Made by a program: the position numbers and the translations under genes. From the NCBI RefSeq assembly GCF_000422885.1, contig NZ_AUGX01000008.1, forward strand, positions 186,001 through 250,000: a stretch of 64,000 bases of DNA, read 5' to 3'. The notes beneath the pieces are model-generated. The model worked only from the letters and a program-made list of their open reading frames with translations. It did no database searches and had not been told where the DNA came from. The DNA comes from Ottowia thiooxydans DSM 14619. Lineage in GTDB: Bacteria; Pseudomonadota; Gammaproteobacteria; Burkholderiales; Burkholderiaceae_C. Below, piece after piece: positions 1-64,000 of the stretch (positions are counted from its first letter, which is position 1; each line of letters begins with the position of its first letter).

Positions 1-1
1 A

Positions 2-49
2 CTCGCAACGCCTGCTGATGCGCAAGTGGAGGGCACCCATGCTGCTTAG
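2..49 (+). CDS. Possible 3' end of murF (partial)
   Basis: A frame open from the window edge ends with TAG at 47-49 and overlaps the first codons of mraY by 11 bases. In this cluster murF normally precedes mraY, so this is the likely murF tail. Only about 15 residues are visible and they are not diagnostic. Another frame stops at 16-18 and could equally be the end, so the assignment rests on gene order. Confidence 0.3.
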
Positions 50-1217
50 CCTTGCCACGTGGCTTCAGGCGCAGTCACCCGAATTCGGGTTTTTCCGCGT
101 CTTTCAGTACATCACCTTCAGGGCTGTGATGGCGGCCGTCACCGCGCTGCTGATTGGCATTCTGGCTGGCCCGTTTGTGATTCGCCGCCTGACTGAGCTC
201 AAGATCGGCCAGCCTATCCGCGGCTATGGCATGGAAACGCATCTGAGCAAGAGAGGTACGCCAACCATGGGTGGCGTACTGATCCTGATCTCTATTGCCA
301 TCTCGACTTTGCTCTGGTTCGACTTATCCAACCGGTTCGTCTGGATTGTGATGCTGGTTACCTTTGGCTTTGGCGCCATTGGTTGGGTGGATGACTGGCG
401 CAAGGTGGTCAACAAAGACCCTGAAGGCATGCGTTCGCGCGAGAAGTATTTCTGGCAATCCATCATCGGTTTGTTGGCTGCGCTTTGCCTGGTGTTCAGT
501 ATTTCGGAGAGTTCGAACGAGCGCGTGCTGGAGTTGTTTGTGGCTTGGATGCGCTCAGGCTTCACCATTGATCTGCCGCACGCTGCGGGGCTGATGGTGC
601 CGTTCTTCAAAGAAGTGAGCTACCCGCTGGGTGTGCTGGGCTTTGTGATCCTGAGCTACCTCGTGATCGTGGGCTCCAGCAATGCGGTCAACCTGACTGA
701 CGGCCTGGATGGTTTGGCGATCATGCCGGTCATCATGGTCGGCTCGGCACTGGGAATTTTCGCGTATGTCACTGGTAGCTCGGTCTATGCCCGCTACCTG
801 TTGTTTCCCCATATTCCAGGCACTGGCGAGCTGCTGATTTTCTGCGCCGCCATGGCGGGGGCCGGTTTGGCCTTCCTCTGGTTCAACGCCCATCCAGCGC
901 AAGTGTTCATGGGCGATGTAGGCGCGCTTGCTTTAGGTGGTGCGCTTGGCACTATTGCCGTTATCGTGCGCCAGGAAATAGTGCTGGCCGTCATGGGTGG
1001 CATCTTTGTGGTGGAAGCTCTTTCGGTCATGTTGCAAGTGGCTTGGTTCAAGTTCACCAAACGGCGTTATGGCGAAGGCCGCCGGTTGCTGAAGATGGCG
1101 CCGTTGCACCACCATTTTGAGAAAAGCGGTTGGGCTGAGACTCAGGTCGTTATTCGTTTCTGGATCATCACCATGCTGCTTTGCCTGGTGGGGTTGTCAT
1201 CACTGAAGCTCAGGTAA
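39..1217 (+). CDS. mraY: Phospho-N-acetylmuramoyl-pentapeptide-transferase
   Basis: MraY transfers phospho-MurNAc-pentapeptide from UDP to undecaprenyl phosphate to make lipid I at the inner membrane. The product is 392 residues, the usual size, with many hydrophobic segments. Family motifs are visible: GWVDDWRK with the aspartate pair at 118-119, NLTDGLDGL near 218-226 and HHHFEKSGW near 357-365. An ATG at 18 is in frame, but the ATG at 39 gives the family N-terminus and has a GGAGGG ribosome site a few bases upstream. The stop codon overlaps the murD ATG by one base, so the genes are likely translationally coupled. Confidence 0.97.
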
Positions 1218-2737
1218 TGAACACCCTCCTGCAAGATCGCCGCATCCTGATCCTGGGTCTGGGCCTTTCTGGTTTGGCCATGGCTCGTTGGTGCGCGCGT
1301 CATGGGGCGCAAGTGTCGGTGGCTGACACGCGCGAAGCACCCCCACAACTGGAAGAGTTGCGGGCAGAAATTCCGGGAGCTCACTTCATTGCGGGTCCTT
1401 TGGATGCTGGGTTGATAGGAGAAGAAGGGTTTCACGCGATCTATCGCAGCCCAGGTCTTGCGCCATCTGAGCTGGCTGCGCTCACAGCGGCCGCGCGTGA
1501 GAGCGGCTTGATAGTGGAGGGCGAGTTGACCCTTTTCGCTCAGGCGTTGGAACACCTGAAAGCCGAGCGCGCTTACGAGCCTTCCGTGCTGGCCATCACA
1601 GGAACCAACGGCAAGACCACGGTGACTTCGCTCACAGGTCAATTGGTGGAGCGCGCTGGAAAGTCAGTCGTGGTGGCAGGCAATATTGGCCCGTCTCTGC
1701 TCGATATGCTTGGCCAGGCGCTGGATCAGGACGCTCTGCCAGAGGTCTGGGTGCTTGAGCTTTCGAGCTTCCAACTCGACGCGGTGGCGCACTTTGAACC
1801 TACCGCGTCCACCGTGCTGAACTTGACGCAGGATCACCTCGACTGGCATGGCGACATGGCCACCTACGCCGCGGCGAAAGCGAAGATTTTCGGTGCCAAC
1901 GGCGTGATGATCATCAATCGTGACGACCCTTTGGTCGCTGCGCTCCGGCCTCCAGTTCCCACTGGTAAAGCGGCCCGCCTGCCTCAGCGCCCGGTCCTGA
2001 CATTTGGAGCCGGACTGCCTCTCGCGCCTGAAGACTTCGGCATCGAAGTCGTCAACGGCATGGCTTGGCTGGTGCGTGCGCTTGAAGCCGACGAAACTTT
2101 GCGGCGTCGCAAAGACGCCGCCGAGGAAATTCATCTGCAGCGGTTGATGCCCGTGGATGCACTGCGCATTCGCGGACGCCACAACGCTGTCAATGCCTTG
2201 GCTGCACTGGCCCTGGCAGTCAGCTGCGGCTGCCAATTGGCTCCCATGTTGTACGGCCTGCGCGAATACCGTGGTGAGCCGCACCGAGTGGAATCCATCG
2301 GTCTGTTGGGTGATGTGGAGTATTTCGACGACAGCAAGGGTACAAACGTGGGCGCCACCGTGGCGGCGCTCAATGGTTTGGGTGCTGATCGGAAGCTCGT
2401 CGTGATCTTGGGAGGGGACGGCAAGGGACAGGATTTCTCCCCGCTGGCAGATCCCGTGGGGCACTTCGTGCGTGCGGTCGTATTGATTGGGCGAGATGCA
2501 GCCCTGATCCGCTCCGCATTGGAGGGAACTGGCGTGCCGCTCATGGATGCCGCCGATATGGAGCAAGCGGTGGCGCTTGCCCGTGAGCACGCGCAAGCAG
2601 GTGATGCTGTACTGCTCTCGCCAGCTTGTGCCAGCCTGGATATGTACCGAAATTACGGCCATCGCGCAGATGCGTTTTGTACCGCAGTGCGGGAGATCGC
2701 GCACGCCGAAGGGGTGGAAATGGAGGTGCCGGCATGA
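1217..2737 (+). CDS. murD: UDP-N-acetylmuramoyl-L-alanine--D-glutamate ligase
   Basis: MurD is the cytoplasmic ATP-dependent ligase that adds D-glutamate to UDP-MurNAc-L-Ala. The product is 506 residues. It has an N-terminal Rossmann-like UDP-binding part (ILGLGLSGL near 11-20), the Mur ligase P-loop GTNGKTT at 129-135, and a C-terminal domain with the DDSKGTN motif typical of MurD. It is longer than the E. coli enzyme (about 440), as I recall for Burkholderiales members with extra loops. The start at 1217 overlaps the mraY stop. The stop overlaps the ftsW start as ATGA. Confidence 0.96.
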
Positions 2738-4005
2738 ACGCCGCCGTCGAGCCATCGCCCGTGATTGAGCCCAAGGGCCGCAAGCGCCGTGCCGCGAGAG
2801 CGGCCAGTGAGCATCTGCCAGTGCGTATTGGCGGTATGGAATACGCCCGCACGGCCAATACTCCCACGCGTGTCCTGGGGTTTGATCAAGCGCTTATCTG
2901 GGCCTGCCTGTTTCTGCTGGCATGGGGCTTGGTGATGGTGTACTCGGCCACTATCGCCATGCCTGACAACCCGCGCTTTGCGCGCTTTGGGCCCAATTTC
3001 TTCGTCTATCGCCACGCCTTGTGGATCTGCGTTGCCTTTGTGGCGGCGCTGATTACGTTCCAGGTGCGCATGGACTGGTGGGAGAAAGCCGCTCCCTGGC
3101 TTTTTGTGGTGGCACTCGCGTTGCTCATAGCGGTGCTGATCCCTCACGTGGGCAGTGTCATCAATGGCGCTCGTCGTTGGATCTCACTCGGCCCCATGAA
3201 TTTCCAGCCGTCCGAGGTCGCCAAGCTGGCCGTGTTGCTTTACGCATCTGACTATATGGTCCGCAAGATGGATGTGAAGGAGCGGTTCTTTCGCGCGGTA
3301 CTGCCCATGGGGGTTGCGGTGGGCGTGGTGGGTCTGCTGTTGTTGGCTCAGCCAGACATGGGCGCTTTCATGGTGATTGCGGTCATCGCCATGGGCATCT
3401 TGTTCCTGGGCGGTGTGAACGCGCGCATGTTCTTTCTCATCGCCGCTGTCCTAGTGGTCGCTTTCGCATTGATGATTGCTTCTTCTGAATGGCGGCGTGA
3501 GCGGATCTTCGCCTATCTCGATCCATGGAGCGAGGTGCACGCGCTAGGCAAAGGCTATCAACTCTCGCACTCCTTGATTGCGATCGGCAGGGGTGAGATA
3601 TTCGGCGTTGGCCTGGGTGGCAGCATTGAAAAGCTGCACTGGCTGCCCGAAGCCCATACCGACTTCCTGCTCGCCGTGATCGGCGAAGAGTTCGGCCTCA
3701 TCGGGGTGGTGTGTGTGATCGGCATGTTCATGTGGTTGACCAGGCGCATCATGCACATTGGCCGTCAGGCGATTGCTCTCGATCGGGTCTTTTCCGGTCT
3801 GGTCGCGCAAGGTATCGGCTTGTGGATGGGATTTCAGGCGTTCATCAATATCGGTGTGAACCTGGGTGCCTTGCCGACCAAAGGGCTGACGCTGCCCTTC
3901 ATGAGCTATGGAGGTTCGGCCATCTTGGCGAACCTGGTGGCGATCGCCATCGTACTGAGAGTAGACGTAGAGAACCGCCAACTGATGCGTGGGGGGCGGG
4001 CATGA
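2734..4005 (+). CDS. ftsW: Lipid II polymerase of the divisome, SEDS family
   Basis: FtsW is the SEDS-family glycosyltransferase that polymerises lipid II at the septum with FtsI. The product has 423 residues. A hydrophilic N-terminus of about 50 residues rich in Arg/Lys precedes around ten membrane segments. SEDS features are clear: the [11 protein letters not shown] loop, [11 protein letters not shown], and the C-terminal [11 protein letters not shown]. Its start is linked to murD by an ATGA overlap and its stop to murG in the same way. The paralogue rodA, for cell elongation, lies at 29980-31128. Confidence 0.96.
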
Positions 4006-5096
4006 GCGCTGTGATCAAGGCTTCCTCCAACAAGTGCGCGCTGGTGATGGCCGGAGGCACTGGAGGGCATATCTTCCCAGGTCTCGCGGTCGCCGATGAG
4101 TTGCGTGAGCGCGGTTGGCGTGTGCACTGGCTGGGCGCGCCGGGAAGCATGGAAGAGCAACTGGTTCCGCCTCGCGGCTATGCCTTCGAGCCAGTGGTGT
4201 TTGGTGGTGTGCGCGGCAAGGGCGCGAAGACACTTTTCCTGCTTCCGCTGCGTCTGCTCAGGGCGTTCGGGCAAAGCATGGGTGTGATCCGTCGGGTCAA
4301 GCCAGACGTGTTGGTGGCCTTTGGCGGATACATCACCTTCCCAGGCGGCATGATGGGCGTGGCCCTGAACAAGCCTCTCGTCTTGCATGAGCAAAACTCG
4401 ATAGCGGGCATGGCCAACAAGTTTTTGGCGGGCATCGCGGATCGGGTGTTCACAGCGTTTCCCGGAGTGCTGCCCAAGGCGCGAAAAGTGCAGTGGGTGG
4501 GCAATCCCCTGCGCGCAGCGTTCACGCAGGGCCCCGCACCTTCAGAGCGTTTTGCCGGACGAAGTGGCCCACTGCGTGTATTGGTTGTGGGCGGAAGCTT
4601 GGGCGCTAGAGCCTTGAATGAAGTGGTGCCTCAGGCGCTGGCCATGCTGGGCGCCGGACAGCGACCCGTCGTCACACATCAGAGCGGGGCCAAGCAGATC
4701 GATGAATTGCGCGCGGCCTATGAGAAGGCTGGTGTTGAAGCGACGCTTGTTCCTTTCATAGACGATATGGCCAGTGCTTATTCAGAAGCTGATCTGGTGA
4801 TTTGCCGCGCCGGCGCCACCACGGTGAGCGAAATTGCGGCCATTGGTGCAGCCGCACTGTTTGTGCCATTCCCCGCAGCCGTGGACGACCACCAGACCGC
4901 TAACGCGAAGTTCCTGGTCGACCAAGGTGCTGGCTGGTTGATCCAGCAGCGTGATCTGACGCCCCAGGTGCTTGCCGATTTGCTGCAGGGCACCAACCGG
5001 GCCACGCTGCTTTCCTTTGCGGAAAAGTCCAGAATAATGAGAAAAACGAACGCCGTCGAGAACATCGTCACGGCCTGTGAGGAGTTGGCCGCATGA
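4002..5096 (+). CDS. murG: UDP-GlcNAc--undecaprenyl-PP-MurNAc-pentapeptide GlcNAc transferase
   Basis: MurG converts lipid I to lipid II on the cytoplasmic face of the membrane. The product is 364 residues with the GT28 fold. The N-terminal glycine-rich loop [12 protein letters not shown] begins at about residue 18. [13 protein letters not shown] opens the second Rossmann domain, and [11 protein letters not shown] is the donor-binding signature. The start overlaps the ftsW stop (ATGA) and the stop overlaps the murC start in the same way. Confidence 0.96.
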
Positions 5097-6526
5097 AGCA
5101 CGCCATTCGCCATATCCACTTCGTCGGCATCGGCGGCTCTGGCATGAGTGGTATTGCCGAGGTCTTGCACAACCTGGGCTACAAGATTTCCGGCTCTGAT
5201 CTTTCAGACAGCAGCACCTTGCAACGCTTGGCAGCGCTTGGCATCAAGACGTTTGTGGGGCATGACGCTGCGAACACTGAAAGTGCTGATGCGGTGGTGA
5301 CCTCTACAGCGGTCAAGGCAGACAATCCTGAAGTATTGGCAGCCCGGGAAAAGCGTATTCCGGTGGTGCCACGCGCGATGATGCTGGCTGAGTTGATGCG
5401 ACTCAAGCAGGGCATTGCAATTGCCGGCACACACGGCAAGACCACCACCACCAGTCTGGTCGCCAGCGTGTTGGCTGAAGCCGGGCTCGACCCTACCTTC
5501 GTGATTGGTGGGCGGCTCAATAGTGCCGGGGCCAACGCGCGCCTGGGAGCAGGTGACTACATCGTGGTCGAGGCGGATGAGTCGGACGCGTCATTTCTGG
5601 ATCTTCTGCCCGTGATGGCAGTGGTCACGAACATCGACGCCGACCACATGGAAACCTACGGCCACGACTTCAATCGTCTGAAGAAGGCCTTCGTAGATTT
5701 CCTGCACCGCATGCCTTTCTACGGCACGGCCATCCTTTGTCTGGAGAGTGCAGCGGTGCGCGAGATCGCAGACACCCTGGCCTGCCCCGTCACTTCTTAT
5801 GGGTTTGCGGAAGACGCGCAGGTTCGTGCCGTGGATGTGCGCGCCGTGCAAGGGCAGATGCATTTCACAGTTCAACGCCGTAACGGCGTGCAACTGCCTG
5901 ATCTTCCCGTGGTGCTCAACTTGGCGGGCGAGCACAACGTTCTCAACGCACTGTCTGCCATCGCGGTGGCGGTTGAGCTCAATGTCCCTGATGCGGCCGT
6001 GCAGAAAGCGTTGGCCGAATTCAAGGGGGTTGGCCGGCGCTTTCAGCACTATGGAGACCTGCCTGCAAAAGGCGGCGGCACTTTCACGGTCATCGACGAT
6101 TACGGACACCACCCGGTGGAGATGGCTGCCACGTTGGCGGCGGCGCGCGGCGCGTTCCCTGGCCGCCGCCTGGTGCTGGCGTTCCAGCCGCATCGCTACA
6201 CCCGCACGCGCGACTGCTTTGATGATTTTGTCAGTGTCATAGGCACCGCCGATCGAGTGGTGCTGACCGAGGTGTACGCCGCCGGTGAAGAGCCCATCGT
6301 CGCTGCTGACAGCCGTTCGCTGGCGCGGGCACTGCGCGTGGCGGGCAAGGTCGAGCCGGTCTTTGTAGCTGACGTATTTGATCTTCCTGCTTTTGCGGTC
6401 GAGCACGCGCGCGGTGGTGATGTCGTGATGTGTATGGGGGCCGGTTCTATAGGCGCCATACCGGGGAAAATCGTTGAGTTGCTACAAAAAATAGAGCATA
6501 ATTCGAACGTTATCAATCCATCATGA
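5093..6526 (+). CDS. murC: UDP-N-acetylmuramate--L-alanine ligase
   Basis: MurC adds L-alanine to UDP-MurNAc, the first ATP-dependent step of the stem peptide. The product is 477 residues. The N-terminal [15 protein letters not shown] nucleotide-binding loop, the P-loop GTHGKTTTT at 112-120 and the DDYGHHPVE motif in the C-terminal domain are all present. It sits between murG and ddlB with four-base ATGA overlaps at both ends, so coupling continues through this gene. Confidence 0.97.
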
Positions 6527-7506
6527 CGACAAGCATTGTTCAACTCGGAAAAGTGGCTGTCCTGATGGGTGGCCAGTCAGCGGAACGCGAGGTTTCGCTG
6601 ATGTCCGGCGCCGGCGTTCTGGCCGCGCTCCGAAGCCGTGGTGTTGATGCCCACGCCTTCGATCCGGCCGAACGTGGCATGGATGAATTGCGCCGTGAGG
6701 GCTTTGCTCGCTGCTTCATCGCGCTACATGGCCGCTACGGTGAAGATGGCACGGTGCAAGGCGCTCTGGAATTGCTGGGCATTCCATATACCGGTGCTGG
6801 CGTGCTGGCTTCGAGCATGGCCATAGACAAGGCCATGACCAAACGCGTCTGGGTAGCCGAAGGTCTCTCCACCCCACGTCACGTTTTGCTGCAAAAGGGG
6901 CAATGCACTCCCGAGCAGGTGCTCGCCTTGCCTGGTGAATTGGGCTTGCCTCTGATTGTCAAACCCGTGCGCGAAGGTTCGTCACTCGGGGTGACCAAGG
7001 TTGTGAATCACTCGCAAGTGCAGGGGGCTATCAATGCTGCCTCCGCCATGGATGCTGACATCATGTGCGAGCAATTCATTTCGGGAGATGAAGTCACCTG
7101 CGCAGTGTTGGGGACGGGTGATAGCGCATGTGCACTTCCCGTTATTCATATCGTGGCGCCTGAAGGCCAATACGACTACCAGAACAAGTACTTCACCGAC
7201 TCGACGCAATATCGGGTGCCTTGCGGTCTGCCGCCAGGCGAGGAGGAGGCTATTCAGTCCCTGGTGCTCAAGGCGTACCGAGTGCTCGGCTGCCGCGGTT
7301 GGGGGCGGCTTGATGTCATGATCGATGGGGTCACCCGCAAACCTTATCTGCTGGAGATCAACACAGCACCTGGCATGACCAGCCATTCGCTGGTGCCCAT
7401 GGCCGCCAAGGCCGTCGGGATCAGCTACGAAGATTTGTGTCTCCACCTGCTCGAATCGGCAACGCTCGATTACCCCGCCAGGCAAGCGCAAGGATCGGCT
7501 GCATGA
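6523..7506 (+). CDS. ddlB: D-alanine--D-alanine ligase
   Basis: Ddl is the cytoplasmic ATP-grasp ligase that forms D-Ala-D-Ala for the murein stem peptide. The product is 327 residues. It has the GGxSxERExS start motif ([14 protein letters not shown]), the [13 protein letters not shown] loop, the ATP-grasp core [11 protein letters not shown] and the metal-binding [15 protein letters not shown] end. Its location between murC and ftsQ marks it as the division-cluster copy. It starts inside the murC stop and ends with ATGA shared with ftsQ. Confidence 0.95.
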
Positions 7507-8297
7507 ATACGGCCATGCCATTGCCGCTGGACGTCAGGTTGATGAACCTGACCACCTCCATCCTGGCCACGGCCTTGGTGCTGGGGTGCCTGGCCGCAGG
7601 CTTGTGGTGGGTCATGCGCAACCCCGCTTTTGCGATTGGCCGCATTACCGTCGAAGGCGATACCACCCATAACAGTTCGGCGAGTCTGCGGGCCAATGTG
7701 GCCCCGCGTCTGGCAGGCAATTTCTTTACGCTTGATCTGGATGCGGCGCGTGCGGCTTTTCAGTCGACTCCCTGGGTTCGCAAAGCCATGGTGCAACGCG
7801 TCTTTCCTGATCAGCTCAACGTGACTTTGCAAGAGCATGTGCCTGCTGCCATTTGGGGCGAAGACAACACGCACATGGTCAACGCGCAGGGTGAGGTTTT
7901 CGAAGCCGTCGCTGACGACGCTGAGGAAGAAGGCTTGCCTCGATTGCTTGGTCCGGAGGGTCGTGCTTCGGAATTGCTGCAGATGTACCGTCTTCTAGCG
8001 CCGCTGCTCAAACCGCTGGGTCAGCCAGTGGAAGAGCTTGCGCTGGAGGCACGCGGAAACTGGCGCGCGGAACTGGAGAACGGTGCCGTCCTGGAGTTGG
8101 GGCAAGGATCGGCGGAGGAATTGAAAGCCCGGTTAACGCAGTTCGCCAGCACGGTGGGGGATGTCGCAGCACGGCACCAACGCGGCGTAGAGGCGATTGA
8201 GTTCGCCGATCTACGGCATATATCCGGCTACGCGCTGCGCTTGCGCGGCGTGGCGACGGGCAAGCCTGAGCCAAAGCCCGTGCGGCCCAAGCGATGA
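7503..8297 (+). CDS. ftsQ: Cell division protein FtsQ
   Basis: FtsQ is a bitopic divisome protein that links early and late division proteins. The product is 264 residues: a short cytoplasmic N-terminus, one membrane segment near residues 17-40, then a periplasmic POTRA domain starting around [11 protein letters not shown] and a beta domain. An in-frame start further upstream exists, but the ATG at 7503 overlaps the ddlB stop like the preceding junctions. The C-terminus ends in a basic proline-rich tail. Confidence 0.92.
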
Positions 8298-8333
8298 GAT
8301 GAAGCGAAAAGCAAAAGAAACACTGGTGAAAAG

Positions 8334-9563
8334 ATGGCAAAAGAGTACAAGGATCTGATCGTCGGCCTCGATATCGGCACCGCCAAAATCATGGTGGTGG
8401 TGGGAGAGGTATTGCCCGGCGGCGACCTGAAACTCGCCGGATTGGGCGTGGCGCCCAGCAACGGCTTGAAGCGAGGTGTGGTGATCAACATCGACGCTAC
8501 GGTCGCCAGCATTCAGCAAGCTTTGAAAGAGGCTGAGTTGATGGCCGACTGCAAGATTGCACGCGTCTACACCGGCATCACCGGCAGCCATATCCGCGGC
8601 ATCAATTCGAGCGGAATGGTCGCGGTCAAGGACAAGGAAGTTACCCCTGCGGATGTCGCGCGAGTCGTGGAGACCGCCAAGGCCATCAATATTTCGAGTG
8701 ACCAGCGCTTGTTGTTGGTCGAACCTCAGGAATTTGTCATTGACGGTCAAGATGTCAGAGAGCCTGTGGGCATGAGCGGTATGCGCCTGGAGGCCAAGGT
8801 GCATATCGTCACGGGTGCGCAAAGCGCAGCAGAGAACATCATCAAGTGCGTGCGCCGCTGCGGGCTGGATGTCGATCACCTCATGCTCAACCCGTTGGCA
8901 TCGGCTCAGGCCGTGCTGACTGATGACGAGCGCGAATTGGGCGTCGTGTGTGTCGATATCGGTGCCGGCACAACCGATGTGTCCATCTTCACCGGAGGTT
9001 CAATTCGGCACACCGCAGTGATCCCGATTGCAGGCGATCTGATCACCAGTGATATCGCCATGGCCTTGCGTACGCCCACCATGGATGCCGAAGACATCAA
9101 GGTCGAGCACGGTTTTGCCAAACAGCTGTTGGCCGACGCAGAAACCCAGGTAGAGGTACCGGGGCTGGGCGATCGCACGCCACGCATGTTGTCCAAACAG
9201 GCACTGGCCGGCGTTATCGAGCCTCGCGTCGAAGAAATTTTCTCGCTGGTACAGCAAGTGATTCGTGAATCGGGCTTCGAGGAAGTGCTGTCCTCCGGTG
9301 TGGTGCTGACTGGTGGCAGCTCCGTCATGCCTGGCATGCTCGAGTTGGGGGAAGACATCTTCCTCAAGCCTGTGCGGCGCGGCATTCCCAAGTATTCCAG
9401 GGCTTTGTCAGACATGGTGGCACAACCAAGAGCCGCCACCGTCATGGGCTTGATGGAAGAAGCCCGGCAGGCTCGCCTGCGCGGTTTCAAAGTGGCGCAA
9501 AAGAGCGGTGGCATGAAAACCGCATTTGGCCGCATCAAAGATTTCATTGTGGGTAATTTCTGA
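8334..9563 (+). CDS. ftsA: Cell division protein FtsA
   Basis: FtsA is the actin-like ATPase that tethers FtsZ filaments to the membrane. The product is 409 residues. Visible features are the phosphate-1 loop VGLDIGTAKIMVVVGE, the phosphate-2 loop VDIGAGTTDVSIF, the adenosine loop VVLTGGSSVMPG, and a C-terminal amphipathic stretch (FGRIKDFIVGNF) fitting the membrane-targeting helix. It begins 36 bases after ftsQ without overlap, so the strict coupling seen upstream ends here. Confidence 0.96.
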   Translation: MAKEYKDLIVGLDIGTAKIMVVVGEVLPGGDLKLAGLGVAPSNGLKRGVVINIDATVASIQQALKEAELMADCKIARVYTGITGSHIRGINSSGMVAVKDKEVTPADVARVVETAKAINISSDQRLLLVEPQEFVIDGQDVREPVGMSGMRLEAKVHIVTGAQSAAENIIKCVRRCGLDVDHLMLNPLASAQAVLTDDERELGVVCVDIGAGTTDVSIFTGGSIRHTAVIPIAGDLITSDIAMALRTPTMDAEDIKVEHGFAKQLLADAETQVEVPGLGDRTPRMLSKQALAGVIEPRVEEIFSLVQQVIRESGFEEVLSSGVVLTGGSSVMPGMLELGEDIFLKPVRRGIPKYSRALSDMVAQPRAATVMGLMEEARQARLRGFKVAQKSGGMKTAFGRIKDFIVGNF

Positions 9564-9697
9564 TGACCCCACGAGCCACCAAGCATCAAAGCACGGGGCC
9601 TCCGACCTGGGCCCCCGAGTAAAGAGCATCAGGTCAATGAAAAAAAACAAATTCAATTTTTCCCAATTAACGGCAACTGCAGGCAAGGAGTGACATC

Positions 9698-10909
9698 ATG
9701 AGCATCGAGATGATTGAAACGGACGGATTTCACGCAGGCACCCTGATCAAGGTGATTGGAGTTGGCGGCGGTGGCAGCAACGCCGTCGATCACATGATCT
9801 CGCGCAGCGTGCAGGGCGTGGAGTTCATTTGCGCCAATACGGATGCGCAAGCTCTGGGTCGCACCAAGGCTTACGCCAGCATCCAGCTCGGCACGAGTGG
9901 CCTGGGCGCGGGCAGCAAGCCTGATAAAGGCCGCGAGGCAGCTGAAGCAGCCAGCGACGACATTCGCCAGGCCATTCGCGGCGCGCACATGCTGTTCATT
10001 ACAGCAGGCATGGGCGGCGGTACGGGAACTGGCGCGGCGCCAGTGATCGCCCGCATTGCCAAAGACATGGGCATTCTCACCGTCGGTGTGGTGACCAAGC
10101 CGTTCGATTGGGAAGGCGGGCGCCGCATGACCAACGCCGAGTCGGGTTTGTCCGAACTGGAAGCCAACGTTGATTCGCTGATCGTGGTGCTCAACGAAAA
10201 GCTGCTCGAAGTGCTGGGCGACGAAGTCACTCAGGACGAAGCTTTCGCTCACGCCAACGACGTGTTGAAAAACGCAGTGGGCGGCATTGCCGAGATCATC
10301 AATGAATACGGCCATGTGAACGTCGACTTCGAAGACGTACGTACCGTGATGGGTGAGCCTGGCAAGGCCATGATGGGAACCGCAGTGGCCAACGGTCCGG
10401 ACCGCGCCCGTATTGCCGCTGAGCAAGCTGTGGCCTGCCCGCTGCTGGAAGGGATCGATCTCTCCGGCGCCAAAGGCGTGCTGGTGCTCGTCACGGCCGC
10501 CAAGGGTTCACTCAAACTGAGCGAATCGCGCGAAGCCATGAACACGATCCGTGCTTATGCCTCACAAGATGCTCACGTCATCTACGGCGCTGCCTACGAC
10601 GACAGCCTGGGCGAGGCCATCCGCGTGACGGTGGTAGCTACAGGCTTGTCACGCCAAGGCGTGCGCCGTCAGCCCATCACTGTGGTGCAGGGCGGTCTGC
10701 GTACGGGTACCGACAACGTGCCGTTCTCCATGCCCTCCGCGAACGGAATGGGTGTTGGCAATCCCCACGACTACGGACAGATGAGCGTCCCGAGCGTCTG
10801 GCGTAAGCCACCGGATCGTACCCACGCTGCTGCACGGGTTGACGCCTTGTCTTCGGGTGGTATGGATGATTTCGAGATTCCAGCCTTCCTGCGCAAGCAA
10901 GCCGACTAA
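9698..10909 (+). CDS. ftsZ: Cell division GTPase FtsZ
   Basis: FtsZ is the tubulin-like GTPase that forms the division ring. The product is 403 residues. GVGGGGSNAV lies near 21-30, the tubulin signature GMGGGTGTGAAP spans about 104-115, and the conserved C-terminal peptide DDFEIPAFLRKQ is intact. An AAGGAG ribosome site lies about 10 bases before the ATG. The 134-base gap to ftsA holds an AT-rich stretch (around 9636-9670) that could carry a dedicated ftsZ promoter, although no clear hexamer pair stands out. Confidence 0.97.
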   Translation: MSIEMIETDGFHAGTLIKVIGVGGGGSNAVDHMISRSVQGVEFICANTDAQALGRTKAYASIQLGTSGLGAGSKPDKGREAAEAASDDIRQAIRGAHMLFITAGMGGGTGTGAAPVIARIAKDMGILTVGVVTKPFDWEGGRRMTNAESGLSELEANVDSLIVVLNEKLLEVLGDEVTQDEAFAHANDVLKNAVGGIAEIINEYGHVNVDFEDVRTVMGEPGKAMMGTAVANGPDRARIAAEQAVACPLLEGIDLSGAKGVLVLVTAAKGSLKLSESREAMNTIRAYASQDAHVIYGAAYDDSLGEAIRVTVVATGLSRQGVRRQPITVVQGGLRTGTDNVPFSMPSANGMGVGNPHDYGQMSVPSVWRKPPDRTHAAARVDALSSGGMDDFEIPAFLRKQAD

Positions 10910-10969
10910 TTGTTGGGCCTGGTAAGGCATTAAGGCGTTGTGCAGGTGTTGTGCATCGCTGGCAATGAC

Positions 10970-11016
10970 AAATGACAGTGGCTTTCGCGACGGCGGAAGC
11001 CCTGTCATTTTTCTTT
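10970..11016 (+). terminator. Rho-independent terminator after ftsZ
   Basis: AAATGACAG at 10970-10978 pairs with CTGTCATTT at 11002-11010. A second helix, GGCTTTC against GGAAGCC, lies inside, and a T-run follows. This long hairpin 60 bases after the ftsZ stop should end the division-cluster transcript before lpxC. Confidence 0.85.
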
Positions 11017-11066
11017 GAATTCACCCAAGTGCCGAGCGTCTTTGTTGGAAAACCTAAAATAGCGCC

Positions 11067-11990
11067 ATGCTTTCGCAACGCACCCTGAAATCACTCACCC
11101 GCGCCGTGGGCGTCGGCCTGCACAGTGGCGAACGGGTGGAGTTGACATTGCGCCCCGCCCCGCCAGACACAGGCATCGTGTTTAGGCGCGTTGATTTGCC
11201 GGAGCCGGTAGATATTCCGGTCAATGCCACTTCTGTCACTGACACCCGCCTGGCGTCCACTATTTCCAGTGGTCATGCCAAAGTGCGCACCGTTGAGCAC
11301 TTGATGTCGGCCTGCGCCGGTCTGGGGCTGGATAACCTCTACATCGACATCACTGCAGAAGAAGTGCCTATCCTTGATGGCTCGGCTTCTTCCTTTGTTT
11401 ACTTGCTGCAGAGCGCTGGGATTGAGCTGCAAAAGGCTCCCAAGCAGTTTCTCCGTGTCAAGAAAGCGGTAGAAGTGCGTGAAGGGGAGGGTGACCAACT
11501 GAAATGGGCTCGTCTTGACCCCCATCACGGTTTCACTTTGAGCTTTGAAATTGATTTCGATCACCCCGCGGTGGATTCCACTGCGCAGCGCGTCGAGTTT
11601 GACATGGGTTCTGGCCGTTACAGCCGCGATATCGCTCGGGCGCGCACCTTCGCTTTCAGCCGGGATGTCGAGATGATGCGGGCCAGTGGCCTGGCCCTTG
11701 GCGGAGGTTTCGACAATGCCATCGTCATGGATGATTTCAAAGTACTCAACAGCGATGGCCTGCGCTACGCCGAGGAGTTCGCCAAGCACAAGATTCTGGA
11801 TGCCATTGGCGATCTTTACTGCATAGGCAAGCCCATGCTGGCTGCCTACGGAGCTTTCCGTTCGGGCCATGGGCTCAACAATAAACTGCTACGCGAGTTG
11901 CTGGCGCAGCCCGACGCCTACGATATGGTGACTTTTCCCGATGAGAGAAAAGCCCCCGCCGGATTCGCGCAATTAGCGCGTGCCTGGTAA
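11067..11990 (+). CDS. lpxC: UDP-3-O-acyl-N-acetylglucosamine deacetylase
   Basis: LpxC is the zinc deacetylase that commits UDP-acyl-GlcNAc to lipid A synthesis. The product is 307 residues. The zinc ligands are visible as EHLMSA (His78) and the [10 protein letters not shown] segment, and RTFAF and [13 protein letters not shown] are family signatures. A terminator separates it from ftsZ, so it needs its own promoter. A TAAAAT box at 11055-11060 lies only seven bases before the ATG and no ribosome site is seen, so the start region is unusual. Confidence 0.96.
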
Positions 11991-11999
11991 GGAGTCAGC

Positions 12000-12176
12000 G
12001 TGCTGCTGTTTCGCTGGGCCATCCTGCTTTTCCTCCTGTTCTCAGGAGTTTGCTTTGCGTATTACGCTGCAACCGGTGATGCCCGTTTCAAGCGGATCGG
12101 CTGGGTTGTACTTAGGTGGACTATCCTCGCCGCGCTCGGATTCTTCGCAGTATTGATCGCCGAACGGGTGCTCTAG
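12000..12176 (+). CDS. Small two-segment membrane protein downstream of lpxC
   Basis: A 58-residue protein starts with GTG. An AAGGAG ribosome site overlaps the lpxC stop and lies five bases before the start. The sequence has two hydrophobic stretches (about residues 4-23 and 40-55) separated by a short basic loop with FKRIGW. It ends in ERVL. The tight spacing suggests cotranslation with lpxC. I recall similar unnamed small membrane proteins after lpxC in related genera but cannot name a function. Confidence 0.7.
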   Translation: MLLFRWAILLFLLFSGVCFAYYAATGDARFKRIGWVVLRWTILAALGFFAVLIAERVL

Positions 12177-12240
12177 GCCCGCGCTCCTGGGCGTGTGAAC
12201 GCCAGCGGGCGTAGCCCGCGCAGTGAGAGGGGGATGCGCT

Positions 12241-12903
12241 TCAGGCGACCAACAGCCCCTGCTTTTCGATAAATGCCACCACCTCATCCAGACCGTCCAA
12301 GGTCTTCAGGTTGGTCATGACGAAGGGCTTGAGTTCCTTGCGTGTGGTGCGCATCCGCGTGGTGTCTTCCCGCATCACGTCCAGATTGGCCCCTACGTAG
12401 GGCGCCAGATCGGTTTTGTTGATCACGAACAGATCGCTTTTGGTGATGCCCGGACCACCTTTGCGCGGGATTTTTTCACCAGCGGCGACATCAATCACGT
12501 AAATCGTAAGGTCTGACAACTCGGGGCTGAAGGTGGCAGCCAGGTTGTCGCCCCCCGATTCAATGAATACGATGTCAGCATCGGGAAACTGCGCCAGCAT
12601 GCGGTCGATGGCCTCCAGGTTGATAGAAGCATCTTCACGGATGGCAGTGTGCGGGCAGCCCCCGGTCTCCACGCCCATGATGCGCTCAGCGGGTAGCGCG
12701 CCGCTGACGGTCAAGATGCGCTGGTCTTCCTTGGTGTAGATGTCGTTGGTGATGGCGATCAGATCCCACTTGTCTCGCATGGCCTTGCACAGCATTTCAA
12801 GGATGGTGGTTTTGCCCGAACCCACAGGGCCGCCGATGCCTACGCGCAAGGGCGGCAGTTTTTTTGTGCGATGAGGAATATGGTGAAGTGCCGTAGAGGT
12901 CAT
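12241..12903 (-). CDS. ureG: Urease accessory GTPase UreG
   Basis: UreG is the GTPase that delivers nickel during assembly of the urease active site with UreD, UreF and UreE. The product is 220 residues. The P-loop GGPVGSGKT lies near residue 27, and the metal-binding [12 protein letters not shown] and [11 protein letters not shown] (guanine specificity NKTD) follow. Its start overlaps the ureF stop by four bases (ATGA), so the two are coupled. It is the last gene of the minus-strand urease operon. Confidence 0.97.
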
Positions 12904-13607
12904 GAGCGGAACAATCGTGAATACTGATGTTCATGCCGGGCGGAGTGAATCGCCAGCATGGGTGAGAACGCCTGGCGTGTTTCGTTAGAGAGTGCTTGGG
13001 CGTGCGCGACTGCGATGGGAATCTCGTGGGCTAACTGCGCCAGGATGCGCTGCCCTGCGCTCTGGCCCAGTGGCACGGCCTTGAGGGCGGCTTGCACCAT
13101 GTTTTCTGCCCAGCCGAATGCGTAGGCGAGTAAAGCGTTTTGCACGGATGCCTCGGAGAAGGCTGTGGCCAGTGCGAAAGCGATGGGGTAAGTGGGCCGC
13201 TGCTGCGACAACGCTGCCAGTCGAGCTACCTGGCTCGTGCGCTCAGCATCGTTGGTGTGTTGATTGCGCAGCCAATCAGCCAGCGACCGGCCCATTTGTT
13301 CCGTTTGCAGGCGAAGTTCCCTGCTTTCCCGGGTGAAAAGAATCCAGTCATTGAGTTCTTCCACGCGGGTTACATCGCCCTCATGCCATGCTGGAAGTGC
13401 TTGCGCAATGGCAGCCATGTCGCCGCGTGCCTGCGTTAAGTGAAGTTGCTGCGCCAGCCAGTCGGCCGCTTCGGCTTCCGTGGTCACTAGCGAAGCATCG
13501 ATGGCCGCTTCAAGCACTTCGGAGTAGGAAAACCCACCCACGGGTAGCGCGGGCGAGGCCAGCCACATCAGCTGAAGGAGGGTCGCGGGAGAGGGCTCAG
13601 TGCTCAT
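12900..13607 (-). CDS. ureF: Urease accessory protein UreF
   Basis: UreF works with UreD and UreG in nickel insertion and regulates the UreG GTPase. With the start at 13607 the product is 235 residues and opens with the conserved [19 protein letters not shown] longer frame exists upstream but its extra residues are read out of the ureE His-rich tail, so it is not the start. The ATG overlaps the last 11 bases of ureE. Confidence 0.93.
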
Positions 13608-14130
13608 GCCCATGCCCTTGATGGCTATGGTCGTGACTGTGGCCGTGACCATGGCCATGCCCGTCGTTGGTGACATGGCCGCCATAGGCTCCGCCTTCTG
13701 GTTCGAAGGGAAGTTCAGCTTCGATCACCGTCATGTGCATGGCGCGCAGCATGTCTGCCAGCACATGATCGGGTTCGATCTTCAGGTGATCCGGCTGCAG
13801 TTCTATGGGCACATGGCGGTTGCCCAAATGGTAGGCAGCTCGCATCAGGTCAAAGGGCGAACCATGCTGGGCGCAGGCTGTGATGCGCAGCACTTTTTGT
13901 GGCGAGGCCAATACGCTGATCAAACTGCCATCCTCGGCGACCAGCACGTCGCCACCGCGCACGGCTTGGCCGCGCGGCAGGAAAACGGCCACACTGCGTC
14001 CCTGGCTATCGATCGCAGAGAAGCGGCTTTTTTGGCGCACATCCCAATCCAGCTCTATGGTGGCTGCGCGTTTGATGAGGGCTGATGAAAGGCCTTGCCC
14101 TTGAGCCAGGAGTTTGTTGACGTTCAGCAT
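13597..14130 (-). CDS. ureE: Urease nickel metallochaperone UreE
   Basis: UreE binds nickel and passes it to the urease assembly complex. The product is 177 residues: an N-terminal peptide-binding domain, a central metal-binding domain with [12 protein letters not shown], and a C-terminal tail from about residue 155 with repeated Gly-His, Ser-His and Asp-His pairs that can hold extra nickel. It follows ureC by 16 bases. Confidence 0.95.
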
Positions 14131-14146
14131 ATGGCCCGAATTGCGC

Positions 14147-15865
14147 TCAAAACAGAAAGTATCGCTGAGCCATTGGCAGGCTGACTGCCGGCTCGCAAGT
14201 CAGCAGTTCTCCATTGGCACGCACGGCGTAGGTCTGGGCATCCACTTCCATATGAGGTGCCAGATCGTTATGGATCATGTGGCGCTTTTGTACGCCGCGT
14301 ATGCCTTTGACCGCGGACAAGCTCTTGTGCAGCCCAAAGCGCGCGCCAATACCTGCTGCCAGGCCAGCTTGTGAGACAAAGGTGAGCGAACCGCGCGCAT
14401 TGCTTCCCGCGAACGAGCCGAACATGGCGCGGTAGTGCACAGGTTGAGGTGTGGGAATGCTGGCATTGGGGTCGCCCATCGCTGCCATGGCGATGCTGCC
14501 GCCCTTCAGGATGCAGGCAGGCTTCACGCCAAAGAATGCGGGTTTCCAGAGCACGATGTCGGCCCACTTGCCCACTTCCAGGCTACCCACCTCGTGGCTG
14601 ATGCCGTGAGCGATGGCGGGGTTGATGGTGTATTTGGCAATGTATCGCTTGGCGCGGAAGTTGTCATTTCGCGCGCCATCACCTTGCAGTGCACCGCGCT
14701 GCTGCTTCATCTTGTGTGCGGTTTGCCAGCAACGCAGGATGACTTCGCCCACACGTCCCATGGCCTGGCTGTCGGAGCTGAACATACTGATGGCGCCGAT
14801 ATCGTGCAGGATGTCCTCCGCCGCAATGGTTTCCTTGCGAATACGGCTTTCGGCAAATGCCAGGTCTTCGGCAATACCCGCATCCAGGTGATGGCAGACC
14901 ATGAGCATGTCCACGTGCTCGTCCAGGGTGTTCACCGTGTAGGGGCGTGTAGGGTTGGTGGAGCTGGGCAACACATTGGCTTCACCCACTACCTTCAGAA
15001 TGTCGGGTGCATGGCCGCCGCCCGCGCCTTCGGTGTGGAAGGTGTGAATGGTTCGGCCCTTGAAAGCGGCCACGGTATCTTCCACAAAGCCGCTTTCATT
15101 GAGCGTATCTGTGTGAATCGCGACCTGGGTATCGGTTTCCTCTGCGACCGTCAGGCAATTGTCGATAGCGGCAGGCGTACTGCCCCAGTCCTCGTGCAGC
15201 TTCAGGCCAATGGCGCCCGCATTGATCTGTTCATGCAGCGCGTCTGGCAGGCTGGCATTGCCCTTCCCAAGAAACCCGAGATTCATGGGAAAGGCGTCGG
15301 CCGCCTGCAGCATGCGCTCCATATGCCAGGGTCCGGGGGTGCAGGTGGTGGCAAAGGTGCCTGTAGCAGGGCCGGTGCCCCCTCCTATCATGGTGGTCAC
15401 TCCGCTGGCCAGAGCCTCCTCAATCTGCTGAGGGCAGATGAAGTGGATGTGTGTATCTATGCCGCCTGCGGTGACGATCAAGCCCTCGCAACTGATGATC
15501 TCGGTGCCCGGACCGATGACGATGTCCACGCCGGGCTGCGTATCCGGATTTCCTGCTTTGCCAATAGCGGCCACGCGGCCGTCTCTGAGGCCTATGTCGG
15601 CCTTGACGATGCCCCAGTGATCAATGATCAGTGCATTGGTGAGCACCGTGTCCATCGCACCCTGCGCACGGGTGCGCTGGCTTTGCGCCATGCCGTCGCG
15701 TATGGTCTTGCCGCCGCCGAACTTCACTTCTTCGCCATAACCGCCAGCGACCAGGGTGAAGTCTTTTTCCACTTCGATGATGAGATCGGTGTCCGCCAGG
15801 CGCACGCGATCACCCACCGTCGGGCCAAAGGTTTCGGCGTAGGCGCGCCTGTTCATGGTGGCCAT
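14147..15865 (-). CDS. ureC: Urease subunit alpha, catalytic
   Basis: UreC holds the two-nickel centre that hydrolyses urea to ammonia and carbamate. The product is 572 residues. Nickel ligands and active-site elements are visible: [21 protein letters not shown] with the lysine that becomes carbamylated, [14 protein letters not shown], and the mobile-flap cysteine in MVCHHLD. All key residues appear intact. Long open frames exist on the opposite strand here but carry no family features. Confidence 0.98.
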
Positions 15866-15909
15866 TTAAAAGTCTTCCCTTGAGTGGTAACGGTACGAAG
15901 CAGGCTGGC

Positions 15910-16218
15910 TCATTTCAGTGCTCCCATGACCAAACCGCGAAAACCGTAGATGTGCCGATCACCGCCTATATCAACCAACTCCACCGTACGCTGCTGGCCG
16001 GGTTCGAAGCGAACCGCCATGCCGCTGGCAATGTTCAGGCGCATGCCCCGCGCGGCGGGGCGGTCGAAATCCAGGCTGGCATTGGTCTCCGCGAAGTGGT
16101 AGTGCGATCCCACCTGTATGGGGCGATCGCTTGCATTCTTCACCACGAGGGTCAAAGTGCGTCGGCCGGGATTGAGGACATGCGAGCCCTCGTCTATCAA
16201 GAATTCACCTGGAGTCAT
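15910..16218 (-). CDS. ureB: Urease subunit beta
   Basis: UreB is a structural subunit of urease. With the start at 16218 the product is 102 residues, the normal size, beginning MTPGEFLID and containing [11 protein letters not shown] and the [17 protein letters not shown] segment. An upstream in-frame start would add residues foreign to the family. It lies between ureJ and ureC, 44 bases before ureC. Confidence 0.96.
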
Positions 16219-16231
16219 GCTCGCCTCACCG

Positions 16232-16840
16232 TCAAGCCAATCGAGCCAACATGAACGCACCCAGCAAAGCCGTGGCCCCGCCACCTAGTGTGGCCAGCCA
16301 TTGATGGCGCTGCATCACTGCTCGGCCCAACACGATGCCCGCAATATGCAAGGCTCCCGAACCCAGTGCCACGCCAACGAGGGCGCCGATCACAGCCTCC
16401 CCGCTGCTTGCGGACAGTTCCCGGCCGTGCGCTGCCCCGTGGAAGAACGCGAATACGCCCGCCAGCGCCGCAGCAACCGCCCAGGGCATCTGTTTCTGAA
16501 CGGCCACCAACAAACCCAGCACCAGCACAGAAGCGGCAATCATGGGTTCCACGCCCGGTATCCACAATCCGGCAAAGCCGGCGAGGGCACCGGCCACCAG
16601 CAGCGCCACGAAAGCAGCTGGTGCTCGCCACGCAGGTGTCACCGTCAAAGCGCTCCACACTCCCACTGCGAGCATGGCAGCCAGATGATCGGCACCGGTG
16701 AACGGATGCGTGAATGCATGGGCGAAGCTGTCCAGCAGGCCATGATGGCCGCCGCCATCGGTACCCGTATGCGCTAAAACGGGTAGGGGTAGCGCCCAGG
16801 CCGCAGCGGTCGCCGAGATGATCAGTTGTTTGATTTTCAT
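16232..16840 (-). CDS. ureJ: HupE/UreJ family membrane protein
   Basis: HupE/UreJ proteins are membrane proteins linked to nickel uptake or urease and hydrogenase maturation. The product is 202 residues from the start at 16840. A cleavable signal-like N-terminus ends near PVLAHTG, and the family signature [16 protein letters not shown] follows with about six membrane segments. FFHGAAHG is a second conserved His motif. An in-frame start 14 residues upstream is less likely. The position between ureA and ureB fits a nickel role. Confidence 0.9.
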
Positions 16841-16878
16841 AAGACGTACGAAAGAGAAGTCAAAGAGTGTCTGGCGGG

Positions 16879-17181
16879 TCAAACGATGGGGTCATGTACG
16901 GTGACCAGTTTGGTGCCGTCCGGAAAGGTGGCTTCGATCTGGATGTCTGGAATCATTTCCGGCACGCCCACCATCACGTCTTCTCGCCTCAGTACGGTGC
17001 GGCCCGCGCTCATGAGTTCGGCCACCGTGCGTCCATCGCGCGCACCTTCCATCACAAAGGCGCTGATGAAAGCCACCGCTTCCGGATAGTTGAGCTTCAC
17101 GCCTCGCGCCTTGCGCCGCTCGGCCAGCAGGGCAGCGGTGAAGATCAGCAGCTTGTCTTTTTCGCGAGGGGTGAGTTCCAT
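16879..17181 (-). CDS. ureA: Urease subunit gamma
   Basis: UreA is the small structural subunit of urease. The product is 100 residues, starting [12 protein letters not shown] as in nearly all family members. [13 protein letters not shown] and [19 protein letters not shown] are also family-typical. Longer in-frame starts upstream would run through the sigma-54-like promoter and are rejected. It is the first gene of the minus-strand urease operon. No clear ribosome site precedes the ATG. Confidence 0.96.
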
Positions 17182-17194
17182 GCATAGGATGTGC

Positions 17195-17211
17195 GCAAGC
17201 ACCATGCCAAG
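17195..17211 (-). promoter_or_regulatory. Sigma-54-like promoter of ureA
   Basis: On the minus strand the sequence reads TTGGCATG, four bases, TTGC. This matches the -24/-12 consensus TTGGCACG-N4-TTGC with the correct ten-base spacing between GG and GC. Transcription would begin about 17183, only two bases before the ureA ATG, so the transcript would be nearly leaderless. That is the main reason for doubt. Confidence 0.55.
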
Positions 17212-17288
17212 TCGCTTTTGAAATTGGGGCGAGAATTCACCAAGAAGGGGATATGAATGTGCAAAGGTGGTTCGACGCGCCAACTTAT

Positions 17289-17315
17289 GGTGCGTCAGTG
17301 CACCGACATGGTGCC
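17289..17315. promoter_or_regulatory. NtrC-like enhancer dyads between ureA and ureD
   Basis: The arrangement is GGTGC-N6-GCACC-N5-GGTGC, giving two overlapping dyads. The second, TGCACC-N5-GGTGCC at 17299-17315, resembles the 17-base NtrC consensus. It lies about 120 bases upstream of the predicted ureA start point, the usual place for an NtrC enhancer, and could also serve ureD. Confidence 0.5.
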
Positions 17316-17481
17316 ATCAGGCCCTCTGTCGCATGACGCGGCCGCGGCGCTCCGGCCTCGCCGAAGTGGCGGCGTAGATCTTGCAAGGTGATCAGGAACA
17401 CGTTCGAACAAGAGCAGGGCAGTACGTTGAAGTTTTTGTGGTCTGCACGGGCATGCCGAACTCACTCACACTTTTCGATCC

Positions 17482-18312
17482 ATGGCATGGCACGCAAAAC
17501 TCGCGCTTGACTATCAAGCGCGGCAAGGAAAATCCACAGTGCAGTTCCTGCACGATGGGCCTTTACGCGTCCTCAAAAGCCTGTATCCAGAAGGGCATGC
17601 TGTTTGCCACAACGTGCTTGTGCACCCGCCTGGTGGCTTGGTCGGGGGTGATGTGCTCGACATCTCTGTGCATGTGGGCGAGGGCGCCCATGCGCTGGTC
17701 ACGACCCCAGGGGCCACGCGTTTTTACAAAAGCAACGGACAGAAAGCGCAGCAGCGAACGCGCTTGCAGCTTGACCCTGGCGCGCGGCTGGAGTGGCTAC
17801 CGCTTGAGGCCATTGCATATAACGCCTGCGATGCCGCCAATCACGTGGAGTTTGCGCTGGCTGACGGTGCGCAGTTACTGACCTGGGATGTCACTGCCTT
17901 CGGCTTGCCTATGGCTGGCCAGCACTTCGAGCAAGGCGCGCTGACGCAACACATCGAGTGGCCGGGGCACTTTCTGGAGCACGGCGTGATCGCCGCAAAG
18001 GATAAGCTGCTGCTCGATGGCGCTTTGGGCTTGGCCGGGCACCGCTGCATGGCCAACCTGATCCTGGCCAGTGGCACGCCTTTACCGCGTGGTCAGCGTG
18101 AGGCGCTGCAGGAAAGTACCCATGCGCTGCTGCAGTCTGCGCCGGAAGGGCTGATCGCCGGGGTGACCGCGCCTAACGACCATATGCTGGTGTTACGCGG
18201 GCTCGCTCCGGTGGTGGAGCCCGCAATGCAGCTCTGGAAAACCGTGTGGGCGCATTGGCGCTCGGAGCTTTGGGGTTTGAAAGGCGAGGCGCCCAGGATC
18301 TGGTCGACCTAG
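17482..18312 (+). CDS. ureD: Urease accessory protein UreD
   Basis: UreD (UreH) is the scaffold that recruits UreF and UreG to apo-urease. The product is 276 residues with the family motifs FLHDGPLRVL, HNVLVHPPGGLVGGD and TTPGATRFYKS. It is divergent from the other urease genes, whereas related bacteria normally have ureD directly upstream of ureA on the same strand. About 300 bases separate it from ureA, holding the regulatory sites described. Its TAG stop falls inside the CTAG at the left edge of a palindromic repeat. Confidence 0.95.
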   Translation: MAWHAKLALDYQARQGKSTVQFLHDGPLRVLKSLYPEGHAVCHNVLVHPPGGLVGGDVLDISVHVGEGAHALVTTPGATRFYKSNGQKAQQRTRLQLDPGARLEWLPLEAIAYNACDAANHVEFALADGAQLLTWDVTAFGLPMAGQHFEQGALTQHIEWPGHFLEHGVIAAKDKLLLDGALGLAGHRCMANLILASGTPLPRGQREALQESTHALLQSAPEGLIAGVTAPNDHMLVLRGLAPVVEPAMQLWKTVWAHWRSELWGLKGEAPRIWST

Positions 18313-18477
18313 GAGGCTGTCGGACTTGGAGCGCCGATAGCGAAAATGGGCCCCAGCGAGGACAGTTTTCATGGGATTTGCAGGCCCATAGCCTAGCTAT
18401 AGGTCAAAAAGACCGTGAAAAATGGACCGCTGCGGCCCATTTGCAGCCGGCGATTTCCAAGTCCGACAGCCTCCTAG
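18309..18477. repeat. Palindromic MITE-like element A, copy 1
   Basis: The ends, GAGGCTGTCGGACTTGGA and its exact complement TCCAAGTCCGACAGCCTC, form a perfect terminal inverted repeat. Both are flanked by CTAG, so the imperfect hairpin element is about 161 bases between two CTAG tetranucleotides. It encodes nothing. A diverged inverted copy lies at 41524-41691. The four-base flank fits the YTAR target duplication known for IS5-family elements. It directly follows ureD. The 14 bases after its right edge, starting GGCGTGTTCAC, match the end of repeat element B. Confidence 0.85.
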
Positions 18478-18526
18478 GGCGTGTTCACGACATCGCCCTA
18501 TTTCTCCGCGTTTCCCGTTGAAAAAA

Positions 18527-19840
18527 TCACCCCGGCTTGAACTGATCCTTCAACCCCGCCCAACAATCGGCATACTCCGTGTCTAGCGTGGGGCTGTTCA
18601 AGGCGCTTTCAGTGGGAATCAAGCGATAGCGACTTTCAAACATGAAGGCCAGGGTGTTGTCGAGCTTTTGCGGCTTGAGATCTGCATGGCTGGCCTTGTC
18701 GAAGGCGTCCTCATCTGGCCCGTGCGGCACCATCAGGTTGTGCAAGCTTGCGCCGCCCGGCTTGAAGCCTCCGGGCTTGGCGTCGTACTCCCCGTAGACC
18801 AATCCCATGAATTCGCTCATGACATTGCGGTGGTACCAGGGCGGGCGGAACGTGTTTTCCATCACCAGCCAACGCGGCGGGAAAATGACGAAATCACAGT
18901 TGGCGGTGCCGGGGGTGTCGCTGGGTGAGGTGAGCACGGTAAAAATGGACGGATCCGGGTGATCGAAGCTGATCGATCCGATGGTCATGAAATCGGCCGT
19001 GTCATACCTCACAGGTGAAAGATTGCCGTGCCACGCCACTACGTTGAAGGGCGAATGACTGGTGGGTGCGTGCCAGAAGCGGCCACCAAATTTCTTCACA
19101 AGCTCATAGGCGACCTCGCCTTCCTCAAAAGCAGCTACCGGGGCTTGGAAATCGCGCGCATTGGCCAGGCCGTTGGAACCAATGGGGCCTAGCTCAGGCA
19201 AGCGGAAATGCGCACCGTAGTTCTCGCACAGGTAGCCGCGCGAGGGGCCATCGGGCAATCCCACCTTGAACACCACGCCGCGCGGTATCAGGGCGATCTG
19301 ACCGGGTTTGACCTCCAGCACGCCCATCTCGCTCGTGATGACCAAGCGGCCTTGCTGGGGAACCAAAAGTATTTCACCATCGGCATTGACGAAGGCCCGG
19401 CGCTCCATGGAGCGGCCGGCCAGATACACGTGGGCTGCCAAGCCTTGTTGCGAATCGGCATCGCCGTTGGCCGCCATGGTGTGGACACCGTCGATGAAGT
19501 CGATGTCGGCCACATTGGCCGGAAGCGGCGCAGGATGCCAGCGCATAGGTTCGGGCGGCACGGCCATCGTGCGGTCGCCGCCAGTGCGCCAGGTTTTCTG
19601 CTCGTAAGCTTGATAGCGGCCTGCCACTACGGAGGGCTGGCGGCGGTAGAGCCAGGAGCGGCGATTCTCATGCCGTGGCGCGGTGAAGGCAGTGCCTGAG
19701 ATCAGTTCCGGGTAGAGGTCAAAGGGCGCACGCTGGGGGCTGTTGCGGCCTTGCGGCAGCGCGCCGGCCACGGCTTCGGTGGCATATTCATTGCCAAAGC
19801 CGCTTTGGTAGCGGCGCTCTGTATTGAATTGATCATTCAT
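18527..19840 (-). CDS. hmgA: Homogentisate 1,2-dioxygenase
   Basis: HmgA is the Fe(II) ring-cleaving dioxygenase of tyrosine and phenylalanine breakdown, making maleylacetoacetate. The product is 437 residues. The N-terminal [13 protein letters not shown], the central [15 protein letters not shown] and the iron-site region [15 protein letters not shown] with downstream EYDAK are conserved. The other catabolic genes (fumarylacetoacetase, isomerase) are not in the window, so it appears to stand alone before ruvC. Confidence 0.96.
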
Positions 19841-19875
19841 GCAGATTCCTCAGTTGCAAGTTTTGACTTGTTTTT

Positions 19876-20415
19876 TCAACGCGCACGCCTATACATGCTG
19901 TTGGTGCTGCGCGCGAGACCGGCAGCATGCAACCGGTCAATCGTGCGGCCGGCATGTGCGTGGGTGATGGCAAGGCCCAGGGCATCGGCTGCGTCTGGCC
20001 GGGGAGCTGAGGGCAGTTCGAGCAGTCGCTGCACCATCGCCTGCACTTGCTCCTTGGCGGCCCGGCCGTGCCCGGCCACTGCTTGCTTCATCTGCAACGC
20101 GGTGTATTCGGCCACCGGCAAATCGCAGGACACCAGAGCAGTCACGCAGGCGCCGCGCGCTTGGCCAAGCAGCAAGGTGGCTTTGGGGTTTACGTTCACG
20201 AACACGATCTCCACCACGGCGGAGTCGGGCTGATAGCGAGCCTTCAGCTCGCAAATTCCGTCGAAGAGGATTTTTAGCCGGGCAGGGAGATTGCCGATAT
20301 CAGCGCTGGAGGTCTGGATGACCCCACTGGCCACATACCGGAGAGCAGACCCTTCGACATCAAGCACGCCAAAGCCTGTGGTGCGCAAGCCGGGATCAAT
20401 GCCGAGAATTCTCAT
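19876..20415 (-). CDS. ruvC: Holliday junction resolvase RuvC
   Basis: RuvC is the endonuclease that resolves Holliday junctions with RuvAB. The product is 179 residues. The first catalytic aspartate lies in [15 protein letters not shown], a glutamate in VVEIVFVN, and aspartates in the C-terminal [14 protein letters not shown], so the catalytic set is complete. ruvA and ruvB are not adjacent in this window. It starts about 40 bases after the end of the CdsA homologue on the same strand. Confidence 0.95.
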
Positions 20416-20454
20416 TTGCTACTCATTTTATAGCAAATTTCCAAGGCCAGGCGC

Positions 20455-21459
20455 CTAGATCCCAAAATACCAACGCACGGAATGAAAGAACACCGGCGCC
20501 GCAAAGCACAAGGCGTCGACGCGGTCGAGCAAACCGCTGGCTCCTGTGACCGACGGCGTGTGGCCACCCCAATTGGTCACTCCCCGGTCGCGCTTGAGCG
20601 CTTTCATCACCAGATGGCCGAGCGAGCCAGCCACGCCGGCGACCAGGGACATCGCGGCAGCCTGACCGAGATCGAAGGGCGTGACGCCAGTCAGCATGAC
20701 GCCGATCAGGGCGCCAGCTCCAATACCTATGAACCAATTGCGCCAGGAAAAACTGGAGCTGACATTGGGCGCGTGCGCACGCCCGGGCCAATACCGGTTG
20801 GCCAAGTGTTGTACCAGCATGCAGGTCTGCACCACAATGGCAAGAAAAAAGACCAGGAAGGCGCTGCGTCCGCTCCAACCGGGAAAATTGAGAAGCAGCA
20901 GAGCCGGTACGTGGGACAGTCCGTATACGCAGACCATGATGCCCCACTGAACTTTGGCTGTGCGTTCCAAAAAACCCTGCGGGTCATCCGCCAGTGCACT
21001 CACCACTGGAATGGCAAGGAATACGTAGACGGGAATAAACACTGTGAAGAGGTTGAAATAGCTTCCCCCCACCAACCAGTACTGGATAGGCAGCACGACG
21101 AAGAACGCCAGCACCAGGCTGCGGTGATCGCCTCGCCGCGTAGGAGACAGAGTAATGAATTCGCGTAGCGCCAGGAAGGAAACCAGCGCGAAAAGCACAG
21201 TGGCTGCCGTACTGCCAGAGGCCCAGGCGCACCAAAATACCAGCGCCATGAACCAGGAATGTCGCAGGAGGGTACGGCCGTGGTGGAGGTCAGCAGCATG
21301 GCCGAAGCCGGGCTTGCCTTCTTCCGGATCTTCGCTGCCGCGCTCCCGCAGTGAGAGTGCCAACAATGCCGCTGTGGCCAAAATCAATATGCCGAAAACG
21401 AGCAGAAAGAGTGCGGTCACCTGCTGATCAGGTGTGAGGCGGCCAAGGAACTCAATCAT
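20455..21459 (-). CDS. CDP-diglyceride synthetase-family membrane protein (CdsA/YnbB-like)
   Basis: The product is 334 residues with about eight membrane segments. The C-terminal part, GSLGHLVMKALKRDRGV followed by GASGLLDRVDAL, matches the phosphatidate cytidylyltransferase signature, whose conserved aspartates bind metal and CTP. The length and the lack of the lpxD/dxr neighbourhood of housekeeping cdsA suggest the YnbB-like branch. Together with the plsC homologue upstream on the same strand it may make CDP-diacylglycerol. The 240-base gap to plsC holds no gene I can see. Confidence 0.85.
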   Translation of the reverse strand: MIEFLGRLTPDQQVTALFLLVFGILILATAALLALSLRERGSEDPEEGKPGFGHAADLHHGRTLLRHSWFMALVFWCAWASGSTAATVLFALVSFLALREFITLSPTRRGDHRSLVLAFFVVLPIQYWLVGGSYFNLFTVFIPVYVFLAIPVVSALADDPQGFLERTAKVQWGIMVCVYGLSHVPALLLLNFPGWSGRSAFLVFFLAIVVQTCMLVQHLANRYWPGRAHAPNVSSSFSWRNWFIGIGAGALIGVMLTGVTPFDLGQAAAMSLVAGVAGSLGHLVMKALKRDRGVTNWGGHTPSVTGASGLLDRVDALCFAAPVFFHSVRWYFGI

Positions 21460-21699
21460 TGTTAAGCTGGAAACGGCAGTTGAACACGCCCGAGCAGGTC
21501 GGCATCAAGCGGGCTGGCAAGACGAGAGGACGCGACAGGCTAGTGCCTGCAAGAACGAGCAACGCCGCCAGCGCGTTTGAGGTCGGTCTGATCGGGTGTG
21601 TAGCGCTCTCACCTGAGGAGTGAACGGACGCTAATCGCGTAAAGCCTGTATTCATGCGGATTTTGTGCAGCTATAAAGCGGTCAATTGCCGTTTCAAGG

Positions 21700-22335
21700 T
21701 TATATGTCTCTCAGAGCTATGACCGCCTGCCGCGCACGATCGAGAAATGAGCGCCGCTCCTCATCAGGTTCCAATCGGATCGGTACGCCAAAGGTGACCG
21801 AGCACAGCACAGGAACCGGCACCACTTCCCCCTTGGGCATCACGCGCTGGACGTTGTTGATCCAGGCTGGCACGAGCACGACTTCAGGAAACTTCTGTGC
21901 GAGGTTGTACAAACCGGCTTTGAACGGTTGCGGCTCGGGTGCGTTGCCGCGCGTGCCTTCTGGAAAGATGATGAGCGAATCACCGCTCGTCAGCGCATCT
22001 ATCAGCGGCTGCAACGGATCTTCATCGCCCTTGCGTTCGCGTTCCACGTAAACGGCGTTGAATACAGACGTGGTGATCCAGCGCCGGAAGTTGCTTTTGG
22101 TCCAGTAGTCCTTGGCGGCGATAGGGCGCGTGATGCCACGTAACTCTTCCGGAAGTGCCGCCCAGATCATCACCAGGTCGGCGTGGCTTTGGTGGTTTGC
22201 GAAGTAAATGCGTTGCTCTGCCTTGGGTGGCGCGCCGTACCAACGCGCCTGCGCCCCCGTAAGTAGCCGCACGATGCCGAGTAAGAGATAGCCCATGGCC
22301 TTGGCGGCCAGCTGATTACCTAGGAATAGTTTCAT
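21700..22335 (-). CDS. 1-acyl-sn-glycerol-3-phosphate acyltransferase family protein
   Basis: PlsC-type acyltransferases add the second acyl chain to lysophosphatidate at the membrane. The product is 211 residues. The catalytic NHQSHAD (HX4D) box and the FPEGTRGN substrate motif are present, with a hydrophobic N-terminal segment. Its start overlaps the mtgA stop by four bases (ATGA), so it is coupled to mtgA. The CdsA homologue downstream suggests a small phospholipid set. Confidence 0.9.
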   Translation of the reverse strand: MKLFLGNQLAAKAMGYLLLGIVRLLTGAQARWYGAPPKAEQRIYFANHQSHADLVMIWAALPEELRGITRPIAAKDYWTKSNFRRWITTSVFNAVYVERERKGDEDPLQPLIDALTSGDSLIIFPEGTRGNAPEPQPFKAGLYNLAQKFPEVVLVPAWINNVQRVMPKGEVVPVPVLCSVTFGVPIRLEPDEERRSFLDRARQAVIALRDI

Positions 22336-23057
22336 GGTAATTCAGCACTGCGCATGCGCGTCATGATCACTTGCGCGCGATGGTTCAAATAGGCCGAGCG
22401 CGGAACCTTCTCGAAATAACGTGGCCTGGGCAACATGACGGCCAGACGCCCAGCCTCATAAGCGCTCAGTTGCGAAGCGCTTTTCTTGAAGTAGTGCCGT
22501 GCGGCCGCTTCGGCACCAAAAACGCCTTCGCCCCATTCGACATTGTTGAGATAGATCTCCAGGATGCGCTGCTTGTCGAGCAGTTTTTCCAAGGCGTAAG
22601 TCAGTACCAATTCTTGCCCTTTCCGCGGCAGCGTGCGTTCTCCTGACAGCAGCAGGTTCTTGGCCAATTGCTGGGTAATGGTGGATCCCCCGCGGATCTT
22701 CACCTGCCGCGCCGGGAGGTTCTTTTCCGCGCGCTTGGCGGCGGCTTCCTCAGCCTTGGCATTGCGGTCCCAGGCTTTCTCAATGGCCTCCCACTCCACG
22801 CCGTCGTGGTTGATGAAATCATCGTCTTCCGAGGCGATCACGGCGCGTTTCAAATTGTCCGAAATCGCGTCGTAGGGGAGCCATTGCTGACGCCAACGGA
22901 GCCTGCCGTCAGTGGCCAGGCGCCAGGCTTCCGAACGTTGAAAGCTGGTGGACTGAGGGTCAATCACCACCATCAGCGCGATACGGCCGATGAAAAACAA
23001 CTCCAGCATCAGCAAGGATAGTGCTACGAGCAGTAGCCAATGAACAACTTTGCGCAT
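22332..23057 (-). CDS. mtgA: Monofunctional biosynthetic peptidoglycan transglycosylase
   Basis: MtgA polymerises lipid II into glycan strands. It is a GT51 enzyme anchored by one N-terminal membrane segment (about residues 5-25). The product is 241 residues from ATG 23057; a TTG four codons earlier is possible but weaker. GT51 motifs are visible: the catalytic glutamate in VIASEDDDFINHDGV, RGGSTITQQLAKNL and KRAEKN-type basic segments, with ILEIYLNNVEWGEGVFG further on. Confidence 0.95.
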   Translation of the reverse strand: MRKVVHWLLLVALSLLMLELFFIGRIALMVVIDPQSTSFQRSEAWRLATDGRLRWRQQWLPYDAISDNLKRAVIASEDDDFINHDGVEWEAIEKAWDRNAKAEEAAAKRAEKNLPARQVKIRGGSTITQQLAKNLLLSGERTLPRKGQELVLTYALEKLLDKQRILEIYLNNVEWGEGVFGAEAAARHYFKKSASQLSAYEAGRLAVMLPRPRYFEKVPRSAYLNHRAQVIMTRMRSAELP

Positions 23058-23207
23058 TTTCACGAGCAATGTGGTGGGACTTCCTTCCCCCTATGGAGAA
23101 GGTGAGGGTGAAGTGTCGCAGCGCCCATGCACTCTGCGACCGCCGAAGCCGCTTCGGGCGCCAGCGTCCTGCATCCCCAACGGGTTTTGCAGGGGCTCCC
23201 CAGGAAA

Positions 23208-24092
23208 TCATTTACCTGTTGGAGCTTCATCTAGTAGCGCCGTTTCCAAAGTCATCTCGTGCGTGAATACGAAGCGCGCCGTGATGTCGATCTGATCGGT
23301 TTCCTTGCGCATGGCCGTGCTGAAACTCCCGAAGGGAGCCGCCGCCTGCGCGATGGCTTCGGCCAGCCGGTCCAGCACGCGGTTGCCGGAGCCGCGCACT
23401 ACCCGGGCGTCGAGGATTCGCCCATCATGGTTGACCAGCAGAGCCATCATCAATTCGCCGTAGAGCTTTCGGCCTGCCACTTCAGGAAAGTTGCGCGTGC
23501 CTCGTGCTTCGATCTTGCGCCGCAGCTCGTCGTAGTACAGGGCGTAAGTCGTTCCCAGCGTGGCGGGACTAAGGTAACGTTTCTTGGGGCGCGAATTTTC
23601 TTCTTCTACCCGTCTTTCGATAGCCGCCAGCATCTTGGCCAGTTGCCTGCGTTTTTCCTCCTGCGCCTGGGCCTCCGGGCTGGCCTTCTTCTGCTCCTGC
23701 TCGGGCGGGGGGAGAGCCGCCATCTGGTCACGTATTTGCGCCATCAGCTGTTCCTGCTGTTGCAGCATGGAATCGATGTTGCGCTGGTTCTGGTCGATGG
23801 CGCTGTCGCCCTGAACCTCGACCACGCTCGGGGGTAGGGGTGTGCTGGCAATGCGCTTTTCGGCCGATTCTCCGCCACCTGCCAGGCTGGCTTGCGCAAG
23901 CGCCTGGGCTTTTTCTGGTTTGGTGTCTGATTTGGCGTTGACCAGGATCACCTCAAGAGGCGACTCTTCGAACACCCGCTTGAAGCCTTCGGGGTCGACA
24001 AAGCGCACCGTCAGTAGTACGGCATGCACTACGAACGATATTCCCAACGCCCATTGGAGGACAGAGAGTGACTTGAGGAAGCGGCCGATCAC
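23208..24092 (-). CDS. TonB-family C-terminal domain protein
   Basis: The product is 294 residues with an N-terminal membrane anchor (about 13-31), a long Gln/Glu/Lys-rich helical region (about 90-170, likely coiled coil) and a TonB-like C-terminal domain with GELMMALLVNHDGRI and RVLDRLAEAIAQAAAPF. Such proteins link the inner membrane to outer-membrane partners or the envelope. No exbB/exbD or receptor genes are near. Its start overlaps the RNase gene stop by four bases. I recall aroE between this gene and mtgA in related genera; here only about 150 non-coding bases separate them. Confidence 0.8.
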   Translation of the reverse strand: MIGRFLKSLSVLQWALGISFVVHAVLLTVRFVDPEGFKRVFEESPLEVILVNAKSDTKPEKAQALAQASLAGGGESAEKRIASTPLPPSVVEVQGDSAIDQNQRNIDSMLQQQEQLMAQIRDQMAALPPPEQEQKKASPEAQAQEEKRRQLAKMLAAIERRVEEENSRPKKRYLSPATLGTTYALYYDELRRKIEARGTRNFPEVAGRKLYGELMMALLVNHDGRILDARVVRGSGNRVLDRLAEAIAQAAAPFGSFSTAMRKETDQIDITARFVFTHEMTLETALLDEAPTGK

Positions 24093-26161
24093 GGGGTTGA
24101 ATTATCGTTGGATGCTTCGGCTTCGTTCACGTCGACCGCGATCGCAATCGGGCCAGCGGCGGCGTCATCGTCTTCGTCTTCGGCCTCGTTGTTGGCGTCG
24201 CTGGCTTCAGCGCTGCTATCGGTCAGCACTTCCAGGACCGTGCCGCCTACGTCGAGTGCGATGTCATCAATGTCACCCAGTTTTACCCGCACACTGGTGC
24301 CCCTCGGTAAGCCCTGGGCGCCCATCACGGTGAACACCAGCGGCAGTTCATCTGCGCGCGCGAGCCATGCACCACCGCCTTGCTCCCGCAGGAGACTGGC
24401 GGTCAGCTCCGTGATTCCTTGCTGGCGCAGGTAGTGCAATGTCCAGAATCGTTCCATGCTCGATTGATGCGCGTTATAGGCGCTGTAGGCGGCATCGAAG
24501 GCGCTGATGATGGCAAACAGCTGCGCGTCTTTGGGCTTGAAAGGCGCTACCAGCGCGGCCGTCTGCCCGTGGCGGGCGGCCGCAATGATTTGCCACTGGT
24601 TCGCCAGATCGACATAGCGGCGCAGGGGCGAGGTGCTCCAGGCGTAGCTTGGCACGCCAATGCCCGCATGGGGCAGTGCCTTGGTGCCCATGCGCACCTT
24701 CACGCCTGGCGCCATGCTGGCCTGGTTGCGGTAAATCGCCGGTACTCCCAGGCTGGCCAGCCATTGCCCCCAGGTGCTGTTGGCCAGGATCATCATTTCC
24801 GCGACCATCAAATCGAGTGGCGCACCGCGCTGGCGCGTGGTGATCTGAACGGTCTCATTCCCTTTGGGGATTTCCCCGTCGTTGCCGATCAGCCTGAAGT
24901 TGTAGTCAGGGCGGTTGAAAGTTTCAGGTTTGCCACGCACCACCTCTCGCCTGGCCTTCAGGTGCTTGGCGAGGGCGTACAGGAAGGACAGCGCCTCACG
25001 TTTGATGGGAAGCGACGCGCTTTCTGCGTCGTTTGGGGCATCGGTTTGCGCCAACCATTCCGCGGTGATGAGGTGATCCAGCTGGTCATGCCGCAGGTTG
25101 GCTGCAATCGGCACGCGCTCCAGGCGCGTCTCGCTGCTCTTGATCTCAAGCGTGGCCTCATCGAGCGTGACATAAAGCGACACCGCCGGGGCTGCTCGCC
25201 CTTCGCTCAAGGTATAGGTTTGCACCACGTCGTCCGGCAGCATGGTGATCTTGTAGCCGGGCATATAGACGGTGGAAAGTCGGCTTCGGCTGACGTCGTC
25301 CAAGGGGTCGCCTGGCTGGATGGCCAGCGCGGGGGCCGCTATGTGAATGCCCAGAATCACCGTGCCGCTACCCAATCCCTGAAGGGAGAGGGCATCGTCG
25401 ATCTCGGTGGTCTGTGAATCGTCGATCGAGTAGGCCTGCACCGTAGCGAGTGGCAACTCCTCGGTGATAACGGGCGCTGCCAGCGGCGCGAAGCCCGTGC
25501 CCTTGGGGAAGTTATCGAACAGAAAACGCTGCCAGTGAAACTGGTAGGCCGATTCGATGGCACCTGCCTTTTGCAGCAGCGCCAGAGGCGCCGCGCGAGT
25601 GGCACGGCTTGCCTCCACCACGGCTTTGTATTCGGGCGCGTTTTTGTCGGGCTTGAACAGGATCTTGTAGAGCTGTTCGCGAATGGGGGCAGGGCAACTC
25701 CCTTCACCGAGTTCTGCTGCCCATGCGGTGATCTGCGCGGCAATCTGCTTTTTCTTTTCAATGGCAGCCAGCGCCTGAGCAACGATCTCGGCTGGTGCCC
25801 GGCGAAAACGTCCTTTTCCGGCTCGCCGGAAATAATGGGGAGCTTCTTGTAGCGCCATAAGCATGGCGGCCTGCTGAATTACCCCGGGTGTATTGCCGAA
25901 GTACTCACTGGCAAGTTCGGCGAAGCCGAACTCCTCCTCGGGCGCGAACTCCCAGGCCAGTGGCAACTCGATCTCTGCTGCCAGTGCTGAGGCGTCAGCT
26001 ATCAGGGCGGCAGGCGCGGGTTTTTCGAAGCGCAGCAACTGATTGGCGGACTTGACCTTCAGGCGTTTACCCGAATCAAGTTCCACTTGGGCCGACGAAT
26101 CGGTTTCGGAGAGTATTTTTCCTGCCAGGAATTTCCCGGCTTCATCAAACAATGCAAACAT
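24089..26161 (-). CDS. RNase II family (RNB domain) protein
   Basis: RNB-domain enzymes degrade RNA 3' to 5'. The product is 690 residues. A catalytic-site sequence, YSIDDSQTTEIDDALSL, lies near residue 245, and TSPLRRYVDLANQ is the conserved C-terminal RNB motif. The N-terminus and C-terminus differ from classical Rnb/Rnr, and the tail is highly acidic (runs of Glu and Asp). The start MFALFDEAGKFLAGKI is chosen over an ATG three codons upstream because it fits homologues as I recall them. It is probably an operon with the TonB-like gene. Confidence 0.88.
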   Translation of the reverse strand: MFALFDEAGKFLAGKILSETDSSAQVELDSGKRLKVKSANQLLRFEKPAPAALIADASALAAEIELPLAWEFAPEEEFGFAELASEYFGNTPGVIQQAAMLMALQEAPHYFRRAGKGRFRRAPAEIVAQALAAIEKKKQIAAQITAWAAELGEGSCPAPIREQLYKILFKPDKNAPEYKAVVEASRATRAAPLALLQKAGAIESAYQFHWQRFLFDNFPKGTGFAPLAAPVITEELPLATVQAYSIDDSQTTEIDDALSLQGLGSGTVILGIHIAAPALAIQPGDPLDDVSRSRLSTVYMPGYKITMLPDDVVQTYTLSEGRAAPAVSLYVTLDEATLEIKSSETRLERVPIAANLRHDQLDHLITAEWLAQTDAPNDAESASLPIKREALSFLYALAKHLKARREVVRGKPETFNRPDYNFRLIGNDGEIPKGNETVQITTRQRGAPLDLMVAEMMILANSTWGQWLASLGVPAIYRNQASMAPGVKVRMGTKALPHAGIGVPSYAWSTSPLRRYVDLANQWQIIAAARHGQTAALVAPFKPKDAQLFAIISAFDAAYSAYNAHQSSMERFWTLHYLRQQGITELTASLLREQGGGAWLARADELPLVFTVMGAQGLPRGTSVRVKLGDIDDIALDVGGTVLEVLTDSSAEASDANNEAEDEDDDAAAGPIAIAVDVNEAEASNDNSTP

Positions 26162-26170
26162 GACCCGCAT

Positions 26171-26472
26171 TGTCTCGCACCTTGGGTACCCGCCAAGCTT
26201 GATCGCAGCTTGTTGCTGAACTGCGAACCATCTTGGAGATGAGCAACTCTCTATTAAATTTTAGGTATCTAAGTATTCTTTTAAAAATTTGATAAGAAGT
26301 ATATACATACTTTAATGTTATTTCGATACGTATAAAACCTGCTTTGCCAAACTCGAATTGGCTGAAATGATGCTTGTCATGACTCAAGCAATCTTGAACG
26401 AAGGCCTTCTCGCAAAGCGCGTTTGCGAGTCAGCTTTCGGGAGTGCTGAGGGACTTTGCAATCAAGTTTGAG
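26171..26472 (+). promoter_or_regulatory. AT-rich promoter region of the effector locus
   Basis: About 300 bases without a gene. From 26255 to 26340 the sequence is far more AT-rich than its surroundings, with several T/A runs, TATACAT near 26302 and TATAAA near 26331, either of which could be a -10 box. No perfect hrp/PIP-type box was found by eye. The sharp drop in GC suggests transferred DNA or a silenced/activated virulence promoter. Confidence 0.4.
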
Positions 26473-26904
26473 ATGAACTCTCTTTCCGCCATCGCCGCTG
26501 CTCTTTCAGAGAGCACTTACAACCTGCAGCCTGGCCAGTGGCTGCACATTCCCCTTGATGAGCGGCATGAAGTGCGCCTGCTGAGCGTGTCAAGAGAGCC
26601 TGGTTTGATGGCCGTCGTGGCACAGCGGCCCGTGCCTCGCACCACCGCCCATGCCGACGCCGTGGAATCGCTGCTTCTGGGCCTCAGTGCCGAAACGCGC
26701 TGGACCGAAGGCCTCTCCGGTGGGATCGACGAAGACGGCTGGAACTGCATCGCATTCACCCTTCGCGAAACAGGAGATGCCAAACAGGTGGAAGCGGGCC
26801 TGGGGCGTGCGCTGAGCCGTTTGCAGGCTCTCATGGTTGCGGCATCCATTCGCGCGCCCTCTATGAACGCAACAAAGCGCCAGTTTTCATGGGAGTTTGT
26901 ATGA
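26473..26904 (+). CDS. CesT-like type III secretion chaperone candidate 1
   Basis: The product is 143 residues from ATG 26473 (an in-frame ATG ten codons earlier exists). It is small and shows the alternating strand/helix pattern of class I type III chaperones, with LLLGLSAETRWTEGLSGGID and WNCIAFTLRE as likely strands and a C-terminal helix. The call rests mainly on context: it precedes a second similar-sized protein and an ExoU-like phospholipase. The stop overlaps the next start. I cannot confirm family membership without a profile search. Confidence 0.5.
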   Translation: MNSLSAIAAALSESTYNLQPGQWLHIPLDERHEVRLLSVSREPGLMAVVAQRPVPRTTAHADAVESLLLGLSAETRWTEGLSGGIDEDGWNCIAFTLRETGDAKQVEAGLGRALSRLQALMVAASIRAPSMNATKRQFSWEFV

Positions 26905-27368
26905 ATGGCACTGCTTTCGTCCCCAACGTGGCTTTCCAGCGGCTGATCGATGGCTTGGAAGTCCCATTGGTGCTTTCTACGCCGCGCTCTTTCGACCTGG
27001 TGTTCGAAGGCGGCTTGCCCGTCTCCGTTTCGCTTCACCCTAATGGGACGGATGTCGCCATCGATGTCTGGTGTTACGACGCCGCACCGCTGACTGGGGC
27101 TGCCCGCCGTACCTTGGTCAAGGCGCTTCTCTTGATGAATCAGGCCACGCTGTCTGGCCAGGCGCTGCGTATTGGCATGGACAGCAGAGGCCTCATTCTG
27201 GTGCACGCCAGCCAAGCGCTGGAGCGGCTGCAAGCCGTTTCCTTTGTGACTTGGCTCTCCAGGTTAGTGGAGCAAGGGCGGCGAGTGAGAGCCTTATTGA
27301 GCACTCATGAGGGGGGCGAAGACGCTGGGGAAGGCTCAGCCTCCGAGCGAGAGCGCCGCCTGCACTGA
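26901..27368 (+). CDS. CesT-like type III secretion chaperone candidate 2
   Basis: The product is 155 residues from ATG 26901, which overlaps the previous stop (ATGA). Its plan resembles CesT/SycE-type chaperones: an N-terminal helix (FQRLIDGLEVP), strands such as FDLVFEGGLPVSVSLHP, the TLVKALLLMNQATL helix, a strand LRIGMDSRGLILVH and a final long helix ending in a charged tail. P. aeruginosa ExoU also has a dedicated chaperone, SpcU, encoded next to it. Two adjacent chaperones for one effector would be unusual. Confidence 0.6.
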   Translation: MNGTAFVPNVAFQRLIDGLEVPLVLSTPRSFDLVFEGGLPVSVSLHPNGTDVAIDVWCYDAAPLTGAARRTLVKALLLMNQATLSGQALRIGMDSRGLILVHASQALERLQAVSFVTWLSRLVEQGRRVRALLSTHEGGEDAGEGSASERERRLH

Positions 27369-27484
27369 ACTGAGAAGGAGTGAGTGAATCCCTCGTGCCG
27401 GATTCGTTCGAGCCCCTGAGTCCGACCCACTTTCAATGACGACTTGCCCCCATTTTTTCTGAAACCATCTGAACAGGAAGCAAC

Positions 27485-29329
27485 ATGAAGGTACTCACAA
27501 GCACGGTTCAAGGGAATGGTAGCCATACCCCACGGTGGCAATTCGCCGTGGATGCGGAGGGCTCTCGAGGGCTATGGGATAGGCTCAAAGGGCTGTTCAG
27601 CAGGCCTGTAAAAGGCGTGGAGAGCCTCATCAACGTTCGCGAGGTTTTCAAGAGTTTTTTCCAGGAACAAGCCAGCGCTCTGGGTCAAGACGTCCCTTTG
27701 TCGCACCGGGCCGGCTTGATGGACAGGGCACAGGGCCTGATGCAACAGATCCTGAGGGACTCGCTAGATAACACCATGGAGGAAGCCATAGCCCGAGGTG
27801 ACGGCAAGATCCGTGAGGAGGAGCTGCTCAAAACCGTTGCACGCGCCAATGACGAGGCGCAATTGGCGTTGATGCAATTGCAAGCGCACGCCTTGCGCGC
27901 ACGGCTGGTTGACGAACCCATGTCTGACCTTCGTCCCCAGATCGTCATCCGCGCCGACCAATCCATTCAACTGATTCGGCCGGCACCACGCATCGAGAAT
28001 CTGGTGCTGCGTGGCGGTGGAGCCAAGGGCGTGGGTAATGCACCGGCACTGGTGGAGATGGAGCAAGCAGGTTTACTGACCAATCTGAAGAAGATTGTAG
28101 GAACTTCGGTAGGCGCTCTTACCGCAGTGAGTCTGGCCAGCGGTCAAGATGCCCAAGCATTTTCAGGGTTGGCCGTTGGGCTCGACATGACCACATTCAG
28201 GAACAAGCCCGAGAACTTTGGAGAGCGCTATCCGGGCATCGACCTGAGCTGCCGGATCGGGTTTCATGCGGGCCGCGCCCTCGAATTGCTTGACGAAGTC
28301 TCTGCCGGCAATGTTTCCGCCTATCTCAAGGAAAACTGGAATAACCGGGAGTTCCAGCAGAAATTCCTGGCTTTGCGCGATTCAGAAGGCCATGCAGCAG
28401 TGGCTCGTCTGGCCGGCTTACGGGCGCAGGATTTCGGGACGGATCGTACCGCCCAGATGATTACGTTTGGCGATCTGGCACGGATGCACCGCCTCGACCC
28501 CACCATATTCAAAGAGTTGGTGCTCACGGGCTGGGATGATACGAACAACCGCATGAGCTATTTCAGCGCGGAAAGCACGCCCTCCATGCCCATTGCCGTT
28601 GCCGGGCGCCTTTCCATGAGCTTTCCCATCATATTCAAACCCGTCACCGTGGATCCCGGTGATGGGCTGGGCGTTCGCACCTTTGTGGATGGTGGGGTGG
28701 GTAGCAACATGCCCACCGAAGTCATCATGGGCAATCTGCAAGGAAGGGATGCGGAGGAGGCCCGCTCGCGGACCGCCATCATGACTTTCGATGAGGCCGG
28801 TAAGGCATACGATGTGATGCACCGGCCCCCGGCAGAACGCAGCGGCTTCATCGATTGGATCGTGTCCATGCTAAGCGGCAACCCAAACTACGGGCAGGCG
28901 GCCGCTAGCGACGACTCCAAGGTCCGGGACATGGGCCCTAACGCGTTCGTGATTTTTCACGGCGATATGGGCACCCTGGATCTTCGCGCCTCACCCGAGC
29001 GGGTTGAAAAGGCCAAGCTGATGTCCACGCTCAAGACACTTGAGCAAATTGATCAGCGCCGAGGCCAAGCCTACGCGGTGGATTGCAACAGCGTGCAAGA
29101 GTGTTTCTCCTTGCTCACAAATTCGGAGAAGGCGGAGTTAAAACGAGGGGGCGCGCCAAGTCCCTTTGACTATCAGGACTATGTGACTGACCCCGCTTAT
29201 CGCGCCCAACTGTCGCTGTACCACATGGCCATCTCGAATGATCAGCAAAATGAGCCGAATATGGCGCCGAGAGACAGTGTGATTCACGAGTTGGCGTTGG
29301 CACAGGTTCCGATTGGAGGGTTTGCTTGA
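27485..29329 (+). CDS. ExoU-like patatin phospholipase, putative type III effector
   Basis: The product is 614 residues. About 170 N-terminal residues carry no recognised domain, fitting secretion and chaperone-binding signals. A patatin domain follows: oxyanion loop RGGGAKGVGN at about 176-185, nucleophile GTSVG with Ser208, and the catalytic aspartate in VDGGVGSNMP at Asp402. The roughly 190-residue Ser-Asp distance is close to ExoU (Ser142 and Asp344). The C-terminal 200 residues could be the membrane-binding part. There is no signal peptide. The two small proteins upstream look like chaperones. A GGAAG ribosome site precedes the ATG. Type VI or VII export is an alternative. Confidence 0.75.
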   Translation: MKVLTSTVQGNGSHTPRWQFAVDAEGSRGLWDRLKGLFSRPVKGVESLINVREVFKSFFQEQASALGQDVPLSHRAGLMDRAQGLMQQILRDSLDNTMEEAIARGDGKIREEELLKTVARANDEAQLALMQLQAHALRARLVDEPMSDLRPQIVIRADQSIQLIRPAPRIENLVLRGGGAKGVGNAPALVEMEQAGLLTNLKKIVGTSVGALTAVSLASGQDAQAFSGLAVGLDMTTFRNKPENFGERYPGIDLSCRIGFHAGRALELLDEVSAGNVSAYLKENWNNREFQQKFLALRDSEGHAAVARLAGLRAQDFGTDRTAQMITFGDLARMHRLDPTIFKELVLTGWDDTNNRMSYFSAESTPSMPIAVAGRLSMSFPIIFKPVTVDPGDGLGVRTFVDGGVGSNMPTEVIMGNLQGRDAEEARSRTAIMTFDEAGKAYDVMHRPPAERSGFIDWIVSMLSGNPNYGQAAASDDSKVRDMGPNAFVIFHGDMGTLDLRASPERVEKAKLMSTLKTLEQIDQRRGQAYAVDCNSVQECFSLLTNSEKAELKRGGAPSPFDYQDYVTDPAYRAQLSLYHMAISNDQQNEPNMAPRDSVIHELALAQVPIGGFA

Positions 29330-29347
29330 GTCTGCCCCTGCCGCGTT

Positions 29348-29932
29348 CTATTGAAGGCTCAGGAACTCCAGCACATCGCCAATGTGCTGGTCAAAGTCTG
29401 ACATCGCATGGTCACCACCTTCCTGCAACTTAAGGTGGCAGCCGGCATAGCGCGAAGCCATTTCTTGCCAGTCAAGCAGTTCGTCGCCCTTTGCAATAAG
29501 CGCGAAGAAGCGGTCTGGCTCCACAATTGCGCCGCTTTCCAGCTTGCGTAACTCATCAATGTACTCAGGCCGGAAGAAAAAATGCTCAGCTGGATCGTGC
29601 CACGTGCTTTGCTCCCCAATGTAGGCCGCCAAATCGCGTGCGGGGTCCACGGCTGGGTTGATCACCACCGCTTTGCACCCACGCCGCTGAGCTAGCCAGG
29701 TGGCATAGAAACCTCCCAGGGAGGAGCCAACCACCGCCATATGTTCAGAGGGCCAGTTCGCCGTGCCTTGATCGATCAAGGTGGCAGCCTGGGCGGGCGA
29801 GGGAGGGAGTTGCGGGCACCACCAAGTGACATCGGGGTACTCGGTCGCCACGCGGGCTGCCATTTGGCGCGCCTTGGCTGATTGAGGTGAGGAGCGGAAT
29901 CCGTGCAAGTAAATAAGGTGAGTGGTGCTCAT
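29348..29932 (-). CDS. YqiA/YcfP-like alpha/beta hydrolase
   Basis: The product is 194 residues with the esterase family start YLHGFRSSPQSAKA, the nucleophile motif GSSLGGFYATWLA and a late catalytic histidine in GGDHAMSDF. YqiA-type proteins are small cytoplasmic esterases of unclear substrate. The next minus-strand gene downstream is the RNase II homologue, 3.2 kb away, with the effector locus inserted between them. Confidence 0.88.
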   Translation of the reverse strand: MSTTHLIYLHGFRSSPQSAKARQMAARVATEYPDVTWWCPQLPPSPAQAATLIDQGTANWPSEHMAVVGSSLGGFYATWLAQRRGCKAVVINPAVDPARDLAAYIGEQSTWHDPAEHFFFRPEYIDELRKLESGAIVEPDRFFALIAKGDELLDWQEMASRYAGCHLKLQEGGDHAMSDFDQHIGDVLEFLSLQ

Positions 29933-29979
29933 GGCTCAATGGTAGTGGTGGTCATGCCCTTCAGAGCGGATAATTCGTC

Positions 29980-31128
29980 ATGCCTGTAGTGATAGAACGA
30001 CCCCCCCTGTGGCAACGCATGCTGCCTGTGCTGCGCGGCTTTGATTGGCTGCTGCTGTTGGCGGTCATGTTGTTGGCGAGCGCCGGCCTGTTGGCCATGT
30101 ACTCGTCTGGCTTTGACCATGGCACGCGCTTTCTCGATCATGGCCGCAACATGATATTGGCGGCTGGCATCCTGTTCGTGGTCGCCCAGATCCCCCCGCA
30201 GCGGCTCATGGCCCTGGCGCCTCCGCTCTATGCGTTCGGTGTGGCTCTCCTGGTGGCCGTAGCGCTGTTCGGCATTACGAAAAAGGGGGCGCAGCGGTGG
30301 ATTAATGTCGGGGTGGTGATCCAGCCGAGTGAGCTACTGAAGATCGCCACTCCGCTCATGCTGGCTTGGTGGTTTCAGCAGCGCGAGGGGCACAAAAGGC
30401 CGCTCGATTTCGTCATCGCGTTCATATTGCTGGCGGTGCCAGTGGGGCTGATCATGAAGCAGCCGGATCTGGGGACCGCGCTGCTAGTGATGTCTGCCGG
30501 GTTGGCGGTGATTTTCTTTGCAGGCCTTCCCTGGAAGTTGGTTGTGCCACCAGTGCTGGCGGGAGTCATCGGTATCGTGATGATCGTTGCCTATGAGCCC
30601 CAGATATGCGCGGAGGGCGTCCGTTGGCCGGTGCTCCACGAATACCAGCAACAACGGGTCTGCACGCTGCTTGATCCCTCCCGCGATCCTCTGGGAAAGG
30701 GGTTCCACATTTTGCAAGGCATGATAGCGATCGGCTCCGGGGGCTTGCATGGCAAGGGCTTCATGCAGGGCACGCAAACGCACCTGGAATTCATACCTGA
30801 GCGCACCACAGATTTCATATTCGCCGCGTTCTCGGAGGAGTTTGGCCTTCTTGGCAACCTGGCTTTGATCGCCGGCTTCATTTTCCTCGTGTCTCGCGGC
30901 ATGATGATCGCGGCTGAAGCGTCTACGCTGTTTTCCAGGCTCCTGGCGGCTGGCGTGACTAGCATCTTCTTCACCTACGCCTTCGTCAACATGGGCATGG
31001 TCAGCGGAATTTTGCCTGTGGTGGGTGTGCCGCTTCCCTTCATCAGCTATGGTGGAACCGCCATGGTGACGCTGGGTTTGGGGTTGGGAATCTTGATGTC
31101 CATCGCCAAATCCAGGCGGTCCAACTAA
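29980..31128 (+). CDS. rodA: Lipid II polymerase of the elongasome, SEDS family
   Basis: RodA polymerises lipid II for side-wall growth, normally with PBP2. The product is 382 residues with about ten membrane segments. SEDS signatures are GAQRWINVGVVIQPSELLKIATP, given here only as the core QRWINVG and QPSELLKI, and the C-terminal LPFISYGGTAMV. mrdA and the mreBCD genes would lie outside this window. No neighbour on the same strand is close enough to be coupled. Confidence 0.95.
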   Translation: MPVVIERPPLWQRMLPVLRGFDWLLLLAVMLLASAGLLAMYSSGFDHGTRFLDHGRNMILAAGILFVVAQIPPQRLMALAPPLYAFGVALLVAVALFGITKKGAQRWINVGVVIQPSELLKIATPLMLAWWFQQREGHKRPLDFVIAFILLAVPVGLIMKQPDLGTALLVMSAGLAVIFFAGLPWKLVVPPVLAGVIGIVMIVAYEPQICAEGVRWPVLHEYQQQRVCTLLDPSRDPLGKGFHILQGMIAIGSGGLHGKGFMQGTQTHLEFIPERTTDFIFAAFSEEFGLLGNLALIAGFIFLVSRGMMIAAEASTLFSRLLAAGVTSIFFTYAFVNMGMVSGILPVVGVPLPFISYGGTAMVTLGLGLGILMSIAKSRRSN

Positions 31129-31218
31129 AGCGCGTGCTTACGGCCGGGTTTTCGCTCACTTGTAAAGCGCGGTAGGCCGGGCCAAAATGCGCCCACATTC
31201 ATTCAGGAAGGAATTCTC

Positions 31219-31554
31219 ATGGCAGGCAAGTTCGAACTCAAGAAATCGAAGAACGAGAAGTTTTTTTTCAATCTCCACGCCAGTAACGGTCAGATCATCC
31301 TGAGCAGCGAGATGTACGAGGCCAAGGGGAGTGCACAGGGAGGCATCGAATCTGTGAAAAAGAACGGCGGCAATGCAGCCAATTACGAAAAACTCACCGG
31401 CAAGGACGGGTCTCCTTATTTCACGCTCAAAGCGGCCAACCACCAGGTCATAGGGCAAAGCCAGATGTATTCCAGCGAATCCGCGCGTGATGGCGGCATC
31501 GCTTCTTGCGTGCAAAACGCTCCGGACGCCACCGTAGACGATCAGACCGTCTGA
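31219..31554 (+). CDS. YegP-like DUF1508 protein
   Basis: The product is 111 residues containing two tandem copies of the DUF1508 unit: FELKKSKNEKFFFNLHASNG then GQIILSSEMYEAKGSAQGGI in the first, and YFTLKAANHQVIGQSQMYSS in the second. Family members are small soluble proteins of unknown role found widely in proteobacteria. An AGGAAGG ribosome site lies just before the ATG. It appears to be transcribed alone. Confidence 0.88.
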   Translation: MAGKFELKKSKNEKFFFNLHASNGQIILSSEMYEAKGSAQGGIESVKKNGGNAANYEKLTGKDGSPYFTLKAANHQVIGQSQMYSSESARDGGIASCVQNAPDATVDDQTV

Positions 31555-31611
31555 TATTTCGGGAAAGCGCAATGCACTGGATACACAGTCGCGCACTATC
31601 ATGTGCGCAGC

Positions 31612-33210
31612 ATGTCCCCAGCGCTTTCCCATAGTTTTTTTTGCCTCCGGTTCGAATTTCGTCGTAGCTGGGTGGTATGCCTGATGGCGTGCGCCCTACT
31701 GGCGCTCGTGGGGTGTAGCAGCTTACCGGTTGATGTGGCCAGGCCAGTCTCCAGAGCGCTGCAGCCAGATGTGGCCACACCTCTTGGTGACTTGGCGAAG
31801 TCTCGTCGCCCGGCAGCGCGCCCCGGCGTTTCAGGTTTTACGCTGATCGATTCCGCAGAATCGGCGTATTCGAGTCGCTTGGCATTGACCCAACAGGCTC
31901 AAAAAACCCTCGATATCCAGTACTACGCCATCCACTCTGACCCCAGCACGAGGGAATTGCTGCGTGCGGTGCGTGCGGCAGCGGCCCGGGGTGTCAGGGT
32001 ACGCATCTTGCTGGATGACTTCCACTCCACCGGACAGAACGCGCAGGTGATGCGCATGGCCTTCGTGCCAGGGGTGGAAATGCGCATGTTCAACCCCATT
32101 CCTGGCGGGCGCGGCTCTGGCACCTTGCGCGCGCTTGGTGCGTTGAATGACTTCACGCGAATTCAGCACCGCATGCACAACAAGCTGTATATCGCCGACA
32201 ACGCATGGGGTATCACCGGCGGGCGCAATCTGGGTGATGCCTATTTCGGCTATTCAGAGGAGAGCAACTTCATCGATATGGATGTGCTGGCTGCGGGGCC
32301 AATAGTTCAAGAGATGTCTGGCAGTTTTGACCGCTATTGGAACGATAAATTGGCTTATCCGGTACCTTCGCTCATCAGTCAGGATGAGCTGAAAGTACTC
32401 CGTGAAGCTGCGGCTCAGGCTGACGCCCCTGTACCCGCTCGGCAGATCGCCGCAGATCTTCCCGCAGCGATGGATTTGCGCAAGGAGCCGCTGATTTGGG
32501 CATCTGCGGCGTTGCTGGTGGACAAACCAGCCAAGCTGGTTCCAGAGGAAAACGAAGTACACACAGAAAAAGCCCAGGATACGGTGGTAGACGGGCTGCT
32601 TTCTTTGATGCAGCAGGCAAGGCAAGAGGTGCTGATAGTTTCTCCCTACTTTGTGCCGGGCGCCCAGATGATGGAGGTGCTCACCGCGATGCGCGCTCGC
32701 GGCGTGCGCATACGCATATTGACCAATTCCCTGGCTTCAAATGATGCGCCATTGGCCCATGTCGGGTATGCGCGCTACAGGCGGGAGTTGATCAAGATCG
32801 GAGCAGAGGTGCATGAGATGCGCGCTTTGCAACGGCAGATGGCGCGCACGGTCTTTGGTTCATCCGGTGGCGGCTCCAAAGCCAGCCTGCATGCCAAATT
32901 GATTGTGATCGACGGCCGGTTGATCAGCATAGGTTCAATGAACCTGGACCTCCGATCCAAATTGCAAAACAGCGAAGTTGCCTTGCTCATCCGCAGCCGA
33001 GCACTCTCCACCCAGGCGAGCAAACTCATTCAGGAGACGCTCGATGAAGGCGCCTGGCTGCTCGGCTTGGACGGAGCCGATGACAGTTTGGTCTGGCGCG
33101 CTCCGCCCGGTGCAGATTTTGACGATGCCACTACTGAGCCAGACGCCAGCCTGATGCTGCGTGTGATTCTCAGGTTGCTTGGGCCGTTTGCGCCTGATGA
33201 GATGCTTTAG
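31612..33210 (+). CDS. Cardiolipin synthase / phospholipase D-like protein (ClsC-like)
   Basis: The product is 532 residues with two HKD phosphatidyl-transferase motifs: HRMHNKLYIADN with GGRN, and LHAKLIVIDG with GSMNLD. An N-terminal hydrophobic segment ends LVGCSS, a lipobox-like site, so the protein may be a lipoprotein or membrane anchored. The architecture is close to ClsC/YmdC-type enzymes that make cardiolipin from phosphatidylglycerol and phosphatidylethanolamine. ATG 31612 is chosen over GTG 31603. The TAG stop is built into the left edge of repeat element B. Confidence 0.85.
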   Translation: MSPALSHSFFCLRFEFRRSWVVCLMACALLALVGCSSLPVDVARPVSRALQPDVATPLGDLAKSRRPAARPGVSGFTLIDSAESAYSSRLALTQQAQKTLDIQYYAIHSDPSTRELLRAVRAAAARGVRVRILLDDFHSTGQNAQVMRMAFVPGVEMRMFNPIPGGRGSGTLRALGALNDFTRIQHRMHNKLYIADNAWGITGGRNLGDAYFGYSEESNFIDMDVLAAGPIVQEMSGSFDRYWNDKLAYPVPSLISQDELKVLREAAAQADAPVPARQIAADLPAAMDLRKEPLIWASAALLVDKPAKLVPEENEVHTEKAQDTVVDGLLSLMQQARQEVLIVSPYFVPGAQMMEVLTAMRARGVRIRILTNSLASNDAPLAHVGYARYRRELIKIGAEVHEMRALQRQMARTVFGSSGGGSKASLHAKLIVIDGRLISIGSMNLDLRSKLQNSEVALLIRSRALSTQASKLIQETLDEGAWLLGLDGADDSLVWRAPPGADFDDATTEPDASLMLRVILRLLGPFAPDEML

Positions 33211-33505
33211 GGCGTGTTCACACTAAATTCGCCCCCGCGCCGGGGTTTGCCGTACCGAAGCCGGCCGCGCTGTAGTGCAAGGCGCGCGTGCCGCCAAGGT
33301 AGCGATCCTTGGCAAGAGGCGCAACGCGGCAATGCGGCCCGGCAAGCCCCGGCCCGAAGGGTGAGGCTCTGGCAAACCGCACTCGGCGTTGCCGACGCCG
33401 GCCGCGCAAACCCTCGCCGGGTGTCCAACCCGGCTGCGGTTTGCGCCTTGATTGCGGCTCGCCAGAACCTCACGCGGGGGTGAATTTAGTGTGAACACGC
33501 CCTAG
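33207..33505. repeat. Palindromic MITE-like element B
   Basis: The element is about 291 bases, flanked by TTAG on the left and CTAG on the right. Its terminal inverted repeats begin GGCGTGTTCACACTAAAT and match over about 30 bases with one mismatch (a C/T change). The interior is very GC-rich with no convincing gene. YTAR flanks again recall IS5-family target duplications, so the element may be moved by such a transposase encoded elsewhere. Its left flank supplies the cls stop codon. Confidence 0.85.
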
Positions 33506-33514
33506 CCTAGTTTC

Positions 33515-35341
33515 TCAGCGTAGAAAATTCCGCCGCCTTGCCAGGCCGACCATACAGAGACTGAGGAAGAACATAGCCCATTCACCGAGGGTGGGAACAG
33601 GTTCAACCCGGTCTCGGGATGGTGGCACGACGGGTTGGTCATCGTTCTTCACGTTCACGATGGCAGCATTTGGTGAACCCAGGGAGTAACCATTGCCTGC
33701 CAGCAGAGCGAGGGGAGCCTGCACATCTCCGTCGCCTGGCGTGGTGTTGGGCGTTGCAGTGATGGTGCACTGAGTCTGGCTGGCACCGGCAGCGATCTGC
33801 GCCGAGCTTCCACAATCGGTGGTGTAGCGGGGATTGGCGCCGGGAGGGCTTAGATTCAGCATGATGCCCCCCTCGGGAGCTGGCCCATTCAGGCTTATCG
33901 TACATGTAGACACATTGCCAGCAGAATCCACAAGATCTGTGGGAGTGCAGATCACACTGGCAAGTAGCGCGTCGTCGTTCTGGACCAAGACGGCCGCGCT
34001 CGTTGGGGTACCCAGTTCGTAGTCTGCCGTGGCCGCTGGAGCCGCAAGAGCGATGTCTGCAGTCACGTTGCCATCGGCCGGCACGGTGTTCGGCGTAGCT
34101 GTGATGGTGCATTGAGCTGTGGCCTGCCCTGCAGGAACGGCGATCGAGGTGCCGCATGTAGTGCTATAGCGAGGGTTGCTCGCTGGGGGTGTCAACGCCA
34201 CGTCTATTCCACCCACTGGTGCAGGCTGATCCAACGTGACCGTGCACGTAGAAACGTTGGCATCCGCGTCGAACAACGACAGAGGCGTACATTGAAGCGT
34301 CGCCTTAAGCTTGGGTAAGCAGGATGCAGCGTCAGCACTATCAGAGAAGGCTGTATTTTGAATCGCCCCCAAAGTTCCCGCCGGTAGGTTCATGACCTGA
34401 GTGAACGCCCCATAGAAAGCCATCTTCGTGGGATCGTTGGGAAGCCGTGCTGCCGCGCCAAATGGAAAGATGCCGAGATTGGCTGTGAGACTTTCTACGT
34501 GGCCGTCAGAAAGCCGGATCCGGTAACTGGTGGAGGTGCCGAGGAACCCTGTCGCTTTGGCAACGCCGTAGGCATATTCGCCTGCGGCGTCAATCGCGAA
34601 ATCACCAGACTGAGCGCCCGGAATGTTGGCGTCCAGATTCAGTGTACTCAGGTACTGCGGTGGTGTTTGAGTGACATCGATCAAATACAGCCTATTGAGG
34701 AACCCGCCGCTCTGAAAGCTGGCGAGATACATCACCCCTGTTATCGGGTGAATGTCCGCCGCATTGAAGTTGACCCCAATACGGTTATCCACCACTCCAT
34801 TGACTTGAGTCGCTGGATTGTTGGCGACGGTCCGATAGGTGCCCAGGCCGCTGACGATTCCCAGGTTGTCCACTCCGCTGCGGCCATAACGCAGCATTTC
34901 GTAGCGCCGCGAATGCGTTTGCCATGCATTGCCAGGAGGACCCCATGTACCAGGATAGGTCCAGCCTTCCTGAGTCCCGACAGCTCGCATGGCGTAGATA
35001 TACCCGTCTTTTCCCATCCCCGCAGCGACTGTGGCCCCGGCAGCGGCAGAGCCATCCCATTGTGATGGGGTAGGAGCAGTGGCCCCGTTCCATATTGTGC
35101 TGAGGGTTACGTCACCTGTTGCTGGCACTGTGGCGAGCTCCAAGGCTGTCGTAGGTGGGGTGTTGGTGGCCGTGCTTGGGGCCTCTGAGTAGCGCATCAA
35201 ATAGAAAGACCGCGCATCTGCCGAGCAGCGAGGTAATGGATTACCGGCCGCACCCCACGCCGTAGAACTCAATGTAACGAGTGCTAATGCCTCAAAGATC
35301 CCGATTGCGAGACTACGAACTGAGACTTTTGCACAAGTCAT
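33515..35341 (-). CDS. Large exported protein with IPTL-type C-terminal sorting signal
   Basis: The product is 608 residues. A signal peptide ends near TAWGAAG. Residues about 30-330 look like a repetitive beta-rich (propeller-like) domain. Two similar units of about 105 residues follow from about 352, each with a CTP-L start, a CTV/CTISL strand, NPRY, a CTITATPNT segment and an NDD end. The tail PVPTLGEWAMFFLSL, a hydrophobic helix and LARRR form an IPTL-CTERM sorting signal. Each unit holds paired cysteines likely to form disulphides. Function is unknown; surface or matrix display is likely. Confidence 0.8.
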   Translation of the reverse strand: MTCAKVSVRSLAIGIFEALALVTLSSTAWGAAGNPLPRCSADARSFYLMRYSEAPSTATNTPPTTALELATVPATGDVTLSTIWNGATAPTPSQWDGSAAAGATVAAGMGKDGYIYAMRAVGTQEGWTYPGTWGPPGNAWQTHSRRYEMLRYGRSGVDNLGIVSGLGTYRTVANNPATQVNGVVDNRIGVNFNAADIHPITGVMYLASFQSGGFLNRLYLIDVTQTPPQYLSTLNLDANIPGAQSGDFAIDAAGEYAYGVAKATGFLGTSTSYRIRLSDGHVESLTANLGIFPFGAAARLPNDPTKMAFYGAFTQVMNLPAGTLGAIQNTAFSDSADAASCLPKLKATLQCTPLSLFDADANVSTCTVTLDQPAPVGGIDVALTPPASNPRYSTTCGTSIAVPAGQATAQCTITATPNTVPADGNVTADIALAAPAATADYELGTPTSAAVLVQNDDALLASVICTPTDLVDSAGNVSTCTISLNGPAPEGGIMLNLSPPGANPRYTTDCGSSAQIAAGASQTQCTITATPNTTPGDGDVQAPLALLAGNGYSLGSPNAAIVNVKNDDQPVVPPSRDRVEPVPTLGEWAMFFLSLCMVGLARRRNFLR

Positions 35342-35504
35342 GATTCCACCCCATTTTCACCAAACTACCCAAATAACCAGAGTAAGTATTGGACTGCGCA
35401 GGTTCGGGAATTACAACCAGTTAGCGAGATGAAGAAAGCGAACGCATGAAACTTATCACGTTTCGGCAAACTAACTACTTATAGGTGCGATGCGCTTCAT
35501 CCAT

Positions 35505-35530
35505 GAAAACCCGCTGAGTTTTCAGCGAGC
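35505..35530 (-). terminator. Rho-independent terminator after the ZIP transporter gene
   Basis: On the minus strand CGCTGA, a four-base loop and TCAGCG form a hairpin followed by GGGTTTTC, about 20 bases after the ZIP transporter stop. The stem is short and the T-run modest. Confidence 0.55.
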
Positions 35531-35546
35531 TTCGAAATTGAAGGCG

Positions 35547-36506
35547 TCAGTGCTTGTGGTCATGCACCTCACCTGGCGCATGGTGATGTTCATGATCCGG
35601 GGCATGGGAATGCTCGTGTTCACCGCTAAGGCTTCCCACTAGTATCACTAGCCCCATTCCCACAGCCAGCCAGGTAAGTTGGGCTAAAGTTTGCGGCGCG
35701 CTGAGACGTTTTTGTAGCTGCGGGATCAGATCAGCCAACGCCACATAGATAAAGCTGCTGCTGGCGACGACTAAAAAGTAAGGCAGCCAATGGTGCAGTT
35801 GCCCTACGAGCACATAGCCTGCCAGACCGCCCAACGCCGTCATGGCTCCTGCAAGCGACACCTTGGTAAGGGCTGCACGGCGGTTGCTGGAAGCCTGGCG
35901 CAAGACCGCCAGATCACCCATGTGGTGCGGCACCTCATGCGCCAATACCGCCACTGCAGCGAGCACGCCCAGGCGGGTATCCGCCATGAAAGCGGAAGCA
36001 ATCAACACCCCATCGCCGAAGCAATGCACAGTGTCTCCGGCAAGCACGGCCCATCCGCCAGTAGCATGGTGCGTATGTCCGTGTGAATGCCCATGAGCGG
36101 CCGAGGCATGAGCGGCGTGGTCGTGAGCGGCGTGGCTATGAGCGCCATGATCATGAGGCGTGCCGTGTTGATGAGCCTGAGCCGCTCCGTCATCGCGCAT
36201 CGCTTGGGCTAACGTAGGTAGGGCTGGAGCATGCTCATGCCCGTGGTGCCACAGCTCAGCCTTATCAAGCAGAAAGAAAAATATCAATCCGCCAAGCAGC
36301 ACCATGAACAGCGAATGCGCATCGATCTGACTCTCAAATGCCTCGGGTAAAAGGTGAGTGAAAGCCGTGGCCAGCAGCGCGCCAGCCGCCATGCTCAGCA
36401 TATGCTGCGTGTAGCGCGCGAGCACACCGAAGGATAGCGCTGCAGCTATCCAGACGCTGCCGATACCCGCAATCAGGGTACCCAAGAGAATCGATATCAA
36501 TAACAT
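35547..36506 (-). CDS. ZIP family metal transporter with His-rich loop
   Basis: ZIP transporters move zinc, iron or other divalent ions into the cytoplasm. The product is 319 residues with about eight membrane segments. HLLPEAFES and HEVPHHMGDLAVL are the metal-site helices IV and V. A loop from about 90 to 150 is packed with His-Gly, His-Ala and Asp-His pairs, and the C-terminal tail is also His-rich, typical of metal sensing or buffering. It is followed by its own terminator and appears monocistronic. Confidence 0.92.
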   Translation of the reverse strand: MLLISILLGTLIAGIGSVWIAAALSFGVLARYTQHMLSMAAGALLATAFTHLLPEAFESQIDAHSLFMVLLGGLIFFFLLDKAELWHHGHEHAPALPTLAQAMRDDGAAQAHQHGTPHDHGAHSHAAHDHAAHASAAHGHSHGHTHHATGGWAVLAGDTVHCFGDGVLIASAFMADTRLGVLAAVAVLAHEVPHHMGDLAVLRQASSNRRAALTKVSLAGAMTALGGLAGYVLVGQLHHWLPYFLVVASSSFIYVALADLIPQLQKRLSAPQTLAQLTWLAVGMGLVILVGSLSGEHEHSHAPDHEHHHAPGEVHDHKH

Positions 36507-36540
36507 AACTGCTCGCGGTACATCCGCCTACGTGCGAAAA

Positions 36541-36568
36541 ACAAAAAAGCCGCTTCGGCGAAGCGGCT
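36541..36568 (-). terminator. Rho-independent terminator after the dienelactone hydrolase gene
   Basis: On the minus strand AGCCGCTTC pairs with GAAGCGGCT across a short loop and is followed by TTTTTTGTTTTT, a strong terminator about 25 bases after the stop codon. Confidence 0.85.
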
Positions 36569-36590
36569 CGCATTCCTGAAGCACCCCTGC

Positions 36591-37505
36591 TCAGGCTACG
36601 CCTTGTTGCTTGAACCAAGCCAAGGCGCGTGTCCACCCATCTTCAGCCGGGCCTTTACGGAAACTCGGCCGATAGTCGGCATGGAAAGCATGCGGCGCAT
36701 CCGGGTAAATCACGAACTGAGATGCCTTGGCGGCCGCATTGCCCTGTTCACCAGCTTTTGCCAGGGCTTCTTTCATCTTATCAATCGTGTCAAGTGGTAT
36801 TCCTGTGTCTGCAGCACCGTAAAGCCCCAACACCGGCCCTTTTAGCTTGTTCGCCACATCGACAGGATTGGTAGGGGTGAGTGCCGAGGCATTGCCCACA
36901 AGCCGGCCATACCAAGCCACACCTGCCTTCACCTTTGGGTTGTGCGCAGCGTAGAGCCAAGTCTGGCGCCCTCCCCAGCAGAATCCGGTCACACCGAGTT
37001 TGTCTGTATTGCCCCCGTTGGCCGCAGCCCAGAGCACCGCGGCGTCCAGATCGCCCAGGACTTGGGCATCAGGTACCTTGGAAATCACTTCACTCATCAG
37101 CTTAGCCATCTCGCCATAGCTCTGAGCATCGCCTTGGCGCACAAACAATTCAGGCGCAATGGCAAGATAGCCCGCCTTGGCGAAGCGGCGGGCAGTATCT
37201 GCCACGTATTCATGCACTCCAAAAATCTCGGAGAGGAGCAGCACGACGGGCAGATTGGTTTTGCCGGCTGGCCGCGCGCGGTAGGCCGGCATTTTGAAGC
37301 CCGCCACATCGATCGTCACTTCTCCCGCGTCCAGACCATCAGCGCTGGTCTTGATCTCCGTCTGCGCCATGATGGGCAATGTGGAGGCTGCATAACCGAC
37401 GCCGATACTCATCTTGAGCGCGGTGCGGCGAGTCGCTCCGCCTGATTGGTCGTTCGAGGCAGACAACAAAGCCTGGGCATCAAGAACGTGATCGGTCTTC
37501 AGCAT
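36591..37505 (-). CDS. Dienelactone hydrolase family protein
   Basis: The product is 304 residues from ATG 37505. An internal TRRTALKMSIGVGYAAS segment near residue 26 resembles a twin-arginine or lipid-free signal region, so export is possible. The alpha/beta hydrolase core shows the dienelactone hydrolase nucleophile GFCWGGRQ with cysteine, an aspartate near the C-terminal strand and a histidine in YPDAPHAFHADYRP. Substrate is unknown. A longer frame upstream would start in the promoter area and is rejected. Confidence 0.88.
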   Translation of the reverse strand: MLKTDHVLDAQALLSASNDQSGGATRRTALKMSIGVGYAASTLPIMAQTEIKTSADGLDAGEVTIDVAGFKMPAYRARPAGKTNLPVVLLLSEIFGVHEYVADTARRFAKAGYLAIAPELFVRQGDAQSYGEMAKLMSEVISKVPDAQVLGDLDAAVLWAAANGGNTDKLGVTGFCWGGRQTWLYAAHNPKVKAGVAWYGRLVGNASALTPTNPVDVANKLKGPVLGLYGAADTGIPLDTIDKMKEALAKAGEQGNAAAKASQFVIYPDAPHAFHADYRPSFRKGPAEDGWTRALAWFKQQGVA

Positions 37506-37614
37506 GGCAAGCACTCCTGGGTCGGTAAAAACACTGCAGTCTAGCTGGGATAGCGCCTTCCGCCGACAGCCAAGGCGATTTAGGGCGCGCATGAACCTTA
37601 CCAAATGCTGCGGC

Positions 37615-37620
37615 TATAAT
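37615..37620 (+). promoter_or_regulatory. -10 box of the tRNA-Thr promoter
   Basis: A perfect TATAAT lies 19 bases before the tRNA. The -35 region near 37591-37597 is poor. Confidence 0.55.
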
Positions 37621-37638
37621 TTTGTCTTTCGAAAATTA

Positions 37639-37714
37639 GCCGATGTAGCTCAGTTGGTAGAGCAACGCACTCGTAACGCGTAGGTCACCAGTTCGATTCC
37701 GGTCATCGGCACCA
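37639..37714 (+). tRNA. tRNA-Thr (anticodon CGT)
   Basis: A full cloverleaf can be drawn: acceptor GCCGATG paired with CATCGGC, a D-arm with AGTTGGTAGA, anticodon loop CTCGTAA with anticodon CGT, and a T-loop TTCGATT. The 3' CCA is encoded. The anticodon stem has one A-C mismatch at its base next to the loop. It closely resembles E. coli thrW-type tRNA. Confidence 0.97.
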
Positions 37715-37743
37715 AAATAGTCTCCAGCAGACGAAAAAACCTC

Positions 37744-37779
37744 AAACCCGCTTCACTTCCAAGTGATGCGGGTTTTTTC
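37744..37779 (+). terminator. Rho-independent terminator after tRNA-Thr
   Basis: AACCCGC with TCACTT pairs with AAGTGA and GCGGGTT, followed by a run of T. It is 30 bases after the tRNA. Confidence 0.85.
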
Positions 37780-38260
37780 TTGGCTGCAGATGTCTCGCGT
37801 GAATATTGCTCCCAAAAACGGCACCCGTGCTCACGGCGGCAGTGCAGTTGAAGCGCTCAAAAAAACAGGGGCTGGCTGGTAGCCTGGGGGAAAAATAACG
37901 CGTTCGCCCCGGAGAAGCGACTTGGCAAGTTCGCAGACGCCAAGCCAAACACCTGCGAAACCTGGTTCACGCAGCCTGCCGTCAAGGACTGGCCTGCGGG
38001 CCTTCACATGGCGGTAGCGCGCGCCCCTCATCCAACCGACAAATGGAACCCTCAAGGGCGAGCGGTTACTTACCTGTAGATCACCGGACTTTCAGCAGGT
38101 TCGATGAGATTTCCCCGATCCTGCGATCTGCTTCTTGCCCCTATGCGCTCAATGCGCGCCAGCAAGTCGCGCGCTTGACCATGCATCGACTTTCCGAATG
38201 ACTTCGGCACCTGGTGACTGGTGCCAGAGTCTTAAGTACCCCGCCGAATAGATTTGAAAA
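37780..38260. other. Gene-poor stretch behind tRNA-Thr
   Basis: About 480 bases without a convincing gene. A short plus-strand frame from 37789 reads about 30 residues starting MSRVNIAPKNGTRAHGG before a stop, and looks like the broken N-terminus of a larger protein. Other frames are short. The position just behind a tRNA suggests debris from an integration event, but no integrase or repeated tRNA end was seen. Confidence 0.35.
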
Positions 38261-39436
38261 ATGACATCCCGACACACATCAGCGCCTCACGGCCACCATA
38301 AAGCCAACAGGATTTCGGTAGGACACGGGCATGAGAGATCCGCACTTCTTGCAGAAAACCATCGAAGGGCAGGTCGGCATGAGGTCGACTTTAGAGGAGG
38401 CGATGCAGTGCGCGCGCAAGCATCACACTTCACCCCGATCGCGAGACGATCGGAAATATCCCTTGAGCTCATGAACCTTGTGGCGGCGATAAGAGACGCT
38501 GAAGAGGTGTTTGACACCCTTGACAACCATACCGATCCCGTTCGCCGGGAGCTCGTGGAACTCTTGACTCGGCTTCGCAAGAACGAGAACCAAGACTTCC
38601 GCAACACATTGCCCGCGCACTATCACCGCTCGCGCCTACACCTGACGATCGACGAGTTGCGCACGCTAACAACTTGCCGCGCGGGGTTGTACAAAACCGT
38701 CACGGCACAAAAGGTCCGCCAGATAGTCGATACCGCACGTGGTCGCTATCCGAATGAGGATTCAGCAAACCTCCCGGCCCGCCCCATCCATTTGGCCTTC
38801 ACAGAAGATGAAATGCTCGATCTGGCCGATTGCTGGGCCACGCTTCCGAATGATTTCGCAGACAAGCTAAAAGAGGTCAAGACCATTCGGGATGCGGTCA
38901 AGAGCCGCCAAACGGTACAGTCCGGGTTCGCCATGGTTCGTGCTGCGAAAGCCCTTGTAGCGGCTGTGCGGAATGAGCCAAAAAAGCCCTTACGCGATCG
39001 CCGGTTCACGGATCAGGAGATCGAATGGGCCCACGATTGTGGGCAGCGCCTGCATGCCTCGGATAGCGCTCGTCTGGCCGATGCCACGTTTCAACAGGCG
39101 TGGAAACGCTACAACGACGAACTCCCGAGCAAACACCCCTTCGGCCTTTTGTTATCAGAAGAAGATCTGAGCACATTGACGGAATGGCGGGATGACCTCA
39201 TGATCAAGTTCGAGAGTGAATTGCATCAGCTCCGAGTCATGTGGAATCAGCCTATCAGCGAAATGCAAGTGATCAAGCCCAAACCAAGAATTCAAGGCAG
39301 CCCTCTGATCTGCTCGCTTCGCTTCGACGGCACTCAAACAACCACTACTCTGCAGCTGAGCGGGCTTCAGTTCTGGAGCGAGTTTTCACTTGAAACCTAC
39401 CAACTGCCACTGCCTTTCAATGTGATTGTGAAGTAA
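38261..39436 (+). CDS. Unknown protein with four degenerate helical repeats
   Basis: The product is 391 residues and I do not recognise a family. Residues 1-60 are rich in His, Arg, Gly and Ser and look disordered. From about 126 there are four loosely similar units starting at about 126 (LHLTIDELRTLTTCR), 177 (IHLAFTEDEMLDLADCW), 247 (RRFTDQEIEWAHDCG) and 295 (GLLLSEEDLSTLTEWR), each followed by a charged helix. The last 50 residues are beta-rich. No signal peptide or membrane segment is visible. It sits alone between tRNA-Thr debris and glycerate kinase. A secreted effector or phage-derived protein is possible. Confidence 0.6.
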   Translation: MTSRHTSAPHGHHKANRISVGHGHERSALLAENHRRAGRHEVDFRGGDAVRAQASHFTPIARRSEISLELMNLVAAIRDAEEVFDTLDNHTDPVRRELVELLTRLRKNENQDFRNTLPAHYHRSRLHLTIDELRTLTTCRAGLYKTVTAQKVRQIVDTARGRYPNEDSANLPARPIHLAFTEDEMLDLADCWATLPNDFADKLKEVKTIRDAVKSRQTVQSGFAMVRAAKALVAAVRNEPKKPLRDRRFTDQEIEWAHDCGQRLHASDSARLADATFQQAWKRYNDELPSKHPFGLLLSEEDLSTLTEWRDDLMIKFESELHQLRVMWNQPISEMQVIKPKPRIQGSPLICSLRFDGTQTTTTLQLSGLQFWSEFSLETYQLPLPFNVIVK

Positions 39437-39455
39437 GCCTTTCGCTCCGAACCCG

Positions 39456-40772
39456 ATGCAAATGCCCGATCACGCCACTGCGCCGCTCCAGTTTTTGCAT
39501 CACCTGCTCCGTGTCGCTATTGCGCGCGCGCAACCAAGCCATTGCTTACCGGGTTTCCTACCTCCTCCACCCAAAGGCCGCACACTGGTCTTAGGGGCCG
39601 GCAAGGCAGCCGCAGCGATGGCGCACGCGGTGGAAGCCTCGTGGCCGGCAGCAGCACCGCTCTCAGGGTTGGTCATCACACGTTATGGTCACAGCGCTCC
39701 GCGCCCGGCAGGCCAGGTGCCGCGCGTCGAGATTGCGCACGCCGCTCACCCGGTACCAGACATCGCGGGAATGCATGCCTCCGAGCGCCTGTTGGCCTTG
39801 ACCCAAGGATTGACAGCGGATGATTTGGTGCTTTGCCTCATCTCAGGCGGTGGTTCGGCACTCTTGACGCTGCCAGCGGCAGGTTTGAGTCTGGAAGATG
39901 CACAGCGCATCAACCGGCAATTGCTCGCTAGCGGCGCCAGCATCCATGAGATGAACGCGCTGCGCAAACACATTTCCCGCATCACGGGTGGTCGCCTCGC
40001 AGCAGCTTGTGGACCCGCACACGTGTTGACACTGGCCATCAGTGACGTGCCAGGAGATAAGCTTTCGGTCATTGCAAGTGGCCCCACTGTGGCAGATGAA
40101 AGCACCTGCGCAGAGGCTCTTGCCGTGGCCACACACTACAGCATAGACCTCCCTGCATCAGTGAGGGAAGCGCTGGAAAACGGGGTACTGGAGACACCCA
40201 AGCCCGGCGCCCAGCTTTTCGCGCGCCATGAGGCAAAGCTGATTGCCACACCCCGCCAGTCCCTTCAGGCCGCCGCTGAGGCTGCCCGCGCAGCGGGCCT
40301 AGCTGCACACATTCTGAGCGACGAGATCGAAGGAGAGTCTCTCGAGGTCGGCAAAGTACACGCCGCACTGGCACGGGCAGTGGCGCGCGGCGATGGGCCG
40401 TTCGCAAAGCCCTGCGTGCTTCTAAGTGGCGGTGAGACTACGGTCACCGTTCAGGCCACGAGGCCTGGTGCGAAGCCAGGCCGAGGAGGCCGGGCCGGTG
40501 AGTTCTGCCTGGGTTTGGCTCAAGCCCTGCAAGGGCAAGAAATGGTCTGGGGCCTGGCGGCCGATACTGATGGGATCGACGGTGTGCAAGACAACGCTGG
40601 CGCCCTCGTCAAGCCAGACACGCTCACGAGGGCCAAAACCCTAGGACTGGATCTCGCCGATCACGTGTCACGGCACGACGCCTATGGTTTTTTTGAAGCA
40701 CTAGGTGATCTCGTCATCACCGGGCCCACGCATACCAACGTGAATGACTTTCGAGCACTGCTGGTTCACTGA
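39456..40772 (+). CDS. ttuD: Glycerate 2-kinase (TtuD/MOFRL family)
   Basis: This class II glycerate kinase phosphorylates D-glycerate to 2-phosphoglycerate in hydroxypyruvate, tartrate or glyoxylate use. The product is 438 residues. It has LVLGAGKAAAAMA near the N-terminus, CLISGGGSALL, SDVPGDKLSVIASGPTV, and a C-terminal MOFRL domain with LLSGGETTVTV, GRGGRAGEFCL and AADTDGIDG. The usual partner genes (hydroxypyruvate reductase, pyruvate kinase) are not adjacent. Confidence 0.93.
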   Translation: MQMPDHATAPLQFLHHLLRVAIARAQPSHCLPGFLPPPPKGRTLVLGAGKAAAAMAHAVEASWPAAAPLSGLVITRYGHSAPRPAGQVPRVEIAHAAHPVPDIAGMHASERLLALTQGLTADDLVLCLISGGGSALLTLPAAGLSLEDAQRINRQLLASGASIHEMNALRKHISRITGGRLAAACGPAHVLTLAISDVPGDKLSVIASGPTVADESTCAEALAVATHYSIDLPASVREALENGVLETPKPGAQLFARHEAKLIATPRQSLQAAAEAARAAGLAAHILSDEIEGESLEVGKVHAALARAVARGDGPFAKPCVLLSGGETTVTVQATRPGAKPGRGGRAGEFCLGLAQALQGQEMVWGLAADTDGIDGVQDNAGALVKPDTLTRAKTLGLDLADHVSRHDAYGFFEALGDLVITGPTHTNVNDFRALLVH

Positions 40773-40838
40773 AACTTGGTGAGCCCCACCGAGTTTTCCT
40801 AGAGCGCTGCAAGTTCGATTGATCCAAAAACCCGGCGA

Positions 40839-41516
40839 TTAATTGCGCAGCACATCCACACCCGCGGGAGGCGTGAACTGAAAGGCATTGGAGGGCAGTT
40901 GGGCATTCATTTCGAATGCGGTGAAGGTCAACACGGAGCGCTGGCCAAAGCTGTCCTGAATCTCCAGAGTGCTAAGTTCAGGCCCCTTGGTGCCTGGCTT
41001 GAAGCCCACCCGAATGCTTTGTAGCTGGCCATCGCGCGTTTTAGGAGTTGCTTTAATCCACTGCTGCCCGTCTTTGTCGGGCTCTTCCGCAAGACTGAAG
41101 TCTTTCTCCAGCGCTTTCACATCAGGTGCCGCTGCAACGATAGCGGCAGGCGTAGACCCCAGGACCTGCTCCTGACCGCGGGCAGTCACCTGCTTCAGAT
41201 CCACATCGTAGAGCCAGAGCGTTTTTCCGTCAGCGACGATGGTCTGCTCGAAAGGCTTGACGTAATGGAACCTGAATTTCCCTGGCCTTTGAAACTCGAA
41301 CGTGCCGCTTTGCGTTTTGCTACGCGGGGTTTGCCCCTGCTTGGCAGGCGCGGTGACGACTTGAGTAAATGCAGCCTTACCGGAGTGGGCGGACTTCACA
41401 AACTGTTCAAGGCTTTCGAGGCCACCTGCCCACGCCCCGGTAGAGGCAGCAACGGCTATGAGTGCGAATGTGGCGGTTTTGACCAAGCCGCGCGTGAAAA
41501 AAACACTTGATTTCAT
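40839..41516 (-). CDS. lolA: Outer-membrane lipoprotein carrier protein LolA
   Basis: LolA is the periplasmic carrier that takes lipoproteins from LolCDE to LolB. The product is 225 residues from ATG 41516, with a signal peptide ending near TGAWAGG. AAFTQVV, SGTFEFQRPGKFRFHYVKP and TLWLYDVDLKQVTA are LolA features, with a C-terminal NAFQFTPPAGVDVL. lolA normally follows ftsK in these bacteria and does so here, but a palindromic repeat lies in the gap and ends 8 bases before the lolA ATG. Confidence 0.94.
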   Translation of the reverse strand: MKSSVFFTRGLVKTATFALIAVAASTGAWAGGLESLEQFVKSAHSGKAAFTQVVTAPAKQGQTPRSKTQSGTFEFQRPGKFRFHYVKPFEQTIVADGKTLWLYDVDLKQVTARGQEQVLGSTPAAIVAAAPDVKALEKDFSLAEEPDKDGQQWIKATPKTRDGQLQSIRVGFKPGTKGPELSTLEIQDSFGQRSVLTFTAFEMNAQLPSNAFQFTPPAGVDVLRN

Positions 41517-41523
41517 GGTACCT

Positions 41524-41691
41524 GTAGGAGACTGCCGGACTTGGAAATCGCCGGCTGCAAATGAACCACAGCAGTCCATTTCCCCCGGCTTCTTGACCCA
41601 CAGCTTGGGCTATGGGCCTGCGAATCCAGCGAAAACTGTCCTCGCTGGGGCTCATTCTCGCTATCGGCGCTCCAAGCCCGACAGCCCCCTT
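41524..41691. repeat. Palindromic MITE-like element A, copy 2
   Basis: This is an inverted, diverged copy of the element at 18309-18477. Shared blocks include AGCGCCGATAGCGA, CCCCAGCGAGGACAGTTTTC and GCAGCCGGCGATTTCCAAG (read on the minus strand). The terminal repeats are TAGGAGACTGCCGGACTTGG and its imperfect complement. The interior has drifted more than the ends. It lies between ftsK and lolA. Confidence 0.85.
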
Positions 41692-41764
41692 TGGAGTGCA
41701 TCTGCCCGGGCAAGGTTCAACTGCGCAACGATTGGATACATCGTGGCAGTACGCCGCGAGCAAT

Positions 41765-44095
41765 TTACTCGTTGCGGGTCGGCACCAGGATATCGCGCTG
41801 GCCGCTACCGCTCATGGCGCTGACGAGCCCCGCTTTTTCCATATCCTCGACCAAGCGTGCAGCTCGGTTATAGCCAATCTTCAAGTGGCGCTGCACAAGC
41901 GAAATACTGGCTTTGCGGTTCTTCAGCACGACCTCTACAGCCTGGTCGTACATAGGATCTTTCTCTCCGCCGCCTTCGCCACCCTCGCCCAGACCGCCGT
42001 CTTCGCCGTCGGCAGTGCCACCTTCCAGCACCCCTTCAATGTAATTGGGCTCACCCTGGCTCTTCAGGTATTGGACTACCCGGTGCACTTCATCGTCGCT
42101 GACGAACGCGCCGTGCACACGGATCGGCAAACCGGTGCCGCTCGGCATGTAAAGCATGTCGCCCATGCCCAGCAGTGCTTCAGCACCCATCTGATCGAGG
42201 ATGGTACGGCTATCGATTTTGCTGGAAACCTGGAACGCGATGCGCGTAGGAATATTCGCCTTGATCAAACCCGTGATCACATCCACGCTGGGCCGCTGCG
42301 TGGCCAGGATCAGGTGAATGCCGGCAGCCCGCGCTTTTTGGGCCAGGCGTGCAATCAATTCCTCGATCTTCTTACCCACCACCATCATCAGGTCAGCAAG
42401 TTCGTCGATCACCACCACAATGTGAGGCAGGCGCTCCAGTGGCTCGGGGTCATCTGGGGTGAGGCTGAATGGATTGAAGATGAATTCGCCGCGCGCCTTG
42501 GCTTCGTCTATCTTCTGATTGAAGCCTGCCAGGTTTCGCACCCCGGCCTTGCTCATTATTTTATAGCGCTTCTCCATCTCGGCGACGCACCAATTGAGGC
42601 CGTTGGCAGCTTGCTTCATGTCAGTCACGACCGGCGCCAGCAGATGCGGGATGCCTTCGTACATGGACATTTCCAGCATTTTTGGATCGATCATCAGCAA
42701 GCGCACATCCTTGGGCTCTGCTTTATAGAGCAGGCTGAGAATCATGGCGTTGATACCAACCGATTTACCCGAACCAGTGGTACCCGCCACCAGCACATGC
42801 GGCATTTTGGCCAGATCTGCGACCACGGCGTGACCAACGATGTCCTTGCCCAAGCCCATGGTCAGCATGGACTTGGCCTCGTGATAGACCTGAGAGCCCA
42901 GGATTTCAGACAAACGGATGGATTGCCGCTTGGCGTTGGGCAACTCCAGCGCCATAAAGTTCTTGCCAGGAATCGTTTCGATGACGCGGATAGACACCAG
43001 GCTCAGGCTACGGGCCAGATCCTTGGCGAGATTGACCACCTGAGAGCCCTTCACTCCTGTTGCAGGCTCAATCTCGTATCGCGTGATGACTGGTCCCGGT
43101 GAGGCCATGACCACTCGGACTTCGACACCAAAATCCTTCAGCTTCTTCTCGATCAGGCGGCTGGTCATCTCCAGCGTTTCCGGCGCCACGGTTTCCTGGT
43201 GCGCCAGAGCACCATCGAGAAGATCGACCTGCGGCAGGCGACTGTCCGGCAAATCAGTGAATAGCGGCTTTTGCTTCTCTTTCACGACCCGTTCGCTCTT
43301 GGGAACGGGGGCAATGGCTGGCTCGATCAGAACGGGAATGGGGTGCTGCTCCTCAATTTCCTCACGTTCAAGGTGCACCACCTCTTCACGCTCCCGAGCG
43401 GCCTGCTGTCCCAGCGCCTTGTCTTGGGCGACCTCCCGCTTTTCGCGCCGCGTCTCAAGCAGCGAATACAGGGTAGAACCAATGCGCTCGGCTACTCGGC
43501 TCCAGGAGAACCGGAAAGTCAGTGCCGCACCCACCAGGCCAGCGGCAATACCGAGCAGCGCTGAGCCTGTAAAGCCCAGCCATTTGACCGCTACCGGACC
43601 GCCAAGATAGCCCAGCACGCCACCGGCTGACCCGGGCAAAAGCCCTTCCCAGCGGTAAAGGCGAGTCCATTCAAGCCCGGTGCTGGCAGCGAGCAGCAGC
43701 GCAAGTCCGATCCAGAACGCGACGCGGGTGTGTAAGAACTTACCCCAGATATCAGTGGGCGCCTCTACGGCGCCTCCACTCAACCACCTGACAACGCCCG
43801 AGATCCAGGAGCGGACGCCCGCAGCCACAATCCACCAAGCGGAAAAACCCAGCAACACATAGGCCAGATCTGAAATCCAGGCGCCCAATTTACCCGTCCA
43901 GTTACGGATAGGACCACCGGAGCCGGAGGTAGACCAGGCGGCGTCTTGCGGTGAATGGCTGGCAAGAGCCAATATGAAAAAAATCAGCGCGGCAAGTCCG
44001 AGCACCAAGACAAGCTCTTGCGCGAAGCGGCTTGCACCTGTGCGAGGCGCCGGTGTACCAACTGGCGTATTGAGAGTGTTGAGTGAGTAGGCCAT
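41765..44095 (-). CDS. ftsK: DNA translocase FtsK
   Basis: FtsK pumps chromosome DNA through the closing septum and activates XerCD at dif. The product is 776 residues from ATG 44095. Four membrane segments fill the first 200 residues. A charged, fairly short linker follows, then the motor with Walker [13 protein letters not shown], Walker [14 protein letters not shown] and a C-terminal winged-helix gamma domain ([20 protein letters not shown]) that reads KOPS. A Gly/Glu-rich stretch separates motor and gamma. An in-frame start seven codons upstream is possible. Confidence 0.96.
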
Positions 44096-44141
44096 GGATA
44101 TAACTACAGCCATCAAGCTTACCGCATGAGAGGCGGTTTTT

Positions 44142-44320
44142 CCCGCCGGGCCGCCCCAAGGGGAAAAAAACCCCCTTGGGGGGTAGAGAATCTCACGAAG
44201 TGAAGGAGCTCAAGGGGTCATTTCCCCGCCGGGCCGTCCCAAGGGGAAAAAAACCCCCTCGGGGGGTAGAGAATCTCACGAAGTGAGAAAGCTCAGGGGC
44301 CCGTTTCCCCGCCGGGCCGC
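44142..44320. repeat. 83-base tandem repeat between ftsK and crp-like gene
   Basis: Units beginning CCCGCCGGGCCG start at 44142, 44225 and 44308, an exact 83-base period with two full copies and a partial third. Each full copy contains CCAAGGGGAAAAAAACCCCC, which can fold into a hairpin, and TAGAGAATCTCACGAAGTGA. The copies differ at about ten positions. Similar intergenic motifs are common in this family as I recall. Confidence 0.85.
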
Positions 44321-44342
44321 AGCACCCGGCGGATCACCAATC

Positions 44343-45017
44343 TCAGCCCAGCATGGTCAAGCGTTCTTTGACAAGAATCAGGCCAGTTTCCTGTGTCTTG
44401 ATAAAGCCACGCTCTTCCAGATCCTTCATCACGCGGCTCACCATTTCGCGCGAAGCGCCAACCATCTTGGCAATATCCTGGCGCGAAATTCTGTCGCGAA
44501 TCAGCAACTCTCCGTCGGCGCCCTCGGTGGCGGCTTCCAACAACGAGCGAGCAACACGCCCATAAACGTCCATCAGCGCCAGCGACTCAATCTTGCGGTC
44601 AGCCTGGCGCAGGCGTTGCACCAAGCCTCGCATGATGGCGTAGGCCATGGACGAGTTTTCCGGCAAACAGCGAGCGAACTCCAAGCGGCCAAGCATCAGC
44701 ACGTCGGTCTGCACCTCGGCGCGTACTGTGGCTGAGTGCGGCTCGTTGTCGATCAGGCTCATCTCACCAATATGATCGCCCGGCTGCAGCGTGGCCAGAA
44801 TGACTTCACGACCTCGGCCGTCAGCCGTAATGACCCGAGCCCGGCCGTTGAGCAAGATGAACAGCGCATTGCTCTTTTTACCCTGCTCAACAATTGTCTC
44901 GCCACGCTTGAAGCGGCGCTTCACCACGGCTTCCGCCACAGATGCCGCCTGGGCATCTGTCAGCATCGAGAACAATGGCACCCTGCGGATTAGATCGAGA
45001 CTCGACAACATCGTCAT
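44343..45017 (-). CDS. Crp/Fnr-family transcription regulator
   Basis: The product is 224 residues. An N-terminal cyclic-nucleotide-binding-type beta roll (about 20-130) contains GDHIGEMSLIDNEPHSATVRA, of which GEMSLID is the conserved turn. A C-terminal winged helix holds ISRQDIAKMVGASREMVSRV as its recognition helix. The motif RxDIAxxxGxxxExVSR is typical of CRP-type factors. There is no N-terminal cysteine cluster as in FNR. It is divergent from trxB; I recall this pair as conserved in Burkholderiales. Effector unknown. Confidence 0.9.
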   Translation of the reverse strand: MTMLSSLDLIRRVPLFSMLTDAQAASVAEAVVKRRFKRGETIVEQGKKSNALFILLNGRARVITADGRGREVILATLQPGDHIGEMSLIDNEPHSATVRAEVQTDVLMLGRLEFARCLPENSSMAYAIMRGLVQRLRQADRKIESLALMDVYGRVARSLLEAATEGADGELLIRDRISRQDIAKMVGASREMVSRVMKDLEERGFIKTQETGLILVKERLTMLG

Positions 45018-45157
45018 ATCAAATAATCTCCACTCTTCACTCTTCCCTCCCCCCAACTTCTTAGAATCACCCTACTTACGCGTGCTCAGCAGCGATGTGG
45101 AATGATTCACTTAGTTGTATCGTAACGTAGCACGCAAACTTCCCCAAGAGTTATTGA

Positions 45158-46111
<954 letters not shown>

Positions 46112-46188
46112 GAGCTTTCGCCGGGCACTTTAGCCCCCTCAAAAAGCTTGCTGGCAAGCTCCTGTGAGCCAACGCTTAGGAATCTGGC

Positions 46189-46367
46189 TATAATCGAGGG
46201 CTTTTCTGGATTGGCTTGGCTTTTGGCTCGCTGATTTTGGAAGGTCGGCTTGCCTTAATTGGCTTGCCGGCTGACGGGTTACCGCCACCCTTATTCTGGC
46301 GAGGTGAGGCCGAAGCGAGTCGCATTTTTGCGGCGTCAGTAACGGCCGATGACAGTGGAGTCACATC
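46189..46367 (+). promoter_or_regulatory. rpmB promoter and long leader
   Basis: TATAAT at 46189-46194 is a perfect -10 box; the -35 is unclear. Transcription from it would leave a leader of about 165 bases before rpmB. The leader contains several TTGGCTT repeats and no obvious reading frame. Control of ribosomal protein genes often acts through leaders, but no known structure was recognised. Confidence 0.45.
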
Positions 46368-46601
46368 ATGGCACGCGTGTGCGAAGTAACGGGCAAAGGC
46401 CCGATGGTCGGAAACAATGTTTCCCACGCCAACAACAAAACCAAACGCCGGTTCCTGCCGAACCTGCAATACCGCCGTTTCTGGGTCGAAAGCGAAAACC
46501 GTTGGGTGCGCCTTCGCGTGTCAAGCGCTGCATTGCGCCTGATCGACAAGAATGGTATCGATGCCGTGCTCGCTGACATGCGTGCCCGCGGCCAAGCCTA
46601 A
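46368..46601 (+). CDS. rpmB: 50S ribosomal protein L28
   Basis: The product is 77 residues starting [20 protein letters not shown] after Met, with the [18 protein letters not shown] segment and a basic composition typical of L28. rpmG follows by 22 bases, the standard rpmB-rpmG pair. Confidence 0.98.
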
Positions 46602-46623
46602 ACCTAATTAAAGGAACAGCATC

Positions 46624-46794
46624 ATGGCATCCAAAGGCGGACGCGAAAAAATCAAGCTGGAATCCACTGCCGGCACAGGTCATTTCTACACGACCAGCAA
46701 AAACAAGAAAACCATGCCCGAGAAAATGTCGATCATGAAGTTCGACCCTAAAGCTCGCAAGCATGTCGAATACAAGGAAATCAAGCTGAAGTAA
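46624..46794 (+). CDS. rpmG: 50S ribosomal protein L33
   Basis: The product is 56 residues beginning [15 protein letters not shown] and ending YKEIKLK, with [15 protein letters not shown] in the middle. This is the cysteine-free (zinc-independent) form of L33. An AAGGA ribosome site lies eight bases upstream. A terminator follows. Confidence 0.97.
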
Positions 46795-46814
46795 TTCAGC
46801 TTTTCCAAAAAGCG

Positions 46815-46843
46815 AGCCCGCTGTGCGCAGCGGGCTTCTTTTT
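46815..46843 (+). terminator. Rho-independent terminator after rpmG
   Basis: AGCCCGCTG and CAGCGGGCT form a perfect nine-base stem with a four-base loop, followed by TCTTTTT. Confidence 0.92.
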
Positions 46844-46903
46844 GAAGAGAGTCGGAGGAAAGTTGCTCATCTTGAGCAGCTAGAATCCAAGTCTCAAGTT
46901 GCA

Positions 46904-46991
46904 GGAAGCGTGGCAGAGTGGTCGATTGCACCGGTCTTGAAAACCGGCAACGGGAAACCGTTCGTGAGTTCGAATCTCACCGCTTCCGCCA
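46904..46991 (+). tRNA. tRNA-Ser (anticodon TGA)
   Basis: A class II tRNA of 88 bases. Acceptor GGAAGCG pairs with CGCTTCC, the anticodon loop is CTTGAAA with anticodon TGA, a long variable arm (AACGGGAAACCGTT region) is present, the T-loop is TTCGAAT and CCA is encoded. Its 3' end is the left border of the accessory island, and the stop of the following minus-strand gene lies within it. Confidence 0.97.
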
Positions 46992-47288
46992 ATCCCTCTC
47001 AGGGAACGCCGCCAGTATGGCCTTCAAGCCATCGGCGGCTTTTTTTTCGTCTGCATTTTCCGACTGCTCCAGGTCTTCTGCCATCGCGGCCATGAAAGCT
47101 TGAGCGGGGTCTTCTCCCAAGATCGCCCGCAGCTTGCCGCGTACGCGCCAGTTCGTAGGCCTTTTCCCCTGCTTCATCTGCGTAAGGCTGGGCGAATCAA
47201 TTTCTATAAGCGCAGCTAACTTGTTTTGCCCTCCGGCTTCAAGACTGGCGCGCTCTATTAGTTGACTTATTTTATCAAATGTTGGCAT
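46977..47288 (-). CDS. Small HTH repressor-like protein at the tRNA-Ser junction
   Basis: The product is 103 residues. Residues about 19-45 (GGQNKLAALIEIDSPSLTQM) fit a helix-turn-helix of the phage Cro/CI type, followed by a helical Glu/Ala-rich part and a basic end. It resembles small repressors of filamentous phages and related elements (DUF3693-like), but I cannot confirm this. Its last 15 bases lie inside tRNA-Ser. A perfect palindrome covers its start codon and a similar one lies 32 bases upstream, so it probably represses itself. Confidence 0.65.
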   Translation of the reverse strand: MPTFDKISQLIERASLEAGGQNKLAALIEIDSPSLTQMKQGKRPTNWRVRGKLRAILGEDPAQAFMAAMAEDLEQSENADEKKAADGLKAILAAFPERDWRKR

Positions 47289-47330
47289 TTTGCCAATACT
47301 CCAGCGGCATTTGTTAGCATTTTGACAACG
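47281..47330. promoter_or_regulatory. Paired operator-like palindromes
   Basis: TTGGCATTTTGCCAA at 47282-47296 is a perfect dyad. TTAGCATTTTGACAA at 47314-47328 is a near copy. Their spacing is 32 bases, three helical turns, so proteins bound to both would lie on the same face. The first overlaps the start codon of the HTH gene, which suggests autorepression and possibly control of a divergent gene. Confidence 0.7.
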
Positions 47331-47395
47331 TTGGCGGATTGCTCATCTTACCGGAGCCTTCAATGCAAGTCGTTTGTGATGTCAGTAACTTCGAG

Positions 47396-47593
47396 CTAGC
47401 TCTTACCTCCGCTTGCCGGGATGAAAACCATATTGAACCGATCGCTTTCAATGAACTCGATCTCTCCTTCGGTTTCAACCACGAGAGCGTGATGGAAGTT
47501 TCGGTCAAGCAATAGCCTTTCGACCGCATCATCGCCCACATACAGAAACACGGCTATGGGGAAAGCTCCGCCACCGATCTGCTGCGCCAGCAC
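47396..47593 (-). CDS. Short unknown protein of the island (possibly broken)
   Basis: The product from GTG 47593 is 65 residues, with strand-like segments FPIAVFLYVGDD and ALVVETEGEIEFIESDRF. The frame continues upstream as a protein-like sequence (IETYGPQVAAGRLYVLAQQ) but is stopped by a TAG just before it, so it may be the tail of a broken gene. A plus-strand frame at 47363-47515 (50 residues, MQVVCDVSNF) overlaps it and cannot be ruled out. The surrounding 300 bases (47516-47835) hold nothing else I can support. Confidence 0.3.
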   Translation of the reverse strand: MLAQQIGGGAFPIAVFLYVGDDAVERLLLDRNFHHALVVETEGEIEFIESDRFNMVFIPASGGKS

Positions 47594-47835
47594 ATATAGC
47601 CGTCCAGCTGCGACCTGCGGCCCATATGTTTCGATCTATTGCAGCCCGTCACCCAACTGGGTTTGCGCTGCTTCAGCAGCGCCTTGCTGCCGGCGTGGGG
47701 CGCATCGCCTGTGATCGCTCAGTGCAAGTTGACATTGAAACGCGCCCCACCGATTTCGGCGCGTGTACCATAGTGTTAGATGGCGTGTTTACATGTTTCG
47801 CCGAATATTGCTACGGAAATTCCTAGCAAACAACT

Positions 47836-48557
47836 ATGACGACGAAAATCGATAAAGCAACTACGAAAAACCATAGTCTCAGGGTCAACAATGGCTGTAG
47901 GTTCAGGAGTCAGCGCAAGCGGCTCAACTTAAGGACTGCGGATCTCGATAATCATGGTGGTTGGTCTGCCAGCACGACCTATGGATGGGAAGCGGGTAAG
48001 GCCTCTCCCAAATCCGAGTTCTACGCAAGCACCCAAGACCTTGGCTTTGACGTGGCCTACATCCTCGCGGGGCACCGTTCAGTCAGAACATTGTCTGGCC
48101 CCGCACCCGCTCCGGCTGGGGATTCGAAAGCCATTTACCTGCCGTTGCTGTTGCTCAGTGCCACGGGCAGCCTGGGGCAGTGCAACCACCTCATCACAGA
48201 AGATGTGATCCCGGGCGAAGTGCCTGTATCGCGTAAGTGGAGCGCTTTACACCTGCCCGGTTGTCGGCCCGGCGCCTTGCAGCTGGTGCACTCACACTGC
48301 GACAGCATGGGCGACACGCTGCGCTCTGGTGATTTCGCTTTCGTGACACCGACCACCGCGTGGCCGACGTCAGTGGTTTCCATGCTCTGGAGGCAAACGA
48401 CTAGCTCTTCATTAAACGCGTGTCCCGCCTTCTAGATGGCAGCCGCGAAATCACCAGCGACAACCCCAACGTGCGTACTGTGGAAGTGCCTCGAGGATCG
48501 CACCAAGTTCGTATCTGCGGGCGGATTGTGTACTGGTGGAACGGGTGGCGGTTTTAG
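47836..48557 (+). pseudogene. Broken XRE/S24-type phage repressor
   Basis: An N-terminal HTH region (to about residue 80, ending LGFDVAYILAGHR) is followed by an S24 (LexA/CI peptidase-like) region with MGDTLRSGDFAFV. After this motif, near 48342, one base is missing. The protein continues in another frame (DTDHRVADVSGFHALEAND, then a TAG where homologues read on, then LFIKRVSRLLDGSREI and a C-terminus ending at 48557). A frameshift plus a nonsense codon make it a pseudogene. It supports a prophage or integrative-element origin for the region. Confidence 0.75.
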
Positions 48558-48660
48558 ACCATGTTTGTAATGCCTTGATCGTCAAGTCACATTAGCCTTG
48601 CCATTCGCACATGCAATGAATTTTGCTTAAAAATTTTTGAAATCGATAGGAAACTTGACT

Positions 48661-50121
48661 ATGAGTACTGCAATGACTGAGGAAAACACAATTCATGCTG
48701 TTCCTGTCAAACGGTTTTTCGTTGACATGTTGACCAGAGACATTGATCTAGACGGGGCAATCCTAGATCTGATAGATAACTGTGTGGATGGTGCACTTAG
48801 AAATAGCAAAGAGCAGATTTCCACTCCAGATTTGAATTACCCGTATCACGGTTATTGGGCAGAAATTTTCATCGAGCCTGATAAATTTTCGATAAAAGAT
48901 AATTGTGGCGGCATAAGCAAAGAAATCGCAAAAAACTATGCTTTTAAGTTTGGGCGTGAAGATGTAAATCGCGACGATGGAATCGCAACAGTTGGTCTTT
49001 ACGGCATAGGGATGAAGCGAGCTATATTTAAAATAGGATCATCTGCGGTAATAAAGACAAAAAACAAACAAGATCAATATCTTGTTAAATTTACAAAAGA
49101 TTGGATTCAAAATAAAGATAATTGGGACCTTGTAATTGAGGATGAAACTCATCAGGAGCTTGAGGCCGATGGAAGTCTCATTGAGGTGAGTGATTTAAAG
49201 GAGCATATAAGAATTGAATTCAATGATAATTTAAATTCATATGCCGATCGATTGATCAAATCAATATCAAACAATTACAGCTTCCTTATAAAAAAGGGAT
49301 TTTCTGTAAAAGTTAACTCAGTGCGGGTGCCTCAAAAAAATAGCACCCTACAAATTTCCGATAACGGCTTTGAAGGCAGTGGCATTGCTCCATACTTCTA
49401 CGAGACGATAAGTGATGGGGTTTCGATAATGCTGATAATGGGATTTTATGCAAAATTCCCACAGCTGGCCGATGAAAATGAGAATGAAGAGGCCGATGAA
49501 GTGGAGTCGGGTATCGCGGAATCAATGGAACGATCTAAATACAATGCTGGGTGGACTGTGGTCTGCAATGATCGCGTTATTCTAAGCAATGATATTTCTG
49601 AAAAAACTGGTTGGGGGCTTTATCCAACGACTCCGCATTTTCATACACAGTACGCGGCGATCGGTGGTTATGTAATATTTAATGCGACAGATCCGAAGAA
49701 ACTTCCTTTGACTACCACCAAGCGTGAGATTGACCAAGGTTCCGTCTTGTATATGCAAGTCAAAGAAGAAATGAAGCAGGCAATCAAAGTCATGGTTGCC
49801 TTCACTAATAAATGGAAATCTCGTAGTGTCGAGCGAGACGAAATTCAAGAGTCCTCTAAGAATGTGGACGTTCTTTCTGCAAAGACCGGCATTCCCTCTG
49901 CAAGTCTCCGGCGTGTAACCTCACAGCTTGGTGGAGTCAGATTCAAGCCAAGCTTGCCAGTGCCTGAGAGAGCTACGCAGTCTAGAAGGGTTAAGATTCA
50001 ATACACGAAACCTCGCGATGAATATATGAGGGTAAAAGAGTTTATTTTTGGAGATGAAGAGAAGACGCCGAGTGAAGTAGGTGAGCAATGTTTTGACATC
50101 TATCTCGGAAAGACCAAATAA
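48661..50121 (+). CDS. GHKL-type ATPase (MORC/MutL/Hsp90-like fold)
   Basis: The product is 486 residues from ATG 48661, which has an AGGAAAC ribosome site; an ATG eight codons earlier is less good. GHKL motifs are in order: DLIDNCVDGA (36-45, catalytic Asp/Asn helix), IKDNCGGIS (78-86) and VGLYGIGMKRA (111-121, lid). A transducer-like alpha/beta domain follows to about 340, with an acidic loop near 285, and an unrecognised C-terminal 130 residues. GHKL ATPases related to MORC are known from restriction-modification loci (Iyer, Abhiman and Aravind 2008). The gene is markedly AT-rich against its neighbours and abuts the next gene without a gap. Confidence 0.8.
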   Translation: MSTAMTEENTIHAVPVKRFFVDMLTRDIDLDGAILDLIDNCVDGALRNSKEQISTPDLNYPYHGYWAEIFIEPDKFSIKDNCGGISKEIAKNYAFKFGREDVNRDDGIATVGLYGIGMKRAIFKIGSSAVIKTKNKQDQYLVKFTKDWIQNKDNWDLVIEDETHQELEADGSLIEVSDLKEHIRIEFNDNLNSYADRLIKSISNNYSFLIKKGFSVKVNSVRVPQKNSTLQISDNGFEGSGIAPYFYETISDGVSIMLIMGFYAKFPQLADENENEEADEVESGIAESMERSKYNAGWTVVCNDRVILSNDISEKTGWGLYPTTPHFHTQYAAIGGYVIFNATDPKKLPLTTTKREIDQGSVLYMQVKEEMKQAIKVMVAFTNKWKSRSVERDEIQESSKNVDVLSAKTGIPSASLRRVTSQLGGVRFKPSLPVPERATQSRRVKIQYTKPRDEYMRVKEFIFGDEEKTPSEVGEQCFDIYLGKTK

Positions 50122-51105
50122 ATGAGCGGCGGAAGTTCACCGTACCATTTAAGACTAAACAAATCCATAGAGAGAAATTTGTTTATTGATTTACTGAAAA
50201 TAGTCAGTAGACATACAAATATTTCGGACTATTGGTATGTTGGTTTTGCTGGGCCATTTTCCGAAGATTTCAAACTCATTCATAGTGCGCTCCGCATAAC
50301 AAAAATGAAAAGCTTAGAAATTGATGAAAATGTATTCAGGCGACAAAAATTCAATTACTCCCCAAGTTTTATTGAGTACTACAACAAAAGTTTTAAAAGC
50401 TTCTTGGAAGATGAATTTTATCAGTCACACAAAGGTGAGGCAAATGCTATAACTTGGCTAGACTATGCTGATGCAAAACAAACATTGCCGCAGTTGCAAG
50501 AATTCAGGGAACTTGTTGCTAATTCATCACCTAATGATGTCATTAAAATAACATTGAATGCGAATCCCGCCACCTTAAAAGGACCGGACAAAGTCGCTAG
50601 CTTTAAGTCGCGAATGTCACGATTTTCCCCCGTCAACTTAGTTGAAGAAAATTTATTGGCAGCTAATTTCCCGAATACGCTAATGAAATGTATAAAACTA
50701 TCCCTTGATGGAATAGCGTCCGGGCGAAAAATTCATTTTCATCCGGTGGCATCTTTCATCTACCAAGATACCAACAATAAAATGCTGACTGTGACGGGAA
50801 TTGTTCTGAATAATAATGATGCTGAGACCATTTCAGCATTTGAGAAAAATACACGGCTAGCCCATTGGAAATTTCATAACACCAGTTGGGAGAATCCTCG
50901 TGCTATAAGGGTGCCGTCACTGTCTATCAAAGAGCGCATAGAACTTGATAGTCATTTGCCTTGCGATGATAAGAACAGGGGTCTATTTTTGAAGAGTACC
51001 CTCAACTTTCATCCTGAAGAAACCGAGGACGCTGGAATTGCAGCACTAGAAAATTATGCAGAATACTATAGATCGTATAGTTTATTTACAAAAATCGTTG
51101 TTTAA
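50122..51105 (+). CDS. Rossmann-like (methyltransferase-like) partner of the GHKL ATPase
   Basis: The product is 327 residues; its ATG follows the ATPase stop directly, so the two are surely cotranslated. Residues about 36-75 (YWYVGFAGPFSEDFKLI then MKSLEIDENVFRRQKFN) resemble motif I and the acidic second strand of class I SAM-dependent methyltransferases. ITWLDYAD and VIKITLNANP could be strands four and five. The usual GxGxG is replaced by GFAG, so cofactor use is uncertain. The C-terminal 120 residues are unrecognised. It is AT-rich like the ATPase. Its 3' end overlaps the convergent methyltransferase gene by 24 bases. Confidence 0.65.
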   Translation: MSGGSSPYHLRLNKSIERNLFIDLLKIVSRHTNISDYWYVGFAGPFSEDFKLIHSALRITKMKSLEIDENVFRRQKFNYSPSFIEYYNKSFKSFLEDEFYQSHKGEANAITWLDYADAKQTLPQLQEFRELVANSSPNDVIKITLNANPATLKGPDKVASFKSRMSRFSPVNLVEENLLAANFPNTLMKCIKLSLDGIASGRKIHFHPVASFIYQDTNNKMLTVTGIVLNNNDAETISAFEKNTRLAHWKFHNTSWENPRAIRVPSLSIKERIELDSHLPCDDKNRGLFLKSTLNFHPEETEDAGIAALENYAEYYRSYSLFTKIVV

Positions 51106-52227
51106 CGCATTTTTAATATTTTTCAAAATTATCTCGGCAACTATAGGGGAGACGCTATTTCCTATTTGCCGAAAACTATGCCATTTAGTGCGATGCAATG
51201 AGAACCAGTCAGGAAAACCCTGCAGTCTTGCAGCCTCTCTCGGCGTAATCACCCTTCCGATCGTTGGGTGAATAGGTCGCACCGCTTGGTAGCTGCCTTT
51301 GTCCGAGCCTGTGCCTGCTCTGAGTGTCGGGCAAAACCCATTGGCTTCAAGCCTTGATGATCTTGAAATGGAGTCGGTTTTTCCTGGAAGTAAGGCTGCA
51401 TACCGCTTGCGCACATCTTCGCTATGAACCGTTCCCATGTTGCCATTGACCAACTGCTGTTTAGTGAATTGGGCAATGGCTGCCAAATCCCCGACACCTT
51501 CGGGAATCAACCCCTGGATGCGTAGTGCGTAGTGTGATTCGGGCAGCTTCTCTACTGCTCTAACTCCTTGGGCTTCCGTTTGCCAATCGGAGCGAACCCG
51601 CTTAGGCAAGCCCTTGAGTGCGTAGGCAACGGTCACAGCAGGGATTTCAGCCGGTGCAGAAATTAAGGCACGGGCAGCCTCCGGATCTTGGCAGACATCT
51701 TTTCGCAAACCAATAAAAAATAGGCGTGTACGCGAAGTAGGCGCGCCGTACTCAGACGCTTTAACAACTATTGGTTGAAGGCAATGGTAGTCGTCTGTTA
51801 CGTACTGAAAGGCGTCTTCAAGCATCCCTATGTTTTTGTCATCCTGAATGCCAGGCACATTCTCAGCCAAGAAAAAAATGGGTTTGGCTTCGGCCACAAT
51901 TCGCATGAAATGTGCGAACAATTTGTTCCGCACATCCTTAGGGTCACGTCGACCAATTGAGCTAAAACCCTGACAAGGCGGGCCGCCAATGACGCCCATA
52001 AGCTCCCCGTCTTGAATATTTGCTTGACGCAGGATGTCAGCTGCAGAAAGCGTGGCAATGTCTTGATCCAGGTGGCAAGTGGCAGGAAAATTGCGCCTAT
52101 GCGTTTCATTCGCATGCTTGTCTATCTCCACGGCGGCAGCCAGCGTGAAACCTGCTCGTGCGGCCCCCAGAGACAGTCCTCCTGCCCCTGCGTACAAATC
52201 TATAACCTTATTTTTTTTCAGCGACAT
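51082..52227 (-). CDS. DNA (cytosine-5) methyltransferase, probably M.Eco29kI-like
   Basis: The enzyme methylates cytosine C5 in a DNA target site. The product is 381 residues with all key motifs: I (DLYAGAGGLSLGAA), IV (GGPPCQGFSS, nucleophile Cys85), VI (AENVPG), VIII (SRTRLFFIG) and X (IGNSVSPIVAE). The variable target-recognition region lies about 200-330. Upstream on the same strand are remains of an Eco29kI-family endonuclease, so the likely target is that of Eco29kI (CCGCGG), an inference. It now appears to lack its nuclease and is convergent with the ATPase operon. Confidence 0.93.
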   Translation of the reverse strand: MSLKKNKVIDLYAGAGGLSLGAARAGFTLAAAVEIDKHANETHRRNFPATCHLDQDIATLSAADILRQANIQDGELMGVIGGPPCQGFSSIGRRDPKDVRNKLFAHFMRIVAEAKPIFFLAENVPGIQDDKNIGMLEDAFQYVTDDYHCLQPIVVKASEYGAPTSRTRLFFIGLRKDVCQDPEAARALISAPAEIPAVTVAYALKGLPKRVRSDWQTEAQGVRAVEKLPESHYALRIQGLIPEGVGDLAAIAQFTKQQLVNGNMGTVHSEDVRKRYAALLPGKTDSISRSSRLEANGFCPTLRAGTGSDKGSYQAVRPIHPTIGRVITPREAARLQGFPDWFSLHRTKWHSFRQIGNSVSPIVAEIILKNIKNALNNDFCK

Positions 52228-52412
52228 GGCACACTTTTATGAGTTGCGCGGAACTCTATCAGTTCACGGGTACCCTGTCGATCGACAAACCTTTACAGGC
52301 GTGTGGGCGCGGCGCGCACTGCTATGGGCGACGCTCCAAATGGATGGCTCTCGATCTAGATGTCCAACCGGCCCAGGAAGTGAGGCGGTTCAGGCGACAT
52401 CGTGTTCGTAAG

Positions 52413-52650
52413 CTAGTTCTGAACTTTACTCTGTATGTCGCTCAGCGTTTCCTCTCGCTGCTTGCACTTCGAGTGCCCACGCCCGGCCTGGGTGCAAATT
52501 GTTCCACTTGGGGCTCAGCCCGTTGTAGCTTCCATTCCCAGCGTCGTGATTCACAAGGCCTTCCAGAAATTGGTTCCACAGGGGTGAGAACTTAGTAATC
52601 ATCAGCGACTTGCTCAGCGGAATCTAGATTTCATCCACCACCAAGCAACG
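52413..52650 (-). pseudogene. Remnant of an Eco29kI-family GIY-YIG restriction endonuclease
   Basis: Only the C-terminal third survives. Reading the minus strand: CRCLVVDEI, a TAG where the family has Trp, IPLSKSLMITKFSPLWNQFL, then GLVNHDAGNGSYN and PKWNNLHPGRAWAL, matching the Eco29kI pattern PLWN...G.GNH..G.G...WD..HPGR.WA. After AWAL one extra base shifts the frame; in the corrected frame KCKQREETLSDIQSKVQN ends at 52413. The GIY-YIG N-terminus is missing. Its place just upstream of the methyltransferase is the same order as in the Eco29kI system. Confidence 0.75.
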
Positions 52651-52836
52651 GCAGATGCGGGTGCTGCATACACAGCAGTTCAGGGGCATGGATTTCGAGC
52701 CCAGGCCAAAGCCATCGAGGACATCGCCCAGCGATACAACGTAGTGGTTATGACGGAGAAAACCACCAGCATCGGGCAGGTCGTTTTTCAGCTGGCGAAG
52801 AAGTCCTTCCCAGCGGCACGAGGCCTTACCGTGCCA
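52650..52836 (+). pseudogene. Unidentified gene fragment
   Basis: A plus-strand frame without a start reads protein-like: GAAYTAVQGHGFRAQAKAIE, DIAQRYNVVVMTEKTTSIGQ and VVFQLAKKSFPAARGLTV. It lies between two minus-strand gene remnants and has none of their homology. The spacing of its residues faintly recalls the start of ExoY/edema-factor nucleotidyl cyclase toxins, but the decisive lysine region is not present. I leave it unnamed. Confidence 0.25.
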
Positions 52837-52971
52837 CTAGAGCAGGTTCTGGCGCTTTTGAACAGGTCGCATGTGTCGCAACAGCATTTCCATAGATTTG
52901 TGTCCCGTCGGTCCCATGATCACACTGGTCTGCACACCTACCATCGCCGCTTCGGTCACGAAACCGGCGCG
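52837..52971 (-). pseudogene. C-terminal remnant of a tyrosine recombinase (integrase)
   Basis: The minus strand encodes about 44 residues: GFVTEAAMVGVQTSVIMGPT, GHKSMEMLLRHMRPV and QKRQNLL before TAG. GHKS...LLR is the box II part of tyrosine recombinases (...G.....I....GH.s...t..Y). The catalytic tyrosine position appears to be His (RHMRP instead of RYMRP). Upstream sequence on this strand is full of stops. This is likely the dead integrase of the island. Confidence 0.5.
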
Positions 52972-53128
52972 CAACTAGTGGCCTGACACTATATTTTTCA
53001 CAGCGAGATCTTTGGGATTTCGATTCAACGGCAGTGGCCTCTATCTTGCAACGCGCCAATCGACGTAGCGGTCAAAAGGGATCCATGAAAATGTGTCTCT
53101 TTTCTATGTAACATCCAACGGAGACGGG

Positions 53129-53647
53129 CTAGCATCCCGCGGCGTGCATTTGCTTAGAGATGGCTCGTCTTTGCTCTGCCAGCCCTTCCATATATCTGGC
53201 AGTCCCTCCTGCTCGAGCTGCTGAAGCGTTGCTCTCGAGTGCTTGCCTGTATCCGTCGCAGTTTGGCGCTGTCTTTCCAGCGTGTCTAAACACTGGGTGC
53301 GCTGGTGCAATTTGAAGGGTGTCTGCCGCGTACTTCTCTCGCTGTGCGTATGCCACGCGCTCTTCCCATGTCAGTCCGTACGGCACACGCACCTCGCGTT
53401 CTAGCATCGCCTTTTGGTAGTGGTAGCACGGCTTGTCTATCCAAAAAAGCTGCCCGTTGTGCTGCTTGCACAGGTACACAAGTTCTGAGCTTGGGGTGTC
53501 GCTGGAGAGCGGCGCGCTCACGTTCACTTCTCGACCGTTCGCGCAAGGTGATGACTGATACTTGCTACCGCATCGAAACACCTGCGCTGATGTGGGTGCG
53601 GGCATACCCAGTGTGGTTGCAAGCACGGCTAGAAGCACTTTGATCAT
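53129..53647 (-). CDS. Exported Cys-rich protein (DUF4124-like)
   Basis: The product is 172 residues with a signal peptide ending near PTSAQVF. The first mature segment VFRCGSKYQSSPCANG, with two cysteines, resembles the DUF4124 motif of small periplasmic proteins. Further cysteines at VYLCKQHNG, DKPCYHY and the very C-terminus could form disulphides. The rest is helical and charged. Function unknown. It lies just outside the integrase remnant and its GC content matches the host chromosome. Confidence 0.65.
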   Translation of the reverse strand: MIKVLLAVLATTLGMPAPTSAQVFRCGSKYQSSPCANGREVNVSAPLSSDTPSSELVYLCKQHNGQLFWIDKPCYHYQKAMLEREVRVPYGLTWEERVAYAQREKYAADTLQIAPAHPVFRHAGKTAPNCDGYRQALESNASAARAGGTARYMEGLAEQRRAISKQMHAAGC

Positions 53648-53821
53648 GGCTCTCTCTGCATGTCACGCCATGTTACAGGAGTGCCTGTTGAAGGCATGCG
53701 TGCGAGAGTCCCCTCCGCCGAGCGAATTGAAAGTAGGTCTGGCCCTAGTCCCGTCCAACAAGCCCTGCTAGTTGTTCAATTTCGTCGGCGACTAGGCACT
53801 TCTCACTCATTGGTAAATCGC

Positions 53822-54328
53822 TTAGCTTGCCGCAGCCGTCATGTTTCTTCGTTTCGTCAGCAGCGCGACAAAATCCTTTTGGACTTGTTCCCTGTCGGGA
53901 ACGTTCGGATATCGCAATACCTCGTACCCAGCGCTTCTGAGCATCTGATCTCTGTTTTCGTCCTCGGCCTTTTTGCTGCGGTGCGTGGCATCGTCCAGTT
54001 CGATGACGGCCAATACTTCGAACGCTTTTGAGCAGATCGCGAAGTCTGCAATTTTCCGGGAGAACGTGTTGCGCGTTCCTTGCAGATTCGCGTGCAAGAT
54101 GGCCCCAAAGCTCACTTGTGTCAATACGATCAATGAAGGCAAGGCTTCACTTAATCGATTGAACATGGCTTGCTCTCGATCAGTCAGCAAGGCTTTAGCG
54201 ACCGGCTTTTCTGAGGTGGGTTCTAGTAACTCCTGAACTGGCTCTTCCGGCACCTTCCCTTGCTTCGTTAGCTTTAAAACGATCACCAGCAAAGCTATAA
54301 AAAAAATAGCAAGTATCGCTAACGTCAT
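53822..54328 (-). CDS. Membrane-anchored DUF2726 protein
   Basis: The product is 168 residues from ATG 54328. One membrane segment (about 2-20) is followed by a linker and a DUF2726 domain: LTDREQAMFNRLSEALP, LTQVSFGAIL, DFAICSKAFEVLAVIELDDA, then YEVLRYPNVP. This domain is thought to be a PD-(D/E)XK nuclease relative; the D...E-L-D spacing fits. Such proteins are common in proteobacteria with no known role. An in-frame ATG 14 codons upstream is possible. Confidence 0.8.
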   Translation of the reverse strand: MTLAILAIFFIALLVIVLKLTKQGKVPEEPVQELLEPTSEKPVAKALLTDREQAMFNRLSEALPSLIVLTQVSFGAILHANLQGTRNTFSRKIADFAICSKAFEVLAVIELDDATHRSKKAEDENRDQMLRSAGYEVLRYPNVPDREQVQKDFVALLTKRRNMTAAAS

Positions 54329-54546
54329 GGCTTCCTCCCTTTCATCGCATCTTAAGGGGTTCATCCACACCAGCGTGCTCTTATCGCGCTCTCGCCCAAA
54401 ACACTACGACGGTTGATCTTGACCGCTCCGCCATGACCGGGGATAGCGCAGGCGCCCACAACGATTCAACTTGTGCGTGCTATCGCTGATGGGAATTGGA
54501 AGTTCATCGATCTTCCACACGCACCTTGCGCGCGTCCGATAGATAT

Positions 54547-55485
54547 CTATGCCGGATTGAATTCAGACGACAGTTCGAGCGAAGACACATACCTTTGCAG
54601 TGCGCTCACCAGACTTTTGGAGAAATCATTGCCCGGACGATCCGTGGCCATGTAAACACCGATTTCTGCCCGCACCAGGTTCTTGAAAGGCCTGCGGCAC
54701 ATGCGCTCGTTTGCAAATGAAGCCACGGACAAGCTGTCTGCAATGGCCACGCCCATGCCTAGCTCAGCCATCTTGCACGCGACGTGAGCGGAATCTACTC
54801 GCGTTTGCACGGACAAGAGCTCGTGATCCCACGATGGCTGCTGCCCTCCCCCTCGCCAAACGACCGACGGGTACTCGATGCCGATTACCTGACACCCATT
54901 CAAATCGCTCGCCGTGATCATGCTCAGTTTCGCCAGCGGATGGTCGCGAGCCATCAGGCACTCCAGCTTGAGTGGCAGCAAAGGCACGTAGTGCCATTTT
55001 TCCGAGTCGCTGACCTTCATACCAATCGCCACATCCACTTGCCGGGTGTCCACCCATTGAATCACTTGAGCGGTATTACCGGTATGAATGGTGCTAAGAA
55101 GGTCTTTGTTCGCAGACTGAATCTGCAACAAGGCATGGGGCAAGACGTGAATGGCCGCCGATGGAATGCATCCGATCTGCAGATGCCCCGGGCGGGCCTC
55201 TCTAAACTCGGTCGCAAGTTCATTGAGCACCAGCAAGGAGGAGTTCACGCGGCCGATCTGATCGAACAAGGCACGTGCCTCAAACGTAGGTCGCAACGTG
55301 TGGCCGCGTCGCTCAAAGAGCCGATACCCCAGAGCTTCTTGCAGTTGAGACAACTGCTTGCTGACAGCCGGCTGGGTAACGTTTAAGCGGTGCGCAGCTT
55401 CGGTCAATGTGCTCGAAGTTGAGAGCACCTGCAGCAAAGCAATGTGATGGGGGCGTATGGGAGCACTTTTCATGCAAAAAATCAT
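54547..55485 (-). CDS. LysR-family transcription regulator
   Basis: The product is 312 residues: an N-terminal winged HTH with LTEAAHRLNVTQPAVSKQLS and a C-terminal effector-binding domain. It is divergent from a Bug-type binding protein gene, 154 bases apart, so it probably controls that unit. The shared gap contains AACC-CCA-GGTT, a short dyad, and AT-rich sequence near 55495-55525. A start four codons later is possible. Confidence 0.9.
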   Translation of the reverse strand: MIFCMKSAPIRPHHIALLQVLSTSSTLTEAAHRLNVTQPAVSKQLSQLQEALGYRLFERRGHTLRPTFEARALFDQIGRVNSSLLVLNELATEFREARPGHLQIGCIPSAAIHVLPHALLQIQSANKDLLSTIHTGNTAQVIQWVDTRQVDVAIGMKVSDSEKWHYVPLLPLKLECLMARDHPLAKLSMITASDLNGCQVIGIEYPSVVWRGGGQQPSWDHELLSVQTRVDSAHVACKMAELGMGVAIADSLSVASFANERMCRRPFKNLVRAEIGVYMATDRPGNDFSKSLVSALQRYVSSLELSSEFNPA

Positions 55486-55639
55486 AACCCCAGGTTTGGA
55501 TATATCTCAAAACATTCATTTGACTCATGCTTTGGTCTCTTGGGAAACTCCAGGATCCGTTGTAACCCCCCCCTCGCAGGGCCCGCGATGGGTTTTACAA
55601 AGGGTCCTTTGGCCGTTCTTCAATCGAGCTGAACTCAAC

Positions 55640-56620
55640 ATGATTCGCTTTATCCGAAAATCTCTTTTCACAAGCTTGCTATCGCTGGCGTGCGCCGCTG
55701 CCATCGCCCAACCAGCGGCTTATCCCAGCAAGCCCATCCGCCTCGTCGTGCCCTACGGACCAGGTGGCCCCTCGGATATCGTGGCGCGCGTGATCGCCGA
55801 TGAAATGAGCCGCTCTTTGGGCCAGCCTTTGGTGATTGACAACAAGCCAGGCGCAGGCTCCATGGTGGGAACCGAGATCGTGGTGCGAAGCCCAGCCGAC
55901 GGCTACACCTTGCTCCTCACGGATCTGCCGGTCACCATCGTTCCGCACGTGCTGAAAGCATCGGCCAAGTACAACCCTGTGAAGGATCTCGAACCCATTG
56001 GCCTGATTGGCGGGTCATCCCTCGGGTTTGTGGTGCCAGATGCTTTGCCGGCGAAAACGCTGGCTGAGTTCGTCACGCTGGCCCGCGCCCGACCGGAAGG
56101 CATGCGCATAGGCTCGGGCGGCAATGGAAGCTTGACCCACCTGATGGCGGAGGTGTTCGCCCAATCTGCCGGATTCAAGCTGACGCATCTTCCCTACCTC
56201 GGCACCGGGCCGGCCATTCCTGATTTATTGGCGGGGCGCCTCGATGGATTGTTCAACAGCTACCTGGCCACGAAACCCTACCTCGACGGCGGAAAGCTCC
56301 GCATGCTTGCCATTGCGTCTGACCAACGAGTGCCCGAATTTCCTTCTGCTGCGACCTTTGCTGAAGTCGGCTATCGCGACGTAACGGTCGATTATTGGCT
56401 GGGCATCGTAGGCCCGGCGGGCATACCCAAGGCGGTGGTGGACCGAGTCCGAACCGCACTCGATAAAGCGCTGCAGTCCAGTGGAGTCCAGGAGAAATTC
56501 ACTGCGCTTGCCATCACCAAGGCCACCGACACTTCTGGGCCCGCGCTGACTCGCGCCATTCAGGCTGAATACAAGCGTTGGGGCGAGGTCGTCAAAACGC
56601 GAAACATTACCGTGAACTAG
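55640..56620 (+). CDS. Bug/TctC-type periplasmic binding protein 1
   Basis: Bug proteins bind organic acids or other small anions in the periplasm, sometimes for tripartite tricarboxylate transporters. The product is 326 residues from ATG 55640 with a signal peptide ending near AAIAQPA. YPSKPIRLVVPYGPGGPSD and the pair of glycine turns with IDNKPGAGSMVG are family features. No TctA or TctB membrane genes are adjacent, so it is an orphan binding protein. The M20 gene follows after 12 bases and suggests that the ligand is an N-acyl amino acid or amide. Confidence 0.93.
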   Translation: MIRFIRKSLFTSLLSLACAAAIAQPAAYPSKPIRLVVPYGPGGPSDIVARVIADEMSRSLGQPLVIDNKPGAGSMVGTEIVVRSPADGYTLLLTDLPVTIVPHVLKASAKYNPVKDLEPIGLIGGSSLGFVVPDALPAKTLAEFVTLARARPEGMRIGSGGNGSLTHLMAEVFAQSAGFKLTHLPYLGTGPAIPDLLAGRLDGLFNSYLATKPYLDGGKLRMLAIASDQRVPEFPSAATFAEVGYRDVTVDYWLGIVGPAGIPKAVVDRVRTALDKALQSSGVQEKFTALAITKATDTSGPALTRAIQAEYKRWGEVVKTRNITVN

Positions 56621-56632
56621 ATAGTGCAAGGC

Positions 56633-57859
56633 ATGACTACTCCCGTCGCAGAAACAGCGCTGATTTCGATCGCCCGTCGCCTGATTCAAATTCCAAGTGA
56701 GAACCCTCCAGGCGACACCACTGCCGTGGCTGAGGCGCTCACTAAGCTGCTGAATGTTCCCAACGTCGAGATCAAACGGTTCGAGCCGCAAAAAGGCGTT
56801 GTCAATCTGGTGGCCATCGTTCGCGGCGCCCAAACTGGGCCTCGCGTGGTTCTCAATGGCCACCTGGATACCTTTGCGGTGGGCGATCCCGCCGGATGGT
56901 CAACAGACCCTTTTGGTGGTGAGGTGCGCGACGGCCGACTCTATGGACGCGGCGCCGGAGACATGAAATCTGGCATTGCCATCCTCGTCACGGTGGTGCG
57001 GGAGCTGGCGCAAAAACAGAGCCAAATGAAGGGCGAGCTGGTTCTCACTCTGGTGTCCGATGAGGAAACTGGAGGCATATGGGGAACGCGCTGGTTGCTC
57101 GCGAACGTGCCTGAGTCTCGGGGCGACTACCTGCTCAATGCAGATGCCGGGCATCCACGGGTGGTGCGTTACGGTGAAAAAGGCGTCATGTGGCTCAAGC
57201 TCACCAGCACCGGCAAGGCTTGCCATGGCGCCCACGTTCACCTGGGTATCAACGCCATCGAATTGTTGATGGCCGCGCTTCAGGATTTATTGACATTGCG
57301 CCAATTGCCCACCAGGCTACCGGACCATGTGCTGAAGGCTATGGAAGAAGCACGCGAGGTTTCCGAGCAGGAGGGTGGCGTGGGCGAGTTCGAGAATCTG
57401 CGCGATATCACAATGAATATCGGCTCCCTCCATTCCGGACATGTTCCCAATATCGTTCCTGGCCATGCGGAGGCCACTGTGGACATCCGATTCCCATCGG
57501 GCTTCAGCGGTGAGGAAATCAAGCGTTTGATCGCAGAGCGTCTGTCAACGCACCCCGGCGTTCAATGGGAAACGATCCCTGGTAGTGAGACAGAGCCGGC
57601 ACTCACTTCACCAGACAACCGCCTCGTTCAGTGCTTCTTGAAACATGCCCGAGAAAAAGTAGCGCCTGAGGCCGTGGCCAATATGCGAGTGGGCCTGACG
57701 GATGCTCGGCTGTTCCGGCATGCAGGCATGCCCGCCGTAGTCTACGGACCCACCGCTTTCAACATGGGCGGCGTGGATGAGCATGTGCTTGTTGAACAGG
57801 TCGAGTCCGTATTCCAGGTACAACTGGCGGTGGCAAAGGAGTTGCTATCTATTGAATGA
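56633..57859 (+). CDS. M20-family metallohydrolase (ArgE/DapE-like)
   Basis: M20 enzymes hydrolyse N-acyl amino acids or small peptides with two zinc ions. The product is 408 residues from ATG 56633; a GTG three codons earlier is possible. Metal and catalytic sites are seen in NGHLDTFAVG, GRGAGDMKSG, SDEETGGIWG (general-base Glu) and NADAGHPRVV, with a dimerisation domain in the middle. The C-terminal FNMGGVDEHV supplies the last ligand. It is cotranscribed with the Bug protein, so it likely processes the imported substrate. Confidence 0.9.
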   Translation: MTTPVAETALISIARRLIQIPSENPPGDTTAVAEALTKLLNVPNVEIKRFEPQKGVVNLVAIVRGAQTGPRVVLNGHLDTFAVGDPAGWSTDPFGGEVRDGRLYGRGAGDMKSGIAILVTVVRELAQKQSQMKGELVLTLVSDEETGGIWGTRWLLANVPESRGDYLLNADAGHPRVVRYGEKGVMWLKLTSTGKACHGAHVHLGINAIELLMAALQDLLTLRQLPTRLPDHVLKAMEEAREVSEQEGGVGEFENLRDITMNIGSLHSGHVPNIVPGHAEATVDIRFPSGFSGEEIKRLIAERLSTHPGVQWETIPGSETEPALTSPDNRLVQCFLKHAREKVAPEAVANMRVGLTDARLFRHAGMPAVVYGPTAFNMGGVDEHVLVEQVESVFQVQLAVAKELLSIE

Positions 57860-58000
57860 GCGGACACTACACCCAGCCTACCCCGCCCTGTCACGCTGTC
57901 GGGAACGGACGGACTGCGTCGCCAGCGGATCGACCTTCTGGGCAGGTGCGGGCACCGCGCTGATTCTGCTCGATCACTTGGCAAACCTGCGGCGCAAGCC

Positions 58001-58903
58001 TCATTGAAATGCCCCTCCGCTCCTACTGGCTTGAGCGCCAGCCACCAAGCTGCGAAAACGCTCCATCTGCGGGCCAAACTGCGCCGTGCGACGCCAGAAC
58101 AGGCCAATATCCAAACGCCAGACCGGCGCAGGCGCTGGCAAGGCACGCAGCTTTCTGCATGCCGCTGACGCCAGCGCGTCTTCCGTGATGACGGTTAACA
58201 GGTCCGTCGATTCGATCAACGGAGCCAACACCGCCGGCGTAGCGTCTACCTCCACCGCCGGCACCAACTGCACGCCCGCCTCGTCTCTCATGAAACGGTC
58301 CACCCACTGCCTGAGCACGATGTTTCTGGATGACAAGACCCACTGCTGAGCACCCAGATCAGCGACATCGAATGCTCTTTTTTGCAACGGATGATGGATA
58401 CGCCCCACCACCAGGCTCCGCTGCTGGCCAAGCAGTTGATGATTGAACTCATTCGACACACGATCGTCCATGGCCGCAATGGCGCAATCAATTTCGCCAT
58501 TACTCAGTAGCTGAAACAGCTGATCGCTTAATTGCACACGGATCGCGAAGCGGCTTTGCTCCAGCATGGCTTTGACAGCCGGTATCAGTAAGGTTTGAAT
58601 GAGGGCAGGCACCACGCCCACGCGAAGGGAGCCAGTGCTCCCAGACTTCAGGCCAGCGACGTCAGCCGAGACGTTCAGGCTCCAGTCTGATATTTCAATG
58701 GCGCGTTGATAAACCACGCGACCGGCATCCGTCAGCAGCACTCCTCGTGCCGAGCGTTCGAATAGCTTCAGACCAAACGAAGTTTCAAGCCGCCGGATGG
58801 ATTTTGAGAGCGCGGGTTGACTTACTCCCAGTTCGGCTGCTGCCCGCCGGACACTCGCTCGCTCGGCGACGCGCTTGAACCAGAGCAGATCGTTGAGTTC
58901 CAT
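58001..58903 (-). CDS. LysR-family transcription regulator
   Basis: The product is 300 residues: N-terminal winged HTH with RRAAAELGVSQPALSKSI and a ligand-binding domain. It faces away from the second Bug gene, 117 bases apart, and probably regulates that unit. It converges with the M20 gene; the 141 bases between them hold no terminator I can see. It is not close in sequence to the other LysR protein. Confidence 0.92.
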   Translation of the reverse strand: MELNDLLWFKRVAERASVRRAAAELGVSQPALSKSIRRLETSFGLKLFERSARGVLLTDAGRVVYQRAIEISDWSLNVSADVAGLKSGSTGSLRVGVVPALIQTLLIPAVKAMLEQSRFAIRVQLSDQLFQLLSNGEIDCAIAAMDDRVSNEFNHQLLGQQRSLVVGRIHHPLQKRAFDVADLGAQQWVLSSRNIVLRQWVDRFMRDEAGVQLVPAVEVDATPAVLAPLIESTDLLTVITEDALASAACRKLRALPAPAPVWRLDIGLFWRRTAQFGPQMERFRSLVAGAQASRSGGAFQ

Positions 58904-59020
58904 AGAGGTCCGAGCAGGTGATTCCTGGTAGTTATCACAATAAACCGTGTTTCAGCATAGCGCAATTCCACGTCGATTCCGATAATCAGGACGACAACGA
59001 GACATCAAAGGAGACATGGA

Positions 59021-60013
59021 ATGAACACACTTTTCAAGTTCGGCGGCATCACCCGCCTCCTCGCCACGCTAACCGCCACGTGGCTTCTGGCCACCAGCCC
59101 GCAAGCATTCGCCGATACGGCCTACCCCGATCGCCCCGTGCGCGTGGTAGTGCCCTACCCTGCTGGAGGGAACACCGACATCATTGCGCGGGAGGTGGCC
59201 AAACGCCTCTCAGTGAAACTTGGTCAGAACTTCATCATCGACAACAAGCCGGGCGCCAACAGCATCATTGGGACTGAAGCTGTGGCCAAGGCTGCGCCAG
59301 ACGGCTATACCCTGTTGATGGCGATTGGCGCTTACGCCAACAATTTCGCGCTTTACAAAAAGCTGCCCTATGCCCGCTCGGATCTCGCGCCGGTTTCGCA
59401 ACTGACGAACACCTCACTGGTGCTGGTCACAGGCCGGCCGGGCATCACAAGCGTCAAGCAATTGCTGACTTCAGGCCAGGACAAGAATGCCCCACTCACC
59501 TTCGCCAGCAGCGGCGTGGGCTCGGCCGCGCATCTGCTCGGGGAACGTTTTTCAAGAAGTTCTGGTATGACTTCCACGCAGCACGTGGCTTACAAGGGTT
59601 CTGCTGAAGCTGTTTCAGATCTTTTGGCGGGGCGCGTTGGCTATATGTTCGACGCCGTCTCTGCCATGGGCGCGCATATCAAGAGCGGTCGTTTGACCGC
59701 ACTGGCCGTTACCGGGGGGAGCCGCTCACCCCTTTTGCCTGAAGCTCCGAGCATGCGCGAGGCGGGATACCCCGACATGGTGGCTTACGCCTGGTCTGGC
59801 TTGCTGGCACCAGCCAAAACCCCCAAGGCCATCGTTGACAAGTTGGCGCTGACCATCTCGGAAGTGCTCAAGGATCCCGAACTGGTCGCCAAACTGGCCT
59901 CCATCAGCACCGATCCTGTGGGCAGCACGCCCGCCGATTTCGACAAATTTCTCATCAGCGAGTCAGACGTCAACGGCAAAGTCATCAAAGCGCTGAACAT
60001 TTCTCTGGACTGA
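59021..60013 (+). CDS. Bug/TctC-type periplasmic binding protein 2
   Basis: The product is 330 residues with a signal peptide ending near QAFADTA and the Bug family start YPDRPVRVVVPYPAGGNTD. IDNKPGANSIIGTEAVAKA and AYKGSAEAVSDLLAGRVGYMFD are also family features. It shares layout but only moderate identity with the protein at 55640. The AtuA-like gene starts two bases after its stop, so the two are coupled and the ligand may be the substrate of that protein. Confidence 0.93.
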   Translation: MNTLFKFGGITRLLATLTATWLLATSPQAFADTAYPDRPVRVVVPYPAGGNTDIIAREVAKRLSVKLGQNFIIDNKPGANSIIGTEAVAKAAPDGYTLLMAIGAYANNFALYKKLPYARSDLAPVSQLTNTSLVLVTGRPGITSVKQLLTSGQDKNAPLTFASSGVGSAAHLLGERFSRSSGMTSTQHVAYKGSAEAVSDLLAGRVGYMFDAVSAMGAHIKSGRLTALAVTGGSRSPLLPEAPSMREAGYPDMVAYAWSGLLAPAKTPKAIVDKLALTISEVLKDPELVAKLASISTDPVGSTPADFDKFLISESDVNGKVIKALNISLD

Positions 60014-60015
60014 GC

Positions 60016-61812
60016 ATGAATCCCAAAACCGTCTTGATTGGTGGCGCTTCAGCGTTTATAGGAGACAGCATTCTCGGACCAACCCAGCTCGTCAAAGTGC
60101 CGGGTATGCAGTACCTCGTATTCGATTACCTGGCCGAAATGACGCTCTCAGGATTTTCCCAAACGCGCAAAACCAATGCGCAGCTGGGCTATTCCACCGA
60201 GTTCGTTGAGTACGTGCTGCCGCAGATCGCCGTGGCCTGCGCTGAAAAGGGCATTCGCCTGGTGGCCAATGCGGGTGGGCTCAACCCCGAAGCCTGTGCC
60301 GGCGCCATCCGAGCACAACTCGCGAAGCTGAACCTGCCACTTAAAGTGGCTTATGCGGTGGGCGACGACTGCATGCACATGGTGGATCAACTTCGTGCGT
60401 CAGGCACTCAGGATTTCTACACGAAGGCACCGGTGCCCCACAGCGTCGATAGCGCCAACGTCTATCTAGGCGCACCGCCCATCGCCAAGGCTTTAGCCTT
60501 GGGTGCCGACATTGTGGTGACCGGGCGGATTGTGGACAGTGCAGCGACGCTGGGCATCTTGATGCACGAATTTGGTTGGGGTACAGACCAGTGGGATTTG
60601 CTCGCCAGCGGATCTCTGGTGGGCCATGTCCTGGAATGTGGCGCTCAGGCGACCGGCGGAATCTTCACCGATTGGGAGCGCGTGCCTGATTGGGAAAATA
60701 TAGGTTATCCCTACGCCACCTGCCATGCCGACGGCTCCTTCGTGCTCAGCAAAGCTGCTGGCACAGGCGGTCTCGTGGAACCCATGACGGTGAATGAACA
60801 GATTTTGTACGAAGTGGCTGATCCCGCGCATTACGTACTTCCTGATGTCGTGTGCGATTTCACCGCAGTCAGCACCAGTGCCATAGGACCCGATCAAGTT
60901 CTGGTGCAAGGGGCGCGCGGCAGCCTTGCGCCCGACACCTACAAAATGTCCGCCAGCTACCAGGCAGGTTACCGATGCACGGCCCAGGTTTCGGTTTTTG
61001 GAATGAACGCAACGGGTAAGGCCCGTCGCACCAACGAAGCCTTGCTGAATCGAACTCGTCGCTTGCTCAAAGAGCGCGGGTTCGCGGATTTCGTACGGCA
61101 TGCGGGGACCGTTGTAGGTGCCGAAGACGGCTACGGGCCGCATGCGCAACCTAGCCATTGCCGCGAGGCCATTGCTCGGCTTGTGGTCACACATGATTGC
61201 GCGCAAGCTCTGGACCTGTTTTCCAGAGAGTCGCGAGCGCCGGGGGTTTCCTTCGCACCGGGAACCACCAGCGGAAGCTCGCTAACGCTGAACACAAGGC
61301 CTGCGGTGGAGCCTTTGCACCGTTTGTTCACCTGCTTGGTGAAAAAAGCGCGGTTGAGCCTGCCTCAGGTGATCATGGCGGGTGAAACGCATGAGGTGGT
61401 GCTAACCACCACCGGCTCGGCGCCTCACCCCTATATTGAAGCTGAGCGCGCGCAGGGCGAGCCCACCACGGATAGTCCCGAAGCCGCCTGTGTGCCACTT
61501 ATGGAAATTGCGCATGCTCGATCGGGCGACAAGGGCGATACCTCTAACGTGGCGGTGTTCGCTCGGAACGCGGCGCACTTCGATCATTTGAGACGAGTTC
61601 TGACCACCCAACGCGTTCGCACACACCTGGGCCATTTGGTAAAAGGTGGCATCAATCGCTACGAAGCCTCTGGCCTGCACGCCTTGAATTTCGTAATGGA
61701 TCAGGCCTTGGACGGAGGGGGGCCCTCTTCCCTGCGCAACGACCCCATGGGCAAAGGAATGGCGCAAATGCTCCTTGAGATGAAGATTGCTCGCCCCGCA
61801 GCGAGCTCCTGA
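60016..61812 (+). CDS. AtuA-like protein (DUF1446), acyclic terpene utilisation family
   Basis: The product is 598 residues. The first about 450 form the AtuA/DUF1446 domain (VLIGGASAFIGDSI, DYLAEMTLS, VANAGGLNPEA, VTGRIVDSAATLG). The last about 100 (IAHARSGDKGDTSNVAVFAR to the end) match the small AtuA-like C-terminal domain, which some species encode as a separate protein. AtuA is needed for citronellol breakdown in Pseudomonas, but its reaction is unknown and family members occur in many other catabolic loci. Here it pairs with a Bug binding protein, suggesting a carboxylic acid substrate. Confidence 0.9.
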   Translation: MNPKTVLIGGASAFIGDSILGPTQLVKVPGMQYLVFDYLAEMTLSGFSQTRKTNAQLGYSTEFVEYVLPQIAVACAEKGIRLVANAGGLNPEACAGAIRAQLAKLNLPLKVAYAVGDDCMHMVDQLRASGTQDFYTKAPVPHSVDSANVYLGAPPIAKALALGADIVVTGRIVDSAATLGILMHEFGWGTDQWDLLASGSLVGHVLECGAQATGGIFTDWERVPDWENIGYPYATCHADGSFVLSKAAGTGGLVEPMTVNEQILYEVADPAHYVLPDVVCDFTAVSTSAIGPDQVLVQGARGSLAPDTYKMSASYQAGYRCTAQVSVFGMNATGKARRTNEALLNRTRRLLKERGFADFVRHAGTVVGAEDGYGPHAQPSHCREAIARLVVTHDCAQALDLFSRESRAPGVSFAPGTTSGSSLTLNTRPAVEPLHRLFTCLVKKARLSLPQVIMAGETHEVVLTTTGSAPHPYIEAERAQGEPTTDSPEAACVPLMEIAHARSGDKGDTSNVAVFARNAAHFDHLRRVLTTQRVRTHLGHLVKGGINRYEASGLHALNFVMDQALDGGGPSSLRNDPMGKGMAQMLLEMKIARPAASS

Positions 61813-61952
61813 TCTAGGGTGTGTCGGCTGCTCCCGGCACCACTGACTACAGCGATACCGGCGTCAACAACCGGGCACCGCCCCCCTGTGATTCATCGCA
61901 GCAATAGCGACTTCCGCTATATTGAACCGGTGATATCAAGATCCGGAAAACC

Positions 61953-62660
61953 ATGCTGTTTCGAACCCTAGTCCACTGCTGTGTTTGCGCCGTTTTGCTG
62001 GCCGGTGCGGCACAGGCGGAGACGCCTGCCTTGTCCGCCACAGAGCAAACCCAGCTTTCGGCCATTGCGAAAGACGTTTTCAAATCGCAAGCCATGCCTC
62101 CCGATCTAGTGGCCATGTGCGTGCAGCAACTGCGCCGTGACACTGGAAAAAAACACCCCGGTTACGACGCTTGGGCCGATATGGGTGCGGTCTGCCTCAC
62201 CCCTCGAACCGCACACGAACCACGCGATACATCGTATTTGAACGAAAAGGAACGCCAAAATCCTGACATCGCTGCCAACGTCAAGGCCACCCATGCGGTG
62301 ATGTCGCAAATTACCTTTGCCGTCAAGACTGACAATGGCGATTTTCTTGGCTACTGGGAATCGCCCCGTGGCACGCCTCTTGCCCTTGCGCGCATCGTGC
62401 GCTACGACACCGAAGGCCAGTTCAGCCTGGAACCGGGCCGCACCATCACCGAAGCCTTGTTGCTGGAATTCGTGTCCCTCGAAGAAAAGAATGCTGCTAG
62501 CAAGTACCAACGGGCCAGAAAAAGTCTGGAGCAGTTAGGCGCTGGCACGATCCCATCTACGTACAGTGCCCTGAACAAGCAAATCTTATCTACCGTGGCG
62601 ACCAGCCCCGACGCCATGCATGATCAACTGTTCAAGCGCTATAGGGCGGAGAGCAAGTAA
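61953..62660 (+). CDS. Exported hypothetical protein
   Basis: The product is 235 residues with a clear signal peptide (cleavage near AAQAETP). The mature part has two cysteines (VAMCVQQL and GAVCLTP), likely a disulphide. A segment NGDFLGYWESPRGTPLALAR reads like a substrate- or peptide-binding strand pair. I do not recognise a family. The DUF4259-like gene lies 160 bases downstream and could share a transcript. Confidence 0.6.
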   Translation: MLFRTLVHCCVCAVLLAGAAQAETPALSATEQTQLSAIAKDVFKSQAMPPDLVAMCVQQLRRDTGKKHPGYDAWADMGAVCLTPRTAHEPRDTSYLNEKERQNPDIAANVKATHAVMSQITFAVKTDNGDFLGYWESPRGTPLALARIVRYDTEGQFSLEPGRTITEALLLEFVSLEEKNAASKYQRARKSLEQLGAGTIPSTYSALNKQILSTVATSPDAMHDQLFKRYRAESK

Positions 62661-62708
62661 ATCGAGGAGTGAGTTTTCTCTATCGTCACTGCCCTGCGGG
62701 GAACATCG

Positions 62709-62822
62709 TTTGAGATAAACGATGTGATCGGCGTGGATGCGCCAGTCCGTTTCGATCAGATCGAGTCCGTGCGCGAGGTACAGCTGACCCAGACAAAGCA
62801 AGTGCCAACTACTGGATATTAA
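62709..62822 (+). other. Short protein-like frame without a start
   Basis: A frame reads FEINDVIGVDAPVRFDQIES then VREVQLTQTKQVPTTGY before TAA, one base before the next ATG. No start codon or ribosome site fits, and GTG codons inside are possible starts. It looks like the C-terminus of a lost gene. Confidence 0.2.
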
Positions 62823-62823
62823 T

Positions 62824-63204
62824 ATGGGTGATTGGAGTACAAAGCCTTGGGGCTGCGATGAAGCCGCAGACTGGTTCCATAGATTTTGGACAAAAGGAGG
62901 AATTGCGGTTCTTATTCGGGAGTTCGAAGAATTCGATGAGCGCCAGGAAAAATACGATTCAATCAGAGCCGCGAGTTACTTGCTTCAAACACTAGGAATT
63001 ACCTTTGTTTGGCCTGTGGATCACAGTGACGAGTTAGAACCGCTCCTGCGCAAAGCGATTCTTATCTTGAAAAATATGATTGACCCACCGACTGATGACT
63101 GGGGATATTTAGAGATGTGCGGCAATGATCCGGGCGCAATCTTGGCGGTCAAGGAGCAAATCACTGCACTTCAAGATCGATTAAGCGATCTGACCCCACA
63201 TTAA
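62824..63204 (+). CDS. DUF4259-like small protein
   Basis: The product is 126 residues. The start MGDWSTKPWGCDEAADWFHR resembles the MGAWG...NDDALDW start of DUF4259 proteins. The rest is helical and acidic with a C-terminal ILAVKEQITALQDRLSDL. There is no signal peptide. Some small proteins of this kind act as immunity proteins, but nothing here shows that. It is somewhat more AT-rich than its neighbours. Confidence 0.55.
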   Translation: MGDWSTKPWGCDEAADWFHRFWTKGGIAVLIREFEEFDERQEKYDSIRAASYLLQTLGITFVWPVDHSDELEPLLRKAILILKNMIDPPTDDWGYLEMCGNDPGAILAVKEQITALQDRLSDLTPH

Positions 63205-63290
63205 CGGTGCCTCGCGAATCGTTGAACGCTGACTCAACCGCTCGAAACGTTTGGTCGAATGGTTAAGCGTCAGCCAGCCGTTCAATGCCG

Positions 63291-63674
63291 TCAGGAACGA
63301 ACGAAAAGCGTCACAAGTGGATCGTCCCCTACTTGTCGGCTGCAATGGCCGTGAACCAGGGGGTTGAAGGTCTGCCCAGGCGGCAGCGTGTCATCGGAGT
63401 AGAAAAACTCCCCAGGTCCAAATACGCGTTTACTGCCATCTTGCAATCCGATTTCCATGCGTCCCTGAATTACCACAAGCCATTGCGGCGTTGTAGTGCA
63501 GTGGAAATCGCTCTTGAAGCCAATGGGACTCTGGCGCCACTGCATTCCGCCTGACGCCTGCAGCGGACTGAGGCGTGCCGCAGGTGTGCCCTCTGTCAGT
63601 GGCGTGATGTCATCGCGCCAGCGGGCCCGGCCTTCGGCATCGGTGTAGAGCACGGGTTGTGTGAGCGTAGTCAT
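63291..63674 (-). CDS. Cupin-domain protein
   Basis: The product is 127 residues from ATG 63674 (a TTG eight codons earlier is weaker). The single cupin barrel shows FHCTTTPQWLVVIQGRMEIG and GPGEFFYSDDTLPPGQTF, with HGH near the end, so some metal ligands of the cupin motifs are kept. Small cupins of this type often accompany catabolic genes. Substrate unknown. Confidence 0.75.
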   Translation of the reverse strand: MTTLTQPVLYTDAEGRARWRDDITPLTEGTPAARLSPLQASGGMQWRQSPIGFKSDFHCTTTPQWLVVIQGRMEIGLQDGSKRVFGPGEFFYSDDTLPPGQTFNPLVHGHCSRQVGDDPLVTLFVRS

Positions 63675-64000
63675 GGCGATGTTCTTTCCAGCGTTCAATC
63701 AGGACGACGCAGCCAATGGCAAAGCGACGGTGGCGACGATTTTCACCTATTGTTCAAACTGGAGTGCAGGGTTGAAAAAAGTCCCCCCTGTGACATATCT
63801 CTCGATTTAGGCCCATGACATGCACACGCGAACGGTACAAAATGAAGGCTCAACGCGCTCGCAAGCTCTCATGATTCGCTACCAACTTTCGCTGAAGCGA
63901 GCGCCTGACCACCAGATACGGAAAAAGCATGCAGCGGTAGACTCTTAAGCACGCAAAACCAACAAGAACTGGCTCAGTCGGATGAAGGGAATACGCGGAA
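63675..64000. other. Right-edge stretch without a supported gene
   Basis: About 325 bases. A plus-strand frame from ATG 63820 gives about 42 residues (MHTRTVQNEGSTRSQ), with no ribosome site or recognisable content. It may be the promoter region of a gene beyond the window. Confidence 0.3.

Follow-up and report, generated by a model that had tools for sequence, protein, structure and literature searches.

A MORC-type ATPase, a Methyltransf_35 protein and a C5-cytosine methylase form a recurrent gene unit with a putative anti-phage role in Ottowia thiooxydans

In this work we have analysed a 64,000-nucleotide stretch of the Ottowia thiooxydans DSM 14619 genome, called the window below, in which three genes spanning 48661-52227 form a unit (Table 1). 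The sequence-only reading of this DNA had picked out the first two as real, intact and abutting genes, and this is borne out by their coordinates, by their motifs and by the start of the partner ORF, which lies 1 base past the stop of the GHKL ORF; the latter has an alternative in-frame TTG start at 48637. The pair had also been described as far more AT-rich than its surroundings, and its G+C content is indeed 39.6%, against a mean of 57.4% for segments of the same length and 53.5% for the lowest of them that does not overlap the pair. The methylase gene and the partner gene overlap tail to tail by 24 bp. Terminator-like sites are somewhat more numerous than the shuffle mean (11 vs 6.8) and promoter-like sites are fewer (5 vs 7.5).

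Table 1. Features of the unit and its left flank (positions in the window)
Feature	Positions	Strand	Length
tRNA-Ser, bordering the variable region on the left with its 3' end	46904..46991	+	
Helix-turn-helix regulator-like ORF, CII-like (phrog_4836, 7.8e-09), upstream of the unit	47836..48435	+	
GHKL ATPase, prokaryotic MORC type (HATPase_c_3, phrog_20521)	48661..50121	+	486 aa
MORC signature GhXhhpXXRhl, here GWTVVCNDRVI, residues 297-307	49549..49581	+	
Methyltransf_35 partner (PF20553, phrog_19983), 'putative O-methyltransferase'	50122..51105	+	327 aa
Partner glycine loop, a candidate motif I for SAM binding: YVGFAGP (residues 39-45)	50236..50256	+	
C5-cytosine DNA methyltransferase	51082..52227	-	381 aa

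The proposal that the pair lies in a tRNA-bounded island holds for one side only. Five congener loci were compared, and for four of them the alignment breaks off at 46991/46992, where the tRNA-Ser gene has its 3' end; a search for a duplicated tail of this tRNA found none. The match of one congener resumes near 54555, on a contig that may represent another site.

Judged by its motifs, the first protein is a GHKL ATPase with the published MORC signature. The twelve GHKL residues D36, D39, N40, D80, G83, G84, G112, G115, G117, K119, T352 and K354 are intact, none of them varying over the 66 aligned homologues, the window's included, and the Pfam HATPase_c_3 match stands at 2.5e-13, in agreement with the sequence-only reading. 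That reading had not recognised the pair as a named system, but the ATPase itself is of a known kind and carries the MORC signature described by Iyer et al. in 2008 (PMC2292703; this and the other PMC-numbered papers, except PMC12458937, are cited from parts of their text). This S5-domain signature, taken in their definition, occurs in 62 of the 66 homologues (the window's again included), with the other four deviating at one motif position, and its background is 1 in 317 other ORFs of 350-650 aa. The nearest PDB entries are MORC structures, weakly matched.

The partner matches PF20553 (Methyltransf_35) at 1.7e-72 with 244.8 bits, the curated Pfam cut-off being 27 bits, and the family model hits every one of the 75 aligned homologues at E<=5, the best value being 1.9e-104; our searches found no characterised member of PF20553. 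The earlier description of an altered glycine loop was fair, because most of the 75 homologues have the consensus Y-x-[G/S]-x-G-[G/S/A] whereas the window's protein has YVGFAG: Y39 is present in 100%, G or S occupies position 41 and G, S or A position 44, and at position 43, where 93% carry G, the residue here is A. The order of the motifs, with the glycine loop, E/D66 and D114, would be compatible with a class I SAM methyltransferase. When the partner profile was ranked against 963 ORFs from outside the family, a C5 methylase came out on top, aligned at motifs I-II with a noise-level score, and the 25 C5 methylases in this ranking had a median rank of 405. No significance was reached against sets of C5 methylases, MmeI, DrmB, DrmC, Vsr and the ATPase, nor against Methyltransf_24 and a set which we take to be RlmJ-like, and the positive controls failed too; these profile comparisons are low-powered, since methyltransferase sets expected to match each other also failed. 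The Methyltransf_24 alignment was collinear over motifs I, II and IV and scored no better than a reversed control. A PDB search with the partner profile gave no match, and one with the single sequence returned only immunoglobulin chains at noise level.

Do the ATPase and its partner belong together? That the pair might recur was raised by the sequence-only reading, and in our survey the two genes are adjacent at 78 of 80 genome loci, these being the best 80 of 429 ATPase relatives. Among viral loci, 80 of 85 of which were sampled, they are adjacent at 70 of 80, a count which, like the 78 viral loci with a methylase given below, includes five loci with ATPase scores <=250 bits, all partner-less. 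The ATPase was chosen as bait because an initial scan using the partner alone gave no match and the partner alignment had no sufficiently conserved stretch. The loci are therefore biased to ATPase relatives, and the only counter-sample consists of seven distinct PF20553 loci, in all seven of which a GHKL gene adjoins. If the closest in-frame start is taken for the partner gene, it shares 4 bp with the stop of the ATPase gene at 43 of 87 dereplicated loci, although this choice of start favours the count. ATPase and partner co-evolve: over 70 loci their pairwise sequence distances show a correlation of r=0.80, against r=0.33 and 0.37 in the two comparisons with the methylase, and none of 999 permutations reached any of the three values. 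The ATPase relative stands without the partner at 12 loci (L066, L076 and ten viral ones). Longer ATPases are found among the partner-less viral loci.

The pair had been presented as a two-gene unit, and here our results differ. The neighbouring methylase has intact motifs, a PF00145 match of 4.5e-58 and, as its nearest solved structure, 3g7u (4e-130). A C5 methylase is present at 70 of the best 80 of 429 genome loci and at 78 of the 80 viral loci, 148 of 160 in all, and lies <=1.5 kb from the ATPase at 46 and 78 of these; for comparison, the 7.05 Mb host genome gave three C5 methylase matches, one of them weak. The unit thus consists of ATPase, partner and C5 methylase: the DNA methyltransferase noted earlier beside the pair does adjoin it, but as part of the unit rather than as a separate neighbour. 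A model built on the window's methylase and six others finds methylases of >300 bits together with the pair at 70 of 102 dereplicated loci. The partner and methylase genes converge at 33 dereplicated loci, and at 24 of these they overlap tail to tail. At 10 of the best 80 of 429 genome loci no methylase was found in the fetched stretch. Nearly 10 kb was covered on both sides of two of these (L048, L075), a contig ends on one side of seven (L022, L033, L058, L064, L068, L076 and L081), and at L032 the methylase may sit just outside; L017 is also without one. Vsr accompanies the unit at 41 of the best 80 of 429 genome loci against 10 of 80 viral loci and was not found in the window, while an HhH-GPD match occurs at 3 of the same 80 genome loci. 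Vsr apart, clustering of the neighbours over the 102 dereplicated loci shows no recurrent nuclease, although fast-evolving ones could escape it; an HNH cluster occurs at four, and beyond the modelled families no neighbour cluster covers more than eight. The CII-like ORF upstream of the unit is absent from the 12 listed recurrent neighbour clusters. Classical Type II restriction-modification was rejected, since the methyltransferase is present and a dedicated restriction endonuclease was not found, though divergent nucleases could be missed.

The unit is mobile: it turns up in prophages and in clusters of defence genes across many bacteria, with cellular genomes of many phyla among them, and to this extent the earlier suggestion of a conserved pair in anti-phage contexts is supported. 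In P2-like phages it occupies the interval from gene Q to gene A at 21 of 80 viral loci, and likewise in three E. coli genomes; this interval is known as an anti-phage hotspot (Rousset et al., PMC9122126). The gap to A is then 28-713 bp and that to Q 370-457 bp, which leaves little space for a fourth gene. It is also present in the Pf filamentous phage PfAC20. In a study of Pf phages (PMC11878078), others of them carry retron, Kiwa, Gabija, Avs and other systems, and the PfAC20 cytosine methyltransferase has been classed as an incomplete restriction system. Two cytosine methylases are annotated in the PfAC20 record, ORF3 and ORF9; should the former be the one concerned, its missing partners are likely ORF1-2. 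DISARM genes occur at 24 of the best 80 of 429 genome loci, with the pair lodged between drmMI and drmA in 23 of them. Here the C5 methylase is of a distant lineage and often several kb off, so that this member of the unit is exchangeable. Three DISARM loci devoid of the pair hold a UvrD-like helicase in its slot (two loci) or nothing (one), and the pair is therefore an optional DISARM module.

How does the unit relate to known systems? Restriction operons with MORC ATPases have been known since 2008, and the MORC and paraMORC loci of Iyer, Abhiman and Aravind (PMC2292703) likewise show GHKL motifs with the MORC signature and have cytosine methylases and Vsr as neighbours. A minority of those loci contain methylases or endonucleases without a helicase, and their effectors have restriction-fold, HKD, HNH or TIR domains; a Methyltransf_35-like partner is unmentioned in the abstract and text sections 4-6, the scope of this comparison, figures and supplements standing outside it. 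We rate the unit as a variant, with a Methyltransf_35 partner, of the MORC-associated restriction systems outlined there. HEF_HK/Response_reg_2 elements (Bellieny-Rabelo 2021, PMC8011034) similarly combine a HATPase_c_3 GHKL protein and a partner gene with a C5 methylase and Vsr, but in a Pfam scan the window's two proteins gave HATPase_c_3 and Methyltransf_35, not the HEF_HK/Response_reg_2 domains, and the unit was not assigned to these elements. DISARM is a methylation-aware anti-phage system (Bravo 2022, PMC9142583); DrmA, DrmB and DrmC are unmatched in the window, DrmA also in the host genome, so membership was rejected, and the terms GHKL and HATPase are absent from the text of the YprA/DISARM preprint PMC12458937. 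Nine of the 66 ATPase homologues match MzaB of Mza weakly (best 1.3e-06), whereas the window's ATPase has no PADLOC match at E<=1 and none of the 12 recurrent neighbour clusters, inspected by eye, resembles the Mza partner set; Mza was rejected as well. A GHKL ATPase domain likewise occurs in a tested anti-phage protein, VcSduA of Type I-D Shedu, whose effector is a fused PD-(D/E)xK nuclease in place of the separate methyltransferase-like protein seen here (PMC12137116). Within the unit PADLOC matches only the methylase, in line with the claim that this is not a named system, and the literature searched gave no name for the gene set, which supplementary tables such as those of Rousset et al. 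may contain.

On balance, the unit is probably a mobile three-gene, restriction-modification-like anti-phage system in which the methylase marks self and the ATPase and partner act on unmarked DNA. The methyltransferase would place 5-methylcytosine on host and prophage DNA, and the MORC-type ATPase, as an ATP-gated dimer, would load onto incoming DNA that is free of the mark and loop, clamp or compact it. Methyltransf_35 could be a reader of the methylation state or an effector recruited to DNA that lacks the mark, or else to some target inside the infected cell; we slightly prefer the effector role. Modification or cutting of a nucleic acid, as proposed in the sequence-only reading, is a putative activity of this partner. 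Vsr, or rarely an HhH-GPD glycosylase, may serve as an accessory that repairs T:G mismatches arising from deamination of the mark. Since no nuclease recurs, the restriction step has no named enzyme and the effector step is putative. Perhaps, though this is rather doubtful, the unit represents an ancestral, nuclease-free MORC immunity: 5mC would license self, MORC dimers would trap or compact unmarked phage DNA, and a methyltransferase-fold effector with unusual conserved acidic residues would modify DNA, RNA, a nucleotide or a protein, the pair being a plug-in that serves a lone C5 methylase or replaces the helicase inside DISARM.

Other explanations deserve attention. Close to the sequence-only reading is the idea that the two proteins, ATPase and Methyltransf_35, act in abortive infection independently of methylation, the methylase being a frequent separate passenger. 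The much tighter distance correlation within the pair speaks for it, as do the distant lineages of the accompanying methylases, the few loci with none nearby and the dispensability of the pair inside DISARM, but we consider it improbable, given the prevalence of the methylase over the 160 loci, its frequent tail-to-tail overlap with the partner and the substitution of another C5 methylase when the lineage changes. Could the unit instead be a prophage-borne epigenetic silencer, in which MORC and partner compact or silence DNA by its methylation for expression or superinfection control and leave it undestroyed? Transposable elements are repressed by a eukaryotic MORC (PMC4268658), prophages harbour many copies of the unit and no nuclease recurs; yet the company of DISARM and the cellular genomes of many phyla are broader than a prophage regulator needs, and we give this reading little chance. 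It would moreover merge with the three-gene anti-phage system if silencing is how phage DNA is stopped. Least of all do we expect a DNA repair function, in which a MutL-like ATPase would act with Vsr on 5-methylcytosine deamination mismatches and so make the C5 methylase tolerable. MutL is among the GHKL relatives, a mismatch-repair analogy was raised by Iyer et al. (PMC2292703), and Vsr and HhH-GPD do occur at genome loci; however, the pair persists at the many viral loci and in the window where Vsr was not found, and placement in anti-phage hotspots is unexpected of a repair unit.

If the three-gene anti-phage system is correct, it would explain the optional DISARM module and give PF20553 a role, and it would offer a small, E. 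coli-compatible system for asking what the original role of MORC ATPases with DNA methylation was. A widespread system would then have gone unnamed in E. coli prophages under generic labels. Two queries matched 173 and 47 of 5426 complete E. coli genomes, sets which may overlap, and the copies there are labelled, for example, 'ATP-binding protein' and 'O-methyltransferase'.

Three genes lie together in the window (see the table): a GHKL ATPase gene, a partner gene of the Methyltransf_35 family (PF20553) which abuts it directly, and a C5 methylase gene which stands tail to tail with the partner gene and overlaps it by 24 bp. Their G+C contents are 40.7%, 37.9% and 50.0%, respectively, and that of the window is 57.4%. 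Neither the ATPase nor the partner of the window matched NCBIfam or PADLOC at E ≤ 1.

Features of the three-gene unit in the window
Feature	Position	Strand	Family assignment
GHKL ATPase, HATPase_c_3	48661-50121	+	Pfam; phrog_20521, function unknown in PHROGs
Methyltransf_35 partner, "putative O-methyltransferase" in Pfam	50122-51105	+	Pfam; phrog_19983, function unknown in PHROGs
C5-cytosine DNA methyltransferase, DNA_methylase	51082-52227	-	Pfam

The sequence-only reading had proposed the ATPase and its partner as a two-gene anti-phage module, and as a combination the pair is indeed conserved. Few genomes carry PF20553: it was found in 3 of the 300 searched from the order and in 5 of the 398 from the phylum, the strain's own genome included in both. 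A GHKL gene immediately adjoins the PF20553 gene in all seven distinct loci, the window among them. Using the ATPase alignment as bait, we found 429 relatives in genome_contigs and 85 in viral_contigs and kept the best 80 of each. The two genes are adjacent in 78 of these 80 genome loci and 70 of these 80 viral loci; the loci without the adjacent pair are L066, L076, L165–L169, L171–L173, L176 and L177. Record titles assign the hosts to Pseudomonadota, Bacillota, Cyanobacteriota, Planctomycetota and candidate phyla, among others. Of 87 dereplicated loci, 43 have a 4-bp overlap between the ATPase stop and the closest in-frame start of the partner, and the pairwise distances of the two proteins are correlated (r = 0.80 over 70 loci; 0 of 999 permutations as high). 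On plasmid pSymA of S. meliloti KH46 (L007:8205-13350), an inserted element, IS66-type by eye, lies between the ATPase gene and the partner gene, which is truncated; genes for a C5 methylase and Vsr stand farther along.

The description as a two-gene module was too narrow, since a C5 methylase is also present in 70 of the 80 genome loci and 78 of the 80 viral loci, and it belongs to the unit as the third gene. In 46 genome and 78 viral loci no more than 1.5 kb separates it from the ATPase; in DISARM loci it is mostly several kb upstream, ahead of drmD. Since the 7.05-Mb host genome contains three C5 matches, one of them weak, chance alone would put a methylase no farther than 1.5 kb away with a probability well below 1% in this host, an estimate from one genome. 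A second C5 methylase of the host (contig C8, 191974-193128) has a Vsr match nearby, as well as a GHKL match of low score (26 bits), and is perhaps another MORC-like locus. The partner was found in 91 of 102 dereplicated loci, with a methylase within the fetched stretch in 85 of the 91: 33 convergent downstream as in the window, 31 upstream on the same strand, and the rest placed otherwise. Five cyanobacterial pairs (L048, L058, L064, L068 and L075) have no C5 methylase within the fetched stretch and are a possible solo form; L058 and L064 begin close to the end of a contig, and less than 4 kb is available on one side of L068.

Of the methylases in 81 dereplicated three-gene loci, 70 score above 300 bits against the methylase model; the other 11 are distant. 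The tree places 62 of the 70 inside a supported set of 71 rows, together with 9 methylases that adjoin a different GHKL type. The remaining 8 group next to this set, and the distant methylases, three of them from DISARM loci, fall outside. Distances of the methylase correlate more weakly with those of the pair (0.33 and 0.37), so the pair keeps together while its methylase is exchanged. Longer GHKL ATPases of about 545–630 aa, in L165–L169, L171, L172, L176 and L177 and also in L047, L049, L067 and L071, adjoin the same methylase lineage; in some of these loci the partner is missing, and in others the longer ATPase stands beside a full unit. The tree requires three changes for the first nine of these loci, so that the ATPase type seems to be exchanged beside a single methylase lineage. 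The L049 ATPase carries a C-terminal Hypoth_Ymh domain (PF09509).

Among other neighbours, Vsr occurs in 41 of the best 80 genome loci and 10 of the best 80 viral loci. Outside the modelled families, no cluster of ORFs within 6 kb exceeds 8 of the 102 loci, and the largest is an integrase by eye. The small protein at 53822-54370, to the right of the unit in the window, with DUF2726 and DUF559 matches, is absent from these recurrent clusters. In L008 an Eco29kI-type restriction system (5241-7066) lies immediately upstream of the unit, and an HhH-GPD DNA glycosylase gene (10721-11494) follows it at the position of Vsr elsewhere, possibly as its functional replacement.

The C5 methylase has 3g7u, from an E. 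coli prophage, as its closest structure (4e-130), and contains the PCQ, ENV and QIGNSV motifs. Residues conserved in all or nearly all of 75 partner homologues are Y8, R11, K14, R18, Y39, D49, E/D66, R74, W112, D114, T144, Y214, D216 and E271, and the order of glycine loop, acidic residue and aspartate in WLDY would suit a class I methyltransferase. GHKL motifs are invariant in all 66 ATPase homologues. The GhXhhpXXRhl signature of Iyer et al. occurs in 62 of the 66, against 1 of 317 other ORFs, and by this published motif the ATPase is classed as a prokaryotic MORC protein. By profile search the nearest PDB entries are MORC2, MORC3 and MORC4, all weak; a single-sequence search, also weak, gave MORC3 first and then one unrelated hydrolase. 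The nearest PADLOC model is MzaB, in 9 of the 66 homologues.

How might these proteins work together? Probably the C5 methylase marks self DNA, and the MORC ATPase and the partner would act on DNA without the mark. Because no recurrent nuclease was found beside the unit in the loci examined, the partner may be the effector, trapping of DNA by the ATPase may be enough, or host nucleases may complete the work. We prefer the partner as an effector rather than a sensor, by analogy with effector domains of other MORC-like ATPases: the fused nuclease of VcSduA (PMC12137116, in excerpt) and the restriction-fold and TIR domains of paraMORC3 and 4 (PMC2292703, in excerpt). The Hypoth_Ymh-bearing ATPase of L049, beside the same methylase lineage, adds to this pattern. 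The partner of the unit stands at the place corresponding to the VcSduA and paraMORC domains.

Of the best 80 genome loci, 24 have DISARM genes; 23 of these carry the pair in the slot between drmMI and drmA, and the contig of L022 begins at the pair. The usual order is C5 methylase, Vsr, drmD, drmMI, ATPase, partner, drmA, drmB, drmC. The pair is optional in DISARM operons. Among 300 genomes of the order, 21 gave a match to a DrmA query, in several cases a distant one, and G182 alone has the pair at most 1.5 kb away. Three of these loci, all lacking the pair, were read further upstream: two of class 1 DISARM have a UvrD-like helicase between drmMI and drmA (L275:9585-11825 and L276:901-3090), and in the third (L277) the slot is empty. 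The helicase and the pair look like alternative modules of this slot.

P2-like phages carry the unit between Q, the portal gene, and A, a replication gene (21 of the best 80 viral loci). It almost fills the interval, leaving 370–457 bp towards Q and 28–713 bp towards A. In three annotated E. coli chromosomes it likewise stands between Q and A, with no other annotated gene there. This interval is a hotspot of anti-phage systems, with old and tin in P2 itself (Rousset et al. 2022, PMC9122126, in excerpt). Lambdoid prophages are another niche: relatives of DUF1367 or DUF1133 occur in 11 of the best 80 viral loci, just as they do in one annotated prophage of E. coli. In the filamentous phage PfAC20, ORF1–3 are the ATPase, partner and methylase. 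Its record has two cytosine methylases, ORF3 and ORF9, one or other of which its describers classed as incomplete; other Pf phages carry a retron, ShosTA, Kiwa, Gabija, IetAS or Avs (PMC11878078, in excerpt). Among 5426 complete E. coli genomes, the lambdoid version has a match of at least 99% in 173 (172 over most of its length) and the P2 version a match in 47 (45 over most of its length; 78% among the matches listed). RefSeq names for the E. coli copies are generic.

MORC ATPases in methylase loci have been known since 2008 (Iyer et al., PMC2292703, in excerpt). The literature searched, most subscription papers and all supplements aside, gave no name for the conserved partner or the three-gene unit and no named description of the P2, Pf and DISARM niches or of how often E. 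coli carries it.

The island had also been described as tRNA-bounded, which is shown for its left side only. Comparison with congeners puts the left edge of the variable region at the 3' end of a tRNA-Ser, and the congener match ends at 46991/46992 in 4 of the 5 loci compared. A search for a second tRNA end found none, and none of the eight window ORFs run against Pfam is an integrase. In one congener the match resumes from about 54555, on a contig perhaps of another site.
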